Shown here: one piece after another, positions 1 to 64,000 of the stretch
Layout of the letters: each line of letters begins with the position of its first letter
Position numbering within the stretch: position 1 is the first letter of the stretch
NCBI GenBank assembly: GCA_009778035.1
Contig: WRKP01000005.1
Span: forward strand, 1 to 64,000
Reading direction: 5' to 3'
DNA: 64,000 bases
DNA from: Planctomycetaceae bacterium
GTDB lineage: Bacteria > Planctomycetota > Planctomycetia > Pirellulales > Thermoguttaceae
Position numbers and translations under genes: made by a program
The notes under the pieces: model-generated
Databases searched by the model: none
Told to the model about the DNA's origin: nothing
What the model saw: only the letters and a program-made list of their open reading frames with translations

Positions 1-101
1 ACCGGCCCCCATGCAAATCTTCCGCAAAGGAATCGTTCACAAAAAATTTGTTCTCAAAAAGCCAACTTTCGAGCGATGAAGAAAAGGGCATTGCATCTAT
101 T

Positions 102-1019
102 TTAACTTACGGCACTCAAACTGCTTCGCATAAACTCGTATTGCGTCTCCAACAAGCCCATCCGGGTAACCAACTGTTGCATCGACGAAGTGATCTCTTT
201 GATTTTTTCTTCAATCGGCACCAGTTCGGTACAAGAGCAACAAGGCTGGGCACACTTATCATCAAAGACGAGAGTATGTGCCCCTTCCGGCCTGATGTCG
301 AGGCAATTCATTCCTTTGAACGTAATGTTGCCCGTCTCATCCGGAAACACTCCGTTGATCGACCGGAAACGTGAAGAGTTAACTTCGGGAGTGTTAGCAT
401 GGATGACCACTTCGGTCATCGAACCCGATATGGTCGGGTACAGACAGTTCAGGTCTTCGTTGGTCCGAATCCCCAGCGTGATATTCTCCCCTTCCTCAAA
501 TGTGACCGTGCCATGAAATGGACCTAGCAGTTGTCCTTGTGATTGGACGTACAGTTCCGACAGTTCTTTAGCGACGTACCGAATACAAAACGGGTCGAGC
601 ATCGTTGCTGCCGGATCAAAAGACCATTCTCCCACCGGTTGCCGGGAGAGTCCTTCTATGTCGCCGAGGACGATGAGCCCGCTGAGAATCATCGGATTGA
701 GACCAAGAAGTTGGACAACCTTCGGCATGGTGCCGCTTGAAAGATCGACGGTTGTTTCGGCAACCTTTTGACCGGCATCTCCCATGCCGTAGTAAATCTC
801 CAGTACAAAACCGGTGTGATAGTAGGTCAACTCTCCGATGTAGAACAGACCGGGATCATCATGAGTGCCGCTGACATTACAGGAAAGATAGAGCGACACA
901 ATCAGATCATCAGGAATTGTAAAGAGACCATCCCTCGAAACCGCTGTGCTGTCAAACATCAGCGGGAATCGGCGTGCCTTGTTGTAATGCGTCCAGCTAA
1001 GGTTACGTGGTTCCTGCAT
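102..1019 (-). CDS. Hypothetical protein with C-terminal coiled coil
   Basis: I do not recognise this family. The 305-residue product has no signal peptide or membrane segment. Its C-terminal part holds the phrase 'SINGVFPDETGNITFKG', which resembles the short collagen/tail-fibre style motifs of phage structural proteins. A cysteine cluster (CAQPCCSC) follows, then a predicted helix (about residues 265-300) that could form a coiled coil. It starts 9 bases after the 1029-2834 gene on the same strand, so the two are probably co-transcribed. No clear Shine-Dalgarno is visible. A phage or secreted-fibre origin is only an inference from motif style. Confidence 0.6.
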   Translation of the reverse strand: MQEPRNLSWTHYNKARRFPLMFDSTAVSRDGLFTIPDDLIVSLYLSCNVSGTHDDPGLFYIGELTYYHTGFVLEIYYGMGDAGQKVAETTVDLSSGTMPKVVQLLGLNPMILSGLIVLGDIEGLSRQPVGEWSFDPAATMLDPFCIRYVAKELSELYVQSQGQLLGPFHGTVTFEEGENITLGIRTNEDLNCLYPTISGSMTEVVIHANTPEVNSSRFRSINGVFPDETGNITFKGMNCLDIRPEGAHTLVFDDKCAQPCCSCTELVPIEEKIKEITSSMQQLVTRMGLLETQYEFMRSSLSAVS

Positions 1020-1028
1020 AATGCTATT

Positions 1029-2834
1029 TTAGAAAAAGTTGAGCAGTCCGGACTTTCGCAGCACGACAAGGCGATCCGGAAAACTGTCCGGTGCTTTCCG
1101 CTCGATTTTCAAGATGAAAATGTCCCCCGGAGATACGTGGACGCTTGCACTCTCCACAAAATAGTATCGCTGCGAAATTTCGGAGTTCTGTAAGCCGCAG
1201 TTGCATGCGAGCGGAGTCATCTCCAAAAGCGGAAAAGCATCCACTGCACTGTTCTTGGACATCGGGTTCTTGATGATCCGATAGGAGAGTTGCAAAATGT
1301 CCGCAGGAATACTTCCTGCTCGGGACACCAAAATCCCCAGCCGCACCGACACCGCAATATCAGTAAACAAGGCACTGTACGGAACAAGCAACTGAGTCAG
1401 CAGTGATGTAGGACGGTCCTTGTTGAATGCAAGCCCCACGGCTTCCATCACAAGAACTTCTTCGACACCGTTGAGATGCGTGGCTTCAATCGGCAGTTCA
1501 GAGCCCACGACTCCGGTAGGGTCAGAGAACGTCAATGCCCCATGATGATGGTTCCCATCGAAAAAGTCCGAGTTCGTGATTTGGAGAACGCTGGAGTTGA
1601 TCCTGATTTTGGAAACAATCGGCGTTTTTTGGAGGGTGAGTCCCGCAATGTTTCCGACGGCAAAGCCCATCCCTTCCGCTATAACCTGTTCGTCAAAGGC
1701 AAGATCAAGACCCACTTCTAAATCGCCGGTGATTGCCGGACCGCCGTAAGGATATTGCCGGGCATACAATCCTTTCCCGGGCCGAAGTGTGGTGACCGTG
1801 GGCTCTTCGAAGCCGTAGCCTGCTTGGGTGACTTCAAGCCACATCCGGTGCGCATGGGTGCCGGGCAATTGGTCTGTTTGACCATCTACATATTCCCGTT
1901 CGATGTCCCACGGCAGGATTTGATCCGTGAGCCACCAGATGGTTGTCTGATCGATGCGATACATTTCCGGCGGGATCGCCGCTAAAAGAGGGTTCTCGGA
2001 TCGCTGCCAACGCAACCCCGCCGAAGAAGGAGATAAGATAGGCCAGCCGCATCCTTGCAAAAAGTTGGGGTTGTATCCGAAGACGGCTCGTTTCGGCAGC
2101 ACACCGTTGAAAAGGGCATGGTCAGACGGCAGCCATCCCGGGACATCCGTATTCACATGAGCAATGGCAGTCGATACGTTGCCGTCAGGAATCCACGTCC
2201 CCGCCGGTGCCGCGGAGAGTTCATAGGAACGGTGTTTGTGAACACGCGGATCCGCGGCAAGGTAAGAGCGGACGAAAAACTGAACCTCTCCCGACTGTTT
2301 CACGCCAATCAAAAAGCCGACGCACTTGTACGGATACCGGACCTTATCCGTGAGACCTCCGGAAAGAGTATCGCTCAAAAACCGGATGCCCGGTGTCGGC
2401 AACAGAAAATAGTTATCCGTGGTCGGGCGGAATTCACAAAGACCGTTAGTGCAAATATCTGCCTTGTCGTTGCGGATAGCGACGACAACACCCCAAACCA
2501 ATGATGTTTCCGATTCAGCAACATTCCCATCGGAGACCGTAAACTTCGCCAGTCCCGGCTTGAATGCTCTGTATCGGACATCATAGCAAACAAAATCGCC
2601 AATGCGCACATCAGGGGTGATGGGCATCTGCCAAAGATACTCTCCGGAAAGATTATGGAACCGCTTGATCAGTCCATGAATGTATGCCGTATTGGCATGA
2701 TTCGTTTTCGGCAATCGGTTCGCGACGGCGGCACTCACCGGTTCGCCATCCATCACCGGACGGCTGGTGAGTAATGTATCGCCAATACCCAGCGGAACCG
2801 ATTCTAAAAATTCACCTTTCGGAAATGCACTCAT
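1029..2834 (-). CDS. Large hypothetical protein, possible structural protein
   Basis: This is a 602-residue open frame of unknown family. The ORF track extends it to 2951, but the added N-terminus (MFFQKKIAVCDEF...) lies in AT-rich, promoter-like sequence. I prefer the internal start MSAFPKGEF at 2834, although no strong ribosome site decides it. The sequence is rich in Gly, Pro and aromatic residues, has no transmembrane stretch and shows no catalytic motif I can name. It is the first gene of a likely two-gene operon with the 102-1019 gene. Both look like structural or surface proteins, but this is inference. It is divergent from the AbiL-like operon. Confidence 0.6.
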   Translation of the reverse strand: MSAFPKGEFLESVPLGIGDTLLTSRPVMDGEPVSAAVANRLPKTNHANTAYIHGLIKRFHNLSGEYLWQMPITPDVRIGDFVCYDVRYRAFKPGLAKFTVSDGNVAESETSLVWGVVVAIRNDKADICTNGLCEFRPTTDNYFLLPTPGIRFLSDTLSGGLTDKVRYPYKCVGFLIGVKQSGEVQFFVRSYLAADPRVHKHRSYELSAAPAGTWIPDGNVSTAIAHVNTDVPGWLPSDHALFNGVLPKRAVFGYNPNFLQGCGWPILSPSSAGLRWQRSENPLLAAIPPEMYRIDQTTIWWLTDQILPWDIEREYVDGQTDQLPGTHAHRMWLEVTQAGYGFEEPTVTTLRPGKGLYARQYPYGGPAITGDLEVGLDLAFDEQVIAEGMGFAVGNIAGLTLQKTPIVSKIRINSSVLQITNSDFFDGNHHHGALTFSDPTGVVGSELPIEATHLNGVEEVLVMEAVGLAFNKDRPTSLLTQLLVPYSALFTDIAVSVRLGILVSRAGSIPADILQLSYRIIKNPMSKNSAVDAFPLLEMTPLACNCGLQNSEISQRYYFVESASVHVSPGDIFILKIERKAPDSFPDRLVVLRKSGLLNFF

Positions 2835-2968
2835 AGTAAATCCAGCGTAAGCATCACATATGGGAACGAAAAGAAGCACATCAGAGTAGACGATTTTTTG
2901 GATGTTTGACGCAAATTCGTCGCAAACGGCAATTTTTTTCTGGAAAAACAAGGAAATTTGGCTTAATT

Positions 2969-2985
2969 TTGTGAAATTTTCACAA
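2969..2985. promoter_or_regulatory. Perfect palindrome TTGTGAAA-T-TTTCACAA (candidate operator)
   Basis: Two perfect 8-base arms are separated by a single base. The palindrome ends 10 bases upstream of the -35 box of the defence-like operon at 3051. Its placement suits a repressor or activator site. The binding protein is unknown. Confidence 0.5.
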
Positions 2986-2994
2986 TTGGAGGGG

Positions 2995-3022
2995 TTGCCA
3001 AAGACGAAAAATAGATTATACT
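2995..3022 (+). promoter_or_regulatory. Promoter TTGCCA-16-TATACT for the AbiL-like operon
   Basis: TTGCCA at 2995-3000 and TATACT at 3017-3022 are separated by 16 bases. The start codon at 3051 follows about 28 bases downstream of the -10 box, behind a weak GAGGA ribosome site. Confidence 0.55.
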
Positions 3023-3050
3023 TTACTCCACCTCCTGAGGATACAGTACC

Positions 3051-4310
3051 ATGCTTATTGATTTCAAGGTCAGTAATTATCGCTCCTTCAAGACTTCTGC
3101 TTTATTGGATTTACGGCGTGTCAATAAGCTCAAGGAACCATTGTTAGATGGCACGGCGTTAATCAAAACTGGGAGAAAGGACTTGGAGTTACTACGAGCT
3201 GCCATAATTTATGGAGAAAACGGTAGCGGCAAATCCAATTTGTTAAAAGCTTTTGGATTTATGAAATATTTTATCAGAAATTCACACAGCGATTCTCTAT
3301 CTGGTGACCCTATTCCTGCCGTCCCGTTTAAATTCGATGAAAACACGGTAAATGCCCCATCTTATTTCCAAGTAAGCCTGCTCCTTGATGGCAGCATTTA
3401 CCGTTACGGTTTTTCTGTGACTCGTGATTCTGTTGACGAAGAAGTATTGGCGAAAGACAACAAAGTTCTTTTTCATCGCAAACAAGGTAAATTAGATTCA
3501 CACGCCGAAAAAATCTTTGTGGAAGGGAAAGAACGATTCGGCTTTACGCGAGACAATTCTCTTTTCTTATCGGTTTGCGCACGGGACAATGGTCGTATTT
3601 CGTCAGCGATTGCGAATTTTTTTAGCGACGACAATTTCATCGTATTGACTGGTGTTTGTGATCGTTGTTATCGTCGGGGTGATTTTCGATTTTTAGGCAA
3701 TTCAGACAAGAAGGATAAGGCTCTCCGATTCATGGAAGAATTGGGCTTGAACATATCGGATATTTCTTATACAGCAAAGACACCATCGTTCGTCGAAAGG
3801 GATGATGAATTGCGAAAACGAACGACACGAGACCGTACGTATGAGACAATCCAAACTCATTACCAAGTCGGAGGCGATGCTTACCAGTTGGATTTGAATG
3901 CGGAATCCGAAGGCACACAAAAGCTCCTTACTTTGGCAGGTATTGTTATTGACGCATTGGACGAAGGAAAGGTTTTGGTAGTCGATGAGTTTGACGCGAG
4001 AGTCCATCCAACACTAGTCAGTTATCTCATGCAATTGTTCTGCTCCCATTACAATAAAAAAGGGGCGCAACTAATTGTTGCGGTTCATGATACGCATTTG
4101 CTGAAACAAGATTTTATTCGCCGTGACCAGTTTTGGTTTGCAGAAAGATGTCCCGACAGTATGGGTTCTCAATTAAAGTCTTTGGCAGAATTTAAAGTCC
4201 GCAAAGACATATCATACGAAAAAGATTATTTGGGCGGTAGATATGGAGCCATCCCCGAAGTTCCTGCCATCAGCCGCCGTGAAAACGAAGCAATATATCA
4301 AGAAGATTAG
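3051..4310 (+). CDS. AAA ATPase of the AbiL/RloA type (anti-phage defence)
   Basis: This is an ABC/SMC-like ATPase of the AAA_15/AAA_21 group, 419 residues, close to the usual size. Residues 1-15 carry the typical opening 'MLIDFKVSNYRSFK'. Walker A is GENGSGKS at about 55-62. A signature-like stretch with 'SEGTQKLL' lies near 285, Walker B is 'VLVVDEFDARVHP' near 306, and an H-loop 'VAVHDTHLL' lies near 344. The next gene, 9 bases downstream with its own GGAGG site, encodes an RloB-family protein. That pairing is the known layout of AbiL and RloAB abortive-infection loci. ATPase activity is well supported; the defence role rests on the pairing. It is preceded by a promoter and a palindrome. 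Confidence 0.85.
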   Translation: MLIDFKVSNYRSFKTSALLDLRRVNKLKEPLLDGTALIKTGRKDLELLRAAIIYGENGSGKSNLLKAFGFMKYFIRNSHSDSLSGDPIPAVPFKFDENTVNAPSYFQVSLLLDGSIYRYGFSVTRDSVDEEVLAKDNKVLFHRKQGKLDSHAEKIFVEGKERFGFTRDNSLFLSVCARDNGRISSAIANFFSDDNFIVLTGVCDRCYRRGDFRFLGNSDKKDKALRFMEELGLNISDISYTAKTPSFVERDDELRKRTTRDRTYETIQTHYQVGGDAYQLDLNAESEGTQKLLTLAGIVIDALDEGKVLVVDEFDARVHPTLVSYLMQLFCSHYNKKGAQLIVAVHDTHLLKQDFIRRDQFWFAERCPDSMGSQLKSLAEFKVRKDISYEKDYLGGRYGAIPEVPAISRRENEAIYQED

Positions 4311-4319
4311 GAGGATTTC

Positions 4320-4919
4320 ATGCAACATTCATTTTTCGGCGAGTATAAGCCTTTTGACATTGACAAACGTATCCCCAAGCGCAGGATACTGATTTATCTG
4401 AACGTCTACAATAACCAGTTTGCGCTACAATACTTCAATCGGCTTAAAAAATTTGTACGACAGACTGTCGTTTTGGACATCAAAGATACTCCCCCACATC
4501 CCGATGATGCCATCACTCTGGCTTCAGATTCTCTTGAAACTAACGAATATGATGAATGTTGGGTTGTAGTCGACAGAGAATTATCTTTTAATTTTCAGCA
4601 GGTGCTTGAAAAGAGCAAAGAGGCGAATGTCAATGTTATATATTGCAACCTTTCTTTTGAACTTTGGGTTCTTTTACATTTTAGAAACGTTGATAAAAAT
4701 GAACGATTAGACAGAAACTCGATTTGGCAAGAATTGAAAAGATTGTCAAAATCGGAAAGACATCAAATTTTGGATCACATGTTGGATGAAAACAACATGG
4801 CAGTTGCCATCAAACGAGCCGAACTTCTCTACAGAGAGCAAGGCGGATCCGGCGCATGGAAAAACAATCCTTCGACAAATTTCTTTGAGATAATCGAATC
4901 AATCGTTAACCTGCCCTAA
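4320..4919 (+). CDS. RloB-family protein (AbiLii-like effector)
   Basis: This 199-residue protein has the family hallmark 'NVIYCNLSFELWVLLHF' around residues 105-121 and the acidic 'VVVDRE' strand just before it. RloB proteins are TOPRIM-like partners of AAA ATPases in abortive infection. Oddity: the N-terminal strand that normally carries the acidic 'CEGxxTExxYF' motif reads 'ILIYLNVYNNQFALQYF' here, so the expected catalytic glutamate is missing. The protein may be a diverged or inactive nuclease-like subunit, or may act differently. GGAGG lies at good spacing before the ATG, 9 bases after the ATPase stop. Confidence 0.75.
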   Translation: MQHSFFGEYKPFDIDKRIPKRRILIYLNVYNNQFALQYFNRLKKFVRQTVVLDIKDTPPHPDDAITLASDSLETNEYDECWVVVDRELSFNFQQVLEKSKEANVNVIYCNLSFELWVLLHFRNVDKNERLDRNSIWQELKRLSKSERHQILDHMLDENNMAVAIKRAELLYREQGGSGAWKNNPSTNFFEIIESIVNLP

Positions 4920-5080
4920 TCGACGAATGCCATCGAACAGGCGAAGAAGAGGGGAAACTCCAATGAGACAGTGGGGATTCGACGAAAGATTGGAGGCGAT
5001 TTCTGGCAAATTTGCCCTTTCACATCAACCTGAAATACGATACAATTTCACACGAGTCGTTGAAAACATTGTAAATTGCC

Positions 5081-5335
5081 ATGTCAGTTGTAGATAGTGC
5101 CGATATAGCAGTTTTTGAAGCCATGCAAGCCAATGCAAACGCCCAGATGGGGATTGGGCAGTCACTATCTCAAATGTCGGTTTTCAATGAAGACGTGGAA
5201 CGGCATTCTTCCAGCGTCCCCGAAGAGTCTGATCCGTTTTACAGCGAGAGTAATCTCAATTATCTTCGCCGAGGGCTGACCGCACTCAATAATGGGCAGG
5301 GGATAGAGCGTGGTATGATTGAGGTGCCTGAATAG
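5081..5335 (+). CDS. Orphan RelB/DinJ-like antitoxin, atypical N-terminus
   Basis: The 84-residue product ends in the toxin-binding tail typical of RelB/DinJ/YefM-type antitoxins: 'DPFYSESNLNYLRRGLTAL' followed by 'GQGIERGMIE'. The N-terminal half ('MSVVDSADIAVFEAMQANANAQ') does not look like a ribbon-helix-helix or Phd DNA-binding domain. No RelE/YoeB-like toxin follows: the next gene is on the opposite strand. It may be a remnant, a fusion left by recombination, or an anti-toxin immunity gene. The start is uncertain because no clear ribosome site is visible. The 160 bases before it hold only short frames, such as a 45-codon one from 4963. Confidence 0.5.
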   Translation: MSVVDSADIAVFEAMQANANAQMGIGQSLSQMSVFNEDVERHSSSVPEESDPFYSESNLNYLRRGLTALNNGQGIERGMIEVPE

Positions 5336-5353
5336 CGGTCAGTTTTTTGATAA

Positions 5354-6283
5354 TTATCGCAATGACAAATCAGCAAGTGATTGTAGAGTGTAACGAGGCT
5401 TTCCATTTCCTATCTGCATAGTACAGAGCTCGACAGCAACCAGTTTATCAAGCCATTCTCGATTCAAAACTTCCGGTTCTTCAACAGCAATATCAATTTT
5501 TCCGTGAATAGCGTCTTTTTGCTCGGTTTTTGCGCAATCAGGCAAAAATTCAAACGTACGGCTGATAGGGAAAAAACCTTTAAATTTACCGCATAAGGTC
5601 TCTTTTCCGAAATGAACATTGTTGTCTGCCAAACGTTTTACAGATGTACGAACTTGCTCAAAGTTGTCGTAACGAAAATTTTTGTTGCCGTATGATAAAC
5701 CACACCATGACTCGTTACTTACAAGAACCTCCAGAAACTTATTCAGGAGTTTTATTGCTCTTGGCGGTACGTCGGCTACAATCTCTGTAACCTCATCGTC
5801 GTTGCCCGTTGCCGAGGTGGACAAAAGTGTTTCGATTTTCCTTATCGTATCTTCGGGCGAAGTAGAAGTAAATAGATCAGTCGTCCCCTGTGGCAATTCT
5901 AATTCAAATCCGAAAGAACCGATTGTTGTTCCAATGATGCGAAGTAAATTATTGTCTTTGTCGGGAAGTTTCCCTCGTGATTGTATATCCGTGGTAGTAC
6001 CAACCGCAACCGCGGTGAAAACCTTTGAAAAAGCATCTAACGCCTTTGAACCGAAATCAGCAGAGATGGAATGCGAGCCGACAACAGGTTTGCCCCTGAA
6101 TGTTAAACAAACGGTCGCGGAACGTTCCGGCAACGGCAGCGTTTCCAGTTCTAATTGCGCCTTCGCCAACCGAGCCTCTAAACTCATCCTGTCAATAACA
6201 TCTTCAGGAGGTATTTCTACAAGTAGTCGTTGCAACTCGGTAATTTCGGAAGCGACATAATCGTATTCATTTGTTAAGTTCAT
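5354..6283 (-). CDS. Conserved-looking protein of unknown function, partner of DUF6932-like gene
   Basis: About 309 residues. A helical, Glu-rich N-terminus (residues about 5-50) is probably a coiled coil. It is followed by a globular part with 'LTFRGKPVVGSHSISADFGSKALDAF' and 'IGTTIGSFGFELELP', which reads like a conserved core, though I cannot assign a family. I chose ATG 6283 over GTG 6289: the ATG overlaps the stop of the upstream gene (ATGA) and has AAGGAG at good spacing. The tight coupling to a DUF6932-like nucleotidyltransferase-type gene suggests a two-gene unit, perhaps toxin-antitoxin or defence. No enzyme motif is visible. Confidence 0.7.
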   Translation of the reverse strand: MNLTNEYDYVASEITELQRLLVEIPPEDVIDRMSLEARLAKAQLELETLPLPERSATVCLTFRGKPVVGSHSISADFGSKALDAFSKVFTAVAVGTTTDIQSRGKLPDKDNNLLRIIGTTIGSFGFELELPQGTTDLFTSTSPEDTIRKIETLLSTSATGNDDEVTEIVADVPPRAIKLLNKFLEVLVSNESWCGLSYGNKNFRYDNFEQVRTSVKRLADNNVHFGKETLCGKFKGFFPISRTFEFLPDCAKTEQKDAIHGKIDIAVEEPEVLNREWLDKLVAVELCTMQIGNGKPRYTLQSLADLSLR

Positions 6284-6853
6284 TGACACTTCTCCTTTTT
6301 GGCGATCAATATACTCTTCGCTTTTTTATCATCGGCAGAATCTAGATTTACTTGTAAGAATCCTTTCCACAATCCATTTCGCCGATGCGACCACATACTA
6401 TACCAATAGGTGATCATCGCAATACTACTACTGTTAATGTCTCTCTCTAATTTTTTAAAATAACCATCTACCATGTAGTCTTGCTTCAACCGTTCATTGT
6501 CAAATAACTGCGGTGTTTCTTCAAGTATTGCCTGCTGGCTCCGGCCAGCGGATACCCGCATAAAAGGTAACCACGTCTATGTCGTTTGGATGTCGGCTTT
6601 CCAAATCTTCAATGTTTTCGAGAAAACTGCCGTTTAACCATTGAAATCCGGAAGACAGCCCTGATTTGTGCAATCCTTCGCGAAAGCGAAGGAATCCATC
6701 CAAAATTTCAATTCTCTGTTTTGAGTAGGAAAAATAATCAACAAACTCCGATAGTCCAATGCGATAGGGTGAGCGGTTCAGGCTATTTCCTGCCTCTCCC
6801 ATCGCAATGGGTGGCAAAACTCCGTAAGTATTCCCAGAGTGGGACTGTAGCAA
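6280..6853 (-). pseudogene. DUF6932-like (nucleotidyltransferase-type) gene with a frameshift
   Basis: Two overlapping frames together make one DUF6932-like protein. The first frame (6853-6521) has 'VLPPI', 'LNRSPYR', 'FQWLNGSFLENIE' and 'HPNDIDVVTF', the acidic segment expected of a nucleotidyltransferase-like fold. The second (6561-6280) resumes with 'LFDNERLKQDYMVDGYF', 'YWYSMWSHRRNGLWKGFLQV'. The switch fits one extra T in the TTTT run just after the codons for DVVTF, near 6550. This may be a true frameshift mutation, programmed slippage or a sequencing error. The N-terminal start is uncertain (TTG at 6853 in the track). Its stop overlaps the ATG of the next gene. Confidence 0.65.
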
Positions 6854-7028
6854 TCTGCATCATTTCTGGAATCGTAAGGAATTTTCTAAAAAAATCAAGA
6901 TGACTTTTTGTCCCACGTCTTATCAATGTATTGCTTTTGAAGCAAAAATTGCCCAAATTCACATTTTTACACAGGAAATGGCTTGTAATGGCGGCCAAAT
7001 CACGGCGAGCGAGGCAATTTGTGATTCG

Positions 7029-8138
7029 CTACATTTCCGGCACTTTGTTTTGTGCACTTTCCAAAATTTGCCACAGTGAATCATTGACATAATAATACGA
7101 CTTTCCAAGCCGATGCTTGCAGAGGAAACCTGCCTCGTAGAGCAAATTGAGGTATTTCGTTGCCGTTCGGCGTTCAATGCCAAGGTTAGATGCCAACAAA
7201 TCAATCTTTGTGTACGGATGCTCAAAGAGATGGTTAATCAAATCCTGACTGTATATCCGGCGTAGTTTAGCGTCTCCGCGAATGGATCGTTTGAACCGGC
7301 GCATTTCTCGGTGGATTACGTTAATCGTTATTACAGTTTGCTCTGAAGTCTGTGCAACAGCATCTAACATGTAGAGTAGCCATTCTTCCCACGGCGCATC
7401 GGCGGTTCCCTTGCCGAGCCGATGCAACAGGTCATAATAGCGGCTCTTGTGCTGGATAATGTAACGGCTCAAATACAACACAGGATAGTCAAGCAGCCGT
7501 TTCATGATAAGGTACAAAATATTGATAATCCTGCCCGTGCGTCCGTTGCCGTCCATAAAGGGATGAATCGCTTCGAATTGATAATGAATGACCGCCATCT
7601 TGATCAGCGGATCGACATCGGACAGACTATCATCATTGATGTATGCTGCCAGATTGTCGAGCAATTCCATAATGTGCATATAATCTTGCGGCGGTCGATA
7701 CATAATTTCGCCGGTTATTTCATTCCGTAACACAACGCCTTGTCCCCGACGAATGCCCGATTCGGTCTGTTTGATGATCTGTTGGATGGCAATGATGTCG
7801 CTGGTCTTCAATAATCCCGTCCGCTGGATTAACTCGTAGCCAAATAGCGTTGCCGCAACGTAGTCACGAACCTCTTTGGCGGAAGGATCAACTTGCCGAT
7901 CACTCACGATGCTTGCACGAAACAATTCATCCTGCGTCGTTATGATATTTTCGATTTCTGAACTCTCCTTTGCCTCTTGGAGAGCAAGTGTGTTAATGAG
8001 GATTTGCGGCTTTGGTAGGCTGGACAGCGTGCCATTAAGCCGGGCGAGCAGACTTCTGGCGTTGACCAACGCTTTGAGCACGGGTTTTGTTTCCAAATCA
8101 ACGGCGTAAGGCAGTTTGGTGAGGATAGTCTCATTCAT
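7029..8138 (-). CDS. Fic-domain protein, class II (AMP-transferase type)
   Basis: A 369-residue Fic protein. The core motif is HPFMDGNGRTGR at about residues 188-199, matching HPFx(D/E)GNGRxxR with catalytic His. An N-terminal Fic_N region carries the self-inhibitory motif SSEIEN at 59-64, which fits (S/T)xxxE(G/N) and places it in class II. The C-terminal ~90 residues look like a winged helix ('LLASNLGIERRTATKYLNLLYEAGFL'), a common partner for DNA binding or autoregulation. Fic proteins usually move AMP from ATP onto a target hydroxyl; the target here is unknown. It is transcribed alone, at the edge of the defence-like island. Confidence 0.9.
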   Translation of the reverse strand: MNETILTKLPYAVDLETKPVLKALVNARSLLARLNGTLSSLPKPQILINTLALQEAKESSEIENIITTQDELFRASIVSDRQVDPSAKEVRDYVAATLFGYELIQRTGLLKTSDIIAIQQIIKQTESGIRRGQGVVLRNEITGEIMYRPPQDYMHIMELLDNLAAYINDDSLSDVDPLIKMAVIHYQFEAIHPFMDGNGRTGRIINILYLIMKRLLDYPVLYLSRYIIQHKSRYYDLLHRLGKGTADAPWEEWLLYMLDAVAQTSEQTVITINVIHREMRRFKRSIRGDAKLRRIYSQDLINHLFEHPYTKIDLLASNLGIERRTATKYLNLLYEAGFLCKHRLGKSYYYVNDSLWQILESAQNKVPEM

Positions 8139-8462
8139 TGGGGTTCACAAGCATCGAATAGAACATGTGCATAAAACGGCGAATTATGCCTATGTTTGCT
8201 CTATTATATGCATGAATCGGCATTTTGTGTATATGACCGCCGCCGCAATCCGCCGGTTTTTGGATTAAACGTAAACTTTAGAGGCGGAGCCACGCTCCAA
8301 AAACACTGTACAAGTGCAGTAAATTTCGCCGGAATCGGCCCAATAAGAGTCGCAATATGTACAAAATTCGGCATTTTCAGCACTTTTCGGAAAATATACG
8401 CCAATTTTCGTTCATTTCAGCCCAAAAAGGCCGTTTCGGATAGCGAATACGTAAATAAGGGA

Positions 8463-8519
8463 AACTCTACCAATTTGTCCTGGCAAACTGGTAGAGTTCA
8501 AATCCAAACTGGTAGAGTT
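8463..8519. repeat. AACTCTACCA / TGGTAGAGTT inverted and direct repeat
   Basis: AACTCTACCA (8463-8472) is the exact reverse complement of TGGTAGAGTT at 8489-8498, which is repeated directly at 8510-8519. It could form a hairpin or provide three binding half-sites. No gene overlaps it. Confidence 0.6.
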
Positions 8520-8608
8520 CCGTTTTGCACCCGGCAACACCCAGTACCATCCGCAGGCACCCGGCGGCACTCGGCGGATACGTCGTCCGGTTTTGAAGAC
8601 GTAAAAAA

Positions 8609-8624
8609 GCCGCCCGAAGGCGGC
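8609..8624. terminator. GCCGCC-CGAA-GGCGGC hairpin flanked by A and T runs
   Basis: A perfect 6-bp GC stem with a CGAA tetraloop has AAAAAA on the left and a T-rich stretch 8-9 bases to the right. It resembles a bidirectional intrinsic terminator, though the T-run is not directly adjacent. It lies far from both flanking genes. Confidence 0.4.
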
Positions 8625-8791
8625 AGCGTTCATTTTTCTAGAATCCTGACGATTTCTGGCCGACCGTGGTGGATTGCTGGCAAAGCGAGAGTAACGTATC
8701 TCCAAATTTTTTGGAACCAAAATGCATGGGAAATAGCATGTGTTTTCCGAAATAGTGTTAAAATTCCCGTGTTTTTGGCGTGTCCTATCTT

Positions 8792-8809
8792 CGGGGGCGT
8801 AAGCCCCCG
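8792..8809. repeat. CGGGGGC-GTAA-GCCCCCG hairpin
   Basis: A perfect 7-bp stem with a GTAA loop, followed by GGTTTTT. Near-copies occur before the GAF-HlyD gene (AGGGGGCGTGAGCCCCC at about 25785) and, degenerate, near 33427. It could act as a terminator on the plus strand or be a dispersed small repeat. Confidence 0.55.
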
Positions 8810-8836
8810 GGTTTTTCGACGAAATTGGAGGCCAAA

Positions 8837-8960
8837 GGTAGGCAACCGACCGCCGGGCGGTTGTGTCGGCGTAGCCGACCGGGGGCCTAAAAACGGCAAC
8901 AAGCGTGTAAACCTAATGTGCGGAGTACCGCAGTTGCCGCCCGGCGGTCGGCAACCTACC
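8837..8960. repeat. Long inverted repeat with 24-base arms
   Basis: The left arm, 8837-8860 (GGTAGGCAACCGACCGCC...), and the right arm, 8937-8960, are reverse complements except for a three-base internal difference (CAA against TTG). Both arms contain the inner palindrome-like CCGCCGGGCGG. A related single copy lies inside the dispersed repeat at 31586-31632. It looks like a MITE-like or structured-RNA element; no coding content. Confidence 0.6.
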
Positions 8961-9025
8961 CAGATTTGAAACTTGCAGTTGGCCTGTTTTGATCACTCGC
9001 GATCGCTTTTTTTTGCCGTTTATGG

Positions 9026-9031
9026 TACAAT
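9026..9031 (+). promoter_or_regulatory. -10 box TACAAT, 7 bases before ATG (leaderless candidate)
   Basis: TACAAT is followed by GCAGGGC and the ATG of the MotB-like gene. Initiation about 7 bases after the -10 box would put the mRNA 5' end at the start codon. No good -35 is visible, so this is weaker than other cases. Confidence 0.4.
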
Positions 9032-9038
9032 GCAGGGC

Positions 9039-9749
9039 ATGGCACGGAAGAAAGAAGAAGAACTCCTCGCTCCGCTGTGGATGTGTACCTTCGGGGACCT
9101 TATGTCTCTGCTGTTATGCTTTTTCATCATGCTTTTTGCGATCAGCATTATTTCGGAGCCTCGATTTCAAGCCTTGGTCGATACACTTAGGCAAGATTTT
9201 GAGGGCTATGCCACTCCCTCTAAAGTCCGGCAGCAAAAAGTTCAAGTTACGACGACCGTTTCCGATTCCGCTGCGAGGCGCAGCCGGACGGCTGCCCTGA
9301 CCGGCGGACAACCTACCCCGGCTCCCGAAGGAACGTCCACCGAAGTATTGGCCATCCTGCTCGACGGAACAACGGTGAGAAACGGCTTGATTCGCTTTGA
9401 ACTCGGCGACTACGCGATAACCCCGCAAGCCCGGCGGGAATTAGACGCACTGCTTCCAGTTTTGCAAGGATCGCCCTTTAAGATTTTGGTCAAAGGCTAT
9501 GCCGCTCCGACGGAAATCGAAGGCGATAACAGGTTTCAACGCAGTACGGACCTTGCATTTTTTAGAGCCCTTAGCATCGTGGATTATTTTGCGGAGAAAG
9601 GGTTGATTCGGGACTTTTTTGAGATTTCCGTGGAGCCGGGAGCATCCCCGCGTCGAGCGATTTGGCCGGCGGGGACTCTTCCTGAGCACGCAGACGCGTC
9701 AGCGGAAATTCTGTTGCTCAACCAAACATTGCGTTCGTTGAGGGAATAG
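9039..9749 (+). CDS. MotB/OmpA-like inner-membrane protein
   Basis: I start at MARKKEEE (9039), the usual opening of planctomycete MotB-like proteins, not the ORF-track start at 8973. It has 236 residues. One membrane segment near the N-terminus, 'WMCTFGDLMSLLLCFFIMLFA', keeps the Asp that carries protons in MotB (TFGD). A periplasmic linker is followed by a C-terminal OmpA-like domain ('ILVKGYAAPTEIE...LSIVDYF'), which should bind peptidoglycan. Its partner MotA is not in the window, so a stator role is unproven; it could serve another ion-driven or cell-wall anchoring complex. Confidence 0.8.
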   Translation: MARKKEEELLAPLWMCTFGDLMSLLLCFFIMLFAISIISEPRFQALVDTLRQDFEGYATPSKVRQQKVQVTTTVSDSAARRSRTAALTGGQPTPAPEGTSTEVLAILLDGTTVRNGLIRFELGDYAITPQARRELDALLPVLQGSPFKILVKGYAAPTEIEGDNRFQRSTDLAFFRALSIVDYFAEKGLIRDFFEISVEPGASPRRAIWPAGTLPEHADASAEILLLNQTLRSLRE

Positions 9750-9867
9750 CAATGCGGCAACAATCATAGTGCAGCACACTGACCGGAGGGCTTTACACCC
9801 CCCCGCTCTTGCAATACCCATAATTTAGAGGACAATAGGGAGCATCATTCGGCCTCTATCTTGTGCT

Positions 9868-10455
9868 ATGCCCAACTACCGAGATTATCAACGCCAACGC
9901 TCCCTGACGCTCGGCGATCTGCTCCTGGAAAATCGGATTATCTTCCTGCAAGGAGAAATCCGAAGCGATAACGCAAACGAATTAGTGATGAAACTGCTCT
10001 ATCTGCAAAGCGAAAATCGCCGGAAGGATATCCATTTTTACATCAATTCGCCCGGCGGAAGCGTTACCGCAACGCTCGCAATTTACGATACGATGCAAAT
10101 GTTGAGTTGCTCGGTCGCGACGTACTGCGTCGGTTTGGCGGCGAGCGGCGGCTCCATTTTGCTGGCCGGCGGAACCAAAGGGAAACGCTTTGCCCTGCCG
10201 CATGCCAAAATTATGATGCACCAGCCCTGGGGCGGCGTGCAGGGACAGGTTTCGGATATTGAAATTCAAGCGCAGCAGATCATCAAAGATCGGGCGATGC
10301 TCAACGAAATTTTGGCATTTCACATTGGCAAGCCGGTCGAGGATATTGCCAAGGATACCGACCGGGACTTTTATCTCAATGCCGAAGAGGCAAAGGAATA
10401 CGGCGTGGTGGATGATATTTTACGCAAAACCGCCGCCGATCCGGCAGAGGAATAG
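9868..10455 (+). CDS. clpP: ATP-dependent Clp protease proteolytic subunit
   Basis: This 195-residue serine peptidase forms the barrel that degrades proteins delivered by ClpX or ClpA/C in the cytoplasm. The catalytic triad is visible: Ser93 in 'GLAASGGS', His118 in 'MMHQPWGG' and Asp167 in 'TDRDFYL'. The length fits the family, with a short N-terminus and no long propeptide. The motif around Ser has Gly-Gly where many ClpPs have Met-Gly, as in paralogous ClpP copies. No clpX or tig lies next to it, so it is probably one of several ClpPs in the genome. It stands alone between the MotB-like and TolC-like genes. Confidence 0.93.
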   Translation: MPNYRDYQRQRSLTLGDLLLENRIIFLQGEIRSDNANELVMKLLYLQSENRRKDIHFYINSPGGSVTATLAIYDTMQMLSCSVATYCVGLAASGGSILLAGGTKGKRFALPHAKIMMHQPWGGVQGQVSDIEIQAQQIIKDRAMLNEILAFHIGKPVEDIAKDTDRDFYLNAEEAKEYGVVDDILRKTAADPAEE

Positions 10456-10598
10456 GCTGCAAAATCGCGTTGCGTCCCGTTTGCAGACCGGCTAACGGCC
10501 TGGAATTACGCTAAATGTCAATAAATTCGCAATGACCGTTAAAGTCCGAACGAATTAACGCCGATTCATACAATACGTGTTATCCATATATCCGTACC

Positions 10599-13280
10599 AT
10601 GAATCGGCTTTTTTGCACCCTTTGCCTCATTGTTCTCGTTGTCGGCCTCGCCGGGAGCACCGGGTGCAATCGGCAATTCTACCGAACAAAGGCAGATCAC
10701 GAGGTCTATTCCGTACTCAAACAAGGAAATAACGATCCGCGATGGAAAGTCGATGATTATAGAATTACACCCGACGCCGCCTCGCGGATGTTCGACCCGT
10801 TCCATCCCGATAAGGAGCCGATGCCGACGGACGATCCCGCCGCCCACCGCAAAATGCGTAGCGTCGGCGGAATGCGAGGCTCCAAAGATTGGTACGAACA
10901 CGGACGAACCCAACACGTCGAAAATCCCAACTGGCGGCATTATCTGCTCGTCAATGAAAAAGGGGAGATCCCGCTCGACAAGGAAAAAGCCGTCGAACTC
11001 GCCCGACTCCACGCGACCGAATACCAATCCGCCCTCGAAAGCCTGTATCTTGCCGCAATGAATGTGTCGCAAGAACGGTTTCGCTATGACGTCCAATTTT
11101 TCGGCGGGGATTCCCTGCTTTACCGCGTTCCCGGCAGCGGCCCGCCGAGTTTACGAAACGACGCAACCCTCCGTGCCGAACGAATGCTCGCGACCGGCGG
11201 GAATTGGGCCGTCGAACTGGCAAATTCGATTACCTGGACGCTCAACGGGCAAGGAACCTGGCGGACGAACTCCTCAATCATCAATGTCAGCGTCATGCAG
11301 CCGCTTCTACGCGGGGCAAACCGAAAAGTTGTCCTGGAACGGCTCACGCAGACCGAACGGGACTTCTTGGCGGAACTACGCCGGTTGATTCTATTCCAAC
11401 AAGGGCATTACACACGCATTGTAACCGGCACCGTTCCGCGAAATACGGGCGTATCCGGCGGCGGCGGATTTTACCGATTGCTGGCCGACCAAATCCAAAT
11501 CCAAAACAGACGCCAAAACGTCATCGCGACGGAAGAAAACCTAAACCGTTTTAACGAATTGTTCATTGCGGGACAACTGACCGACATCTCCCAAATTGCG
11601 GAAACCCGGCAATCGCTGTTGACTTCCCAAAGCCAGTTGCTGGAGCAGATCAATCGGTATCAGTCGAGCGTCGAATCGTATGTCAGTTCGCTCGGCTTGC
11701 CGCCGGACTTGAAGGTTAACATTCACGATCCGTTGTTGGAGCAATTCCAATTAACATCGCCGACGCTGCTCGCCTTGCAGGAAGACGTGGTCGAATATCT
11801 TGCGGAGATTCGTCCGAGCGACTCGCCCTTGCCGGCAAATTTTAGAGAAAATACCAAAAATGTCATTCGGCGTGCCGAAGGAGAAATTGCCGTCCTTGAA
11901 CACGATTTGGAACTTTTGGAGCGGAGCATACCGGAACGTTTGGCCAACTTGAGAGACCTCGAAAGCGTGCTTGCCGAATACATTGCCAGCGGCGAACGGA
12001 TTGATCGCAGTATCTACGATGCCGCCGTGTTTGAAGAACGAGTTTCGGCACTGCGAACCAAAGATATTCCCCGGACGCGTGCCCGACTTCAGGCGATTTT
12101 CACGCTCCTCAACTTGACCGCCGATACGGAAGAACAGGAATTGCGGGAAATGATTCGCAATCATTCGTTCGAGCCGTCGGTGCAGGCTGCGCTGGAATTG
12201 TTAACTTTTACGGAATTTCTGACGCCGACTCCTGATCCCACAACGCTCGCCCAACAGGCGGAATTAGCACAAACCGAAGAACAAATACAAGCACTTCGGG
12301 ATATGCTCGGTATTGACGCATCGGAGCAACCAATCCTGGAAGCACGGAGGATTATTGAGGAATTGCGCCGCCGCGACCGCTATCGAGATTGGGTGCGCCG
12401 TGTCTATTCTGCATTCCAGTACGAATTGGTGTCGCTTTCGCTGATGCAAACGCGGACTCGCCTGGATGCGATGACGCTGGTCCCGGTTTCCATTACACCG
12501 GACGAAGCATTTCAAGTTGCATCGGAATATCGGCTCGACTGGATGAACCGAAAATCGCAACTCGTTGATGCGTGGCGGCAAATTGATATTACGGCGGATA
12601 GACTGAAAGGAACGTTCAATCTGAACTTCAACGGCGGAATCGGTGCGATGGATAGCAATCGGGGTGTGCGTTTTGATTCGGATACCGGCAATCTTGATGT
12701 CCGATTTGAATGGGAATCGCCGTTGACGCGGTACAACGAGATGATGGCATATCGCCGCAGTCAAATTGATTATCAAAGAGCGCGTCGGGATTATTATACG
12801 TACATCGATTCGGTGCATTCCGACTTGCGAAATGTTGTCCGCGATGTGCAGATGAGTCAGATTAACTTCGAGATCAATCGGGGCGCGGTTTTTACGGCAA
12901 CGACCCGCGTGGATGTGATGCAACTTCGGATGGAGCAGCCGCCGGCGCGTGGGGCGAGGATTGATACCAGTCTTTCCGACCAGTTGATTCGTGCGCTTGA
13001 TGGATTGATGCGTAGCCAGAATGATTTGCTCAATACTTGGGTTGCCTATCAGACGCAGCGAATGCTTTTGGATTTGTATATGGGCACGATGTCGTTGGAC
13101 GCCCAGGGTCGCTGGATAGATCCCGGCGTGATCGGTTCGCAGGCCGTTGCATCGTTGTTTGATTCGTATGATTTTGAGCCGTTGGATGTCGTAATTCCGT
13201 CGTTGCCGATGCCGGACAATGTGCGGATATTGGAGCCGATTTCGGAATTACCGCGTCTCAATCGCCGGTATATTGATTAG
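10599..13280 (+). CDS. TolC-family outer-membrane lipoprotein
   Basis: 893 residues. A lipoprotein signal (hydrophobic core then LAGSTGC) gives a predicted lipidated Cys near residue 23. The body is long helical sequence with repeated heptad-like stretches ('AETRQSLLTSQSQLLEQINRYQSSVESYVSSLG', 'RRSQIDYQRARRDYYTYIDSVHSDLRNVV'), as in TolC-type outer-membrane channel proteins. At almost 900 residues it is about twice the length of classic TolC, with an extra helical insert in the middle (about residues 380-560). It would form the outer channel of an efflux or type I secretion system. No inner-membrane pump adjoins it; the GAF-HlyD adaptor at 25851 is a possible but distant partner. Confidence 0.75.
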   Translation: MNRLFCTLCLIVLVVGLAGSTGCNRQFYRTKADHEVYSVLKQGNNDPRWKVDDYRITPDAASRMFDPFHPDKEPMPTDDPAAHRKMRSVGGMRGSKDWYEHGRTQHVENPNWRHYLLVNEKGEIPLDKEKAVELARLHATEYQSALESLYLAAMNVSQERFRYDVQFFGGDSLLYRVPGSGPPSLRNDATLRAERMLATGGNWAVELANSITWTLNGQGTWRTNSSIINVSVMQPLLRGANRKVVLERLTQTERDFLAELRRLILFQQGHYTRIVTGTVPRNTGVSGGGGFYRLLADQIQIQNRRQNVIATEENLNRFNELFIAGQLTDISQIAETRQSLLTSQSQLLEQINRYQSSVESYVSSLGLPPDLKVNIHDPLLEQFQLTSPTLLALQEDVVEYLAEIRPSDSPLPANFRENTKNVIRRAEGEIAVLEHDLELLERSIPERLANLRDLESVLAEYIASGERIDRSIYDAAVFEERVSALRTKDIPRTRARLQAIFTLLNLTADTEEQELREMIRNHSFEPSVQAALELLTFTEFLTPTPDPTTLAQQAELAQTEEQIQALRDMLGIDASEQPILEARRIIEELRRRDRYRDWVRRVYSAFQYELVSLSLMQTRTRLDAMTLVPVSITPDEAFQVASEYRLDWMNRKSQLVDAWRQIDITADRLKGTFNLNFNGGIGAMDSNRGVRFDSDTGNLDVRFEWESPLTRYNEMMAYRRSQIDYQRARRDYYTYIDSVHSDLRNVVRDVQMSQINFEINRGAVFTATTRVDVMQLRMEQPPARGARIDTSLSDQLIRALDGLMRSQNDLLNTWVAYQTQRMLLDLYMGTMSLDAQGRWIDPGVIGSQAVASLFDSYDFEPLDVVIPSLPMPDNVRILEPISELPRLNRRYID

Positions 13281-13330
13281 ATCGCGGCAGGGCGACGCGG
13301 CTTGCGCCGGAAGACGGAAGCCGAACATGC

Positions 13331-14740
13331 CTACTCAACGACCTTCGGGTCGGCAATCGTCAAAATCGTCGATGTTCCAGGCCGCAACAGCGGTTCGACA
13401 ACAAACGTGATCGTCCGGCAGTTCTGCGGCAAATGCACTTCGATCCGCTGCGATGCGGCATCGCCACGGAGTTTCCAGGTTCCTAAAACCTGGGAATCCG
13501 CCAAAATTTTGAGCACCGACGACGACCACGGACGAAATTGGTCCTCAATGCCGATCACCGCCCGCAACGATACAAACGGACGCGGCAAATGATATTCAAG
13601 CGTTGCCGACCCCTGCAATGTTACGCCCCGTTCATATACATTGCCGTCTAACACGATTTCTCGCGATACCCGAGTCCGACTCTCCACAAACGTCCGCAGC
13701 AATCCCCCGTGTTCCTGGCCGAGTTCGGACGCAAACGGCAATGCAAATTCGCTGTGTACTCGTTCAAAATCGAAAAGCGACGCAATTCCCTTTTCGCCAA
13801 AGTCAATTTCGCTGACCTCATCAAGCGGAATCGAAACGGTCAAGCCCGATGCCGTCCGCCAGGTCAATTCCTCGCCGTCAAGCCGAATATCCGAAACCAT
13901 CCCCTGCGTGCCCGACCAGTGCGTCAAGGTTGCAAGCGGCGGCGAAGTTGTCGGCGGCACTTCTCCGTGCAGGACGAGTCCATAAATCCTGTGTCTCGGA
14001 ATCGGCAACACGGTGCCATCGACGTTGAAAAATACAGTTTCCGCATTCACGTCGCCGAGAATGCCGGTGTAAACATCGAATGTTCCTGGATTGCCGACGA
14101 TAAGTTTATCCCCCTCGGCAGAGGGAACGGCCAACCGCAGCCAATCTGCCGACGGATTGACGACATCCGACAAACCACGGACGGAAAATCGAACGGCCGA
14201 CAGGGCCTCAAGCGGAAGGGAAAATGCGTTGGGCAAGCCCGAATTCTGCAATTCCAACAGACGAACGTCGGCCTGACCGTCTGCAATGCTAAAATCAGCG
14301 GCGGTCAGTCGGGAGCCGTCCGTCAATTCGAGGGTAATAACCGTGTCGGGAAACGATTTTTGGACGGCCTGCTCGCTGGCTTGTTGTATTTTGGCGAGTT
14401 GATTGATGAGCCTTTGTGCGTTTGTTTGTTGTTGAGCGTTGGCGGCATTGGTCAGTCGGGATCGGCTTGGCGGCGGCTGGCGATGCTGTTGGGCGGCTGC
14501 GGAAGATGTTTCTCGATAGGGATTGGGGATAAGATTTCGGATTTTAACAACGCTTGCAATCGGCAACGTCTGGAGTTCGCCTTGGACATTGACAGTAATT
14601 TGGCCGCTATCCAGTTGGACCAGGGTTCCTAAAACGGCCTGTCCTTCGAGGTCGAGCACTTCAAAGTATGTTTCGGCTGACTCGGCGAAGGAGCAGGCGA
14701 GGAGCAAGACGGTGCAGGAGAAGAAAAGGCGGACTGGCAT
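13331..14740 (-). CDS. Secreted protein with C-terminal NPCBM domain
   Basis: 469 residues with a Sec signal peptide (MPVRLFFSCTVLLLACSFAESA). The middle is beta-rich, with repeated 'L..G..V.G.I..' patterns. The C-terminal ~130 residues fit an NPCBM/NEW2 carbohydrate-binding-like domain ('LDGNVYERGVTLQGSATLEYHLP...FRAVIGIED'). It is probably periplasmic or cell-surface and may bind glycans; no catalytic domain is seen. It converges with the TolC-like gene (50 bases between stops). It is transcribed from a strong promoter with a -10 box only 7 bases before the ATG. Confidence 0.75.
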   Translation of the reverse strand: MPVRLFFSCTVLLLACSFAESAETYFEVLDLEGQAVLGTLVQLDSGQITVNVQGELQTLPIASVVKIRNLIPNPYRETSSAAAQQHRQPPPSRSRLTNAANAQQQTNAQRLINQLAKIQQASEQAVQKSFPDTVITLELTDGSRLTAADFSIADGQADVRLLELQNSGLPNAFSLPLEALSAVRFSVRGLSDVVNPSADWLRLAVPSAEGDKLIVGNPGTFDVYTGILGDVNAETVFFNVDGTVLPIPRHRIYGLVLHGEVPPTTSPPLATLTHWSGTQGMVSDIRLDGEELTWRTASGLTVSIPLDEVSEIDFGEKGIASLFDFERVHSEFALPFASELGQEHGGLLRTFVESRTRVSREIVLDGNVYERGVTLQGSATLEYHLPRPFVSLRAVIGIEDQFRPWSSSVLKILADSQVLGTWKLRGDAASQRIEVHLPQNCRTITFVVEPLLRPGTSTILTIADPKVVE

Positions 14741-14747
14741 GCACGGA

Positions 14748-14776
14748 ATTATAGCCGAAAATTACCAGAGCCGCAA
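14748..14776 (-). promoter_or_regulatory. Promoter TTGCGG-17-TATAAT, leaderless
   Basis: On the minus strand TTGCGG (14776-14771), a 17-base spacer and TATAAT (14753-14748) precede the ATG of the NPCBM gene by 7 bases. This is one of the clearest promoters in the window and predicts an mRNA with no 5' leader. Confidence 0.75.
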
Positions 14777-14808
14777 TAAACTGCAATACTGTCCCGGCCA
14801 TTAAATTT

Positions 14809-14959
14809 CCGTCATTCCGGCGAAAGCCGGAACCCAGAGGAACTGGTATCACACGCAGTGTCTGGATCCCGGCTTTCGCCGGGATGACAATGTGTGCGTC
14901 GGAATGACGGTTTTTGTCCATCGCAACACGGAAATGCTGCAACACGGGACACGCTCTAG
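14809..14959. repeat. Dispersed palindromic element, copy 1
   Basis: The inner arms are CCGTCATTCCGGCGAAAGCCGG and the matching CGGCTTTCGCCGGGATGAC. The right flank continues through GACGGTTTTTGTCCATCGC to ACACGCTCTAG. The terminal CTAGAGCG (minus strand) supplies the TAG stop of the autotransporter gene. Confidence 0.75.
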
Positions 14960-17900
14960 CGTTCCCAAACGAAGCCGAGGTTGCACGCATGCATCACCTG
15001 ACGGTCATTCGCATAGGCATCATAGCCCAAAAACGCTCGAAGATGTGCATGAATGTCATGGTTTATACCAAAGCCCGTTTGAATCCAATCCCGGCCCGGA
15101 TCGTTGCCGTAAACCGTGAATTTACTCGCGGTTGCCGGAAATCCTGCATTCGTAAATCTGGCATCAAACCTGGTATGGCGTTCGCCGGTATCAAATTCAT
15201 ACATCCAAGCGACGTTGCCGTAAAAGGATGTCAAACCGCCCTTAAATCGGAACACCTCGGAGTCAAACCGCAAACCAAACATCGCTCGCAGGCTGTGATA
15301 ATCCTCCATTCCCGTCGTGAGGTTGATGCTGTCCGCTCCTCGTTCGGTGAACCCTTCCCGTACCAAACCGGTGTACTGTGCTCCGGCAAAGGGCGAAAAG
15401 TTAAAAATCCCGCCGCGATACCGCATTCCCGTTTCCACGTGGGCCGTTGCCAAAAACGCGTTATGGGTGTTGCGTGCCGTTCGGTTCACCGTATTCCACG
15501 GCGGATTGGGATCATTGGGGTCTGCTGTTAAATCCGGCCCGCCGAACGCAATATGCCGCCTGGTATTGTAGCGGTGATTTCCAAGACCGGCCTGGAGCAG
15601 GATATATCCATCTTCCGTATCCCGACGGAAATAGTGTCCCGCCATAAACTCTTGTGTAAGCGATCGGTCTCGTATTTCGCCGGACAGACTTCCTTCTCCC
15701 ATCGAGAGAAACACGCCCAAACGGCATTTTCGGTCATCCACGCGGTCATATCCGGCCATAATGCCCGAGAAACCTTGTCGGTATTTGCCGACGCTTCCAT
15801 CGTCGAACATCGTGCCAGCGTGCCCGTAGATCATTCCCCACAGGTTGTTGGTCGATTTGTATTTGCCGCGATCCATTTTAAGGTCTCGGGCAGACGATTG
15901 GCCACGGTATCCCGCTTGGTCGTAGACCGCTGCGACCGCATTGTAGTCCCTTCGCAGCACGTTGGCCAACGTGTTATGGAGCATCACCGTATTTTGGAAA
16001 CTTGCCGTAGTCATTGTGGCATAAATCGAACCACTCATTTGGTCGAGTGCGACTTGGAGCGGATCCGAAACGGTAACCATTTCACCCATCGGCACGATTC
16101 GCTCCGCCCTGGTGGTTTGTGCGCCGCTGACCTGCGCTTCCGTGTACATGTGTGCTTTATCAAGGGCCAAGAGCACTTCCCGATAATCGCTGTCAGGATA
16201 AATCCCTACCGCGTCGATATATCGGCCCATCGCTCGTTGGTTTTTCGTGTTGCCTTCACCGGCATACAGGAATTTCCTTTCGATGAAGAACCAGGCCTCG
16301 GAATCATCGCTTCGGACGGTCGCCTTGAGGAGCGGATCATTTATTGACCCGGCTGACATCCCGGTGGCATACAAACCTTCCGCTGCGGTGAGGAAAACAT
16401 ATCGGTCTTCGGAAGTGGTTGCGGGATAGAATTTTCCATCTTCCACCGCAATCTGGAGCGTTCCGCCGGTAATAAAGGCAGAGCCGCTGACTTCGATGAG
16501 GCTGTTTTTCAGTGTTTCCGTTGGATCATCGTTAATCCCTATGACAAAAGCACCGCCGCTGCTCACGAAGTTGCCGTCGATTGCCAGCGTTCCAATGCCT
16601 GCCAAGTAGGGCACACCGTCCGCATCAATACCAGTATCACCCACAACGATAACGCCGCCGTCATTCATAAACGTTCCGCCGTTCATTGCCAGTCTTGTCG
16701 TACCGGCCAGCAATCCTGTGTTTCCAAAGACGGGCGCATTGATACTTTTAACATTGATCATGCTTCCCGAATTGGCAATACTGTTGCCGACGGTCAGGGT
16801 TCCAACATCTACGAGCGATACCGTACTGGTAAGATTTCCAGCGATCGACATGGTTCCGACATTGCTAATTCTGCCCGTGCTGTACACATCACCGCCCACC
16901 GTCATGGATTCCACTTCATGAATGTCTCCGGTGAAGTTATCCAAGTTACCGGCAACGTTCATTGTGCCGATGGAACGCATGACCGCACTATTAAGCACGC
17001 TGCCGGCCTCCAAATTGTCGATTTCCTCAATTTGTCCTTGATAGCCGCCCATTGTTATATTTTCGTTACGCAGTGTGTCGGTCGTCATATTTCCAACATT
17101 GAAAATTCTCCCGCCACGGTTGCGAATGCTTTCCGCTTCCAGTTCATCGACATAACTCACGAGTCCGCCGGTGTAGTGGAGAACGCCGTCTGCATCGCGT
17201 TCGCCGCTTCCGACATTGAGAAAATCATTGCGGATACTCAGGAATCCAATGCCGGACATTTCGCCGTGGTTCGTAACATTTTCGGCGGAAATACTGTCCA
17301 CTCCAAGGACAAGGGCACCCCGTCGGTTTTGGAAATTGCCGGGCATATAGATCGTTCCGACGTCCACAATATCCCCATCATTGGTTATGCTCGCGGCGGA
17401 AATGCTGTCAATACCGATCGCGATGGCTCCTTCTCTGTTTCGGAAATCGCCGTGAACATCAATCGTCCCGACAAGTGCGAGTATTCCGGCATTGCTTAGC
17501 GTATCGGCAGAAATCCCGCCGACACCGACTGTAACGGCATCTTCTCTGTTCAGGAAATTGCCTTGCAGTTCAATCGTCCCAACATTTTCGATGAGTCCGT
17601 CGTTTCGGAGCGTATGGGCACTGAGAGTGTCCGCTACGTTTCTCACGACTGAGCCTGTACTGTTGATAAAATTGCTGGCAAGCATATAATTTTCGCTCCC
17701 AACCGGTACCCAGGTAATATCCCAATCACCGTAGCCTGGGGTATAAAGCAGTATCCAAGTGCCAGAAACAGGGTCAATCACTTCGGTCCAATCGCCACGG
17801 CCGGGAGTGTAGTAGGTCATACCCAATGTGTACTCACCGTTGCCAGGACTCATCACCGCCGTTTGCGTCCCGTCGGGATTGGTGATGAGATTCCAGTCGC

Positions 17901-20418
17901 CGGAGCCGCTGACTTCTCGATCTGCGGCTTCTATGCTGCCGATGTTTTCGATCACACCGCCTTGGATCACATCGCCTGCGGCGTTATAAATTGCAGTATT
18001 TCTGATTTCTCCCCCTTGAATCAAGCCAAAATTGCTGATCGTGCCGCCTTCGTTAAGGATGTTCTCTTCAATCCGCATTTCCGCAGATGGAGTACCGGTA
18101 ATACTGCCGGTGTTTGCGAGTCTTCCGCCGACGTCTAGCCGATCGTTGACCGCAATTGTTCCTCGGTTATTAACACTTTCCCATACCGACAATGTACCGA
18201 CGTTATCAATCGTTCGGCCTTCATTGAGCGTCAAACCTGAGCGGATTTCCATAGTTCCGACGTTTGCGTAGGCACCGGTATTGTTGCTGTTGTATGTACC
18301 CATCGAGATTTCACCGACATTGCTGATGCTGCCGCTGTGCGAAAGTTCGCCCCCGATGTAGATCGTGTCAACGCGGTTGACGGTGCCGACATTGATGAAA
18401 CCACTGTCCACGTGGATGCGGTCAATGTCCAGAATCGTACCGGTCAACTGATTCGTGAGACTGCCTCGCACTAAAAAATTAGGCGTGTTGGCATCAGGGA
18501 ACGGTTCGGCCAATGTCGTGCTGTTTAGGCCGGAAATGGAAGCACTGTTATCGACGTTTCCATCGACCCATAATGCACCGATACCGCCCAACTCCGCACT
18601 ATCGATATTCTCCCCGGTGCTGAGCGTCAAATTGTCCCGCACGTTCAAAATACCCAGCCCGCTAATTACCGCATTGCGTCGAATATCATCAAACGCCTCC
18701 CGGTTCTGCACGCTGAGCCGTCCGATATTGATAAAACTGCCGTTTCCGGTAACGGTATTGCCGATGTACACGAGCCCGAGGTCGCGAATAACGCCGACAT
18801 TGTTGATGGTGTCTGCATGAAACGATCCGCCGCTCCATAAACTCGTTCCACCGCCGCTGACGGTTCCGCCTTGCACATCCAAGTGCGAGAAGGCACTGAA
18901 TTCCAATCCCGGCGTATCATAATTGCGAGCGGCGAGATCAAGGGCAAGATTTCTTCCGTCGCCGAACAGCGTCAGGGTATTATTGCCTACCAGAGAATCT
19001 GCTCCTCCTATCGTAACGCTTTCCCAGCCGAAATCTCTCGTTAACCAGACGAATCCGCCGATTCGCATTTCGTTATTAGTCGCGTCAAAATTGATTTGGT
19101 CAAAAGTGCTGTCAATTCCGCCGCCGAGGGTCACTCCGCTCTGGAGGTTCAGCGTATTATTCGAGCCGGCACCCTGCCTGATGTGGCCGACGGTACTCGA
19201 CCCGTTGTTCAGATTGATGGTGTTGTCGGACGAATTGACATAAATTGCGTTGAGCAATCCGTTCGTTAGCGAACGTCGGGCACTGATCGTCCCGTTGTTT
19301 GTGAATGTCGCGTTGTTTCCGTGCGTGATAAGCACGCCGGTTCCCCCGTCGCCGTTTGCGGAGATGATTGCTTGGTTTGTAACGCTATTGCCAGTACCTT
19401 CGATCCGCATACCAGCCCCGGCATAGCCGGTTGCTATAAGGTTGCCGGTTTGAGTGATCGTATTATCGTTTCCAACGACGTGCAAACCGATGCCGAACAT
19501 GCCATTGCCGTTAAAACCGATTGTGTTTGTAAGGGTTTGATCGCTCAAATACACCGAATGGCCGAAAAACCTGCTTCGGGTAATGTTGTGGCCAAGATCT
19601 TGCATAATCGCCAATTCGACTTCCGAGAAAAACGGGCGGGAATTCGCGTCGTAAAAAGCATTCATATTTCCGAACGGCGTGTCGGGATGTGCGAGTGCAG
19701 AACCTTCTCCTGCTTCCGAGAAGACGGGAACGTGGTCGCCGAACACGGATATCGCATTTGGGCCTCTGAACGTAAATTGATCACCGGGGTTAATGTCGAG
19801 CGTTTGTCCTGCCCAACCCGATAGAGGTTGTCCGTTGGGAGCGTATAGAAAAGACCCCCAAGTCCCGGGTGCGATCTCATCCACTTCAACTTCGGTGCCG
19901 TCTTCATTGACTTCAAAGCCGATCGAGAGGATTCCCAAAACGTGCCCCAACTCGTGAATCATAAGGCTTTCGAGGTTGTTCGTGCCGAGTTTGAGTTGCG
20001 TGTTTTGACGGTTATCCCAATTTGAAGCGGGATTTCCGCTGATGACGACAAATCCGCCGTATTCTTCTTCGTCTTCCGGGCCGTATTCATCGCTCCACCC
20101 GCCCTGTCCCGAGCCTGGTTCCATCTCCGGGTCTTTGTCGAAGTAGACGTTTCGCTGCGCGGGCGTGACGTTCGGACTGGAGAAGTTGATGACATCATTC
20201 CAGTAGTTAACAGCCCGCTGAATCGCTGCCGTTTCCTCTGGTGTGTAGGAACTGGAAATTCCGCGGATTGTTATTTGCCCCAGTGCGGGCGCACTCCACG
20301 TTCCGAAGATTACAGCAATGGCCAGCACTGCTGGAACGCAACTGCATCGTATCTTGTTTTTTGTCCATCCTAACAAGGCGGCAGGCCCGAACATCCCTGA
20401 TTTTGGCGTTTCCGACAT
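14956..20418 (-). CDS. Giant autotransporter with metalloprotease-like N-terminal region
   Basis: I start at MSETPKSG (20418), which has GGAG at good spacing, rather than 20442. The product has about 1820 residues. After a long signal region, an N-terminal domain contains 'LMIHELGHVLGI' (HExxH near residue 153), like matrixin/M10-type zinc peptidases, although the third His of HExxHxxGxxH is not present. A very long passenger follows, with beta-helix-like repeats of the form 'NVGTM.V.GNL.N'. The last ~280 residues look like an autotransporter beta-barrel ('WGMIYGHAGTMFDDG...GIMAGYD', ending in aromatic/charged residues). It is probably an exported surface protein; the peptidase activity is uncertain. 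Its stop codon lies inside a repeat element. Confidence 0.8.
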   Translation of the reverse strand: MSETPKSGMFGPAALLGWTKNKIRCSCVPAVLAIAVIFGTWSAPALGQITIRGISSSYTPEETAAIQRAVNYWNDVINFSSPNVTPAQRNVYFDKDPEMEPGSGQGGWSDEYGPEDEEEYGGFVVISGNPASNWDNRQNTQLKLGTNNLESLMIHELGHVLGILSIGFEVNEDGTEVEVDEIAPGTWGSFLYAPNGQPLSGWAGQTLDINPGDQFTFRGPNAISVFGDHVPVFSEAGEGSALAHPDTPFGNMNAFYDANSRPFFSEVELAIMQDLGHNITRSRFFGHSVYLSDQTLTNTIGFNGNGMFGIGLHVVGNDNTITQTGNLIATGYAGAGMRIEGTGNSVTNQAIISANGDGGTGVLITHGNNATFTNNGTISARRSLTNGLLNAIYVNSSDNTINLNNGSSTVGHIRQGAGSNNTLNLQSGVTLGGGIDSTFDQINFDATNNEMRIGGFVWLTRDFGWESVTIGGADSLVGNNTLTLFGDGRNLALDLAARNYDTPGLEFSAFSHLDVQGGTVSGGGTSLWSGGSFHADTINNVGVIRDLGLVYIGNTVTGNGSFINIGRLSVQNREAFDDIRRNAVISGLGILNVRDNLTLSTGENIDSAELGGIGALWVDGNVDNSASISGLNSTTLAEPFPDANTPNFLVRGSLTNQLTGTILDIDRIHVDSGFINVGTVNRVDTIYIGGELSHSGSISNVGEISMGTYNSNNTGAYANVGTMEIRSGLTLNEGRTIDNVGTLSVWESVNNRGTIAVNDRLDVGGRLANTGSITGTPSAEMRIEENILNEGGTISNFGLIQGGEIRNTAIYNAAGDVIQGGVIENIGSIEAADREVSGSGDWNLITNPDGTQTAVMSPGNGEYTLGMTYYTPGRGDWTEVIDPVSGTWILLYTPGYGDWDITWVPVGSENYMLASNFINSTGSVVRNVADTLSAHTLRNDGLIENVGTIELQGNFLNREDAVTVGVGGISADTLSNAGILALVGTIDVHGDFRNREGAIAIGIDSISAASITNDGDIVDVGTIYMPGNFQNRRGALVLGVDSISAENVTNHGEMSGIGFLSIRNDFLNVGSGERDADGVLHYTGGLVSYVDELEAESIRNRGGRIFNVGNMTTDTLRNENITMGGYQGQIEEIDNLEAGSVLNSAVMRSIGTMNVAGNLDNFTGDIHEVESMTVGGDVYSTGRISNVGTMSIAGNLTSTVSLVDVGTLTVGNSIANSGSMINVKSINAPVFGNTGLLAGTTRLAMNGGTFMNDGGVIVVGDTGIDADGVPYLAGIGTLAIDGNFVSSGGAFVIGINDDPTETLKNSLIEVSGSAFITGGTLQIAVEDGKFYPATTSEDRYVFLTAAEGLYATGMSAGSINDPLLKATVRSDDSEAWFFIERKFLYAGEGNTKNQRAMGRYIDAVGIYPDSDYREVLLALDKAHMYTEAQVSGAQTTRAERIVPMGEMVTVSDPLQVALDQMSGSIYATMTTASFQNTVMLHNTLANVLRRDYNAVAAVYDQAGYRGQSSARDLKMDRGKYKSTNNLWGMIYGHAGTMFDDGSVGKYRQGFSGIMAGYDRVDDRKCRLGVFLSMGEGSLSGEIRDRSLTQEFMAGHYFRRDTEDGYILLQAGLGNHRYNTRRHIAFGGPDLTADPNDPNPPWNTVNRTARNTHNAFLATAHVETGMRYRGGIFNFSPFAGAQYTGLVREGFTERGADSINLTTGMEDYHSLRAMFGLRFDSEVFRFKGGLTSFYGNVAWMYEFDTGERHTRFDARFTNAGFPATASKFTVYGNDPGRDWIQTGFGINHDIHAHLRAFLGYDAYANDRQVMHACNLGFVWER

Positions 20419-20672
20419 TGGTCGCTCCGTCCCTAAATACAATCCTGACCCGATAGTGGTCTTTCAGGGTTATCGTAACACCGGCACTGAACTCTTGGAA
20501 GTTTTTGCCCAAACGCGATGGTGATTCCGGGCGGAGAGTATCATAATCGGCATATTTTACCTAATTTGTACTGGTAGTCTTCGCCGCTTCGCTTATTCCC
20601 GCTGCCGATCGGCGGTGAAAGGCAAAAATCGGACACTGGAATAAGTTACGAACTTGGGCTAGAATGGGTTCG

Positions 20673-20820
20673 GAGCGTATCTCAAATTTCACTGGACAAA
20701 AAAAGCCGTCATCCCGGCGCAGGCCGGGATCCAGACATTGCGTGCGATGTTGGTCCTCTGGATTCCGGCTTTCGCCGGAATGACGAAAACACGTCTAGAG
20801 CAATTTGAAACTCGCTCTAA
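20673..20820. repeat. Dispersed palindromic element, copy 2 (complete)
   Basis: The most complete copy, about 148 bases. The outer arms are GAGCGTATCTCAAATTTCACTGGAC and, inverted at the right, TTAGAGCGAGTTTCAAATTGCTCTAGAC; the inner arms are GTCATCCCGGCGCAGGCC and GGCTTTCGCCGGAATGAC. It fills much of the 417-base gap between the autotransporter and the ankyrin gene. I see no gene in the rest of that gap. Confidence 0.8.
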
Positions 20821-20835
20821 ACCAGGAGGAACCCA

Positions 20836-21615
20836 ATGATCAAAACGCGAAAAATCTATTCGGCAGCATTCTTTTGCTTGTTGCCCTTGTTTTTCCTTTT
20901 CTGTGTTACAGGGTATCAGTCCCCGTACATCGGTATTATTGATGCCGTAGAAAATGGCGACGTACGAGATGTTAAATACTTTATTTCACGGGGAGCCAAT
21001 GTTAATGCCACGAGATCGGTTAACATCGTTAGAGGTAATGAATTAGAAGAATATGAAGAACCGTTGATAATGCGTGCAAATTATTCCAAAGTTGCTTTGA
21101 TAAAATACCTTGTTAGCCAGGGAGCGTGTGTCAATGCTCGAAGTGCTTCGGGCGGCACTCCGTTGCATAGAGCCACAGGAGATTCCATGGAGTTGATGAA
21201 TTTTTTGATAGACCATGGCGCAGACGTCAATGCACAATGTATATCTGGTTCGGCACCATTGCATATAGCGGCGCACTATGACGTGAGTTTTATGCGGCTC
21301 CTCATTGACCGGGGAGCAATAGTTGATGTACATAGCGAAATGTTTGGAACGCCACTACACATTCTTGCACGGTTTCGATCCGATCTCGACATGTGGAAGT
21401 GTTTGATAGAGAACGGAGCAGATGTGAACATGAAAGATGGTAAGGGAATGACACCGCTTGACATATTGGAAATCGAGAGTGAGGGTGCTCACGACGGGGG
21501 TGTATGGGTAGCAGGTGTTGTAATGATTACAGGAAAACAACCCGATCCTGAACGAGTAGAAAAAATAAAAGAGATTCTTCGTGCAGCGGGAGGGAAGCGT
21601 GGAGATTCGCTGTAA
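20836..21615 (+). CDS. Ankyrin-repeat protein, exported
   Basis: 259 residues. A hydrophobic N-terminal segment (about residues 9-28, ending FCVTGYQSP) looks like a signal peptide or anchor. About five ankyrin repeats follow, with repeated 'GA.VNA....G.TPLH.A' phrases between residues 35 and 205. Such proteins bind partner proteins; the partner is unknown. A strong AGGAGG site stands 6 bases before the ATG. Codon use is more AT-rich than the flanking core genes, which hints at transfer. It directly follows a palindromic repeat. Confidence 0.8.
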   Translation: MIKTRKIYSAAFFCLLPLFFLFCVTGYQSPYIGIIDAVENGDVRDVKYFISRGANVNATRSVNIVRGNELEEYEEPLIMRANYSKVALIKYLVSQGACVNARSASGGTPLHRATGDSMELMNFLIDHGADVNAQCISGSAPLHIAAHYDVSFMRLLIDRGAIVDVHSEMFGTPLHILARFRSDLDMWKCLIENGADVNMKDGKGMTPLDILEIESEGAHDGGVWVAGVVMITGKQPDPERVEKIKEILRAAGGKRGDSL

Positions 21616-21713
21616 AACTTGTTTCGCTTCCGCAGGAACCGACATATTTTTGCCAAACATATCCGGTATAATAATCCCCTAACCGTACAGGACTTTTCCC
21701 CTCAAGACGCACC

Positions 21714-23171
21714 GTGGCGAAATTTTTGGCAATAGATTGGGACGAAACCGAATGCAGGTACGCCGTCGCGACTCTCCAACATGAAAAAATTACCGTCCGT
21801 AACCTCGGCATCACTCCCGTGATGTCGCAAGACGGCAGCGAATACGAATCGCCCGCCGACTCCATCGCGATGGCAATCCACGCCGTCTGCAAAGAAGAAA
21901 AAATCGGCTCCTGCCCCCTACTCATCTCCCTCGGACGGAACGACGTCGAATGGATTCAACAAAAATTCCCGCCCAGCAAAGACTCCGAAATCCCCCTCCT
22001 CCTGAAAAATCAAGTCCTCCGCGAAGTGTCCGGCAGTACCGAAGCCGACCCGTTGGACTATATGATTCTCGAAAAATCCGACGATGGATACCGAATTTTA
22101 GCCCTGCTGATTTCGCAATCCTATCGGAAATCGCTGACCCGAACCTTCCGCTCGCTCGGATACCCGCCCGCACACATCGGTTTTCGCGCTGCCAACGTTG
22201 CTGAACTCGTTCTGCAAAACCCAGCACTCCTCGAAGGCGAACCCGCCGAGCCCCATCTGATCGTCAATGTTGTGGGCAATGATGTCGATCTGATTATCAT
22301 CGCCAACGGAAGCATTGCGGCCGTGCGGTCTTTCCGATTGCCAGCGGAACGGCAACAGCAAAATTTGGCCGACGAAATCGAACGCACGCTGACGATCGGC
22401 TTGGATGGCGATGAACCTTTGACGATCCAGCACCTTGTTCTCTTCGGCGAGGAGTCGGATTCGGAATTGCTGACGCATCCGCCGCGAAGCGGTTTGAAAG
22501 TGCAATACTTGAATCCATTCACTTTGCCGAATGTTTCGGTTTCCAAAAATGTTTGCGACAGCAGTCTTCGCGAGCCGGAAATGTTTGCACCGCTGATTGC
22601 CAATTTGCTCATCCAATCGCACAAAATTAAGCCGGCCATTGATTTTTTGCATCCGAAGGAGGCCGCGAAGCCGACGAATTATACTCGGCCCCTTGTATTA
22701 GCACTGGTTTTGCTGGGCATCATTTGCGGTGGTTTATACCATTGGAATCAGCAGGAGATTGGCAAAATAGAAGCCGAGTTGGCAAGTACACAGAAAACGC
22801 ATCAGGAAGTTGCCAGCAGACTGCAGCAGCATTCGCCCCTGTATCAGATATTGTGGAACACGCAGTATTGGGAAATGCAAAATGTTGTTTGGCTTGATGT
22901 CCTTAAGGATTTATCGGAAGTGTTGCCGAGCGGAACGGATTTGGTAGTTGTTCAGATGACGTTGGAGACAGGGCCGATTAACAATAATCCGCAGTTGTCG
23001 GGTTCGATTTCGCTTTCGGGCATGGTTCGAGATCCGTCGGTATTGCATAAATTGCAGAATGATTTGCATTCATCGGGTCGTTATAGGGTTCAGCAGCCGA
23101 CTCCGAGGCAGAATCCGGCGGGCGGCGGGTATCCTTGGCTGTTTAACACGACGATTTACCGCTTGCGGTAG
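21714..23171 (+). CDS. PilM/PilN-like fusion of a type IV pilus or type II secretion system
   Basis: 485 residues from a GTG start. The N-terminal ~310 residues are actin-like, as in PilM/GspL ('FLAIDWDETECRYAVA' opening; 'LIVNVVGNDVDLIII'). One membrane segment (about 328-346, 'PLVLALVLLGIICGGLYHW') follows. The C-terminal part is a PilN-like periplasmic region with a coiled coil (350-375) and a small alpha/beta domain ('LKDLSEVLPSGTDLVVVQMTLE'). This is the GspL arrangement in one chain. No other pilus gene adjoins it; pilT (53546) and a second PilM protein (38624) are elsewhere in the window. A TATAAT box lies at 21667. Confidence 0.7.
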   Translation: MAKFLAIDWDETECRYAVATLQHEKITVRNLGITPVMSQDGSEYESPADSIAMAIHAVCKEEKIGSCPLLISLGRNDVEWIQQKFPPSKDSEIPLLLKNQVLREVSGSTEADPLDYMILEKSDDGYRILALLISQSYRKSLTRTFRSLGYPPAHIGFRAANVAELVLQNPALLEGEPAEPHLIVNVVGNDVDLIIIANGSIAAVRSFRLPAERQQQNLADEIERTLTIGLDGDEPLTIQHLVLFGEESDSELLTHPPRSGLKVQYLNPFTLPNVSVSKNVCDSSLREPEMFAPLIANLLIQSHKIKPAIDFLHPKEAAKPTNYTRPLVLALVLLGIICGGLYHWNQQEIGKIEAELASTQKTHQEVASRLQQHSPLYQILWNTQYWEMQNVVWLDVLKDLSEVLPSGTDLVVVQMTLETGPINNNPQLSGSISLSGMVRDPSVLHKLQNDLHSSGRYRVQQPTPRQNPAGGGYPWLFNTTIYRLR

Positions 23172-23248
23172 GCAGCGTAATGCTACAATATTGGCAGCGA
23201 GTGTATAGTAGAATGCTTCCAGCGATTAAACCACAGAAGGAACCCGCC

Positions 23249-23521
23249 ATGCCGACCTCTGAAGCCGGAAAGACGATAGAAAAAATGTACTGGGATCATG
23301 TCAGAGCAATGAGTCCGGCGGAGAGGATTCGCGGTTGTTTTAGGATGTTCCAAAGTTTTTATTCGCAGGCGGCGATCCGATACCAAAAAGAACATCACGG
23401 CATCGGGGAGCGAGAACTGCGAATTGCGATGGCGAAGCGTCTTTATGGCGGCGATCCGCGAACCCGCATATTGATAGAAATGGCAGAGGCCGAGCAAAGG
23501 ACGAAAACAGATGAACATTGA
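23249..23521 (+). CDS. Small conserved-looking hypothetical protein
   Basis: I start at MPTSEAGK (23249) because GAAGGAA stands at good spacing; the track start at 23180 adds a non-protein-like leader. It has 90 residues, mostly helical and charged ('SPAERIRGCFRMFQSFYSQAAIRYQKEH'), with no membrane segment. Genes of this shape are often followed by a nucleotidyltransferase-type gene with overlapping ends. Here the overlapping downstream frame is cut to 21 codons. The function is unknown; it may be half of a decayed two-gene toxin-antitoxin-like unit. Confidence 0.55.
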   Translation: MPTSEAGKTIEKMYWDHVRAMSPAERIRGCFRMFQSFYSQAAIRYQKEHHGIGERELRIAMAKRLYGGDPRTRILIEMAEAEQRTKTDEH

Positions 23522-23576
23522 TCTATTGGAACTGGCGGCACTTGCCGAAAATTATGATCCGCATGTGATCCTGTGA
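23511..23576 (+). pseudogene. 21-codon stub overlapping the upstream stop
   Basis: ATG at 23511 overlaps the end of the previous gene and reads 'MNIDLLELAALAE' before an early TGA. The overlap and the opening look like the start of a longer second gene that has been lost, possibly a nucleotidyltransferase, by comparison with similar pairs. A hairpin (GGAACGG...CCGTTCC, 23582-23604) follows and might terminate transcription. Confidence 0.35.
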
Positions 23577-23640
23577 GTTCGGGAACGGCGAATCGCTCCG
23601 TTCCTGGCTCTTTGGGGGATCTTTTTGTGCATTTTTCCGA

Positions 23641-23669
23641 TTGCGGCACCGTCAACCTTGGAGTATAAT
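23641..23669 (+). promoter_or_regulatory. Promoter TTGCGG-17-TATAAT for cysS, leaderless
   Basis: TTGCGG at 23641-23646, a 17-base spacer and TATAAT at 23664-23669 are followed by CATAGT and the ATG. Only 6 bases separate the -10 box from the start codon, so the mRNA should begin at or next to the ATG. Confidence 0.8.
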
Positions 23670-23675
23670 CATAGT

Positions 23676-25193
23676 ATGATACGCGTTTACAATACCCTCA
23701 CGAAAACCAAGGAAGAATTCAAGACCGTCAAGCCAAACCAGGTTGGAATATACCTCTGCGGCCCCACCGTCTACAAACCCTCCCATATCGGACACATGGT
23801 CGGACCCGTGATTTTCGATGCCATCAAACGCTATCTGACCTATCGCGGATACTCCGTTAAACTGGTCATCAACATTACTGACGTCGACGACAAATTGATT
23901 GCCGAAGCAAAAAGCCAAAATCGGTCTATGGAATCCATCGCCGAAGATATGACTGCCGATTACTTCAGCAACCTCAAAGCAATGAATGTCTTCGACTCCG
24001 TCGATGCCTTTCCCAAAGTTTCCGAACATATTGCCGACATCATCGCCTTCACGCAAGACCTGATTGATAAAGGCTTCGCCTACGAATCCGCCGGGGATGT
24101 CTATTACGACGTCGGCAAGTTTCCAGAATACGGCAAACTCTCGCACCGTTCGCTGGAACAGATGTCCGGTGAAGGCGGAAGCACTGCCGACCGCAAACAC
24201 ACGCCGTTTGATTTTGCCCTCTGGAAAGCCGCCAAACAGCCGGATGAACCTGCTTGGGACTCTCCCTGGGGCAAAGGCCGACCGGGTTGGCATATCGAAT
24301 GTTCCGCGATGAGTCGGGAACTGTTGGGCGAAACATTCGACATTCACGGCGGCGGGCTCGATTTGGTCTTTCCGCACCACGAAAACGAAGTTGCCCAAAG
24401 CGAAGCACGACACGGCAAGCCGATGTGTAACTATTGGATGCACAACGGGTTAATGCAGGCATCCAGCGAAGTTGGAAAATTGGGCGGACGGAATACAGAA
24501 GTCAGGAATCAGGAGTTAGGGGACAGCGACGCTGCCGCCCAAGAACTTGGCAAAATCAGCAAATCAAAGGGTTCCAATGCGTTTAGTGATATGCTCAAAC
24601 AGGTCGAGCCGGAGATGATCCGCTTCTTTTTGCTTTCGACGCATTATCGCAGGCCGATTGATTTTAGTATGGAACGTATCGAGGAAGTCGGCAAGGGACT
24701 CGAATCGTTTTACCGGTTATTCAAACGGTATGAAAAGATGGGCGGCAAAGATTTTTACACGTTAGCCGCGTTACCCTGCAACGCGAACTGTGCCTCGCAG
24801 GGCGAGACGGCTAACTTGCGTCAAAAATTTCTCGACTTTATGGATGATGATTTCAACACTGGCGGGGCGATCGGCGTGCTGTTCGATTTGCTTCGGGAGT
24901 TGAACAAACTGGCCGACGACAATAAGGTTGCGGAACTCGACGATGGTGTTTCGGTGTTACGGGAACTGACTCATTCATTGGGACTTTTCCTTGTTCCGCC
25001 GGGACGGGGCGCGGGCGATGCGGCGGATGGCGAATTGGTCGGCAAATTGATGATGCTTTTGATGGAACTTCGTGCAACGGCAAGGCAAAACAAGGATTTT
25101 GCAACGGCGGACAAGATACGCAAGGATTTGACGGCCATCGGAATCACCCTGGAAGACCGTCCCGACGGTACGGAATGGAGTTTGGCAAAATAA
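23676..25193 (+). CDS. cysS: Cysteinyl-tRNA synthetase
   Basis: 505 residues from ATG 23676, set by the promoter. This class I synthetase charges tRNA-Cys. Visible features: 'YLCGPTVYKPSHIGHM' with the first zinc Cys and the HIGH motif; 'WHIECSAMS' with the second zinc Cys; 'GGGLDLVFPHHENEVAQSE'; and the KMSKS loop as KISKSKG. An insert of about 25 residues (GGRNTEVRNQELG...) precedes KISKS, as I recall from planctomycete CysS. The C-terminal helical domain holds an odd stretch, 'ALPCNANCASQGETANL', which coincides with a DNA palindrome and looks like a small in-frame repeat insertion. Confidence 0.93.
   Translation: MIRVYNTLTKTKEEFKTVKPNQVGIYLCGPTVYKPSHIGHMVGPVIFDAIKRYLTYRGYSVKLVINITDVDDKLIAEAKSQNRSMESIAEDMTADYFSNLKAMNVFDSVDAFPKVSEHIADIIAFTQDLIDKGFAYESAGDVYYDVGKFPEYGKLSHRSLEQMSGEGGSTADRKHTPFDFALWKAAKQPDEPAWDSPWGKGRPGWHIECSAMSRELLGETFDIHGGGLDLVFPHHENEVAQSEARHGKPMCNYWMHNGLMQASSEVGKLGGRNTEVRNQELGDSDAAAQELGKISKSKGSNAFSDMLKQVEPEMIRFFLLSTHYRRPIDFSMERIEEVGKGLESFYRLFKRYEKMGGKDFYTLAALPCNANCASQGETANLRQKFLDFMDDDFNTGGAIGVLFDLLRELNKLADDNKVAELDDGVSVLRELTHSLGLFLVPPGRGAGDAADGELVGKLMMLLMELRATARQNKDFATADKIRKDLTAIGITLEDRPDGTEWSLAK
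24761..24815. repeat. Palindromic insert inside cysS
   Basis: Nested perfect inverted repeats occur inside the coding sequence: GTTAGCCG (24761-24768) with CGGCTAAC (24808-24815), and CCCTGC with GCAGGG inside. A nearly identical right half (GCCTCGCAGGCGAGACGGC) occurs between the VapB genes at 61823-61841. It encodes the Cys-containing loop of CysS without breaking the frame. Confidence 0.6.
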
Positions 25194-25311
25194 TGGAACA
25201 CATTTTTCGACTGCGGCATTCGACTGCGGTCAATGGAGACTAAACCTTATCGAATTTTCGGGTTGTAATCGGCAACCGATGGTAAATAGACGCAAATTAT
25301 TCCCGAATTGT

Positions 25312-25339
25312 TTGCCTTTTCCTAAACTTGATGTAGAGT
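25312..25339 (+). promoter_or_regulatory. Promoter TTGCCT-16-TAGAGT
   Basis: TTGCCT at 25312 and TAGAGT at 25334 with a 16-base spacer lie about 78 bases before the ATG of the Cys-rich lipoprotein. The transcript would have a leader ending in an AGGAG site. Confidence 0.45.
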
Positions 25340-25416
25340 ATCCTTGCCGAGCGTGCGAGTTCGGCATCCCTTTACACAGACCCATCCCCCTATTTTTAGT
25401 TTAGGAGACTATCATC

Positions 25417-25764
25417 ATGAAAAAATTGTCCTTATTTTGCGCCGTTGCGTTATTGTTGTCCTCCGTGAGTATCGGTTGTTCCAGCAACGGCTCCGGCGGC
25501 GGTTTATCAGGTTTTTGCCGAACAGGTTCCATTTTCCCGGTTGCCCGAACCCGAGAAGCGACCCAGGTTGTTTATCAGACGGCCGGAGTGTCCAGTCAGC
25601 ATTTTTCGCAGTGTGATCCTTGCGAGCCCGCTGCGTGTAATCCGTGTGAGCCGGTAGCGTGTAATCCGTGCGAGCCGATCATGTGCAACCCGTGCGAGCC
25701 GGTGTGTGATCCGTGCGTGCGAACAGGTATTATTACACGAGGGCCGATTCCAGGACCGTTTTAA
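25417..25764 (+). CDS. Small lipoprotein with CNPCEP repeats
   Basis: 115 residues. The lipoprotein signal (MKKLSLFCAVALLLSSVSIGC) predicts a lipidated Cys21. The C-terminal half has five near-tandem units of the form C-[DN]-P-C-E-P (CDPCEPAACNPCEPVACNPCEP...), then CDPCVRTG. The many spaced Cys pairs could bind metal or form disulfides at the cell surface; this is inference. An AGGAG site precedes the ATG. The repeats are reflected in DNA as tandem TG(T/C)AATCCGTG(T/C)GAGCC units, so the copy number may vary. I know no defined function. Confidence 0.75.
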   Translation: MKKLSLFCAVALLLSSVSIGCSSNGSGGGLSGFCRTGSIFPVARTREATQVVYQTAGVSSQHFSQCDPCEPAACNPCEPVACNPCEPIMCNPCEPVCDPCVRTGIITRGPIPGPF

Positions 25765-25838
25765 GCGGCGGGCGTCGCAACATCAGGGGGCGTGAGCCCC
25801 CGTTCGTGCGTGTCCCTGCCGGGTTTTGCAAGTTCTGG

Positions 25839-25844
25839 TATAAT
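25839..25844 (+). promoter_or_regulatory. TATAAT box 6 bases before ATG (leaderless candidate)
   Basis: The sequence TATAAT-AATCCC-ATG, with CTGCCG 17 bases upstream of the -10 box as a near-consensus -35. It lies downstream of the GGGGGCGTGAGCCCCC hairpin, which may end the previous transcript. Confidence 0.6.
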
Positions 25845-25850
25845 AATCCC

Positions 25851-27950
25851 ATGAGTTCTTCCAAAGAATCCTCGTCGACTGAACGCTCCGAATTGCAGGT
25901 TCGTACCCTGCTTGGGGAAATTACCCAACTCTCCAAACGCGATATTACCCCTGAAGAATTTCACGCCGAATTCCTCCGCTGGGTAACCGCTGCGCTCGGT
26001 GCCGTCGGCGGAGGACTCTGGACCCTCGAAAGAGGAACGCTCTCCCTTTCCTATCAAATCAACTTCAAGGAACTCCAACTCAAAGAAAATGAAGTTGATA
26101 AACACGCCCGACTGCTCACACGGCTCCTAAACAGTTCCGAAAACGGCACGCTCCTTCCGCCGCACTCCGGCACCGAGGGCGATAATGATGTCGGCAATCC
26201 CACCGGACATTTGCTGATATTCTGTCCCATCCGCACCGAATTGGAAGTCGTCGGACTCGTTGAAATCATTCATCGGCCCGATGCGCCCATCAACATCCAG
26301 AAGAATTTCGTTCAATTTCTTGCCCAAACCTGCAAACTCGCGACGGATTACTACAAAAATCGGCAACTTCGGCATTTCAGCGAACGGCAAAATCTTTGGG
26401 TGCTTTTGGAAGACTTCACACGGACGATTCACGAAAACCTCGACCCAAGATTGACGGCATATACGATTGCCAACGAAGGCCGACGGCTCATCGGATGCGA
26501 TCGGGTCAGCATCGCACTGCGGCGGGGCAATTCCTGCCCGATTATGGCGGTCAGTGGACAGGATACGATCAACAAACGGGCGACCATCGTTCGATTGCAG
26601 GGTAAAGTTGCTGGCGTCGTGCTTAAGGCGGGCGAGCCGATGTGGTATGCAGGCAGCACCTCGGATTTCCCGCCGCAGATTGAGCACGCCGTCGAAAAAT
26701 ACGTCGATGAATCGCACAGCAAAATGATCGCGGTTTTTCCCCTTTTTCACCGCAAAAAGGAACACGAAAAAGAGGAAGAAAAGGAGAAGAAAAAATACCG
26801 AAAACCTTTACGGCCATTCGGTGTGCTGATCGTCGAGCAACTCACCGACAGTCAAATTACGGAGCAGATTCGCAAACGTGTCGATATTGTTGCCGAACAC
26901 GCGAGTTCCGCATTGGGCAATGCCTTGGAACATCGCAGCATTTTTCTGTTGCCGATTTGGAAACTGTTGGGGAAATCGACGCAACTGCTCGTCGGTGAAG
27001 CGTTGCCGAAGACGATTGCCGTAACGATTGCGGTACTCATCGTGCTGGGCTGCTTGCTGTTTCTGCCGTGGAATTTTATGATGCACAGTGATGGGACGTT
27101 GGAGCCGACATCCCGTGTGCGGATTTATTCGCCGATTGATGCGGAAATCAAAATGCTTTTCGTGGAACACGGGTCGCGGGTTCTCGGACCGACCGAGACA
27201 CATCGGGGAACAAAACTGTTAGAACTCCACAGTCCCGAACTGGAAGCACAAGGCATCCAACTTCAGGGCGAAGAACGGGAGGTTTTGGAAGACCTCGTTT
27301 CGCTGAATCAGCGGTTGCATGACCGGAGTCGTCAGTTGTCTGATTTCGATCTGGCGGACTTGGCGGGACAAATAAGCAAATCGCAGATTCGCCTGAATAC
27401 GGTGCGTGATAAGTTGGATATTTTTGAAGTATATCAGAAACCAAATCTTTTCATTACGTCGCCGATGGACGGCGTGGTGATTTCGGGTGATGTGAGACGT
27501 CGGCTTACGGAACGGCTTCCTCTTAGCCGGATGTCGTATGTTTTGGAAATTGCCGACTTGGACGGAGATTGGCAATTAGAACTTTTGGTGCCGGAAAGCC
27601 GGATGGGCTACATTATGGACCAAAAGCGGCGGCAGGACGCGTTGGGCGAGCCGTTGCGTGTCGAGTTCAGATTGGTTTCGCAACCCAGCGTCAAACATTT
27701 TGGTACGGTGAAGGAAATTTATGACAGGGCGGAAGTCCGCACGGACTCCGGCAGTGCAAGTGCGATGTCAAGCAGTATCAATTCTGTTTCGATCAAGGTG
27801 GCATTGGACGATTTGGGGGCAATTACCGATTTGCGTCCTGGTTCGGAATGTACGGCGAGAATCCTTTGCGGCAAGCGTCCGTTGGGCTATGTTTTGTTCT
27901 ATGAATTGATTATTTATTTCCAGAAAAACATTTTGTTCCGCTGGTTTTAG
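25851..27950 (+). CDS. GAF-domain / HlyD-type membrane adaptor fusion
   Basis: 699 residues from ATG 25851 (the track start at 25713 overlaps the previous gene). The N-terminal ~380 residues are cytosolic and hold GAF-like sequence ('TAYTIANEGRRLIGCDRVSIALRRG...PIMAVSGQ'). A Lys/Glu-rich linker, then a membrane segment (about 390-412, 'TIAVTIAVLIVLGCLLFLPW'), follow. The rest is a HlyD/barrel-sandwich adaptor: 'RVRIYSPIDAEIKMLFVEHGSRV', a helical hairpin, then 'SPMDGVVISGDV'. Adaptors of this kind work in export complexes; the GAF part may sense a ligand. The usual partners (M50 peptidase, second HlyD) are not here. The TAG stop is part of a repeat element. Confidence 0.75.
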   Translation: MSSSKESSSTERSELQVRTLLGEITQLSKRDITPEEFHAEFLRWVTAALGAVGGGLWTLERGTLSLSYQINFKELQLKENEVDKHARLLTRLLNSSENGTLLPPHSGTEGDNDVGNPTGHLLIFCPIRTELEVVGLVEIIHRPDAPINIQKNFVQFLAQTCKLATDYYKNRQLRHFSERQNLWVLLEDFTRTIHENLDPRLTAYTIANEGRRLIGCDRVSIALRRGNSCPIMAVSGQDTINKRATIVRLQGKVAGVVLKAGEPMWYAGSTSDFPPQIEHAVEKYVDESHSKMIAVFPLFHRKKEHEKEEEKEKKKYRKPLRPFGVLIVEQLTDSQITEQIRKRVDIVAEHASSALGNALEHRSIFLLPIWKLLGKSTQLLVGEALPKTIAVTIAVLIVLGCLLFLPWNFMMHSDGTLEPTSRVRIYSPIDAEIKMLFVEHGSRVLGPTETHRGTKLLELHSPELEAQGIQLQGEEREVLEDLVSLNQRLHDRSRQLSDFDLADLAGQISKSQIRLNTVRDKLDIFEVYQKPNLFITSPMDGVVISGDVRRRLTERLPLSRMSYVLEIADLDGDWQLELLVPESRMGYIMDQKRRQDALGEPLRVEFRLVSQPSVKHFGTVKEIYDRAEVRTDSGSASAMSSSINSVSIKVALDDLGAITDLRPGSECTARILCGKRPLGYVLFYELIIYFQKNILFRWF

Positions 27951-28001
27951 AGCGTTTCTCGAATTGGTGTGGACTCGTTCTCGTCATTCCGGCGAAAGCC
28001 G
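27948..28001. repeat. Dispersed palindromic element, partial copy 3
   Basis: Begins TAGAGCGTTTCTCGAATTGGTGTGGAC and runs into CGTCATTCCGGCGAAAGCCG, then breaks off. The first three bases are the stop codon of the HlyD fusion gene. Confidence 0.65.
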
Positions 28002-28091
28002 CGGCGCGACGCCTTGCCCCCCGAGCGTGCGATTGCCTTTTTGCGGCGTGCCGTTATAATCAGGACACGTCGCGTTTCCCGAATCGGTTTT

Positions 28092-28703
28092 ATGGACAGC
28101 ACTCTCTCCCCCTTGAGAATGGCATCGTTCGGCATTCTGCTTATCGCCCTTTGGCTGATATGCCTGGGAATCTTAAATGCCATCTGGATCCCTTTTGGAA
28201 TATCCACAATCACCAAAATGGGCCTCACAATAACATACGCGACCATTTTGCTCATCATTCTCTGGAAAATGCTGCCGCTTGCCATCGGCTTCATTCTTTT
28301 CCAACGGCACCGCCAGGCCGTGCATCTGCTTACAGGCACTGCTCTGGCAAAAAATGATGAACAAGACAACTGGCACAACACGCCTCTGCTTGCAACACTA
28401 CTCGTCGGCCTGCTCGGAATCTTTCTTGCCGCTCGCGGTCTCCGACTCTTTTGCGACGAATCGTTAGTAATATGGTTAATCATGGAAATCGACAATCGGC
28501 AAGCAGGGCAGTTCTTCACCAGTGAGAGGGCAGTCGCTACCACGATTGGCCTCGGACGTTTCCCCCTATTCATACCGATTGTTTACCCATTTGTCCTTGG
28601 ATTTGTCTTCATTATTGGGGCTCGACGAATCGGCAACCTCATCGGACGGCAAATCGACAAATCGCTTGCAACGCCATCGGGAGAAAAGGAGGACACGCCA
28701 TGA
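28092..28703 (+). CDS. Multi-pass membrane protein, unknown
   Basis: 203 residues from ATG 28092, about 33 bases after a TATAAT box at 28053; the longer track frame starts inside repeat DNA. There are four or five hydrophobic segments (near 10-32, 42-65, 95-115, 150-175) and a charged C-terminus. No family motif is recognised. Its stop overlaps the start of the next gene (ATGA), so the two are translationally coupled and probably form a small membrane complex. Confidence 0.65.
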   Translation: MDSTLSPLRMASFGILLIALWLICLGILNAIWIPFGISTITKMGLTITYATILLIILWKMLPLAIGFILFQRHRQAVHLLTGTALAKNDEQDNWHNTPLLATLLVGLLGIFLAARGLRLFCDESLVIWLIMEIDNRQAGQFFTSERAVATTIGLGRFPLFIPIVYPFVLGFVFIIGARRIGNLIGRQIDKSLATPSGEKEDTP

Positions 28704-29200
28704 TGAAACCGATTGACAATGGATACATTGAAAATAGGCACGTCGAGCGCATTCTGTCGCTGATGGTGATCCTGTACGGATTGTGGTTTTTGATTGTACC
28801 TGTCGAAAAGATGATATGGTATGCGTCAATTTTTAATCTCTATAGTAGCCCTCCAATGTTGCCTTTTTCCGAAATCGTTGCTGGTTGTTGTTTGATCATC
28901 TTTTTCCCGTATGTCGTCCGCGGGATCGCTTATTGTGCAACGAAAGAAAAAATCCGCGAGCAACGCCGTTGGGGTGCCTGTGAAATTTTTGCTCTTCCTT
29001 TGATACTTTTCGGGCTTGCGATGTTATTAGCGCATGTTTGCGGCCTGGACATGATTATATTTGGCCTTCGGCAATCTTATTTCGCGGGGTACGGAGCCCT
29101 CTCGATATGTTTCGGCTTGCTGCTTTCTGTTGCCGTTGTGGTGGCGTTCTTATGCTGCACGCGACTCATTGCCGCGTGGCTGTTGCGGAAAACGGCTTGA
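28700..29200 (+). CDS. Multi-pass membrane protein, unknown (coupled)
   Basis: 166 residues with four hydrophobic segments. It overlaps the previous gene by 4 bases (ATGA) behind an AGGAGG-like site. I see no motif that names a function. The topology is similar to that of its neighbour, which suggests paralogy or a heteromeric complex. It precedes the citrate synthase gene but has a separate promoter between (TATAAT at 29246). Confidence 0.65.
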   Translation: MMKPIDNGYIENRHVERILSLMVILYGLWFLIVPVEKMIWYASIFNLYSSPPMLPFSEIVAGCCLIIFFPYVVRGIAYCATKEKIREQRRWGACEIFALPLILFGLAMLLAHVCGLDMIIFGLRQSYFAGYGALSICFGLLLSVAVVVAFLCCTRLIAAWLLRKTA

Positions 29201-29289
29201 TCGTCCGCAATCCCGCAATTACGGCCTGTCGGCGGCGGGCTATGGTATAATACGGGAACAGAAAAATTGTATTTTGCGTTAGAATCACA

Positions 29290-30591
29290 GTGTCTCAAGA
29301 ACATCCGACTGCCCTGTTGCAAATCGACGGCAAATCCATCGAGTTGCCGGTTTTGACCGGTACAGATGGACAAAAAGCCGTCGATGTTTCCAAATTATAC
29401 GACGAACATAAAATCGTAACCTACGACCCCTCACTCGGCAGCACCAGCGTTTGCCAAAGTGCGATCACATACGTCGACGGCGATAACGGAATCCTGCGTT
29501 ATCGCGGCATTCCCATCGAACAATTTGACCGGCCATCTCCCAATTTTATCGAAGTTGCCTGGCTTTTGATTTTCGGAGCACTGCCCACTCAGGATGAACG
29601 CGATGAATTCCGTGCCCGAATGACCAAACACCAACTGCTGCACGAAAGTCTCCGGGAACAATTCGGCAACGTGCCGCCCGGCTCGCCCCCGATGGCAATT
29701 TTGTCCGCAATGTTCAGCCAACTCGCCTGCTATTACGAAAAATTCCTGCCGCTCGGCGACGAAGAACTCTTCGTCGAAGCCGCCACGCGAATTATCAGCA
29801 AAGCCCGAACCATTGCGGCATACGCCTATCGACGCTCGCAGGGCTTGCCCTTTATGTATCCCGATCCCGCCCTGCGATTCTGCGGCAATTTCCTGCATCT
29901 GATGTTTTCGCTGCCTTATAAGCAGTACATTATCGGTCAGGAAATTGAAGATGCAATGAATCTCGTGTTAATTCTTCATGCGGATCACGAACAGAATTGC
30001 AGCACCTCAACCGTTCGGATCGTCGGGTCGGCCCAGGCGAATTTGTTTGCATCGTGTGCTTCTGGCGTGAGTGCTCTTTGGGGGCCTTTGCATGGCGGAG
30101 CCAATGTCGAAGTGATGAAAATGCTCGAAGCGATTTACAATGGCGGAATGACGCCCGAGGACTGCCTTAAAGCGGCAAAGGACAAGCAGAATCCCTTTAA
30201 GTTGTTCGGTTTTGGCCATCGGATTTACAAAAATTACGATCCTCGGGCGAAGATTCTGCAAACGGCTGCGGAAAAGGTTTTTTCGCAGCAAAAAACGGAG
30301 GATCCGCTCTTGGACATTGCGAGGAAATTGGAGGAATTGGCATTGAAGGATCCTTATTTTGTGGATCGCAAACTGTATCCGAATGTTGATTTTTACAGCG
30401 GCATATTGCTTCGTGCAATTGGCATTCCGACGAACATGTTCACGGTAATTTTCGCATTGGGCCGATTGCCGGGCTGGATTGCGCAATGGAAGGAGCAGCA
30501 TGACAATCTTAATCAGCGGATATGTCGTCCTCGGCAACTGTACATGGGCGAGATGGAAGCGAATTATGTGCCGATTGAAGATCGGGAATGA
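29290..30591 (+). CDS. gltA: Citrate synthase
   Basis: 433 residues from a GTG start. It condenses oxaloacetate and acetyl-CoA to citrate, entering the TCA cycle. The three catalytic residues are visible in order: His in 'LWGPLHGGAN', His in 'GFGHRIYKNYDPRA' and Asp in 'PNVDFYSG'. 'HADHEQNCSTSTVR' is also typical. The length matches the type II hexameric form, and the N-terminal 'YDPSLGSTSVCQSAITYVDGDNGILRYRGIPIEQ' is conserved. It is transcribed from TATAAT at 29246 with a leader of about 30 bases and no strong ribosome site. A dispersed repeat follows. Confidence 0.95.
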   Translation: MSQEHPTALLQIDGKSIELPVLTGTDGQKAVDVSKLYDEHKIVTYDPSLGSTSVCQSAITYVDGDNGILRYRGIPIEQFDRPSPNFIEVAWLLIFGALPTQDERDEFRARMTKHQLLHESLREQFGNVPPGSPPMAILSAMFSQLACYYEKFLPLGDEELFVEAATRIISKARTIAAYAYRRSQGLPFMYPDPALRFCGNFLHLMFSLPYKQYIIGQEIEDAMNLVLILHADHEQNCSTSTVRIVGSAQANLFASCASGVSALWGPLHGGANVEVMKMLEAIYNGGMTPEDCLKAAKDKQNPFKLFGFGHRIYKNYDPRAKILQTAAEKVFSQQKTEDPLLDIARKLEELALKDPYFVDRKLYPNVDFYSGILLRAIGIPTNMFTVIFALGRLPGWIAQWKEQHDNLNQRICRPRQLYMGEMEANYVPIEDRE

Positions 30592-30611
30592 GGCAAATTT
30601 ATGGCATTTGG

Positions 30612-30738
30612 GGCGTGTTCATTTTGTTTTGGACAAAAAATCGTCATTCCGGCGCAGGCCGGAATCCAGCCGAGCGACGTGCATACCGTTTCCCTGGTTC
30701 CCGGCTTGCGCCGGGATGACGGAGGGGGGCGGAGCGTA
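30612..30738. repeat. Dispersed palindromic element, copy 4
   Basis: Left: GGCGTGTTCATTTTGTTTTGGACAAAAAATCGTCATTCCGG; right: CCGGCTTGCGCCGGGATGACGG...GGAGCGTATC. It fills part of the 367-base gap after gltA. The rest of the gap holds the promoter of the next gene. Confidence 0.7.
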
Positions 30739-30860
30739 TCGCAGGCATTCCGTCCTATGGTGCTATTTGGGAGAAATGCGTAAAACACGGAAAGTTCCTG
30801 TTTTATGACGGAATTGCCATACCCCAGCCGGAATTTTGACAAAAAGGCAATAGTTTAGGC

Positions 30861-30889
30861 TTGACTTTGCCGATTCCTGTTGCATACTA
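30861..30889 (+). promoter_or_regulatory. Promoter TTGACT-17-ATACTA
   Basis: TTGACT at 30861 and ATACTA at 30884 with 17 bases between precede the small secreted protein gene, whose ATG is about 70 bases further behind an AGGAGG site. It has the classic -35 rather than the TTGCGG form. Confidence 0.5.
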
Positions 30890-30958
30890 CACCCGTAAAG
30901 GGCAATATACCGCCCAAGTGTCCCTATTGTAACCGTTTTCCTACAAGGAGGCTCCTCA

Positions 30959-31480
30959 ATGAAACAATCATTCATTCTCGTTCCCTGCATCGCCGCGATG
31001 CTCGTTTTTAGCCACACAGCCAATGTACAAGCGGAAGATGCGTCCTCCGTTCTGTCCGTTGCCAACATTATTGCCGAACCGGAATCGCAATATGCTCTTC
31101 CCTTCGGCTGTCCGCCCTATCCGTCCGTTGACGGAATGCCGGCCTACGGCGTTCCGTATTCGTATGCACGGGTTCGCCAACCTCGCCGGTTGGGTTCGCG
31201 TCTTGCTCCTCCGGCGCATCACGCGTATCCGTTGCCGGCCCCTGGTGTAACGCCTGGTTACACGACCCAGTTCGTTGCACCGCCAATGGTGGCACCGCCC
31301 ATGACGAAGGGACGGATTCCGGCCCGGCAAGAAATGCTTGCGGTCCCGGCCATACCGGGCCAGCCGGAACAGCCGACGGTATTTTACCGTCCCACACCGG
31401 TTAGAAATTTTATGTCCTTGATTGTCGCGCCGCGGCCTTATGTGGGTTATGACCCGTATGCCGTCTATCCGGTGCAGTAG
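30959..31480 (+). CDS. Secreted Pro-rich protein, unknown
   Basis: 173 residues with a clear Sec signal peptide (MKQSFILVPCIAAMLVFSHTANVQA). The mature part is rich in Pro, Tyr and Ala ('VAPPMVAPPM', 'PYPSVDGMPAYGVPYSYARV') with low complexity and few charged residues. Such proteins are often cell-surface or matrix components in Planctomycetota. An AGGAGG site lies 8 bases before the ATG, which suggests high expression. No enzymatic motif. Confidence 0.7.
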   Translation: MKQSFILVPCIAAMLVFSHTANVQAEDASSVLSVANIIAEPESQYALPFGCPPYPSVDGMPAYGVPYSYARVRQPRRLGSRLAPPAHHAYPLPAPGVTPGYTTQFVAPPMVAPPMTKGRIPARQEMLAVPAIPGQPEQPTVFYRPTPVRNFMSLIVAPRPYVGYDPYAVYPVQ

Positions 31481-31523
31481 GGCGGCACAGTAAGGCACCG
31501 CAGTAAGGTTGGCCAGCCCAAAA

Positions 31524-31697
31524 ACGAGAGCGTGTCCATTTTCTCGGACACGCTTTCGTCATTCCGGCGCACGCCGGAATCTAGGTAGGCAGTCGACCGC
31601 CGGGCGACTGCGTCGGCGCAGCCGACTGGAGGCACACGTTGCCTGGCTTGCGCCGGGATGACAGAAGGACGTCCAAAGCAATTCTGAATACGCTCTA
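31524..31697. repeat. Dispersed palindromic element, copy 5, with inner insert
   Basis: Left: AGAGCGTGTCCATTTTCTCGGACACGCTTTCGTCATTCCGGCG; right: TTGCGCCGGGATGACAG...CAATTCTGAATACGCTCTA. The middle carries GGTAGGCAGTCGACCGCCGGGCGACTGCGTCGGCGCAGCCGAC, a relative of the 8837-8960 repeat. The right end supplies the TAG stop of the methyltransferase gene. Confidence 0.75.
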
Positions 31698-33068
31698 ACG
31701 CCTGCAAAAGAACAGAATCGTGCGAGTCGAGCCGGAAATCGGAAACTGTTCGCAACTCTGAAAATGCCGTGAAAAAGCCTCTATGCAATGAGCAAGATCA
31801 TAATCAGGGAAAATGTCCTCGCGAGCGCTGAGTAGCCGTTGCACCTGACTGTCTTCCTTGGGCACGAACTCCAAAATGACATTGCCCGAAACCGATGCGA
31901 ACAAATCCGCAACGAAATCCAACGGCAAATTGTTGCCAATACAGAGATGGTGAATCAACGCCAAACCCATCGCGAGATCGCATTTCGCCCGGTCAAAAAA
32001 GGAGTCCCGTTCCTGATTTCTCCAGCCGATGCCGGGCGACGGATTACATAAATCCTGCACAATCGGGTAAATGTTTTCCTCTTTGTTTTTTTTGGTCAGC
32101 AAATAATTCCGTTCGACGGCGACGGGATCAATGTCCGGTGCCAAAACGGTCTTGGCGTGTTTGGCAAGCACTCGAGAAAACTCGCCTAAATTCGCCCCGA
32201 AATCGCACGCAACCTGCGGAGCAACCCGAATGCAAATTTCCTCCACAATCCGCTTCTTCTCTTGGAAACCCGAATCATCGTAATTGAGGTCGTTATAGTA
32301 ATCGCCCCATTCGGTCGTCTGCCCAGGCCTCTTAATACTCGCCGTCGCGTCAAAAAGCCCTTCCGCCATCGTTTGATGCGAAGCGGCTGAAAACCGTTTG
32401 CTGCGGATTTCGACTTTTTCGGCTCGGCCTTTAGTATTCTCGTATTTCTTAATCATCTTCGCATGCATATGTATATGCAGTTGGATCATCGGACTGAGCC
32501 GAGTCCGTAAGGGAAGCGATTTAGAAACGAAGTCCAACGGGAAACCGTCCAAAAAATTGCGGAGCAGACTGCCCGAACAAAGGTCAACCTTCGCCATCAA
32601 GAGCAGCGGAGCGTAAAAATGCGAAATATATTGCCGATAGGCAATCCAGGGTGTACCTTCCTTGTATTTTTCAAACGAAAGCAAGTCGATGAAGACGGGC
32701 TTGCCTTTGTAAAATTGGATGTTGTACGCGCTTGCATCCTTTAGGATCATTCCATGTTCCAATGCGGCTTTTTGGATTCGCAACGTCAGCAGGGCCGCAT
32801 CTTTGAGTTGCTGGAACGACCATTCGTAGGGGTACGTGATGATCGGCAACTTTTCGATTTCGAGCACTTTCCATGCTTCTTCGCAGGGCATGTCCGTTTC
32901 TTTGAACGGCAAGATGCACTCTGCCTTGACAAGGCGATCGTATAGGCCGGTCTTGATAAAGGCTTCAAAGTGTTCTTTGTATGATGCGTTCACGGTACGG
33001 AAAATACGGTCATCTTGGTGATAGACCGTTCCCGAAGGATCGCGGAATGAGCCTGTATTGCGTTGCAT
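31695..33068 (-). CDS. NoeA-like SAM-dependent methyltransferase
   Basis: 457 residues. An N-terminal region of about 250 residues ('FRDPSGTVYHQDDRIFRTVN', 'LKDASAYNIQFYKGKPVFIDLLSFE') precedes a Rossmann methyltransferase fold, with 'ACDFGANLGEFSRVLAKHAKTVLAPDID' as the SAM-binding motif I and acidic loop. The layout matches nodulation NoeA-like proteins, thought to modify polysaccharide. It follows a small membrane protein by 13 bases and a glycosyltransferase-like gene further up, so a cell-surface glycan role is likely. A GGAAG site precedes the start. The stop is TAG within the repeat TAGAGCGTATTC. Confidence 0.75.
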   Translation of the reverse strand: MQRNTGSFRDPSGTVYHQDDRIFRTVNASYKEHFEAFIKTGLYDRLVKAECILPFKETDMPCEEAWKVLEIEKLPIITYPYEWSFQQLKDAALLTLRIQKAALEHGMILKDASAYNIQFYKGKPVFIDLLSFEKYKEGTPWIAYRQYISHFYAPLLLMAKVDLCSGSLLRNFLDGFPLDFVSKSLPLRTRLSPMIQLHIHMHAKMIKKYENTKGRAEKVEIRSKRFSAASHQTMAEGLFDATASIKRPGQTTEWGDYYNDLNYDDSGFQEKKRIVEEICIRVAPQVACDFGANLGEFSRVLAKHAKTVLAPDIDPVAVERNYLLTKKNKEENIYPIVQDLCNPSPGIGWRNQERDSFFDRAKCDLAMGLALIHHLCIGNNLPLDFVADLFASVSGNVILEFVPKEDSQVQRLLSAREDIFPDYDLAHCIEAFSRHFQSCEQFPISGSTRTILFFCRR

Positions 33069-33081
33069 GGGGTCTTCCTTT

Positions 33082-33309
33082 TTATGCTACTTTTTTGTCT
33101 TCCCAATCGGGTTGTTCGAGTTTAATCGTTGAAGTGTCGGCTGATTCTATTTTTGACTCGTTGTCGATGACGACGCCGAATCCGAAGGTTCCGAGAACGA
33201 ATGCTTTGACTCGTTTGAAGAAAACCAGTGCGGTCATGACGCCAGCGGCGATGAGTTGCAGGATAAGACTTCCGGTGACGGGATCGATGTAAGCGAAAAG
33301 CGTTGACAT
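33082..33309 (-). CDS. Small membrane protein of glycan cluster
   Basis: 75 residues from MSTLFAYIDPVTGSLILQ, chosen because AAAGGA precedes it; the track frame to 33387 adds 26 unlikely residues. One hydrophobic segment (about residues 10-32) follows the short 'DPVTGS' motif, which I associate with small proteins next to NoeA-like methyltransferases. The C-terminus is charged and cytosolic. Co-transcribed with the methyltransferase 13 bases downstream; it may anchor it. Confidence 0.65.
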   Translation of the reverse strand: MSTLFAYIDPVTGSLILQLIAAGVMTALVFFKRVKAFVLGTFGFGVVIDNESKIESADTSTIKLEQPDWEDKKVA

Positions 33310-33450
33310 GGTGGGTCCTTTCTTGGTTAATTCGATGGTGAATGTTCGTTCGCTGTGTAGGGTAGTGTTTTTCAACGAATCGAACAAGGGCGAATTTCGA
33401 CCGGTCGCAAAGATGCAGCGAGCAAGAGGGGGGCGTGAACCCCAGCAAGT

Positions 33451-34188
33451 CTAACCCTGTTTCCAATTTTCAGTAATCCAATCGGCCGGTTTCGCCGCCC
33501 GCAGGCCGTAATGTCCCACCCAGCCGGACAGCACCGCATCGGGATTCGGATTGCCATGAAATATAACAATTTTGGCTCCCTCCGGCTTCTTCGGCGACAC
33601 AAAATGACACATCGGAAACGGCTGCATACAGTGCCTTTTGAAACTGCGACACCATGTTTCGTCCCAATAGGACAGCATTCCCTTACGGTGAATCGAATGC
33701 GACAAATACGCCTGCTCATTCCGATGCTGTTGCCGAACTTCCTCGCCGTGATGGACGAAATGCTCCAACACATCCTGATGTTCGCCGATTTGAAAACGGA
33801 ATACCGACGAATTTCCGATGACTTGATCGCGGAATCCCCATTCTTTAATGATAAGAAATCGGCCGGGCTGGTCGAAAAACGGCTGCAAATCGTCCAGAAT
33901 GAGGACATCCAAGTCGAGGAATAGGGCTTGTCCCGCGAGATCATCGCCGAGAGTGTTGCCGAGGATTGTCAATTTATTCCAACCTCTTTCCGGCAGGGAG
34001 CGTTCGAGTTGCATTTTGGGCAGCGGCCGGACTTCGACTGAGGGATCGAGACCGCTTCCGTTGTCGGTAAAGCAAATGAACCGGTAGGGCGGAGCCAAAT
34101 GTCGGCGAACCATTGCGGCCAAAATGTTCACGTAGGACGGCGGGAACTTGGTTCCCCATTTCATACAGAATATGTTTTTCATCGACAT
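33451..34188 (-). CDS. Glycosyltransferase-like protein
   Basis: 245 residues with no signal peptide. The N-terminal 'IFCMKWGTKFPPSYVNIL' and the segment 'ALFLDLDVLILDDLQPFF' resemble the donor-binding DxD region of GT-A (family 8-like) glycosyltransferases. The late 'IVIFHGNPNPDAV' fits the metal-binding His motif near the end of such proteins. Substrate unknown; the neighbours suggest surface glycan. It has a strong minus-strand promoter and an ATG 6 bases after the -10 box. Confidence 0.65.
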   Translation of the reverse strand: MSMKNIFCMKWGTKFPPSYVNILAAMVRRHLAPPYRFICFTDNGSGLDPSVEVRPLPKMQLERSLPERGWNKLTILGNTLGDDLAGQALFLDLDVLILDDLQPFFDQPGRFLIIKEWGFRDQVIGNSSVFRFQIGEHQDVLEHFVHHGEEVRQQHRNEQAYLSHSIHRKGMLSYWDETWCRSFKRHCMQPFPMCHFVSPKKPEGAKIVIFHGNPNPDAVLSGWVGHYGLRAAKPADWITENWKQG

Positions 34189-34194
34189 TTGTCC

Positions 34195-34223
34195 ATTGTA
34201 CCCGACGGTTCTTGCAGTCGCAA
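34195..34223 (-). promoter_or_regulatory. Promoter TTGCGA-17-TACAAT, leaderless
   Basis: TTGCGA (34223-34218), a 17-base spacer and TACAAT (34200-34195) are followed by 6 bases and the ATG of the glycosyltransferase-like gene at 34188. Confidence 0.75.
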
Positions 34224-34263
34224 TCGGTAGATTGCACGTTTGCCGCCTTGCGCTTCGCTCCGG

Positions 34264-34617
34264 CTACTTTTTCGCAAGGAGTTCTTTGATTTCACGCATG
34301 TTTGATTCGATGCGGAAGAAAATGACAATGACTTCCAAAATCATTCGGCAGAGAAGCAGCGAAATGGGAACAGCAACGAGTACTGTTAGAAACAGCGAAC
34401 CATCGTCACGCGACCAAGCAACGGACATAAACATCACTCCGCCAATGAAATGAGCAATGATGAGAATGACCCAAATGATCGAAATCCAAGTGTTCGATAT
34501 AAATCGGGTAAAGCCGATGTCGAAAATGCCTGGTGCATTTCCGTTTGACTTTGATATGTTCAGACTTGCTTGCTTTTCGTCGGTGGAACCCTGTTGTTGG
34601 TTGGTTTGGTCTGGCAT
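34264..34617 (-). CDS. DUF4282-type membrane protein
   Basis: 117 residues. A polar N-terminus is followed by two membrane helices ('ISIIWVILIIAHFIGGVMFM', 'LTVLVAVPISLLLCRMILEVIVIFF'), and the protein ends in 'RIESNMREIKELL'. This spacing matches the DUF4282 family of small two-helix proteins of unknown function. A GGAGG site precedes the ATG. It is transcribed alone between the transketolase half and the glycosyltransferase-like gene. Confidence 0.7.
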   Translation of the reverse strand: MPDQTNQQQGSTDEKQASLNISKSNGNAPGIFDIGFTRFISNTWISIIWVILIIAHFIGGVMFMSVAWSRDDGSLFLTVLVAVPISLLLCRMILEVIVIFFRIESNMREIKELLAKK

Positions 34618-34788
34618 AAAAGAACCTCCAATTGGGCAAAAGGGTAAACGGCAAGAGACGAACTATACCAAATGTAAATGACGGCACGGTGCCATCAGTG
34701 CGGAGGATTATACATCGGCAAGGCAAGCGGTGCAAGAGGGAGCGGCGAGAATGGCAGAGAATCCAAAGAGCCCCGCAGGCTAACGCGG

Positions 34789-35751
34789 CTATGCCTTGCG
34801 GTGATGTACTTCCCTGCACGCCGCGACAATATGCGTCTTGCCGAATCCATGCTTATTGAACAAATAATTTTCCGAGGCAACTTCGCCGAACTCGTCCGGC
34901 ACGCCGAGCCGCTTGACCCTGACCGGACAACGCTCCGCCAACGTTTCACACACCGCACTGCCCAAACCGCCAATGATCGTTTGGTTTTCGACAACGACAA
35001 CCGCTCCCGTCTTGCCCGCCGAACCCACAATATCCTCAATCGGCAACGGCTTCACACTCGGACAATGCAACAAATCAACCGCAATTCCCTCACCGGCCAA
35101 CTCCCTGGCGGCCTGCAACGCAAAATGCGTCATATAACCCGTCGAAATCAACGAAACATCGTTGCCTTCGTGAAGGCGAACGGCCTGATTCGGCTTGAAT
35201 TCATAAGTCGCATCGAAAATCGCCGGGATTTTCGGTCGCAGCAACTGCATGTACATTCCGCCGTAAGTGTTTGCCATATAGTGCATAAGGCTCCGCAGTT
35301 CATAGACATCGCAGGGACTGAAAACCTGCATATTCGGCATCGCCCGCATGATTGCAAGGTCTTGGAAACACATATGCGTTCCGCCGTTCGGGCCTTGCGT
35401 TACGCCGGGGCCGGTGCCGACGATTTTCACATTCGTGTTGGCATAGGCGACGCTGAGCGTGATTTGGTCGTACACCCGCCGGGTCGCGAAACAGCAAAAC
35501 GAAGCGCAGAAAGGGATTTTTCCTTCGGTGGCGAGTCCGGCGGCAATGCCGATCATATTGGCTTCGGCCACGCCGACGTTGACAAAGTTATCGGGATGTG
35601 CTTTGAGGACGGTTGGATTTGTGCCAGTGGCTTTGCTCAAATCTGCTTCGACGCAGAAGACATTTGGATTTGCGGCGATGAGTTCGTTGAGGACTTGGGC
35701 GTAAATTGCCCGCATTTCTTGTTCGTGCAATGTGTTGGGATTGGCAATCAT
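34789..35751 (-). CDS. Transketolase family, C-terminal (pyrimidine + C) half
   Basis: About 320 residues. Sequence such as 'VEADLSKATGT', 'NFVNVGVAEANMIGIAAGLA' and 'TGPGVTQGPNGGTHMCFQDLAIMRAMPNM' marks the pyrimidine-binding and C-terminal domains of transketolase or DXPS-like enzymes. In split transketolases the partner subunit is usually encoded next door; none is present here. I trim the start to ATG 35751: the longest-ORF start (TTG 35808) lies on the -35 box and the ATG at 35781 overlaps the -10 box, so neither can be in the mRNA. Role: transfer of two-carbon units with thiamine diphosphate, but only with a partner. Confidence 0.8.
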   Translation of the reverse strand: MIANPNTLHEQEMRAIYAQVLNELIAANPNVFCVEADLSKATGTNPTVLKAHPDNFVNVGVAEANMIGIAAGLATEGKIPFCASFCCFATRRVYDQITLSVAYANTNVKIVGTGPGVTQGPNGGTHMCFQDLAIMRAMPNMQVFSPCDVYELRSLMHYMANTYGGMYMQLLRPKIPAIFDATYEFKPNQAVRLHEGNDVSLISTGYMTHFALQAARELAGEGIAVDLLHCPSVKPLPIEDIVGSAGKTGAVVVVENQTIIGGLGSAVCETLAERCPVRVKRLGVPDEFGEVASENYLFNKHGFGKTHIVAACREVHHRKA

Positions 35752-35779
35752 ATCGTCGAGTGCAGAGCGAATTGGCGTC

Positions 35780-35808
35780 ATTATACTCGACGGCCAGCGG
35801 GCTCGCAA
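35780..35808 (-). promoter_or_regulatory. Promoter TTGCGA-17-TATAAT that fixes a start codon
   Basis: TTGCGA (35808-35803), a 17-base spacer and TATAAT (35785-35780). Transcription should begin near 35773, leaving ATG 35751 as the first usable start of the transketolase half. Confidence 0.75.
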
Positions 35809-35899
35809 GCGGTGCGGTGCTGTTCATCTTCCAAGGTCGGCATCCTGCCGTAAACGGGTGCTGTTATGCATAATGCAAGTAGGATACCGATAATGTGTT

Positions 35900-37231
35900 T
35901 CATGCCGTTTGTTTTTGCTTGAGGTACTTTATGTATTTGACGACGACAACGAGGAGGATCAATATGCAGCCCACCGTCAGGCTGAGGTATTGGAGAAACC
36001 AGGTACGCTTGCTCTTGGCGGTTTTTTTGATGAGAGCGTTGATGGAAGGATGGTCACTCCATTCATAAACCATCCCTCTAACTGTGTCTGATACAATAAC
36101 ACCTTCAGGAATAAAATTCGTAAAGTAGGAGTCTTCAAGATTGTTATTTATCGAATACAAGAGGACATTGACGGTTTGTCTTCTAACAATATTCCCATTT
36201 TCCGCATAAAATTCTCTCACGACCTCATCGGGAAGCCATATCCCATTGCCATAATCCTTTAAGCCATGCATAGTTTCTCTCATAGTTAGATAAATGCCCG
36301 CCGGGACCCTTTGACCGTGCTTAACTTTGAAAAAAGTACCATAACGGTTGCTCTGAACTATGGAATAATCATGTTCCAAACTTAAGAATACGCTCTTAGC
36401 TTGCATTGTAGCAGCGACAACGCATCTATTGCCATTTACCATTTCAATGCTTTCAAAAATAGTGGCAGGAATCGGCGGCTGCCTTCCCCCAAAAAAATCT
36501 CCTTCCAAAAAAAATACAAGGTCATCAAAAGGCAAAGGCACATCCCAAGAACGTACATCGAACAATCCAGAAGTGAGAATAGGCAAATTCCCCTGAACGA
36601 ATATTCCACGATCTTCTGCGGGCATTATACCCGCTTGCATCGGCATTGAAGCAACCTCCCGCAAATCAATAAATACTTCTCCATCGTAAGAAAGACGCCT
36701 AACACCTTCGGAATTGCTCGGCGACAAAACATTTCTTTCAATCAACATCTTAGAACCTTTGAAACCATACTCGTACGCTATCACCGTCTCGGAAGCTCCA
36801 GCACCATTATCGTCGAAGCGTTGGTCTAAAAGTCTATATTTGCAGACAAAATCCCTGATAGAATCTCGCTTTGAGGTGAATAGCCTAATTAAAGATTCCA
36901 AGGAGACAGGAGGATTCTTCTGTTGGCTAGAAATTTCCTGTATCAGCCCCCAATGTTCTTCAGCAGTCACGTGCTCCCGAATCCCTCGCAACAAAGCAAA
37001 GCCCTCATCGAGTGTCAATGGACGTTGGTTTACTTCCTCGAATATGCGTATTGTTGCCAAAACGTCATCAGCATTAACCACCGCATTTTCACCACTAGGG
37101 ACATCAGCGCGGACGAGAACACCAAACAAGGACAAATACAGGAAACAAAAAAACGCGTGAAAAATCCCTAGCCTCGCGTTCTTCGAAAAAAATTTCCGAA
37201 ATCCTGTGGAAACGCAAAAATATCTATTCAT
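35900..37231 (-). CDS. Exported protein with C-terminal membrane anchor, unknown
   Basis: 443 residues. An N-terminal signal or anchor (about 18-42, 'ARLGIFHAFFCFLYLSLFGVLVRA') is followed by a large extracytoplasmic part. A C-terminal membrane helix (about 415-435, 'LSLTVGCILILLVVVVKYI') ends in a Lys-rich tail. The middle resembles the beta-strand style of LolA-like or 'outer-membrane lipoprotein-sorting' proteins ('RDFVCKYRLLDQRFDD', 'YEYGFKGSKMLIER'), but I cannot place it firmly. The base composition is more AT-rich than that of the neighbours. Monocistronic. Confidence 0.6.
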   Translation of the reverse strand: MNRYFCVSTGFRKFFSKNARLGIFHAFFCFLYLSLFGVLVRADVPSGENAVVNADDVLATIRIFEEVNQRPLTLDEGFALLRGIREHVTAEEHWGLIQEISSQQKNPPVSLESLIRLFTSKRDSIRDFVCKYRLLDQRFDDNGAGASETVIAYEYGFKGSKMLIERNVLSPSNSEGVRRLSYDGEVFIDLREVASMPMQAGIMPAEDRGIFVQGNLPILTSGLFDVRSWDVPLPFDDLVFFLEGDFFGGRQPPIPATIFESIEMVNGNRCVVAATMQAKSVFLSLEHDYSIVQSNRYGTFFKVKHGQRVPAGIYLTMRETMHGLKDYGNGIWLPDEVVREFYAENGNIVRRQTVNVLLYSINNNLEDSYFTNFIPEGVIVSDTVRGMVYEWSDHPSINALIKKTAKSKRTWFLQYLSLTVGCILILLVVVVKYIKYLKQKQTA

Positions 37232-37313
37232 TTCAATTTGCTCTAAATAGATGACACCGGCGCCGAACGTCCGCGGTGCATTTTACCTGGCCCGAAAAGC
37301 AATGTCAATAGGC

Positions 37314-37347
37314 CCAGCCTGGATTCCGGTTTGCGCCGGAAGGACGC
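37314..37347. repeat. Dispersed palindromic element, half copy 6
   Basis: Only the right inner arm remains: CTGGATTCCGGTTTGCGCCGGAAGGACGC. It sits in the 240-base gap before the GDP-mannose dehydratase gene. Confidence 0.5.
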
Positions 37348-37414
37348 AAGCGAAAAACCGGATAACATCAAAAAAATCACAATCCCAATTCCACGTCCGT
37401 TGAAAACCCGTACA

Positions 37415-37443
37415 TTGCAACTCCGGCACCGTTTCGCTAAAAT
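37415..37443 (+). promoter_or_regulatory. Promoter TTGCAA-17-TAAAAT
   Basis: TTGCAA at 37415, a 17-base spacer and TAAAAT at 37438 precede the GDP-mannose dehydratase ATG by 28 bases, giving a short leader. Confidence 0.6.
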
Positions 37444-37471
37444 AATCACTCCAAAGCATAAACCTTCCCGT

Positions 37472-38521
37472 ATGACAAAAACTGCGTTAATCACCGGAAT
37501 TACCGGTCAAGACGGTGCCTACCTAGCCCGACTGCTCTTGAGTAAAGGATATACCGTTCACGGCATCCAACGGCGAAGTTCTTCCAGCAATACGGTTCGC
37601 ATCGACGCCCTGAAAATTAAAGAAAGTTTGCCCGACAACGCAGACCGCCTGCATCTGCACTACGGCGATCTGACCGATGCCGGCGGATTGACCAAAATCC
37701 TGCATGAAACACAGCCCGATGAAGTGTACAATCTGGCCGCAATGTCCCACGTCAAAGTTTCCTTCGACATGCCGGAATACACAGGAAACGTCAATGCGCT
37801 CGGCGTAACACGGTTGCTCGAAGCCGTTCGGGAACTCGGATTGGCCTCAAAAACACGCTTCTATCAGGCCTCAACATCGGAACTTTACGGCGGATTGGCC
37901 CAGGGGCCCTATAATGAAGCGACGCCTTTTCATCCTCGCAGTCCCTACGGCGTTGCCAAACTTTACGGATATTGGGCGACGGTCAACTATCGGGAAGCGT
38001 ACAACATGTTCGCCTGCAACGGGATTTTGTTCAATCACGAAAGTCCCTTACGGGGCGAGACGTTCGTTACGCGGAAGATTACGAAGGCCGTCTGCCGAAT
38101 TAAGCAGGGATTGCAGGAAAAATTATCCATCGGCAACTTGGATGCGAAAAGGGATTGGGGCCACGCAGCCGATTTCGTTGAGGGAATGTACCTGATAATG
38201 CAGCAGCCGGTGCCGGATGATTATGTCTTGGCAACGGGCGAAACGCGGAGTGTTCGGGAATTTATCGAACATGCCTTTGCGTTGGTTGATTTGCCGATTA
38301 CATGGCGTGGGGCAGGTTTGGACGAGCAGGGTTTCGATGCGAAGTCGGGCCGGATGTTGGTTGATGTCAATGCGCAGTTTTATCGGCCATCGGAGGTTCA
38401 TGTTTTGTTGGGCGATTCGGGCAAGGCGAGACAGCAACTCGGTTGGACGCCGAAACATTCGTTTGCCGACCTCGTTCGCGATATGATTGAGTACGATATG
38501 GATGGAGAACCGGGAGGCTAA
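37472..38521 (+). CDS. gmd: GDP-mannose 4,6-dehydratase
   Basis: 349 residues from ATG 37472 (the track start at 37331 lies in repeat DNA). It converts GDP-D-mannose to GDP-4-keto-6-deoxymannose, the first step to GDP-fucose, rhamnose or perosamine. Motifs: NAD(P)-binding '[16 protein letters not shown]', '[12 protein letters not shown]', '[13 protein letters not shown]', the catalytic Ser/Thr stretch 'QASTSELYG', and YxxxK in '[10 protein letters not shown]'. The length is normal. No fucose synthase follows; the glycan-related genes at 31.7-34.2 kb are nearby. The last bases (GGCTAACGCCCCCCG) contain a short GCTAACG motif also seen near other gene ends. Confidence 0.93.
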
Positions 38522-38623
38522 CGCCCCCCGTAAAATTATTTTTTGTGCCATGTTGCATTTTGGGAAAAAAACATTAGAATACGGGACAAGGGCACGTTCT
38601 ATAATGACCAGCAAGAGGGAATC

Positions 38624-41179
38624 ATGGCAAAAAAACAGACCGTTTGGGGAATTGATGTCGGAAATACTTCACTCAAAGCAGTGCGGTGTGCCTTGGCCGA
38701 CGAATCGGGGAAAATCGAAGCACTTGCCTGCGATTTTATCGAACACTCCAAAGTGCTCTCCCAGCCCGGCACCGACGTTGCCGAAGTGCTGGCGGAAACT
38801 TTTCAAACATTTTTGAGCCGAAATTCAACAAAAGGCGACCGAATCGCGATTTCTGTCTCCGGGCAGAATACGATTTCCCGTTTTTTGCCGTTACCGCCCG
38901 TCGACCCCAAAAAAATACCCGACGTCATCCGCTATGAAGCGAAGCAATGGCTGCCGTTTGACATTAACGATGTCGTTTTTGATTTTCAGCCGCTCGCCAG
39001 TCCCGAACGCAATCCTGAAGACGGCGGATTTGCCGATGCGACGGTCGGAATGTTTGCAATTAAACGCGATATGGCGGCCAAAACCCTGTCGCCCTATTTG
39101 TCTCGGGGCGTTGATGTCGATAGCATCCAAAGTTCGCCGATTGCACTGTACAATTTCGTCGCGTTCGACCAGTTGGCACCAGCCGATGCCGAATCTTACG
39201 ACAAAAATAACCCGAGAGAATCGGTCGTTACGCTCTGCATTGGAACGGATGCGACCGATGTCGTTATCACAAACGGCGAAAAAATATGGATTCGGAATAT
39301 CCCCCTCGGCGGGAATTCCTTCACAAAAGCATTGACGCGGGAACTGCAACTCACGTATTCCAAAGCGGAATACCTCAAACGGAACATCGCGATTTCTAAA
39401 AATGTCGAAGAACAAAAACGCGTCATTACGGCGATGCGACCCGTATTCTACGATATGGTCAACGAAGTGAACCGGTCGCTGGAATACTACCAAACGCTCA
39501 ACCGAAAAGCACGATTCCAGAAAATTATTGTACTCGGCAATGCGTCGAAACTGCCCGGACTCCGGCAGTTCATCGCCCAAAACCTTGGCTATGAAGTTGT
39601 TAAAATTGACCAATTCGCGAATCTGGTCGGGACCGACGTTACGGGAGCGCAACTCTTCAAGGACAATCTGAATTCGTTTGCCGTTGCGTATGGCCTTGCC
39701 GTACAGCAACTCGGTGTTTCGTCGCTGAAAACGAATTTAATCCCTCGCGACGTGCTCTATACCCGAATTATCCGCGAAAAGAAACCCTGGATGCTTGCGG
39801 CCGCGGCATCGCTTTTATTGGGCCTGACCATCCAATTTGCCGGTGTTTCCAGTGCATACAACAGCGTTTTCACCGAGGGATTTGTCCGGGCAGAAAACAA
39901 GGCGAAAAGCGTCCAAACATTTGCCTCGAATTTGCAAACGCAAACAACACAGGCCGTAACCGATTTCAACAACGTGGATGAAATTGGCCGGAGTTTGACC
40001 AGCAACGTCGAAGGACGGATTACCTGGCTGGAATTGCTTGCGGCAATCAATTCCGCTCTGCCCCAATCGCAGCCGGATGCCTATTTCCCGCCTTTTAATC
40101 AGCGGTTGACAAGCGATGAATTTGCGAAAATGGATAGAGTCTTCATCGAAAGCATCGAAGCCATTTCCGTGGATGACCTTGGAACTTGGTTTGCACCGTT
40201 GATGGCGAGCAATCGGTACTATCCCGATGACGAGGAATTGGAAGTCTTGTTGCTTGCGGCTGATAGCGCCCCCAGTACAACATCGGCAACCTCAACCTCA
40301 ACGGCGACAACAACAGCAGCAACGGCAACGGCTGCCGCGACTGACGACGAGGATACAGATGCGGAATTGGGCTATGGCGTGGCAGTCGAATCGATTCAGC
40401 AGCGGGTTGCCCGACTGACCGAAGAGGAACGTTTTGCTCTCGTTACGGGCCCGGGCGGCGGCGGAGCGGCAGGCGGTCCAAGTTTTGGCAGCCCGAGTTC
40501 ATTTAGTAGTCCGTCTTCGAGCAGTTCAATTTCCGGCGGCTACTCATCGGGGATGGGTTTTTCGATGGGCGGCCCTCCGGCGGCGAAGGTCGTCCAGTTA
40601 GTCGGGCATCATTATCATAACCCGAGTGATCCGAACGCTTTTGCGGAACACGGCGGCGAAGCGTATTTGCGAAAAACCTTGCTTCGTAACTTGAAGTTTG
40701 GGACGGTCGATTTACCGCCGACGCTCGAAGAGCAGCAGGCCGGCATTGTTTCGGCAACGGTTACGATGGAGGAATTAGGTATAACATTTCCGGTATTGTT
40801 GTACGTTCCCCGTCCGGTGGAATATCGAATTGTCAATCCAGATTTGGAGCCGTTGCCTCTGAACATCACGATAGACCCCCAGTTGCAGGCGGAACTTGCA
40901 CGGGGGGGACAGGCGGGAGGCATGCGTGGCGGGGGAATGTCGGATGGCAGCGGGGGACTCGGCAGCGGTATGACTGGCGGCGGGACGGGGACTGGCCCGA
41001 GGATGTTATTGAGTCAACTTGCGATGCAAAGGGGCGTACGGGAACCCGTCATTACGGTTCGGCGGTTTGATTTTGTGATTCAGTTTGCCTGGGAGGAAAC
41101 ATTGCCGACCCAACGGAAGGAAAATGCAAATGCCGACGAGGGTGATGGTGCAGGGGTGTTCTCTACCGAACTCCCGTGA
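38624..41179 (+). CDS. pilM: PilM-type pilus assembly protein with long C-terminal extension
   Basis: 851 residues from MAKKQTVWG (38624), with an AGAGGGA site. Residues 1-375 are PilM: 'GIDVGNTSLKAVRC' opening, 'RIAISVSGQNTISRFLPLPPVD', 'IPDVIRYEAKQWLPF', 'KIIVLGNASKLPGL'. A membrane helix follows (about 395-415, 'WMLAAAASLLLGLTIQFAG'), then a PilN/PilO-like periplasmic part with a coiled coil, a Ser/Thr/Ala-rich low-complexity stretch (about 550-570), a Gly/Ser-rich stretch and a second alpha/beta region. It is about 2.5 times the size of PilM and probably merges PilM, PilN and PilO roles. It forms the inner-membrane platform of a type IV pilus. Confidence 0.8.
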   Translation: MAKKQTVWGIDVGNTSLKAVRCALADESGKIEALACDFIEHSKVLSQPGTDVAEVLAETFQTFLSRNSTKGDRIAISVSGQNTISRFLPLPPVDPKKIPDVIRYEAKQWLPFDINDVVFDFQPLASPERNPEDGGFADATVGMFAIKRDMAAKTLSPYLSRGVDVDSIQSSPIALYNFVAFDQLAPADAESYDKNNPRESVVTLCIGTDATDVVITNGEKIWIRNIPLGGNSFTKALTRELQLTYSKAEYLKRNIAISKNVEEQKRVITAMRPVFYDMVNEVNRSLEYYQTLNRKARFQKIIVLGNASKLPGLRQFIAQNLGYEVVKIDQFANLVGTDVTGAQLFKDNLNSFAVAYGLAVQQLGVSSLKTNLIPRDVLYTRIIREKKPWMLAAAASLLLGLTIQFAGVSSAYNSVFTEGFVRAENKAKSVQTFASNLQTQTTQAVTDFNNVDEIGRSLTSNVEGRITWLELLAAINSALPQSQPDAYFPPFNQRLTSDEFAKMDRVFIESIEAISVDDLGTWFAPLMASNRYYPDDEELEVLLLAADSAPSTTSATSTSTATTTAATATAAATDDEDTDAELGYGVAVESIQQRVARLTEEERFALVTGPGGGGAAGGPSFGSPSSFSSPSSSSSISGGYSSGMGFSMGGPPAAKVVQLVGHHYHNPSDPNAFAEHGGEAYLRKTLLRNLKFGTVDLPPTLEEQQAGIVSATVTMEELGITFPVLLYVPRPVEYRIVNPDLEPLPLNITIDPQLQAELARGGQAGGMRGGGMSDGSGGLGSGMTGGGTGTGPRMLLSQLAMQRGVREPVITVRRFDFVIQFAWEETLPTQRKENANADEGDGAGVFSTELP

Positions 41180-41218
41180 GCGTTGCGATTTTGATATGAG
41201 AGCGTTTTTCGTGTTGCT

Positions 41219-41659
41219 ATGGACAAAGACGACATCACCTGCGACCTGTTCGGCAGCATCGACGAACTGTCGGCAACGCTCGGTTTAGTACGAGCCGAGG
41301 GGCCGTCCGTACCGTTCGCAGGAATTATCCTGCGAATCCAGCAAGAACTCATTGCGTTCTGTGCTGATATTGCTTCCGGTTCCGCAACGATTTCATCAGA
41401 ACACGTTCGGCAAATCGAGTCGGATACCGAACGGTTCGAAGCAGAATTGCCGACGATTTCGCAATTTATCATTTCCGGCGACAACCGCCTTTCGGCAATG
41501 CTGCATCTCGCCCGAACCGTCTGCCGACGAGCCGAGCGAACTTTGACGACATATTGCCGAACGCGAAAAAATTGCCCAGACCATGCGGACTACTTGAATC
41601 GGCTCAGCGATTTGCTCTTTGCGATGGCCCGAAAGGCAGCCGAATGCCGTCTGCCGTAA
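41219..41659 (+). CDS. PduO-type cobalamin adenosyltransferase-like protein, short N-terminus
   Basis: 146 residues. The helical bundle of PduO-type ATP:cob(I)alamin adenosyltransferases is visible: 'GSIDELSATLGLVRAE', 'RTVCRRAERTL' and 'YLNRLSDLLFAMAR'. The usual N-terminal ATP loop (TRTGDxGxT, about 25 residues) is missing: the protein begins MDKDDITCDLFG. No frame upstream restores it. It may be inactive, use another nucleotide site, or serve another role. It overlaps the convergent methyltransferase gene by 56 bases at the 3' end. Confidence 0.7.
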   Translation: MDKDDITCDLFGSIDELSATLGLVRAEGPSVPFAGIILRIQQELIAFCADIASGSATISSEHVRQIESDTERFEAELPTISQFIISGDNRLSAMLHLARTVCRRAERTLTTYCRTRKNCPDHADYLNRLSDLLFAMARKAAECRLP

Positions 41660-43280
41660 TCCCATACGCACACAACGCAGGCAATATCTGCTCGCCCAAC
41701 ACATCATGCCGTTGCCGTATCTCGGCCAACAAATCCGTACCGCATTCCGCATCCCGTAACGCCCGTTGAATTTGATACCAACCCGCATCGTACCTTTCGA
41801 TTTTGAACTCCAACCGCCGCAAAACACGCAAATGGGCAAAATAATGCCGATAAACCCGCCGCGCACAATCCAGCACATTTTGTGAAGGTTCGGATAATTC
41901 CCGTTTGCATAGCCAATCCGCAACGAAGGAATCATCCGCACCGCACAGCGAAGCAGCAATTTGGTCATCGCTCATCGGCCAAGCCGCGATTTCCGAAACC
42001 GAAAAGGGGAAAAAATGATTTGCGACTTGATAAATACAATTTTGATACATCACATTTCGCAGCGAGGCGGTTTGATTTTTGCCGTCGAACAGGCTCCACA
42101 CCGCACAATCAGTGATGAATTGTGGCGGGAGTTCTTGATTCGGCATCATCAGTTGATCGACGTGATTGAACCAAGTATCTTTCGGAATTCGCCGAGCGGC
42201 AAAGACGACGACGGCCTGCTCAAAGTTATCCGGCGTTACGGATAACGCTCCCGCACTGGCCTGCGGGCCGGACAGAAATGCCGTCTGCGGTTGGCTTTGC
42301 AATTCGTTGCCCGGACACATCAGCGAAGCCAAAAAACCGTCGGCAATCCGATTTCGCGTATCGACATTACCCGTCTTGACGGTCAGTGCCGAACCAAACG
42401 GCGGGAAAACTTGCGTTGCCCGAGGCCGTTGAATCCATCGGCTCAAAAATTGATTTCGCGTTGCCGACCTGATTGTTTTCGTGCCGATTTTGTGAGTCGT
42501 ATTGTCCAAAATGTCGAGACAGATCGCTTGCTCCGAAACCATCCTGCCATCTTCCGACTGCGACTCTGTTGGTATTTTCTGTCCAATATCCCAAAGGATA
42601 AACGAAACGGGAAAGTGCTTCGATTTGGAAGTCCCGCCGAAGTTTTCGGACGAAAACATGAAACCGGAATGAAACGTTGCACGAAAAATGCGCTCGCGGA
42701 ATCTTTGATAGTTTGCGGAAACGAGGTATTTCAGCGGGGCAAACAGACCCAGAACGGTAGAACGATGTTTGAAGTCGTTCATAATGCGGTACAGGAACTG
42801 GACGTAGAGTTCCCGGGAGACTTCGCCGAGTCCATCATCGTGCATTTGTTTTCGGATTTTGGTATGGGCAACACCTTCTTTGCTTTTTCCTTGCAATCCG
42901 GCTTCTTGGGCGGTTGCGTAGGGCGGATTGAGCAGGATAATCCATTTTATTTTGGGATTATCCAAATCGTTCAGGAGGGCTTGGGGTATTTTGTCGGCAT
43001 CGTCTTCGAGATAATTGTACTGAAAGGAGGTTGCGTTTGGAAATTTTTGCGTGAGATGCTTTACATCATCGTGTTCGAGGGTGGAGAGGTAGCAGAATTG
43101 TTGGATATTTTGGGGCAATTCGAGTTCGAGATTTCCGGTGCCCGCGGCCATATCCCAGAGTCGGCACTGGCCGGATTGGAGTCCGTGTTTGCCGAGCAAG
43201 AAATCGAGGTATTCGCAGGCTTTTTTAGCAAAGGGCAGAGGCGTGGGAAACACGCCTCGCCGAGTCTGCGTCGTGTCCAT
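41604..43280 (-). CDS. Class I N6-adenine DNA methyltransferase-like protein
   Basis: 558 residues from MDTTQTRRG (43280), a start set by the promoter rather than the longest frame to 43358. Motif I is 'LWDMAAGTGNLELEL' and motif IV is 'WIILLNPPYATAQEAG' (NPPY), typical of N6-adenine methyltransferases of the type I/IIG style. A long C-terminal region could be a target-recognition part. No restriction nuclease or S subunit lies nearby, so it appears to be an orphan enzyme or part of a defence system with missing genes. The 3' end overlaps the PduO-like gene by 56 bases. Confidence 0.75.
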   Translation of the reverse strand: MDTTQTRRGVFPTPLPFAKKACEYLDFLLGKHGLQSGQCRLWDMAAGTGNLELELPQNIQQFCYLSTLEHDDVKHLTQKFPNATSFQYNYLEDDADKIPQALLNDLDNPKIKWIILLNPPYATAQEAGLQGKSKEGVAHTKIRKQMHDDGLGEVSRELYVQFLYRIMNDFKHRSTVLGLFAPLKYLVSANYQRFRERIFRATFHSGFMFSSENFGGTSKSKHFPVSFILWDIGQKIPTESQSEDGRMVSEQAICLDILDNTTHKIGTKTIRSATRNQFLSRWIQRPRATQVFPPFGSALTVKTGNVDTRNRIADGFLASLMCPGNELQSQPQTAFLSGPQASAGALSVTPDNFEQAVVVFAARRIPKDTWFNHVDQLMMPNQELPPQFITDCAVWSLFDGKNQTASLRNVMYQNCIYQVANHFFPFSVSEIAAWPMSDDQIAASLCGADDSFVADWLCKRELSEPSQNVLDCARRVYRHYFAHLRVLRRLEFKIERYDAGWYQIQRALRDAECGTDLLAEIRQRHDVLGEQILPALCAYGITADGIRLPFGPSQRANR

Positions 43281-43287
43281 GGGGATT

Positions 43288-43293
43288 ATTGTA
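43288..43293 (-). promoter_or_regulatory. -10 box TACAAT 7 bases before ATG (leaderless)
   Basis: On the minus strand TACAAT-AATCCCC-ATG, almost identical to TATAAT-AATCCC-ATG at the GAF-HlyD gene. A good -35 at 17 bases is not obvious. Confidence 0.55.
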
Positions 43294-43368
43294 TCGTGTT
43301 TGTTCCGCAAAGAAAAGTGCGGACGTAAATCCCGCGGCGAGGAAGGCCGCACTGACATTCCGGCTTTT

Positions 43369-43500
43369 TAGAGTGTATTTCAAATTATCCTGAACAAAAA
43401 AGCCGTCATCCCGGCGCAGGCCGGGATCCAGACATTGCGTACGATGCCGATTCCACTGGGTTCCGGCTTGCGCCGGAATGACGGTTTCCGAACGAGTCTA
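43369..43500. repeat. Dispersed palindromic element, copy 7
   Basis: Left end TAGAGTGTATTTCAAATTATCCTGAACAAAAAAGCCGTCATCCCGGCG; right end CGCCGGAATGACGGTTTCCGAACGAGTCTA. One end is of the TAGAGCG type and the other of the TAGACTCGTTCGG type, so it joins two terminus variants. Confidence 0.75.
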
Positions 43501-43529
43501 TTGCATTTTGGAAAAGTTGTTCAACTCTG

Positions 43530-43967
43530 TCAATTTTTTACGGCGGCAATCACAATCGCACCGTTCGGACAGTGCTGTCGGCAAACATCGCATTTATAGC
43601 AGACCGATGTGTCAATACAATGACGACGATAGGGTTTTAGCGGAATTGCCGAAACCGGACAATTTTGGGCGCATATCGTACATCCGGTGCAATTTTCGCC
43701 AATCTGATATTCTACGGCATCGGCAACCTCATCCAGGATGTGTTCCGGTCGTTTGTCGCTCGCATATTCGACAATCGCACCGAACTTGCAGATTTTTGCA
43801 CATTCTCCGCAATCGGTGCATTTTTGAGTGTCGATGATATGCGGAATCTTTCGTTCGCCGGTAATCGCATCCGTCGGGCATTGTTTAATGCAAAGCATAC
43901 ATCCTTTGCATTTATCCGCGAGGATTTCCGGTTTTCGGCGTTTTGCAATAGTATCGTCGGGCAGCAT
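43530..43967 (-). CDS. Ferredoxin-like protein with four 4Fe-4S clusters
   Basis: 145 residues from ATG 43967. Four CxxCxxCxxxC motifs are visible: CKGCMLCIKQC, CTDCGECAKIC, CTGCTICAQNC and CYKCDVCRQHC. The first two with 'GERKIPHIIDTQKC' closely resemble the C-terminal ferredoxin domain of NuoF/HndC-type subunits; the last two form a second ferredoxin module. It probably carries electrons for an unidentified oxidoreductase in the cytoplasm. It is monocistronic with a -10 box 7 bases before the ATG; the longer track start would lie upstream of transcription. Confidence 0.85.
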   Translation of the reverse strand: MLPDDTIAKRRKPEILADKCKGCMLCIKQCPTDAITGERKIPHIIDTQKCTDCGECAKICKFGAIVEYASDKRPEHILDEVADAVEYQIGENCTGCTICAQNCPVSAIPLKPYRRHCIDTSVCYKCDVCRQHCPNGAIVIAAVKN

Positions 43968-43974
43968 GCGGGTT

Positions 43975-43980
43975 ATTATA
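43975..43980 (-). promoter_or_regulatory. -10 box TATAAT 7 bases before ATG (leaderless)
   Basis: Minus strand: GGTATAAT-AACCCGC-ATG in front of the ferredoxin gene. The -35 is weak. Confidence 0.55.
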
Positions 43981-44040
43981 CCATTTATCTGAGCGGAAAT
44001 GGACGGTATTTTGGATTTATGGCATTGAAGCGTTTTGCTA

Positions 44041-44160
44041 TAGACTTGTTCGGAAACCGTCATCCCGGCGAAGGCCGGGACCCAGAGGAGCCGAGATCAC
44101 ACGCAATGTCTGGATTCCGGCTTTCGCCGGAATGACGATTTTGAGGGTTTCCGAACAAGT
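44041..44160. repeat. Dispersed palindromic element, copy 8, symmetric
   Basis: Outer arms TAGACTTGTTCGGAAACCGTCAT and GGGTTTCCGAACAAGTCC; inner arms CCCGGCGAAGGCCGGGACCCAG and CTGGATTCCGGCTTTCGCCGGAATGAC. It shows the TAGACTTGTTCGG terminus variant on both sides. Confidence 0.75.
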
Positions 44161-44229
44161 CCTATGGACAAAGTGAAATACGCTCTCATGCCTTTCTTTC
44201 CGCCGTGCATAAGATTAAAATTGGATGCC

Positions 44230-45225
44230 ATGTTCATTGACGAAATCGAAATCGAAGTCGAAGCCGGAAAAGGCGGAAATGGATGCGCCAGTTTCCGACG
44301 CGAAAAATACGTTCCACGCGGCGGTCCCGACGGCGGAGATGGCGGAAACGGCGGAAATGTTGTCCTCCAAGCGACAACCAATACCGATAATCTAGTGCAC
44401 CTCAGCCGACAACATCTTTGGAAAGCCAAAGCCGGCCATGCCGGACAAGGTGCCCGCAAACACGGTGCCAGTGCAGACGACCTGATTATCGAAGTTCCCG
44501 TCGGAACGATGATTTTCGACCGAAAATACGATTTTCTGCTCAAAGACCTGACCGCCGACGGAGCCGAAGTCATCGTTTGCAAAGGCGGCAAAGGCGGAAA
44601 AGGGAATGCCCGACTCAAAACAGCCATCAACCGTGCTCCCCGGCAAGCCGAGCCGGGAATGCCGGGCGAACACCGAAAACTTCGCCTCGAACTGAAAATG
44701 ATTGCCGACGTCGGATTGGTCGGCAAGCCCAATGCCGGTAAAAGCACGCTGTTAAGTTGCCTGTCGGCAGCAAGGCCGGAAATTGCCGCGTATCCCTTTA
44801 CGACGAAGCATCCGCATCTCGGTTTGGTCTACATCGACTTGGATCGTTCGTTCGTGATGGCGGATATACCAGGTTTGATAGAAGGTGCGAGTCAGGGCAT
44901 CGGGTTGGGACATGATTTTTTGCGTCATATTCAACGGGCGGGTTTTTTGGTACACCTTGTCGAGCCGGCCCCGATGGATGGGACGGAGCCTTGGGAGAAT
45001 TATCAGGCAATCCGCCGGGAGTTGCGGGAATTTGATGCGGCATTGGGCGAGCGGAGGGAGTTCATCGTGGTAACGAAGTCGGACTTGCCGGAAGCGGAGG
45101 ATGTGCAAAGGCAGTTTTCGGAGCGTTTGCAGCAGGATGTGTGGTTGATTTCCTCCGCGACGGGCAGCGGACTGAAACCGCTGGCCGCTGCGCTCTATGC
45201 GGCATTAAACGAGCCCGTGGCGTGA
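44230..45225 (+). CDS. obgE: GTPase ObgE/CgtA
   Basis: 331 residues from MFIDEIEIEV (44230). The Obg N-terminal fold has the Gly-rich signature 'GGDGGNGGNVVLQA' and 'ASFRREKYVPRGGPDGG'. The G domain has G1 'GLVGKPNAGKSTLL', G3 'DIPGLIEGASQGIGLG' and G4 'VVTKSDL'. It lacks the extra C-terminal OCT domain, as in many phyla. Obg binds the large ribosomal subunit and is essential in most bacteria. A TAAAAT box lies 8 bases before the ATG (44216-44221), again close to leaderless. rplU/rpmA, its usual neighbours, are absent. Confidence 0.93.
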   Translation: MFIDEIEIEVEAGKGGNGCASFRREKYVPRGGPDGGDGGNGGNVVLQATTNTDNLVHLSRQHLWKAKAGHAGQGARKHGASADDLIIEVPVGTMIFDRKYDFLLKDLTADGAEVIVCKGGKGGKGNARLKTAINRAPRQAEPGMPGEHRKLRLELKMIADVGLVGKPNAGKSTLLSCLSAARPEIAAYPFTTKHPHLGLVYIDLDRSFVMADIPGLIEGASQGIGLGHDFLRHIQRAGFLVHLVEPAPMDGTEPWENYQAIRRELREFDAALGERREFIVVTKSDLPEAEDVQRQFSERLQQDVWLISSATGSGLKPLAAALYAALNEPVA

Positions 45226-45237
45226 GTTCGGGATTCA

Positions 45238-48200
45238 TCACCGTCGCGGGCCGCGACGGTCAGAGGCCTCGAAGCCGATGGGGATCACTCCCACCTGCAT
45301 CGGCTCCTCCGGCGGGCCCGACGGCAAATCCAATACCGATATGCTCATCCGCGTTACCCAAGTGTCCGACAAATCCCAAAATTGACCCGGTACACTCGGC
45401 CAATTCAACGTTACCTCCAACGTCCAATCGCCCGGCGATAAATCATCCAACTGAAACAGACCGTGTTCATCCACCACACACGTCACACGGCTGTCCCAAG
45501 CACGCTGCCGCTGACGCTCCCATTCAATCGCGGCATTCATTATCTGAATCCCCTTTTCGTACAAATCCGGGTTCGCCTCCCGAAACGCTTGGCTCTCCGG
45601 CAACGCCTCCCAACGACGAACAACACGCTCCAACTCGTCAGGACTATTCAGCCAACCCGTGTTCATCTCGGGAGCCTTCAGGATATATGCCATCAACGGC
45701 GGAATCATAGGAGTCGGCAACACCATGCGTTCGGGATATGTCAGTTCCGCCTGAACACTGGCAAAACGCCAATCGACTTTCTCCCTGTCTTCTTCCGTTG
45801 GCAAAGCAATCTCTCCCCGCACCGCGTATCCGCCGCCGCCGATCTTCACGCTCAACATCTCGCCCGGCTCGATGTCATACGATTGCATGTGCGAAGAATG
45901 CCAAGAACTATCGTTATTGAGCGCAATGGATTGCCCGACTCGCCCCTTACCCGAAAAAACACGGTCAAACACGAACCGGCCATTTGCATCGCACGGAATT
46001 CGATAAAAATAACTGATAAACGGCCGATCCCAGTTCCGGTCATCTTCAGGATAAAACTGAAGCGACGCCCACGCATCTTTTGCCGGTTCCGTGCCGGTGT
46101 AGATGGTTCCCTCAATGCGTCCCCACGGCGTGAGCGAAATCGGCTCGGTTCGCTGCTCGAATTCGGCCTTGCGAATTGCCGCAAAGCCGCTGTCATGCAG
46201 GAATATCAGTTTATAGTCCTGATTGCCGAGGCTTATTCCGCTTCGGGAAATCGAAAAATTGCCCGTACTGTCCGTACGGAAAGACCGGTTCCTGCTGTTC
46301 TGAGTCAGTCTTGAATTTTCGAGTGAGAATGGCTGGCCCGGCGTTGCGATGCCGATTTCCGTATGCGACGCCGGGTTGCCGTCCGGCTGCAATACCGTAC
46401 CGATCAGATGGGTAGTGAATTGTCCCGTCGCTTTTTTGAGTTTGAATTCGAGCGTCATGTCGCCCGACTTGGCAATCAAATCGGCCGATTGCAACGCTTC
46501 GTATCCGTCGGCCTCAACTTGCAGATGGTAATTGTCGAATTCGCCGAATCGCTGACCAATCATTCGGGTGAAGTTGCCGTCTCTGCCCGACTGCGTGCCA
46601 AATTCGCGGCTCAAACCGCGGCTGCCCTTGAACGTGAACCATTCCGACACGCCAAAATTCGGGATCGGCTCGCCGGTTTCGGCATCGGTTACGATGCCCG
46701 TAATCTCGAACACCGGCTTGAAAACATAAACATTTTCTTCGCCGCCAAACTTCAACGTGGCGTGATCAATTGTGACGTTTTGGACATTGTCGCCTTCAAT
46801 GATGAAGTTAATCCGGCCATCCGGTGCATGTTCCCAAACGAATCGACCATCTTCACCGGTTCTGACGGCTCCATATTCATCCGCATCGACGAAGAGTCGG
46901 TGCGTTCCGATTCCCTGTCCCCACCAATTGTTCCAAAAGCGAGTCGAAATTCGCATTCCTTCGAGCGGATTGCCAGCCGGGTCAACGGTTTTGAAGATTA
47001 ACGTTCGCCCTTTTCGTAAAACGATGTTCAAGGGTTCCATATCGTGCGAGATTTCTTCCAGCCGCACAATATCCGGGGCAAAGTCGCGATGGCATATGCC
47101 GATGTCCACGGTGCGCAGGTCGCCGTTCGGCGAACAATTCTCGAACAAAAATTCGCCGTTTTCGCCGCTTAGGGTCATTGCATGCCTATGGAAGTTCGTG
47201 TCGTCCTGGGCAGCGTTCGTATGGATAATCGCTCCCACGACGGGATTGCCCTGCTCGTCGAGGACTCTTCCTTTGAGCGGCAAGCCGGCGGGGAGTACAA
47301 TCGTTTTCGTAAACCGGCCGTCGGCATCTTTTGCGGCGAAATCCCGGAACGTTTGGCCCTTAGAAATCCGCAATCTGGGAAAGTCAGGATGCGTTATGGT
47401 TATGTCAAAATTTTGGTCGACCTGTTCCGGCGGCAGGACTTGGTAAATCCAAAATCCGTCGGCATCGGTTTTGAACCATTGTGCGTATTCCAAAATAGGC
47501 GGTGCGGGATTATTTTGCCGACCAGCAATACTCACGCCGAACGAAATGGTCGCATCCGCAACCGGATTGCCGGCGGCGTCGATGACGCGTCCGCCGATGG
47601 GGCCGAAAGCCCTATCCGGCATTTTGAACGAAAGCATCGTCGGCAACGGGTCCCTGGAGGTATCCGGCCAACGGAGTTCGTACGGAGCGAAACCGTCGGG
47701 ATAGAGGACGATTTTGAACGACCTTTGCTCGGCAAAATTGGCAATCGGCACGAAGCATTTGCCGTCGATGAGGTCGAAATTTCGGGGCTGGTTGCCTTCC
47801 CAATCGGCGGGACGCGGATTGGGATAGGTGCGGATGTATCCCGTCGTGCAGGGATTGCCGTCCGCATCGGTCAGTTCGACGGAGATTCCAGGCTCCGTGG
47901 CGTTTACGGGCTCTGTAGCGGTTACAGCCTCCGTGGAATCGCCGAAACGCAAGCCGACGCCGAGCAGTGTCAGCACCGCGAGCAACACAAACGGCAATAC
48001 CAGTTTATGCTTGCTCGACTTTCGTACAGGTCTCATTTCGTTAAACAGCATCGTAATTCTCCTTTTGAGTAGGGATTTGCGCCCTGCCATTCCGAGGGCA
48101 CTGTGCGGCTCGGAAGCAGAACGGATTAGAGCAAAATTGAGCAAAATTCGAGCATAATCGCTCGTTTCTCCGCACGCTTCGGCACCGTCATCATCGGCCA

Positions 48201-49140
48201 GGTAATCCTGGTCGGCAAGCAATCGGCTGCGGAGCATCCAATAAAACGGCTGCATCCAAAGCGGATACTGAAATAGCCGAACGACGTTCCAGGTCAATAA
48301 ATCACCGTTTTTCAGGTGCGACCATTCATGGACGAGACAGGCACGCAGTTCTGAAACCGGTGCTGTACAAAGTCTTTCGGGCAGCAACAGTGTTGGCCGA
48401 AGAAAGCCAAACACCATAGGAGCGGCAATTTTGTCGGAAACCCGTAATCGGACGGCACTCCGGGCATGGCCGCTGATATGGCCGCTGACCTGCCGGAACA
48501 TGGCCAAAACGGGCTCGGAAGCGCAGGCCGAGTGTTTGAGCAGGTAGCGGAGTTTGCATCCTGCCGCGAAGTCGCGGAGGAAGAGAACCAGCGGTACAAG
48601 GATGAGTGCATAACATAGCAGGGAGGCAATCGTAATTTCCAAAAAGGGCTGCATCGACTCGGCCTGCGAGACCACAGGGCCGGAATCGGAGTGAGATAAT
48701 AATGAGCCGGGGACGGATCGCGACAATAATGAGCCGGAATCGGAGTGGAGCGCAGTCCCCGGATATTGAACGTGGTCCGAAAACGGCGCCGCAAGCGGCT
48801 CCATCTGCGGCTCTATGTGCTGCATCGCGATCGAATCGCTCGCGGGAGGCTCCATCCGCTGCACTTCGCCGCCCGGCGGTCGGCGATCTTCCGTATGGAA
48901 GCGATCTGCCGTATGGGAATTGGTTTCCATCACGGGCAGGCCGACCATCCATATCGGCCCGATTCCGCAGCCAATGCAAATAGCGGCACCGGCAACGAGG
49001 CCCAATCCGGCTTGCGTGAGGCGGATTCGGTCGATGGGCTGCCGAAAAAATCGGCGGACGACGAGCACCGCCGCCAGCAGGATGAATGCGACTCCTTCAA
49101 AGAGGAGAATGGACATCAGGATTTCGGATGATATGGTCAT
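45238..49140 (-). CDS. BlaR1-like M56 membrane peptidase fused to carboxypeptidase-regulatory-like domains
   Basis: 1300 residues. The N-terminal ~400 residues are the BlaR1/MecR1 chassis: membrane helices near 5-30, 45-70 and 160-185, then a cytosolic M56 zinc peptidase with HEWSH (about 271-275) in 'LVHEWSHLKNGDLL', and a last helix near 380-400. In place of a beta-lactam sensor, about 880 extracytoplasmic residues follow, with several carboxypeptidase-regulatory-like beta-sandwich repeats ('DADGNPCTTGYIRTY', 'DAAGNPVADATISFG', 'DEQGNPVVGAIIHTN', 'DAETGEPIPNFG'). It lies 48 bases after the BlaI gene. By analogy, ligand binding outside triggers cleavage of BlaI. The ligand is unknown. Confidence 0.8.
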   Translation of the reverse strand: MTISSEILMSILLFEGVAFILLAAVLVVRRFFRQPIDRIRLTQAGLGLVAGAAICIGCGIGPIWMVGLPVMETNSHTADRFHTEDRRPPGGEVQRMEPPASDSIAMQHIEPQMEPLAAPFSDHVQYPGTALHSDSGSLLSRSVPGSLLSHSDSGPVVSQAESMQPFLEITIASLLCYALILVPLVLFLRDFAAGCKLRYLLKHSACASEPVLAMFRQVSGHISGHARSAVRLRVSDKIAAPMVFGFLRPTLLLPERLCTAPVSELRACLVHEWSHLKNGDLLTWNVVRLFQYPLWMQPFYWMLRSRLLADQDYLADDDGAEACGETSDYARILLNFALIRSASEPHSALGMAGRKSLLKRRITMLFNEMRPVRKSSKHKLVLPFVLLAVLTLLGVGLRFGDSTEAVTATEPVNATEPGISVELTDADGNPCTTGYIRTYPNPRPADWEGNQPRNFDLIDGKCFVPIANFAEQRSFKIVLYPDGFAPYELRWPDTSRDPLPTMLSFKMPDRAFGPIGGRVIDAAGNPVADATISFGVSIAGRQNNPAPPILEYAQWFKTDADGFWIYQVLPPEQVDQNFDITITHPDFPRLRISKGQTFRDFAAKDADGRFTKTIVLPAGLPLKGRVLDEQGNPVVGAIIHTNAAQDDTNFHRHAMTLSGENGEFLFENCSPNGDLRTVDIGICHRDFAPDIVRLEEISHDMEPLNIVLRKGRTLIFKTVDPAGNPLEGMRISTRFWNNWWGQGIGTHRLFVDADEYGAVRTGEDGRFVWEHAPDGRINFIIEGDNVQNVTIDHATLKFGGEENVYVFKPVFEITGIVTDAETGEPIPNFGVSEWFTFKGSRGLSREFGTQSGRDGNFTRMIGQRFGEFDNYHLQVEADGYEALQSADLIAKSGDMTLEFKLKKATGQFTTHLIGTVLQPDGNPASHTEIGIATPGQPFSLENSRLTQNSRNRSFRTDSTGNFSISRSGISLGNQDYKLIFLHDSGFAAIRKAEFEQRTEPISLTPWGRIEGTIYTGTEPAKDAWASLQFYPEDDRNWDRPFISYFYRIPCDANGRFVFDRVFSGKGRVGQSIALNNDSSWHSSHMQSYDIEPGEMLSVKIGGGGYAVRGEIALPTEEDREKVDWRFASVQAELTYPERMVLPTPMIPPLMAYILKAPEMNTGWLNSPDELERVVRRWEALPESQAFREANPDLYEKGIQIMNAAIEWERQRQRAWDSRVTCVVDEHGLFQLDDLSPGDWTLEVTLNWPSVPGQFWDLSDTWVTRMSISVLDLPSGPPEEPMQVGVIPIGFEASDRRGPRR
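45240..45260. terminator. Perfect 10-base palindrome at convergent gene ends
   Basis: ACCGTCGCGG and CCGCGACGGT (45240-45249, 45251-45260) separated by one base. It starts 15 bases after the obgE stop and overlaps the last codons of the M56 gene. It can form a very stable hairpin; there is no T-run, so intrinsic termination is uncertain. Confidence 0.4.
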
Positions 49141-49188
49141 GGACGTTTGTTGGTGTATTGGCGTGTATCAATCGACAAGGTGCGGTTT

Positions 49189-49575
49189 TTATCCCTTTTG
49201 TTTTTTCACCCGTTCTTTCGCAATCAACTTTTCGATTTCTCGCAGTTCGTCGGCGGAGAGGTTTTCGGCCTGGAGCATAGAGAGCACGAGTCGGTCTACG
49301 GCACCGTCGAAGACTTTGTGCAGGAATCGGGAGCCGGCTTGTTCGATGGTGTAATTCGGCTTGTAATAAAGGGTTCGGTTGACATTTCGGACTTGGAGAA
49401 AGCCTTTTTCGGCCATGATACGGACGAGTGTTTGGATGGTCGTGAGGGCGAATTCGCCGTTGGGGGCCATTATTTGGTGTATTGTGCGGACGGGCGCTTC
49501 GCCGACATTCCAAAAGACTTTAAGGATATCCATTTCTCGTTCGCTGGGAGCGGAGGCCAATTCTTGCCGTGCCAT
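49189..49575 (-). CDS. BlaI/MecI-family repressor, copy 1
   Basis: 128 residues. A winged helix opens with 'LASAPSEREMDILKVFWNVGEAPVRTIHQIM', with 'LTTIQTLVRIMAEKGFLQVRN' as the recognition part. The C-terminal dimer region follows ('LVLSMLQAENLSADELREIEKLIAKE'). BlaI proteins bind a palindrome over their own promoter and are cleaved by the M56 partner. A perfect palindrome is 22 bases upstream of the start. It is the first gene of the operon with the 1300-residue M56 protein. Confidence 0.88.
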   Translation of the reverse strand: MARQELASAPSEREMDILKVFWNVGEAPVRTIHQIMAPNGEFALTTIQTLVRIMAEKGFLQVRNVNRTLYYKPNYTIEQAGSRFLHKVFDGAVDRLVLSMLQAENLSADELREIEKLIAKERVKKQKG

Positions 49576-49596
49576 ATTCTGCGGGGAACATTTAAT

Positions 49597-49618
49597 CTAA
49601 ACTAATAGGTTAGTTTAG
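49597..49618. promoter_or_regulatory. BlaI-type operator CTAAACTAA-TAGG-TTAGTTTAG
   Basis: A perfect palindrome with 9-base arms and a 4-base centre lies directly upstream of BlaI copy 1. It shares ACTA...TAGT half-sites with the operator-like sequence before BlaI copy 2. Confidence 0.7.
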
Positions 49619-49668
49619 CAGGAGGAAAACTTTCCGTCAATGGGGGCATCTGATTGATTTTTTTTAAT

Positions 49669-49715
49669 GGACTTGTTCAGAAATGGTCATTTCGGCGAGG
49701 CCGGAATCCAGCGGA
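49669..49715. repeat. Dispersed palindromic element, partial copy 9
   Basis: GGACTTGTTCAGAAATGGTCATTTCGGCGAGGCCGGAATCCAGCGG: a decayed left half with the TTGTTCGG-type terminus, between the PDZ gene and the BlaI operator. Confidence 0.55.
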
Positions 49716-49743
49716 ACCGGCCGGGTTAATCACCACCGCGACC

Positions 49744-50223
49744 CTATTGTTTGCAGAAAACCTTCAACGGCTTGCTATCCAGCGAAACATCGGCCACATA
49801 TCGTATCCCTGCCCGGATGACTTCCATCATAACGCTCTCCTCCGCTTGCAAAGTCCGCCAGTTTTGGGCAATCCAGTGCATATCGTTGGACGATTCTATG
49901 TGCCGCTGACCAATACCGACAATGGTGTCTCCTGTTGCAATTCCTCTCTTTGCCGCAGGACTGTCTGCCCGCACACACACCACACGCACTCCGCCATATT
50001 CTTGCATCGAAGGGACATAGCGGATGCCGAGAGTTTCCCAAATGATTTCGTCCTGCGAAGCGCCGGCTAAACGAGTTGGTTGCCCCTGGCAAAATGCTGT
50101 GGTAACGCCGACGAGCAATGCGGCCGTCAAGACTGATGCCGTCCAGGCCTGCGAACTCGCGGGCCTCCCGTGCTTACGCAATGGACTTTGGATTTGTTCG
50201 ATGCGTTTTTCGAATCTGCTCAT
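49744..50223 (-). CDS. Membrane-anchored PDZ protein, decapitated BlaR1 paralogue
   Basis: 159 residues from MSRFEKRIEQIQ (50223), with an AAAGGAG site. A membrane helix (about 24-41) is followed by a PDZ domain ('GGVRVVCVRADSPAAKRGIATGDTIVGIGQRHI'). The N-terminal 45 residues match the M56-WD40 protein at the start of its last membrane helix: RIEQIQSPLRKHG, ASSQAWTASV and AFCQGQP are shared, about 35 of 43 residues identical. Even the ribosome-site DNA is conserved. It therefore looks like the sensor end of a BlaR1-like protein that lost its peptidase, or the source of that module. No BlaI is adjacent. Extracytoplasmic sensor or decoy role is inference. Confidence 0.75.
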   Translation of the reverse strand: MSRFEKRIEQIQSPLRKHGRPASSQAWTASVLTAALLVGVTTAFCQGQPTRLAGASQDEIIWETLGIRYVPSMQEYGGVRVVCVRADSPAAKRGIATGDTIVGIGQRHIESSNDMHWIAQNWRTLQAEESVMMEVIRAGIRYVADVSLDSKPLKVFCKQ

Positions 50224-50299
50224 TTCTAGAACTCCTTTTGTGAGAATGGCCAAAGTAGTCGGATTATAGCATATGCCGTGTCCGATTGCCAGTAGATGA

Positions 50300-50716
50300 T
50301 CAGACCGATTCCGCGAATTCACTCAATTTTACAATTTTCGTCTTCTCAAATCGTTGCATCGTGAGCAGGTCAAGGTCGCCGGTAATCAGGTAGTCGGCAT
50401 GACCATCCTTTGCCAAAGCGAGGAGAAAGTTGTCCTTTGGATCTCGGCAAGCATCAACGACGGAGCGGACATCGACAAGTTCGGCACTGCGTTTTAGCAA
50501 TGCAACGAGTCTCGCATAATTTTCTGGGTTGATTTGCCTTGCAAGGTACGGCTTGCGGACGGCATTCGCCAAGTCTTCGAATAATGCTTCGGAAACCAAT
50601 AAACGGTATTTTGAATTGAATACCATTTTGAGGCGAACACGGAACCCCGGCGACAGCATCGAACTGACCCAAGCATTTGTATCAACGACAAGCCGTATTT
50701 TTTTGTTTGTCTGCAT
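50300..50716 (-). CDS. PIN-domain toxin (putative RNase)
   Basis: 138 residues from MQTNKKIRLVVDTNAW (50716), trimmed from the longer track frame. Acidic residues of the PIN active site are visible: 'VVDTNAWVSS', 'SEALFEDLANAV' (Glu), 'DPKDNFLLALAKDGHADYLITGDLDLL' (Asp pairs). It is of the COG1569-type PIN group, a likely RNase toxin. The antitoxin gene overlaps it by 35 bases upstream. The pair sits inside the BlaI/M56 region and interrupts it. Confidence 0.8.
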   Translation of the reverse strand: MQTNKKIRLVVDTNAWVSSMLSPGFRVRLKMVFNSKYRLLVSEALFEDLANAVRKPYLARQINPENYARLVALLKRSAELVDVRSVVDACRDPKDNFLLALAKDGHADYLITGDLDLLTMQRFEKTKIVKLSEFAESV

Positions 50717-50972
50717 AAAGTTCCGCTCGGGCTTCTTTACAAATCGCAACGATTTCTTCCATAGTCGGTTCGTCTTTTTCGGTAAATCCTTGACTTTTGC
50801 GCCATGCATCCATGTCACGTCCGATAAGACTGAACTCATCCAATGCGGAAATCGCTTCTTCATCCACTTCGGGCTCGTCTATTTCGATGAGGTTCTGCGA
50901 CGCAAGATCGACGATCAGGCGTTCCGCCTTGGGATCGACAATCCTGATACTCATTGTTTTTACGACTGTCAT
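50682..50972 (-). CDS. Antitoxin partner of the PIN toxin
   Basis: 96 residues, small and acidic ('IDEPEVDEEAISALDEFSLIGRDMDAW', then 'EEIVAICKEARAELYADKQ'). The 35-base overlap with the PIN toxin, and the size, fit a type II antitoxin. The N-terminus ('MSIRIVDPKAERLIVDLA') resembles the ribbon-type DNA-binding start of such antitoxins. The start may be the internal Met7. Autoregulation would be expected; I did not find a clear palindrome. Confidence 0.7.
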   Translation of the reverse strand: MTVVKTMSIRIVDPKAERLIVDLASQNLIEIDEPEVDEEAISALDEFSLIGRDMDAWRKSQGFTEKDEPTMEEIVAICKEARAELYADKQKNTACR

Positions 50973-51050
50973 AGTACGGCCCTTGTTTCGTTAACGCGTT
51001 CTATTTTCTAACAAATTTTGCAGTTTTACAAGACGGCGACTGGAGCCGCA

Positions 51051-52925
51051 CTACTCCAACGCCCAAATGCGAACGACTCTGTCCTCGCCGCCCGTTACTA
51101 TTTTCCCACCATCCGGTGAAAAAATTGCCGAATGCACATCATCCCTGTGCTCCCGCAATACCAATAACTCCCCTCCCGACTCGGCTTCCCAAATCCGAAC
51201 CGTTCCGTCATCCCCACACGTCACGACAAACCTTCCGTCAGGAGAAAAAGCCGCCGAAGAAACATCATCCCCATGTCCCCGTAATGCTTGCAATTCCCCG
51301 CCGGATTCGGCATCCCAAATCCGAGCCGTATTGTCCTCACTTGCCGTTACGATTCGCCTGCCGTTCGGGGAAAAAACCGCCGATTCGACCGAATCCGTAT
51401 GTCCCCGCAATGTTCGCAATTCCCTGCCCGATTCGGCATCCCAAATCCGAACCGTTCTGTCCGAACTGCTCGAAACAATTCGCCGTCCATCCTGCGAAAA
51501 AGCAACGGAATTGACATCATCCCTGTGTCCCTGCAATGTTTGCAACGCCCTTCCCGATTCGGCATCCCAAATGCGGATGGTGTTGTCCTCGCTGCCCGTT
51601 ACGATTCGCCTGCCGTTCGGAGAAAAAACCGCCGATTCGACCGTATCTCTATGTCCTTGTAGCCGTCGCAATTCTCTGCCGGATTCGGCATCCCAAATCC
51701 GGGCAGTTCTGTCCGAACTGCTTGTTACAATGTGCCTTCCGTCTGGCGAAAAAGCGGCGAAATTGACGTCGTCCGTGTGGCCACTCAATGTTTGCAGTTC
51801 TCTGCCGGATTCGGCGTCCCAAATCCGGGCAGTCCTGTCCGAACTGCTCGTTACAATGCGTCTTCCGTCCGGCGAAAAAGCAACGGAACTGACATCGTTT
51901 GTATGGCCTCGGATTTCCAAAATGGAACGAGCAGCGGTGATCGTTCCGGCTGGCAATCGGCTATCACCGTCGTTGCCGCCTGAAATTCGGCTTTGCGGCT
52001 GTCCCTGACAAAACGCCAGGGTAATACTGACGAGCAGGGCGGTCGAAAAGACCGATGCCGTCCAGGCCTGCGAACTCGCGTGACTCCCGTGCTTACGCAA
52101 CGGGCTCTGTATTTGTTCAATACGTCTCATAATTTTCTCCTTTCGTGAAAATGGTTGAAGGATAGGAAGTAAACGTTCTCCGGCAACGAGCCGAAGAAGT
52201 GTATCGGTATATTGTTCCGGCGGAATGTTCCCCTGTGCAAGCACGACATAATCGCAGGCCTCATCGGCAGCAAAATCGCATTGCCAAAGCACGAACCAGT
52301 ACAAAGGATGCCAAAACAGTAAGGCTCCGCATAGCCGCGTGAACAGAGCGGTCAAGTGATCCCGACGGATGATGTGCGATAATTCGTGCAGAAACACGGC
52401 ATCGCGTTCGGTATTGTCGAGTTTTTCCGCCAGCGATTCGGGCAGCAACACCGCCGGATGGAGCCCCCAGCACCAGACCGTCGGGCTTTTGACGCTCGGC
52501 GATGTGAACAAAATCGGCAGCGATACATTGCGGAGCATCTTGGAATGACGCAAAAGCGCATCCTGCAGTTCTCTGTCGGGATAGGGGGTTGCGTGGAACA
52601 TCAATTTTCGTGAATGGGCAATGCCGTAGAGCAGGATGGCGAGGAAAAAGAGCATTCCTGCAAGGCAAAATATGCCGAGCGTGTGGAGATTGATCCATTG
52701 CGGAATGACGGAGATTTGCAGCATTCCATTTCCGGTAGCGAAGACGAGCGTGGAAAGCAGGGGTGTGAGTATCGCGGCAAAAATCCCTGTGGCGTAGAGC
52801 CAATGGGCTTTCCAGGGTGCGTATCGGTAGCGTTTTCCGAGCACCCACGCGGCAGCCAGCCAAAACGTGGACTGCCAAAGGGCGAAAAGCACGAAAGTAC
52901 CGAGAAGGGGGATTGTGGTTGTCAT
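51051..52925 (-). CDS. BlaR1-like M56 peptidase fused to a seven-bladed WD40 propeller
   Basis: 624 residues. The N-terminal ~320 residues form the BlaR1 chassis: membrane helices near 5-30, 40-60 and 85-105, a peptidase motif HELSH (about 178-182) in 'FLHELSHIIRRDH', then a last helix ('WTASVFSTALLVSITLAF'). From about 337 to 624, seven consecutive WD40 repeats close a full propeller, each 'GH.D.V.SA.FSP.GR.IVT.S.D.T.RIWDAESG'. Topology puts the propeller outside the cytoplasm, where a penicillin-binding sensor would sit. The start overlaps the BlaI copy 2 stop (ATGA). The repeats are also near-identical at the DNA level, which suggests recent copying. Confidence 0.85.
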   Translation of the reverse strand: MTTTIPLLGTFVLFALWQSTFWLAAAWVLGKRYRYAPWKAHWLYATGIFAAILTPLLSTLVFATGNGMLQISVIPQWINLHTLGIFCLAGMLFFLAILLYGIAHSRKLMFHATPYPDRELQDALLRHSKMLRNVSLPILFTSPSVKSPTVWCWGLHPAVLLPESLAEKLDNTERDAVFLHELSHIIRRDHLTALFTRLCGALLFWHPLYWFVLWQCDFAADEACDYVVLAQGNIPPEQYTDTLLRLVAGERLLPILQPFSRKEKIMRRIEQIQSPLRKHGSHASSQAWTASVFSTALLVSITLAFCQGQPQSRISGGNDGDSRLPAGTITAARSILEIRGHTNDVSSVAFSPDGRRIVTSSSDRTARIWDAESGRELQTLSGHTDDVNFAAFSPDGRHIVTSSSDRTARIWDAESGRELRRLQGHRDTVESAVFSPNGRRIVTGSEDNTIRIWDAESGRALQTLQGHRDDVNSVAFSQDGRRIVSSSSDRTVRIWDAESGRELRTLRGHTDSVESAVFSPNGRRIVTASEDNTARIWDAESGGELQALRGHGDDVSSAAFSPDGRFVVTCGDDGTVRIWEAESGGELLVLREHRDDVHSAIFSPDGGKIVTGGEDRVVRIWALE

Positions 52926-53332
52926 AGGTTCTGTGAACGTTCTTTTTTTTCGGCAATCATTTTTCGTATCTCTGCCAATTCATCCTCGTTGAGGCCGGTA
53001 TCATCGACGAAATGCTGGAACAGGAGCGTTTTGCTTCCGCCGAGGAAGGTGTCGGCAAATTTCCGCAGGGCGTCGCCGATGGCACCGCTTCGGCTACGCG
53101 TCGCTTTGTACAGGTACGTTCGGCAATTATCCGGGGCGGGCTCGTGGGTGAGCCAGCCGGTTTTTTCGAGTTTTTGCATCGTAGCGAGTACGGTCGTGTA
53201 GGCCAGCGGCGTATCGGTATTGGCATTGAGTTCGGCAAGGACATCGTGAACGGTGGCTCCGTTGCGTTGCCAAACGATTTCCAGCACACGGCGTTGTTGT
53301 CCGCCGAGGGCGTTGAGTTCGTGTGCGTTCAT
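52922..53332 (-). CDS. BlaI/MecI-family repressor, copy 2
   Basis: 136 residues. The winged helix has 'LGGQQRRVLEIVWQRNGATVHDVLAEL' and 'LAYTTVLATMQKLEKTGWLTHE', the classic BlaI pattern. The C-terminal 'LFQHFVDDTGLNEDELAEIRKMIAEKK' is the dimer and cleavage region. It overlaps the M56-WD40 gene by 4 bases, a stronger coupling than in copy 1. A partial palindrome lies about 40 bases upstream. Confidence 0.9.
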   Translation of the reverse strand: MNAHELNALGGQQRRVLEIVWQRNGATVHDVLAELNANTDTPLAYTTVLATMQKLEKTGWLTHEPAPDNCRTYLYKATRSRSGAIGDALRKFADTFLGGSKTLLFQHFVDDTGLNEDELAEIRKMIAEKKERSQNL

Positions 53333-53370
53333 GTTTTGTTAAAAACTGCGGCGAGCAGTACGTCTTATAA

Positions 53371-53394
53371 TAATACTACATCCGATAGTAATTA
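53371..53394. promoter_or_regulatory. Operator-like sequence TAATACTA-N7-TAGTAATTA
   Basis: An imperfect palindrome with ACTA/TAGT half-sites, upstream of BlaI copy 2 and overlapping AT-rich -10-like sequence. BlaI-type operators commonly have this half-site form. Confidence 0.55.
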
Positions 53395-53429
53395 CAAGGG
53401 GGGACAGCCTCTTGGGCGTTTTAGGAGAA

Positions 53430-53548
53430 AAAAGCCGTCATTCCGGCAATGCCTACCTCTGGGCAATGCTACCTCTGGATTCCGGCTTGCGCCGGAATGA
53501 CGGTTTTTTGTCCAGAGTAATTTGAAGAGCAATTTGAAATACGCTCTA
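53430..53548. repeat. Dispersed palindromic element, copy 10
   Basis: Left: AAAAAAGCCGTCATTCCGGC; right: CTTGCGCCGGAATGACGGTTTTTTGTCCAGAGTAATTTGAAGAGCAATTTGAAATACGCTCTA. The right terminus gives the TAG stop of pilT. A short CTACCTCTGG duplication lies in the centre. Confidence 0.75.
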
Positions 53549-54703
53549 GGTATACTTAATCTTCGGATTGCGTTTGCCTTTGGGCTCATCATCCCCTTCG
53601 TCGTCGTCATCCTCGTCGCCGTCGTCGGAGATTCCCTGCTCATGTTTGAGCATCTTATCAATCAACGCATCCGGCATGTTCGCCTTCGTGATGGCGTCTT
53701 CCTTAAGAACAATGCCGTCTCGCCAAAGTCTGAAAAGATGGTCGTCCAGCAACTGCATTCCCAACTTATGTCCCGTCTGAATTGACGATGTGATACGGAA
53801 AGTCTTGTTTTCCCTAATCAAGTTGGCAATCGCGCTCGTAACGACGAGCATTTCGTATGCCGCAACACGACCACCCTGAATCCGAGGCAAAAGTTGCTGG
53901 GCCAACACGCCAATAATCGCCGTCGAAAGTTGCGTCCGTATCTGATCCTGCTGATTCGTCGGGAAAACGTCGATAATTCGGTTAATCGTTCCCGCCGCAC
54001 TGGATGTATGCAACGTTCCAAACACGATGTGTCCCGTCTCTGCGGCCGTAATTGCGGCTTCAATCGTCTCCAAGTCCCGTAATTCGCCGACGAGAATCAC
54101 GTCAGGGTCTTGCCGCAACGCCCGGCGGAGTGCCTCCGAAAACGTTGGAACATCAACACCGACTTCACGCTGGTTGACCGTCGATTTTTTATGGTAATGA
54201 TAAAATTCGATCGGATCTTCAATCGTGATGATATGATGATCGACATTTTGGTTTAGAAAATCAACGCACGCGGCGAGTGTGGTCGATTTACCCGACCCGG
54301 TTGGGCCGGTAACGAGCACCATCCCGCGGGAGCGTGTAATCAGGTCTTTCATAACCGGCGGCGTATTGAGTTGCTCCATCGTCAGCAAGGTGTTGGGAAT
54401 TTGCCGAAGCACCATACTGGTATTGCCGCGTTGTTTGAAAATGGAAACACGAAATCGGGCTTTGTCGCCGTATGCCATACCGAAGTCGGTGCTGCCTGAT
54501 TGCTGTAGTTCTTGCTGGCAGCGGTCGGGCGCGATACTTTTCATCAGGGCGACGGTATCATCGGGCTCGAGGACTTTCGTTTCGAGTCTGACGAGCCGGC
54601 CGTGCAACCGCAAGACGGGCGGTTGCCCCACGGAGATGTGCAAATCGCTTGCCCCTTGAACGTAGACGGTTTCCAACAACTTATCCGCTAAAATTGTGCT
54701 CAT
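53546..54703 (-). CDS. pilT: Type IV pilus retraction ATPase
   Basis: 385 residues. This hexameric ATPase powers pilus retraction in the cytoplasm. Motifs: N-terminal 'YVQGASDLHISVGQPPVLRLHGRL'; Walker A 'GPTGSGKST'; Asp box 'IITIEDPIEFYH'; Walker B region 'LRQDPDVILVGELRDLETIEAA'; His box 'GHIVFGTLHTSSA'. The C-terminus has an unusual highly acidic tail ('DDGDEDDDDEGDD') then 'KGKRNPKIKYT', and the TAG stop lies in a repeat element. It stands apart from the PilM genes. Transcribed from TTGCAC-17-TATAAT. Confidence 0.93.
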   Translation of the reverse strand: MSTILADKLLETVYVQGASDLHISVGQPPVLRLHGRLVRLETKVLEPDDTVALMKSIAPDRCQQELQQSGSTDFGMAYGDKARFRVSIFKQRGNTSMVLRQIPNTLLTMEQLNTPPVMKDLITRSRGMVLVTGPTGSGKSTTLAACVDFLNQNVDHHIITIEDPIEFYHYHKKSTVNQREVGVDVPTFSEALRRALRQDPDVILVGELRDLETIEAAITAAETGHIVFGTLHTSSAAGTINRIIDVFPTNQQDQIRTQLSTAIIGVLAQQLLPRIQGGRVAAYEMLVVTSAIANLIRENKTFRITSSIQTGHKLGMQLLDDHLFRLWRDGIVLKEDAITKANMPDALIDKMLKHEQGISDDGDEDDDDEGDDEPKGKRNPKIKYT

Positions 54704-54736
54704 ATTCGGACGGTTCCTGTTATTACGATATGGGGC

Positions 54737-54765
54737 ATTATAGCGTTTGCACCGGCAAAGTGCAA
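54737..54765 (-). promoter_or_regulatory. Promoter TTGCAC-17-TATAAT for pilT
   Basis: TTGCAC (54765-54760), a 17-base spacer and TATAAT (54742-54737). The leader before the ATG at 54703 is about 27 bases. Confidence 0.7.
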
Positions 54766-54775
54766 CGATTGCATC

Positions 54776-56161
54776 CTAGCCGATCCGCTCCCGAAACGGT
54801 TCATCAATCGTCGCTCGGCCCGGACGCGGAATCCGATAATTGCCGTTCGCGTCCGGCATCGTCGGGGAATCATGACCCAACCGCAAATCCGCAAGGTTCG
54901 GTGCATATTGAAATGTCGACGCCCAGGCCTCATCCGCCGTAACCAACTGGCCCGTCTCCATTGCCATCCGCCCCATAACAGCCGTAAACGTCGCCTCAAC
55001 CCCGCGTTCCATCTCATTCCATGCCGTATTTTCCCGAATCGCTTTGAAAAATCGGTTGTGCTGCGTTTGATAAGAATCATTCCAATCAGAACGCGGTGCC
55101 CAAAACGGCCGCTGACTCGGGCGTTGGGCATTCCAATCCGCAAACATTCTCGGATCATTGACGCCCTCGCCCAATACCGCACTGCCCTTGGAACCGTGAA
55201 TCACCGCCCTAAACCCATGCCAGGTATTCGCCATCGCAACGGTATACATATTCATAATTTTTCCGTCGTCGAAGGTATACTGCACGTTGGCATTGTCAAT
55301 TAACTCGTCTTGGTCTTGCCGGAAAAGCCGACCGCCCATCCCGAGAGCGGCAACGGGACGCTTTTGATGCGCCCAACTGCAAATATCCAAATTGTGGATC
55401 AACGCATCGACGATAAACCCGCCGGTCAGCCAGTTAAAGTTAAAAATCCGCCGCAGTTGATGCTGTAGCGGCGAAAAGTCGCCTTGGCGTCCGAGCGAGT
55501 GCGCATTTTCGCATCGGTATACATAAAAGGCAATCAATTCGCCGAGTTCGCCGCCGTGAATTGCCTGAATGATTTCTTCGGTTCGGTAAACATGTCGATT
55601 GTTCAGACCGACGGCAACTTTGAGTCCTTTGGCTTCGGCTTGTCGGTTCGTTTCTTGCATTGATTTGAGGCCTGGTACATCAACGGCGACGGGTTTTTCG
55701 GCAAAGATGTGCAGTCCTTTTTGGACGGCGTAGGCGAAGTGCAGGGGACGAAATGCCGGCGGAGAAGTCAGCAGCACGAGATCGCCGGCGGAGAGTGTAT
55801 CCATCGCTTTGATGTATCCATCGAGGTCGCCAAAGGAGCGTTCGGGCGGCACATCGACTTTGTGCCCTTGGTTTTGGTGGTCGAGTTCGTCTTTGATGAT
55901 TCGTCCCGCATTGCGTGCTCTTTCGGGAAAGGCATCGGCGATCGTCCAGAGTTTGACGTTGTCATCGGCGGCGAGTGCTTGGATGGCAGCACCTCGACCT
56001 CGGTTTCCGCTGCCGATGAGTGCGATTTTGATGGTATTATTTTCGCTGGCGTGGACGTGCGGGACGAGTTGGGAGGCGATTGCGGTGCCTGTTGCGGCGA
56101 GCAGGCCGGTTTGTTTCAGAAAGCCGCGGCGAGAGGGTTTGGTGTGCAGGAAAGAGGTCAT
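54776..56161 (-). CDS. Gfo/Idh/MocA oxidoreductase with Tat signal
   Basis: 461 residues from [19 protein letters not shown] (56161); the 23 extra residues of the track frame precede the Tat signal and are unlikely. The twin-arginine signal SRRGFLK then a hydrophobic stretch indicate folded export to the periplasm. The Rossmann motif is '[18 protein letters not shown]', and '[10 protein letters not shown]' carries the conserved EKP. Exported family members with NAD(P) act on sugars or inositols; Planctomycetota have many. Substrate unknown. It is monocistronic and convergent with none. Confidence 0.88.
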
Positions 56162-56221
56162 AGAACGGTAAAGGGGTGGGAAGAATATACCCCTATTGTA
56201 TCCGAAAGTCCATGGAGCCGC

Positions 56222-56260
56222 AATCGTCATTCCGGCACTAGCCGGAACCCAGCGGGACGG
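56222..56260. repeat. Dispersed palindromic element, partial copy 11
   Basis: CAATCGTCATTCCGGCACTAGCCGGAACCCAGCGGGACGG: a left inner arm only, in the gap between the divergent oxidoreductase and methyltransferase genes. Confidence 0.6.
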
Positions 56261-56293
56261 CTTCCCGACGGTTTATGGTATAACAAAAAACCA

Positions 56294-57088
56294 ATGAAAT
56301 GGAACGCCATATACAACCAAGACTGCCTGGCCGGAATGAAAGAACTCGAAACCGGCACCGTTGATCTCGTTTTTACCGATCCGCCGTTCAACATCGGATA
56401 TTCCTACGATGTCTATCACGATAAACTCGAAGACAATGAATACCTTCAATGGTCGAAAATCTGGATGAGCGAAGTCTGCCGCATATTAAAGCCCACCGGG
56501 ACTTTTTGGCTCGCAATCGGCGATGAATTCGCTGCCGAACTCAAAGTCTGTGCAACCCGGGAACTCGGTCTAACCTGCCGAAGTTGGGTCGTTTGGTATT
56601 ATACCTTCGGCGTGAATTGCACCAAAAAATTTACCCGTTCCCATGTTCATCTTTTTCATTTTGTGAAAGATCCCAAACAGTTCACGTTCAACAACGAGGC
56701 CGTTCGGGTTCCGAGTGCGAGGCAGTTGATTTACAACGACAAACGGGCCAATCCGAAGGGTCGCCTGCCCGATGATACTTGGATCCTGCGTCCGCAGGAA
56801 CTCAAAGAGGAATTCGGCTTTGACAAGGATACCTGGCATGTTTCCCGAGTTTGCGGAACGTACAAGGAGCGGCAGGGCTGGCACGGCTGCCAAATGCCGG
56901 AAGCGATTCTTGAACGCATCATTTTGGTATCGTCGAATGAGGGCGAAAAAGTATTTGATCCTTTTTTGGGCAGCGGGACGACGGTTGCGGTTGCCAAGCG
57001 GCTGAACCGGCGGTATTTGGGCTTTGAAATATCGCCGGAATACTGGGAACAATGCCGAAACCGCTTGGCCGGCAATTTCCGGCGTTAG
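56294..57088 (+). CDS. DNA methyltransferase, beta-class (N6-adenine or N4-cytosine)
   Basis: 264 residues from [12 protein letters not shown] (56294). The catalytic motif IV '[12 protein letters not shown]' comes before motif I '[26 protein letters not shown]', the order of beta-class enzymes. It resembles CcrM/HinfI-type or solitary MTases. No nuclease is nearby, so it could be an orphan regulator methylase or a relic of a restriction-modification system. A TATAAC box lies 9 bases before the ATG. The end 'RLAGNFRR' is followed by GTTAGCCGCG, a motif also found at other gene ends. Confidence 0.88.
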
Positions 57089-57121
57089 CCGCGTCGCCTC
57101 CATCCTATATTACAATGGGAA

Positions 57122-57580
57122 TTACAACGGGACGCAGTGCTCGCGTATCGTTTTTTTTGTAATCGGATGCACCCAATCGCCGGCAATATCGCTTGCCGGA
57201 ACCAACACAAATTGCCGATTGAGCATTTCAATATGGGGAATGGTTAATTTTTGCAATGTGACGATTTGACATCCGTAAAGCAATATGTCGATGTCTAACG
57301 TTCGTGCCCCCCAACGTTCGGAGCGTACACGTCCGAAATCCGCCTCGATTTTTTGCAACGTTTCGAGTAATTCCGTTGGCGGCATCGTTGTTCGGATGAT
57401 TCCCGTTGCATTGAGAAACATCGGTTGGCCCGCTGGCCCGCCGATTGGTTCCGTTTCGTAAAGGGAACTCAACCGCACCGTTTCAACCGCTGGCGTCTGA
57501 CCTAAAATTTGCCAAGCACCGGACAGTGTCGCATCGCGATCGCCCAAATTGGAACCAAAAGACAGCAGCACCGGAAGCAT
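57122..57580 (-). CDS. folK: 2-amino-4-hydroxy-6-hydroxymethyldihydropteridine pyrophosphokinase
   Basis: 152 residues from ATG 57580; the track adds two residues from a TTG. It transfers pyrophosphate from ATP to the pterin in folate synthesis. Motifs: 'LSFGSNLGDRDATL', 'SSLYETEPIGGPAGQPMFLNATGIIRT', 'RWGARTLDIDILLYG', 'IPHIEMLNRQFVLVPASDIAGDWVHP'. Length and motifs are normal. A TATAAT box 6 bases before the ATG predicts a leaderless message; it shares a divergent region with the YqaA gene. Confidence 0.92.
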   Translation of the reverse strand: MLPVLLSFGSNLGDRDATLSGAWQILGQTPAVETVRLSSLYETEPIGGPAGQPMFLNATGIIRTTMPPTELLETLQKIEADFGRVRSERWGARTLDIDILLYGCQIVTLQKLTIPHIEMLNRQFVLVPASDIAGDWVHPITKKTIREHCVPL

Positions 57581-57586
57581 AGGCAA

Positions 57587-57592
57587 ATTATA
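57587..57592 (-). promoter_or_regulatory. -10 box TATAAT 6 bases before folK ATG
   Basis: Minus strand: GCTATAAT-TTGCCT-ATG. The -35 is not clear, but the spacing matches other leaderless genes in the window. Confidence 0.55.
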
Positions 57593-57609
57593 GCGTAAGT
57601 ATTAAAACA

Positions 57610-57638
57610 TTGCGGCACCGTTAATCTTCGGCTATAAT
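57610..57638 (+). promoter_or_regulatory. Promoter TTGCGG-17-TATAAT for the YqaA gene
   Basis: TTGCGG at 57610, a 17-base spacer and TATAAT at 57633. The leader to ATG 57693 is about 48 bases. This is the third exact TTGCGG-17-TATAAT in the window. Confidence 0.75.
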
Positions 57639-57692
57639 TGCCGAGCACTGGCCGACTCGCAATCGGAAGCCTACAGCAAAACGCATCGCCTT

Positions 57693-58280
57693 ATGAAAAT
57701 CATTCGCCGCCTTTACGATTGGGTTCTCTCCTGGGCGGAAACGCGATTCGGTACGCCGGCACTCGGCGTCATGTCCTTTTGCGAAAGTTCCTTCTTTCCC
57801 ATCCCGCCAGACGTTTTGCAAATTGCCTTATCGGTCAGCAAACCGCTCCGCTCATTTTGGTACGCGACCGTCAGTTTGATAGGCTCCGTACTTGGAGCCT
57901 TGCTGGGATACCTCATCGGATATGTTTTTTGGGAATTAACCAAAGATTTCTTCTTTAACTATGTGTTTTCCGAAGAAATTTTCAACAAAGTTGGCGAACT
58001 TTATGCGGAAAATGCCTTTCTTGTGATATTCACGGCGGCATTTACGCCGATTCCCTACAAGGCCTGCACGGTTGCAGCCGGATTTTGGGAAATTTCGCTG
58101 TTAACCCTGATTCTCGCTTCGATTGCAGGCCGAGGACTGCGATTTTATTCCGTTGCTGCTTTGATGTACTTTTTCGGTCCGACCGTAAAGATTTGGATTG
58201 ATCGGCATTTCAACTGGATGACGATTATTTTCACGATTCTTGTCATCGTTGGCGTTGTCATGCTCAAAGTGGTGCTGTAA
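57693..58280 (+). CDS. YqaA/DedA (VTT) family membrane protein
   Basis: 195 residues. The opening 'LYDWVLSWAETRFGTPALGVMSFCESSFFPIPPDVL' is the re-entrant VTT signature, with the Glu-Ser-Ser-Phe-Phe-Pro-Ile-Pro-Pro-Asp motif. 'FTAAFTPIPYKACTVAAG' is the second half. Four or five membrane segments follow. Family members move lipids or protons across the inner membrane; the function here is not fixed. Divergent from folK, convergent with the TPR gene (12 bases between stops). Confidence 0.88.
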   Translation: MKIIRRLYDWVLSWAETRFGTPALGVMSFCESSFFPIPPDVLQIALSVSKPLRSFWYATVSLIGSVLGALLGYLIGYVFWELTKDFFFNYVFSEEIFNKVGELYAENAFLVIFTAAFTPIPYKACTVAAGFWEISLLTLILASIAGRGLRFYSVAALMYFFGPTVKIWIDRHFNWMTIIFTILVIVGVVMLKVVL

Positions 58281-58292
58281 ACAGAGTTGCGT

Positions 58293-61040
58293 TCACTCGC
58301 TCTTGCTCCCACTCTCGCGGCCGCGAAGCGAACGCTCATGCTGTTTCAACTCCTTGCTTGCCTTGAACTCCGGATGCCGTTTGAGTAAAACGCGGTAACG
58401 CTGAAAGTTACTCGCCATCCCCTCCGCGTCGTCGTCCGCATAAATTTCCAATACGACCAACAACGTCAACCAAATTCCCGACGATGGAAAAGTCTGTGCC
58501 GACTCCAAAACCGAAAGCACCCTCTCATGAAGCCGATTCAAATCGTCTTTGCGTCCCTTCTCCTGAAGATAATTCAAATAGTCCCGACCAATCCGCTTCA
58601 ACACCCAAAAATCCTCCGAGACCACATCGCCGCCCGCAAACCGCTTAAACAATATCTGCATTGCCTCCTCAAACAGTTGCACGACCTTCTCCACCGGAAG
58701 GATTGCCTTCATATTTCGAGCGTGCGACGCCAACGAGACAATCAAATATCTGTCCGTATTCGCAATCCCCCTGCTCGCAACCGACCGTGTCAACTCATTT
58801 TCTTTTTCGTACAGACTTGCCGCTTCGTCGTGCCGCTCGCACGCCAAAAGGGCCTTCGCCCCCTGTTGCATTGTCTCGCGAAGTTCGCTAATATAGAAAA
58901 GATACCGGTCTTGATACGGGTCTGCTCCTCCCTGTTCGGGGCTCTGCTCGGGATTGTCCAATTTTGCCCAATCCGGCATCGGCTCCCCTTTTTCCGCCGC
59001 GACATAACGGTCTTTCGCTTTGAGGTTTTCCAATCCCGCCAGCAAAATATACCATCGCTCAATCGACGTCTCGAAAGATTGGCAGGCCGACGCATCATCT
59101 TTGAGCAGGCCGTACAAAATCCCATCCGCCTTGTGGAAAAAAGCCGTCTTCATCATAAAAAACAGTTTCGCAATCAAATTGTCGGTCGGCTTCGCCTGCT
59201 CCTTCAGGCTCAACTCGATCCCGTGCTTGCAATGCTCTTGGATGGCCTGCACTTGACTCGCAAACTTTTTCTCGGGATATTTCAACTCTTTAAGATGTCC
59301 GGCAAAGGTCTCGACAAAATCGAAATACTGCGTATATCCCAGCATCAAATCGGCAGCGACACCGTCGTTTCCCTCTTCGTAGAACCGCAACAGTTCCGCA
59401 ATCTCGTGTTTCAGAAAATCGAAGGCCAACTCGTTCCGGCCCGACTTGAGTTTTATCACCGCAATTTGATGCAGCAACTCCGACCATTGAACCTTGGCAA
59501 CATGCACATCGGAAATATCGCGGTCATCGTCGGCAATCATTCGGAATAAACGCAGAGCCTTGATGGAGTCCTCCAACGCCAGTTTTTCCTGATTCAACTC
59601 ATCCCGAACTATGCTCCGCTGCCGGTAAGCCATCGCGAGATCAATCCGATACTCCAAATCGCCGTCGTCGATATACCGTTCTAGGACGCCGATGACTTCT
59701 TTAAGCAGCGCGAGCACCTGTTTGGTATCCCCCTGCTCTTTGCGGATGGAAATCAACTTTTGGTGGGCGGCCAAATAATTCGGCACGATTTCGTGATGGC
59801 CTGCTTCCATTCGCCGACGCAGGGCCGTCAGGGCTTTCTTCTTCAACGCAACCGCTTCCTTAAACCGATTCTGCAACACCAGCAGATTCGCGTGATTCAG
59901 TTGCACGACGCCGATGGAATAGGGAATCAGCGTCTCATCGTCATCGCCCGCGGGCCGGACCTTGGCCGCCTGGTGGTACTGCCAAACGGACTCCTCAAAG
60001 GCTTCCTCGGCTTCGTCATAGCGTTTCAGGTCGGCCAGCATATTCCCCCGGCACATCAGCACGTTGGCCAACCCGGTGCGAAAGGCGTAGGACTCCGAGG
60101 CTCCCCAACTTTTCTCGCGGAAAATCTCATTGTACACATCCCGGCAACGGTCAAATTCGGCCAGGGCCGATGCCGAATCGTTCACCCGTTCATGCAGCAT
60201 CCCGAGATGAAGATACAGCGTCGTGAACATCATTTTCGCCTGGTCAACGCCGTCATCGAGCAATTTTTGGATGGTTCGGACTGCGGAACGCACCGTTTCA
60301 AACGCGCCTTCGATGTTATTATCCGTATCGTAGAGCCGGGCCAACTTGAGAAGGGCCTGTATGTAATACGGCTGGATGAGCGTATCACCGTCTTCGACAC
60401 CATCTTCGGCAATTTCGACGGCGTGTTGGAGATCGCGGATCGCACTTTCCGCATCGCCGTTCTGAAGTTTGGAATCGCTGCACGCCATCAACGCATTGAT
60501 GGCCGACTGGCGAAATTCGTTGTTGCCCTGGTTCAGCAGGTGTTGCCAAATCTTCGCGGCTTGCTCTTGAACGGACACGGCCGCGGCGAAGGCCCCGAGC
60601 GGTTCGATGAGAATGTCGGCTTTGCTCATCAGGGCCATTGCCAACTCATTTTGGACCATCGGATCGGTATCGGGCCCTGTTTCGGCAATATGCCGGATGG
60701 CTTCATTGAAGGCATTGAGGCCTGCTTCGGGCCCGGAGAGAAACCGGACGATGGCAGCACGGAAAAGGAGTGCTCGGCCTATGAAGATGGCGAGTTCAAA
60801 TTGACCTTCGTGAACGAGTTGTCGGATAATTTTAAGGGCTTCATCAATGCGTTTAACGGAGACATCGAGTTTTTCTTTGAGGGCGGCTTCTTGTGCAGCG
60901 CGGAGGAGGGCTTCGGCGAGTTCGGTACGTAGATGGACATCACCGTTGGCGATTCGGGCTTGCAACCGTTTGATCGCGTTATCGGTTGTTTCGTTTCGGT
61001 GGTTTGATTCAGAAGATTCCGGCGGCATTGTTCGCGACAA
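58293..61040 (-). CDS. Large TPR-repeat protein
   Basis: 915 residues, soluble, with no signal peptide or membrane segment. Almost the whole length is helical tetratricopeptide-like repeats, for example 'FEETVR', 'SALAEFDRCRDVYNEIF', 'LKRYDEAEEAFEESVWQYHQAAKV', 'NRFKEAVALKKKALTALRR'. The spacing of about 34-45 residues is irregular, so some units are degenerate. It is likely a protein-protein scaffold. No enzymatic domain is attached. A strong promoter lies upstream. The partner is unknown. Confidence 0.8.
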   Translation of the reverse strand: MSRTMPPESSESNHRNETTDNAIKRLQARIANGDVHLRTELAEALLRAAQEAALKEKLDVSVKRIDEALKIIRQLVHEGQFELAIFIGRALLFRAAIVRFLSGPEAGLNAFNEAIRHIAETGPDTDPMVQNELAMALMSKADILIEPLGAFAAAVSVQEQAAKIWQHLLNQGNNEFRQSAINALMACSDSKLQNGDAESAIRDLQHAVEIAEDGVEDGDTLIQPYYIQALLKLARLYDTDNNIEGAFETVRSAVRTIQKLLDDGVDQAKMMFTTLYLHLGMLHERVNDSASALAEFDRCRDVYNEIFREKSWGASESYAFRTGLANVLMCRGNMLADLKRYDEAEEAFEESVWQYHQAAKVRPAGDDDETLIPYSIGVVQLNHANLLVLQNRFKEAVALKKKALTALRRRMEAGHHEIVPNYLAAHQKLISIRKEQGDTKQVLALLKEVIGVLERYIDDGDLEYRIDLAMAYRQRSIVRDELNQEKLALEDSIKALRLFRMIADDDRDISDVHVAKVQWSELLHQIAVIKLKSGRNELAFDFLKHEIAELLRFYEEGNDGVAADLMLGYTQYFDFVETFAGHLKELKYPEKKFASQVQAIQEHCKHGIELSLKEQAKPTDNLIAKLFFMMKTAFFHKADGILYGLLKDDASACQSFETSIERWYILLAGLENLKAKDRYVAAEKGEPMPDWAKLDNPEQSPEQGGADPYQDRYLFYISELRETMQQGAKALLACERHDEAASLYEKENELTRSVASRGIANTDRYLIVSLASHARNMKAILPVEKVVQLFEEAMQILFKRFAGGDVVSEDFWVLKRIGRDYLNYLQEKGRKDDLNRLHERVLSVLESAQTFPSSGIWLTLLVVLEIYADDDAEGMASNFQRYRVLLKRHPEFKASKELKQHERSLRGRESGSKSE

Positions 61041-61058
61041 AAGACCCGTGTGTGGGTT

Positions 61059-61087
61059 AGTGTAGCATGAATCGGCAATTTTCGCAA
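61059..61087 (-). promoter_or_regulatory. Promoter TTGCGA-17-TACACT for the TPR gene
   Basis: TTGCGA (61087-61082), a 17-base spacer and TACACT (61064-61059); the start codon at 61040 follows 18 bases later. Confidence 0.65.
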
Positions 61088-61131
61088 GTTCAATCGACGG
61101 TGCCGCGGGGCGTGGTCGGTGTCAAATTGAT

Positions 61132-61515
61132 CTACCAAAGACACGACACATCATACTTGTGAATGTTCGCATCTGCCGTGATGATGGTCAAATTTTCGAC
61201 AAAAGCCGTCGCTACCAACATTCGGTCAAACGGATCTTTGTGCAAAAAAGGCAAAACGGCAAGCCGTTTCAGATGCTCGCCCTCAATTTGCAAAAATTTA
61301 ATGTCGGAGTGCTTTACTGCGTCAAGAAATTCCTCAAATGCTAAACTCAACATCAATTTACCTACACTGACTTTGATAGCAATTTCCAAAAGGGAAACGG
61401 AACAGAGATAGATGCTCTTTCTGTTGCGATTGACAATCTCCCTCGTTTTTAGCGGTAAACGGGGCGAATCGTCAAAGTACCAAAGGAGAGCGTGGGTATC
61501 AAGTAAGTATTTCAT
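61132..61515 (-). CDS. vapC: VapC-type PIN toxin
   Basis: 127 residues. The PIN active site is visible: 'MKYLLDTHALLWYFDD' (Asp6), 'CSVSLLEIAIK' (Glu), 'HKDPFDRMLVATAFVENLTIITADANI' (Asp pairs). VapC toxins cleave tRNA or rRNA. It overlaps the antitoxin gene by 4 bases (ATGA), the usual layout. The length is normal. Confidence 0.9.
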   Translation of the reverse strand: MKYLLDTHALLWYFDDSPRLPLKTREIVNRNRKSIYLCSVSLLEIAIKVSVGKLMLSLAFEEFLDAVKHSDIKFLQIEGEHLKRLAVLPFLHKDPFDRMLVATAFVENLTIITADANIHKYDVSCLW

Positions 61516-61748
61516 TCCATGTACTCCCGCATTTCTTCAAGTGGTGCGTCAAAGTCGTCTGCCATCCAAATTTTCCCTTTGAAAATGCCACACATTTCCG
61601 AAAACGGTCGCTTCTCGTTTGCGGCCTCCGGTTTCACTGGGCCCGCTTTCAGGGCCTCAATAAAACCGAGCACTTCTGAACAATAGTCGGGAGAAAGCAC
61701 GCTGACTTCCTGCAATAATGTTTCTCGGATACCTGCCGATGCTGTCAT
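61512..61748 (-). CDS. vapB: VapB-type antitoxin (DUF2281-like)
   Basis: 78 residues, small and acidic. The C-terminal 'CGIFKGKIWMADDFDAPLEEMREY' is the toxin-binding tail of DUF2281-type antitoxins. It overlaps the toxin by 4 bases. A paralogous antitoxin gene lies 98 bases upstream. Confidence 0.85.
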   Translation of the reverse strand: MTASAGIRETLLQEVSVLSPDYCSEVLGFIEALKAGPVKPEAANEKRPFSEMCGIFKGKIWMADDFDAPLEEMREYME

Positions 61749-61846
61749 TTTTCACTTTTGATACGCGGAACACCACGCCTGCCATGCTAACCGAAACGGC
61801 GGAGAATGCAAGACCGCTGTGCGCCTCGCAGGCGAGACGGCAAACG

Positions 61847-62080
61847 TCACAACGCACTCATTTCTTCCAACGGTGCATCAAAGTCATCGCTCATCCAAAA
61901 TTGTCCTTTTGCACAGCCGAACACGGGACGCTTGGAATTCACGGTTACGGATTCCCTCTCTTCCGACGGTATTTCTGTACAAATATCCGGCTGCATTATC
62001 GTAATGAGTTTCAAGGAATCCAATTCCCGAAGCAGGTTTATGGCTTGGGGTTGAATGATACCAATTTGAAGTGTTTGCAT
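61847..62080 (-). CDS. Orphan VapB-type antitoxin paralogue
   Basis: 77 residues. The start 'MQTLQIGIIQPQAINLLRELDSLKLI' and the tail 'FGCAKGQFWMSDDFDAPLEEM' match the DUF2281 antitoxin next to it; the last few residues are replaced by SAL. No toxin follows: the next gene downstream on this strand is the other antitoxin. Between the two lies a DNA segment (GCCTCGCAGGCGAGACGGC) shared with the insert in cysS, which may have caused the loss of a toxin gene or the truncation. Confidence 0.7.
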   Translation of the reverse strand: MQTLQIGIIQPQAINLLRELDSLKLITIMQPDICTEIPSEERESVTVNSKRPVFGCAKGQFWMSDDFDAPLEEMSAL

Positions 62081-62101
62081 GTTTGCTTCGGCAACGTCGT
62101 A

Positions 62102-63868
62102 TCACAGCACCCTCATTCTAACCTCTTCGCTCAACTTTTCAACGACGGCATCGACGCCCACTTCGCCGAGTTCGCCCTCTTTGCGACTGCGAAGAGCAAC
62201 ACTGCCATTCTCCGCCTCCTTCGCCCCCACCACCGCAAGATAAGGCACCAAATCCAATCGGCCCTCGCGTATCTTCGCGCCAATCTTTTCACTGCGATTG
62301 TCCAACGATACTCGCAATCCCGCCGATTGCATCTTCGATAATACCGCGCTGCCATACTCGCCGAACTTTTCGCTTACCGTCAAAATGCGAATCTGCTCCG
62401 GGGCAAGCCATAACGGAAACGCCGCCGCAAAATGCTCAATCAAAATGCCAAAAAACCGTTCAAACGAACCCAACGGCGCACGGTGAATCAAAACCGGCAT
62501 GTGCGGCTTATTGTCCGCGCCCGTATATTCCAAATCAAAACGCTCCGGCGACGGCAAACTGTAATCCAACTGCACCGTGCCCAACTGCCAACGGCGACCC
62601 AAACAATCCTTCACGACAAAATCCGCCTTCGGGCCGTAAAATGCCGCCTCGCCCTCCACAATTTCAAGATTCGGCAACTCCCCTTCGGAAAACATCGTTT
62701 GGCAAACCTTTTCCAAACTCGCCTGCGCCCGTTTCCAATTTTCCGCACTGCCGACATACTTGTCGCTCGTCCAATCGCGAAAACTTAACCGCACCGAAAA
62801 GTCGCCGAAACCCATCGTCTGCAACACGTGAAGCGTCATTTCAATACACGCACGAAACTCCGCCTCAACCTGTTCCGGCATGCAAAAGATATGCGCATCA
62901 TCCTGCGTGAAGCCGCGTACCCGAGTCATCCCGCTCAGTTCGCCCGACTGCTCAAAACGATGCACGCATCCAAATTCGGCAATCCGAAACGGCAAATCGC
63001 GGTAACTTCTCGGCTTTTGCTGGTAGACCATAATATGGTGCGGACAGTTCATTGGGCGGAGCAAAAATTCGTCGCCGTCCTGCATCCCGATCGGCGGGAA
63101 TTGACTCTCCGCATAGTACGGATAGTGTCCCGACGTCTTGAAGAGGTCGATATTTCCGATGACCGGGGTGTAGATTTGCTGATATCCGCGTTTGACGAGT
63201 TCCTCCGAGATGAAGTTTTCGAGTTGCCGACGGACGATGGCGCCCTTCGGCAACCAGAGAATCAGCCCTTGCCCGACTTTGGCATCGAGCGCAAAGAGTT
63301 CATGGTGTTTCCCGAGCGTACGGTGATCGCGTTTTTTGGCTTCTTCGATTTGCAGGAGGTGTTCTTCGAGTTCTTTTTTGCTGGCGAAGGCGGTGCCGTA
63401 GAGGCGTTGCAGTTGCGGATTGGCCGCATCGCCTTTCCAGTAGGCACCGGCCAGGGACATGAGTTTGAACGCCCCGATCGCTTTTGGTTTGTCGATATGC
63501 GGCCCGCGGCAGAGATCGACAAACTCGCCCTGGCGGTAGAAGGAGATGGTGTTCGCGTCCGCCAACTCTTTGACATGTTCGACTTTGAGCGTTTGTCCGA
63601 TGCCTTGGAGGAGTTCGACGGCATCGTGGATTGGCAATTCGATGCGTTCAAATTCTTCGTTGAGTTTGATGAGTTTCGCGATTTCGGCCTCGATTTTGGG
63701 AAAATCTTCTTCGGTGAGTCGATCTTCCATAAGGAAGTCGTAGTAGAATCCGTTTTCGACGTTGGGCCCGAAGGCGAGTTGTACGTTGGGATAGAGCCGC
63801 ATCACAGCGCGGGCCATAAGATGAGCGGCACTGTGGCGGAGCGTGTCGAGAGATTCGGGAGTGGACAT
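62102..63868 (-). CDS. thrS: Threonyl-tRNA synthetase lacking TGS domain
   Basis: 588 residues. A class II synthetase that charges tRNA-Thr. The N-terminal TGS domain is absent: the protein begins directly in the editing domain ('DTLRHSAAHLMARAV', HxxxH), with later 'RGPHIDKPKAIGAFKLMSLAGAYW' marking the rest of it. The catalytic core has 'LLRPMNCPHHIMVYQ', 'RIAEFGCVHRFEQSGELSGMTRVRGFTQDDAHIF' and 'HRAPLGSFERFFGILIEHFAAAFPLWLAP'. The anticodon domain is at the C-terminus. No frame upstream restores a TGS. Promoter TTGCCG-16-TATAAT upstream. Confidence 0.93.
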   Translation of the reverse strand: MSTPESLDTLRHSAAHLMARAVMRLYPNVQLAFGPNVENGFYYDFLMEDRLTEEDFPKIEAEIAKLIKLNEEFERIELPIHDAVELLQGIGQTLKVEHVKELADANTISFYRQGEFVDLCRGPHIDKPKAIGAFKLMSLAGAYWKGDAANPQLQRLYGTAFASKKELEEHLLQIEEAKKRDHRTLGKHHELFALDAKVGQGLILWLPKGAIVRRQLENFISEELVKRGYQQIYTPVIGNIDLFKTSGHYPYYAESQFPPIGMQDGDEFLLRPMNCPHHIMVYQQKPRSYRDLPFRIAEFGCVHRFEQSGELSGMTRVRGFTQDDAHIFCMPEQVEAEFRACIEMTLHVLQTMGFGDFSVRLSFRDWTSDKYVGSAENWKRAQASLEKVCQTMFSEGELPNLEIVEGEAAFYGPKADFVVKDCLGRRWQLGTVQLDYSLPSPERFDLEYTGADNKPHMPVLIHRAPLGSFERFFGILIEHFAAAFPLWLAPEQIRILTVSEKFGEYGSAVLSKMQSAGLRVSLDNRSEKIGAKIREGRLDLVPYLAVVGAKEAENGSVALRSRKEGELGEVGVDAVVEKLSEEVRMRVL

Positions 63869-63916
63869 GAAACGTGAGCGTTAGCCGCCAAGCCCTGCTC
63901 GGCGACGGGTTCGTAA

Positions 63917-63944
63917 ATTATAGTATTTTGCGGCGATTCGGCAA
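63917..63944 (-). promoter_or_regulatory. Promoter TTGCCG-16-TATAAT for thrS
   Basis: TTGCCG (63944-63939), a 16-base spacer and TATAAT (63922-63917). The leader is about 40 bases; I see no T-box. Confidence 0.65.
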
Positions 63945-63952
63945 GTGTTTCG

Positions 63953-64000
63953 TGGACTCGCTCGGAAACCGTCATCCCGGCGCGACTACTGTCATCCCGG
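63953..64000. repeat. Dispersed palindromic element, copy 12, cut by window end
   Basis: GGACTCGCTCGGAAACCGTCATCCCGGCG, then a second GTCATCCCGG at the window edge. It has the TCGCTCGGAAACC terminus variant. Confidence 0.6.

Follow-up and report, generated by a model that had tools for sequence, protein, structure and literature searches.

Genes of the locus

The window analyzed here comprises the initial 64 kb of contig C5 in a planctomycete MAG that is ~75% complete, with an assembly of 2.46 Mb. The original prediction had placed two BlaI-M56 operons, and a gene keeping the last membrane helix plus a PDZ domain, at positions 45238 to 53332; Pfam matches above the cut-off were obtained for all of them. 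All of the genes described for this region lie on the minus strand. The first operon consists of the gene for BlaI_A (52922–53332), a winged-helix repressor of 136 aa that was aligned with MecI and 2g9w, and the gene for the 624-aa M56-WD40 receptor (51051–52925); the two genes overlap by 4 nt. The second operon contains the genes for BlaI_B (128 aa; 49189–49575) and for the M56-CPR receptor (1300 aa; 45238–49140). Between the operons lies the orphan PDZ gene (49744–50223; 159 aa; PDZ_2, 38.4 bits), which has no M56 domain and was recognized also by its similarity to the TM4 region of M56-WD40. Its most likely start is the ATG at 50223 and not the listed GTG, and its upstream block (50078–50289) comprises a promoter (TGcTATAAT), a Shine-Dalgarno sequence, the start codon, and the TM4 block.

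A possible toxin-antitoxin pair (50300–50972) sits between the M56-WD40 and orphan PDZ genes. It is composed of a PIN-domain toxin-like gene (TIGR00305; 50300–50710), whose start is uncertain (the listed ORF runs from 50863 to 50300), and an overlapping 96-aa ORF (50682–50972) without a family match, which its position suggests as a possible antitoxin. The only matches to defence-system profiles in the window were a WD40-type one, which was spurious, and a weak one to PIN.

Profile searches of the contigs of the assembly found three Peptidase_M56 genes and three Penicillinase_R genes. The third pair forms a BlaI/M56-CPR operon on contig C2, and its ectodomain is long and CPR-like. Among named genomes, close relatives of the M56-WD40 protein family were found in two Planctomycetaceae MAGs only: Lab288P3bin146 (WRCR01000073.1, the same gene as in our genome G009) and Ct408_bin98 (JAIRTV010000416.1, our G013). 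The bin names suggest a termite-gut origin for both. A search of a viral collection for close relatives gave none. Every ORF of the window is open from end to end; a MAG of this completeness may contain assembly errors, and some genes may start at other, internal codons.

BlaI repressors and their predicted operators

The repressors matched the Penicillinase_R profile with 72.7 bits for BlaI_B and 79.7 bits for BlaI_A (Pfam cut-off 22.6), and the MecI matches of the two had E values of 3e-9 and 2.5e-4. Staphylococcus aureus BlaI is cut at N101-F102, and the Phe after the scissile bond is near-invariant (PMC9834060). In the alignment with MecI, BlaI_A has His-Phe at the Asn-Phe position, so that this Phe is kept, and BlaI_B has Ser-Met. 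The Met of BlaI_B, with the Phe kept in BlaI_A alone, may count against the explanation that we favor below.

A dyad, predicted from sequence to be an operator, lies across the promoter-like site of each of the three BlaI genes in the assembly, as expected of the BlaI/MecI repressor family. Before BlaI_A the dyad is TACTA-N7-TAGTA (TACTATCGGATGTAGTA, 53374–53390) and spans the spacer and −10 of a promoter-like site at 53370–53397 (minus strand); before BlaI_B it is TAAACTA-N6-TAGTTTA (TAAACTAACCTATTAGTTTA) and covers the −10 and the sequence after it in a site at 49612–49640 (minus strand). The third BlaI gene, on C2, has two tandem TTACGA-N6-TAGTAA operators. The A-type dyad recurs before the orthologous BlaI genes of G009 and G013. 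Operators of the kind ACTA-N6/7-TAGT had been predicted with the suggestion of a genome scan, and dyads of this kind were found at the operons' own promoters, but elsewhere the scan gave exact copies only in coding genes. The exact TACTA-N7-TAGTA sequence is unique in the 2.46-Mb assembly. The B core, ACTA-N6-TAGT, occurs at two places, the second inside an aminotransferase gene on C8, and the TTACGA-N6-TAGTAA form has one further copy, inside the isoleucyl-tRNA synthetase gene on C4. Sites with one mismatch did not exceed the expected frequency and were mostly inside ORFs. Other candidate BlaI targets were rejected, because every exact operator match outside the BlaI promoters was within a coding gene. 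Because no second non-coding exact match was found, in a search that used a strict consensus on an assembly with a quarter of the genome missing, each BlaI-M56 operon may control only itself. The orphan genes have no such dyads; they have an extended −10 promoter instead.

Two further features of the sequence were observed. A hairpin (ATTCCGGC...GCCGGAAT, then GACGG) is similar at window positions 53420–53500, upstream of BlaI_A, and at ~9320–9380 of region L037, upstream of the third BlaI; it is probably a dispersed repeat or a terminator. Sequences containing TAG/CTA are strongly under-represented in this genome, in which the pattern ACTANNNNNNTAGT had 2 sites per strand vs 64 for the reversed control pattern.

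Architecture of the M56 proteins

Two window proteins matched the Peptidase_M56 profile, with 79.7 and 79.3 bits (Pfam cut-off 31). M56-WD40 has hydrophobic segments at residues 11–29, 45–63, 85–103, and 288–306, giving a layout of TM1 to TM3, a zincin domain (H180ELSH and D221EACD225), TM4 (288–306), AFC|Q at 304–307, and a propeller at 332–623. In M56-CPR, TM1 and TM2 are followed by an outer loop of ~90 aa, TM3, a zincin domain with HEWSH and QDYLAD, and TM4 (379–397). After TM4 come CarboxypepD_reg-type β-sandwich (immunoglobulin-like) repeats, which scored 96 bits with three stretches passing the Pfam cut-off individually and correspond to the carboxypeptidase-regulatory repeats that had been predicted. 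Neither window M56 protein had a Pfam match to a penicillin-binding (transpeptidase-like) domain, in line with the original prediction, in which none was visible. With the NCBIfam model blaR1_generic the scores were 57–71 bits vs a cut-off of 400, and the M56 part alone was matched.

The propeller of M56-WD40 was predicted to have seven blades and to be complete. Pfam matched seven WD40 repeats (295 bits), and the AlphaFold2 model of residues 332–623 has 28 strands in seven blades of four, each of ~42 aa, mostly with pLDDT 87–97; together they form a complete and properly closed ring. Among solved structures, seven-bladed WD40 propellers (7big and 5yzv) come closest. Pairs of blades are up to 81% identical in amino acids and 83% in DNA, a sign of recent amplification like that described for prokaryotic WD40 proteins (PMC5587647). 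A donor for the propeller was sought within the genome; the best WD40 relative, on C20, was only 45% identical, and thus no recent donor was seen.

The membrane half of M56-WD40 was modeled with low confidence because only three sequences were available. Positive charge is located in the stretch that separates TM1 from TM2, behind TM3, and ahead of TM4. By the positive-inside rule, this distribution predicts that both termini are outside and that the zincin faces inward, which is the arrangement of the BlaR1 structure (PMC9834060). A profile of eight M56 cores matched the BlaR1 cryo-EM chains 8exs/8exp with E = 2e-18 to 4e-18. An extracytoplasmic position of the outer modules would follow from the charge rule and this homology together, and the propeller is predicted to lie outside and not in the cytosol. 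This N-out/C-out topology, with the BlaR1 core match at E = 2e-18, agrees with the predicted arrangement of one M56 chassis next to BlaI on which extracytoplasmic modules have been swapped. The modules may also be sensors of ligands, as was proposed.

The residues named for BlaR1 are D210, E242, D246, and Y261, of which E242 is the zinc-ligand Glu of ExxxD (PMC9834060). M56-WD40 has H180 and H184 in HExxH and counterparts in D189 (D210), D225 (D246), and Y239 (Y261). Beyond HExxH these three counterparts are kept, and a loss of zinc ligands does not refute the predicted arrangement, although the third ligand is Asp and not Glu: both window proteins have Asp at the E242 position (as D221 in M56-WD40 and within QDYLAD in M56-CPR). 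It is also Asp in HEW-type relatives, including the closest relatives of M56-CPR; the genome's third M56 protein has Glu. Asp is able to serve as a zinc ligand, so that the substitution neither proves nor refutes activity. Asp in place of the third zinc-ligand Glu may count against our preferred explanation.

A signal-peptidase-like site behind TM4

BlaR1 of S. aureus is cut by signal peptidase SpsB at G331|Q332, immediately after its last helix (PMC9834060). TM4 ends in AFC|Q in all eight proteins of the family (four in the window genome and four in sister genomes), and AFCQ fits the A-x-C|Q form of a putative type I site. For 65 planctomycete M56 proteins, sites at the outer TM4 end were scored with a home-made measure. 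The mean best score was 6.6 vs 5.9 ± 0.14 for shuffled segments (0 of 1000 shuffles reached the observed mean), and strict sites numbered 34 vs 25.4 ± 3.2. For the outer end of TM2, observed and shuffled scores were equal.

The outer module may be the product of the operon instead of its sensor: the operon would control only itself and, when derepressed, would yield more of the module, signal peptidase would free the periplasmic domain behind TM4, the free propeller, PDZ, or CPR domain would work in the periplasm, and the orphans would be unregulated products of the same kind. This is what the SPase-like site found family-wide at the place where BlaR1 is cut (PMC9834060) might lead one to expect, and it fits with the failure to find a further exact operator outside coding sequence for any of the three BlaI repressors, with orphan genes that have their own promoter and the same module type, and with modules that are binding scaffolds (WD40, PDZ, HEAT, and TPR). 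However, shedding of BlaR1 is thought to serve turnover and not output (PMC9834060), Ala-rich sequence often contains AxA-like motifs (shuffling predicts 25 of 65), and the operators were sought by strict consensus in an incomplete genome. We consider this reading unlikely. If it were true, a domain swap would change an inducible periplasmic protein, and the orphans would be an unregulated export cassette.

Planctomycete M56 genes outside the window

To place the locus among its relatives, M56 frames were scanned in 60 fetched regions; these were drawn from the best matches to the window M56 core, and the sample is therefore biased. An earlier search of 392 genomes with a 290-aa query (M56 plus one blade) was uninformative, as WD40 candidates displaced those with M56. 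A BlaI frame was directly upstream in 61 of 71 sampled M56 frames; the other 10 were at contig ends (five) or were further genes in M56 arrays (five). CarboxypepD_reg was the commonest ectodomain, found by Pfam in 18 of 67 C-terminal regions, and WD40 was found in two (L141 and L161), so that both kinds of fusion named in the original prediction were recovered. Single regions matched PDZ, EF-hand, TPR, polysaccharide-export, and other domains, and transpeptidase was absent from the families listed for the 67 regions. In L148 (G096, contig C35) four consecutive M56 genes occupy 17 kb with two BlaI genes, possibly a tandem amplification of receptors.

This survey indicates that M56 plus BlaI is probably a general receptor platform of Planctomycetota, with an outer half that is exchanged. 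The modular family that had been predicted is thus real but not peculiar to this locus, as the frequency of upstream BlaI and the prevalence of CarboxypepD_reg make clear; it is a phylum-wide habit.

Module exchange at TM4 and orphan module genes

M56-WD40 and the orthologous M56 protein of G009 share 68% identity over 314 residues, as far as the end of TM4; past that point they have no similarity. Where the window protein has its WD40 propeller, the G009 ectodomain has PDZ, repeated, and HEAT-like modules. A homolog of the G009 ectodomain (68% identity over 323 aa) is encoded in the window genome by an M56-less gene on C10 (L045, 4883–6007, minus strand). This C10 orphan begins with a TM4 block of 48 residues, in which it is 79% identical to the orphan PDZ protein. 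The C10 orphan also contains a repeat unit, GPxGDF...RTERLTxEMF, that belongs to no Pfam family.

The orphan PDZ protein consists of a cytosolic tail (RIEQIQSPLRKHG), TM4, AFC|Q, and the PDZ domain. Its N-terminal block resembles the TM4 region of M56-WD40 (81% in DNA over 129 nt; 74% in amino acids), and the orphan PDZ and C10 genes share 205 nt, from promoter to TM4 end, that are 92% identical. A third M56-less relative, on C2, retains a shorter similarity, giving at least three such genes in this genome. No M56 footprints were found upstream of the PDZ and C10 orphans. In G014, an orphan whose TM4 block is 74% identical to the G013 M56 protein has 33 aa of M56 in frame ahead of that block, and it is therefore a receptor gene without its 5′ part. 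The view of the window's third gene as a truncated relative stood in that it has only the last helix and PDZ; it is not merely a truncated neighbor but one among several "decapitated" module genes, as its M56-less relatives and the shared 205-nt block demonstrate. In G009, the M56 receptor gene (L046, 738–4664) is followed by one for a further exported protein (4784–6781) that shares the first ectodomain stretch of the receptor (52% over 92 aa), which also points to exchange.

MAG contigs can be chimeric, and blocks of 129–205 nt are repeated in this assembly, so a mis-joining of unrelated genes at the TM4 block was considered. Identity of 81% is too low for short-read mis-joining of the PDZ/M56-WD40 pair, although the PDZ/C10 pair, at 92%, is less safe. 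Three other assemblies (G009, G013, and G014) have this joint too, in different fusions, and the M56-WD40 frame, its operator, and its stop/start overlap with BlaI_A are intact. An assembly artefact is thus very improbable.

The WD40 fusion and the orphans could also be transient, functionless products of recombination at the same short repeated TM4 sequence. Within the genus, only 3 of 21 genomes have the M56 family of BlaI_A, the orphan TM4 blocks resemble recent copies (92% DNA identity), and the G014 orphan is clearly a 5′-deleted gene. Against such functionless shuffling, which we regard as very unlikely, the window ORFs are fully open, the propeller ring is complete and closes properly, and the zincin motif, operator, and BlaI are conserved across species at 44–68% protein identity.

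These comparisons place the joint at which evolution swaps parts behind the last membrane helix. Most simply, TM4 and its basic tail would act as an export signal for whatever comes after them, and modules could then be joined to the M56 chassis or cut from it at this position.

Discussion

The best explanation, to which we assign a probability of about 0.72, is that these are self-regulated BlaI-M56 receptor operons whose modules are exchanged after TM4. BlaI would bind the dyad overlapping its own promoter. The M56 protein would have four membrane helices, a zincin facing the cytosol, and a C-terminal module outside the inner membrane. By analogy with BlaR1, an outside signal felt by the module would activate the zincin across the membrane, and the activated zincin would cut BlaI and derepress the operon. 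The receptor would evolve by exchange of everything after TM4 at a conserved joint composed of the basic cytosolic tail, TM4, and AFC|Q. This joint might serve by itself as a signal peptide or an anchor, and a gene that loses its M56 half would therefore still encode a module that can be exported, as in the case of the orphan PDZ gene.

BlaR1 is known as an antibiotic-resistance switch. Like BlaR1/BlaI and MecR1/MecI of Staphylococcus and Bacillus (PMC9834060), the window operons have a BlaI-type repressor gene adjoining that of a four-helix M56 zincin, a predicted operator over their own promoter, and a C-terminal module that is predicted to be on the outer side; as in BlaR1, a Gln follows a site behind the last helix, here a putative one, of the signal-peptidase type. 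Unlike those systems, in which the sensor is a penicillin-binding domain, they have WD40 or CarboxypepD_reg ectodomains, Asp for the third zinc-ligand Glu of BlaR1, and orphan ectodomain genes, and no second target operator was found.

The chassis and gene order are those of other planctomycete BlaI-M56 operons (61 of 71, with CarboxypepD_reg in 18 of 67), whereas the HEAT/PDZ/WD40 exchange and the orphans sharing TM4 were seen in this genus only. The M56-WD40 proteins of L141 and L161 have degenerate propellers, in contrast to the near-identical blades of the window propeller. Planctomycete WD40 ectodomains have been described on Ser/Thr kinases and ECF sigma factors (PMC8567305, PMC5587647); these also place a propeller with highly repetitive blades on a signalling enzyme or regulator in the same phylum, but the chassis here is a membrane zincin with a BlaI repressor, and neither paper mentions M56. 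A literature search of incomplete coverage gave no description of M56-WD40 receptors or of orphans with TM4 only. The BlaR1-type chassis, the CarboxypepD_reg ectodomains, and planctomycete WD40 signalling fusions are already known or visible in databases. What is new is the G009 M56 protein with PDZ and HEAT modules where this genome has WD40, and the homolog of its module encoded without M56 on C10.

The genomes have caught this exchange in progress: a module that is joined to M56 in one species stands free in another. These genes provide a natural series in which the passage of a signal across the membrane by BlaR1-type proteins could be tested, and the same series could be used to test whether shedding by signal peptidase is a conserved part of the mechanism or a staphylococcal detail.
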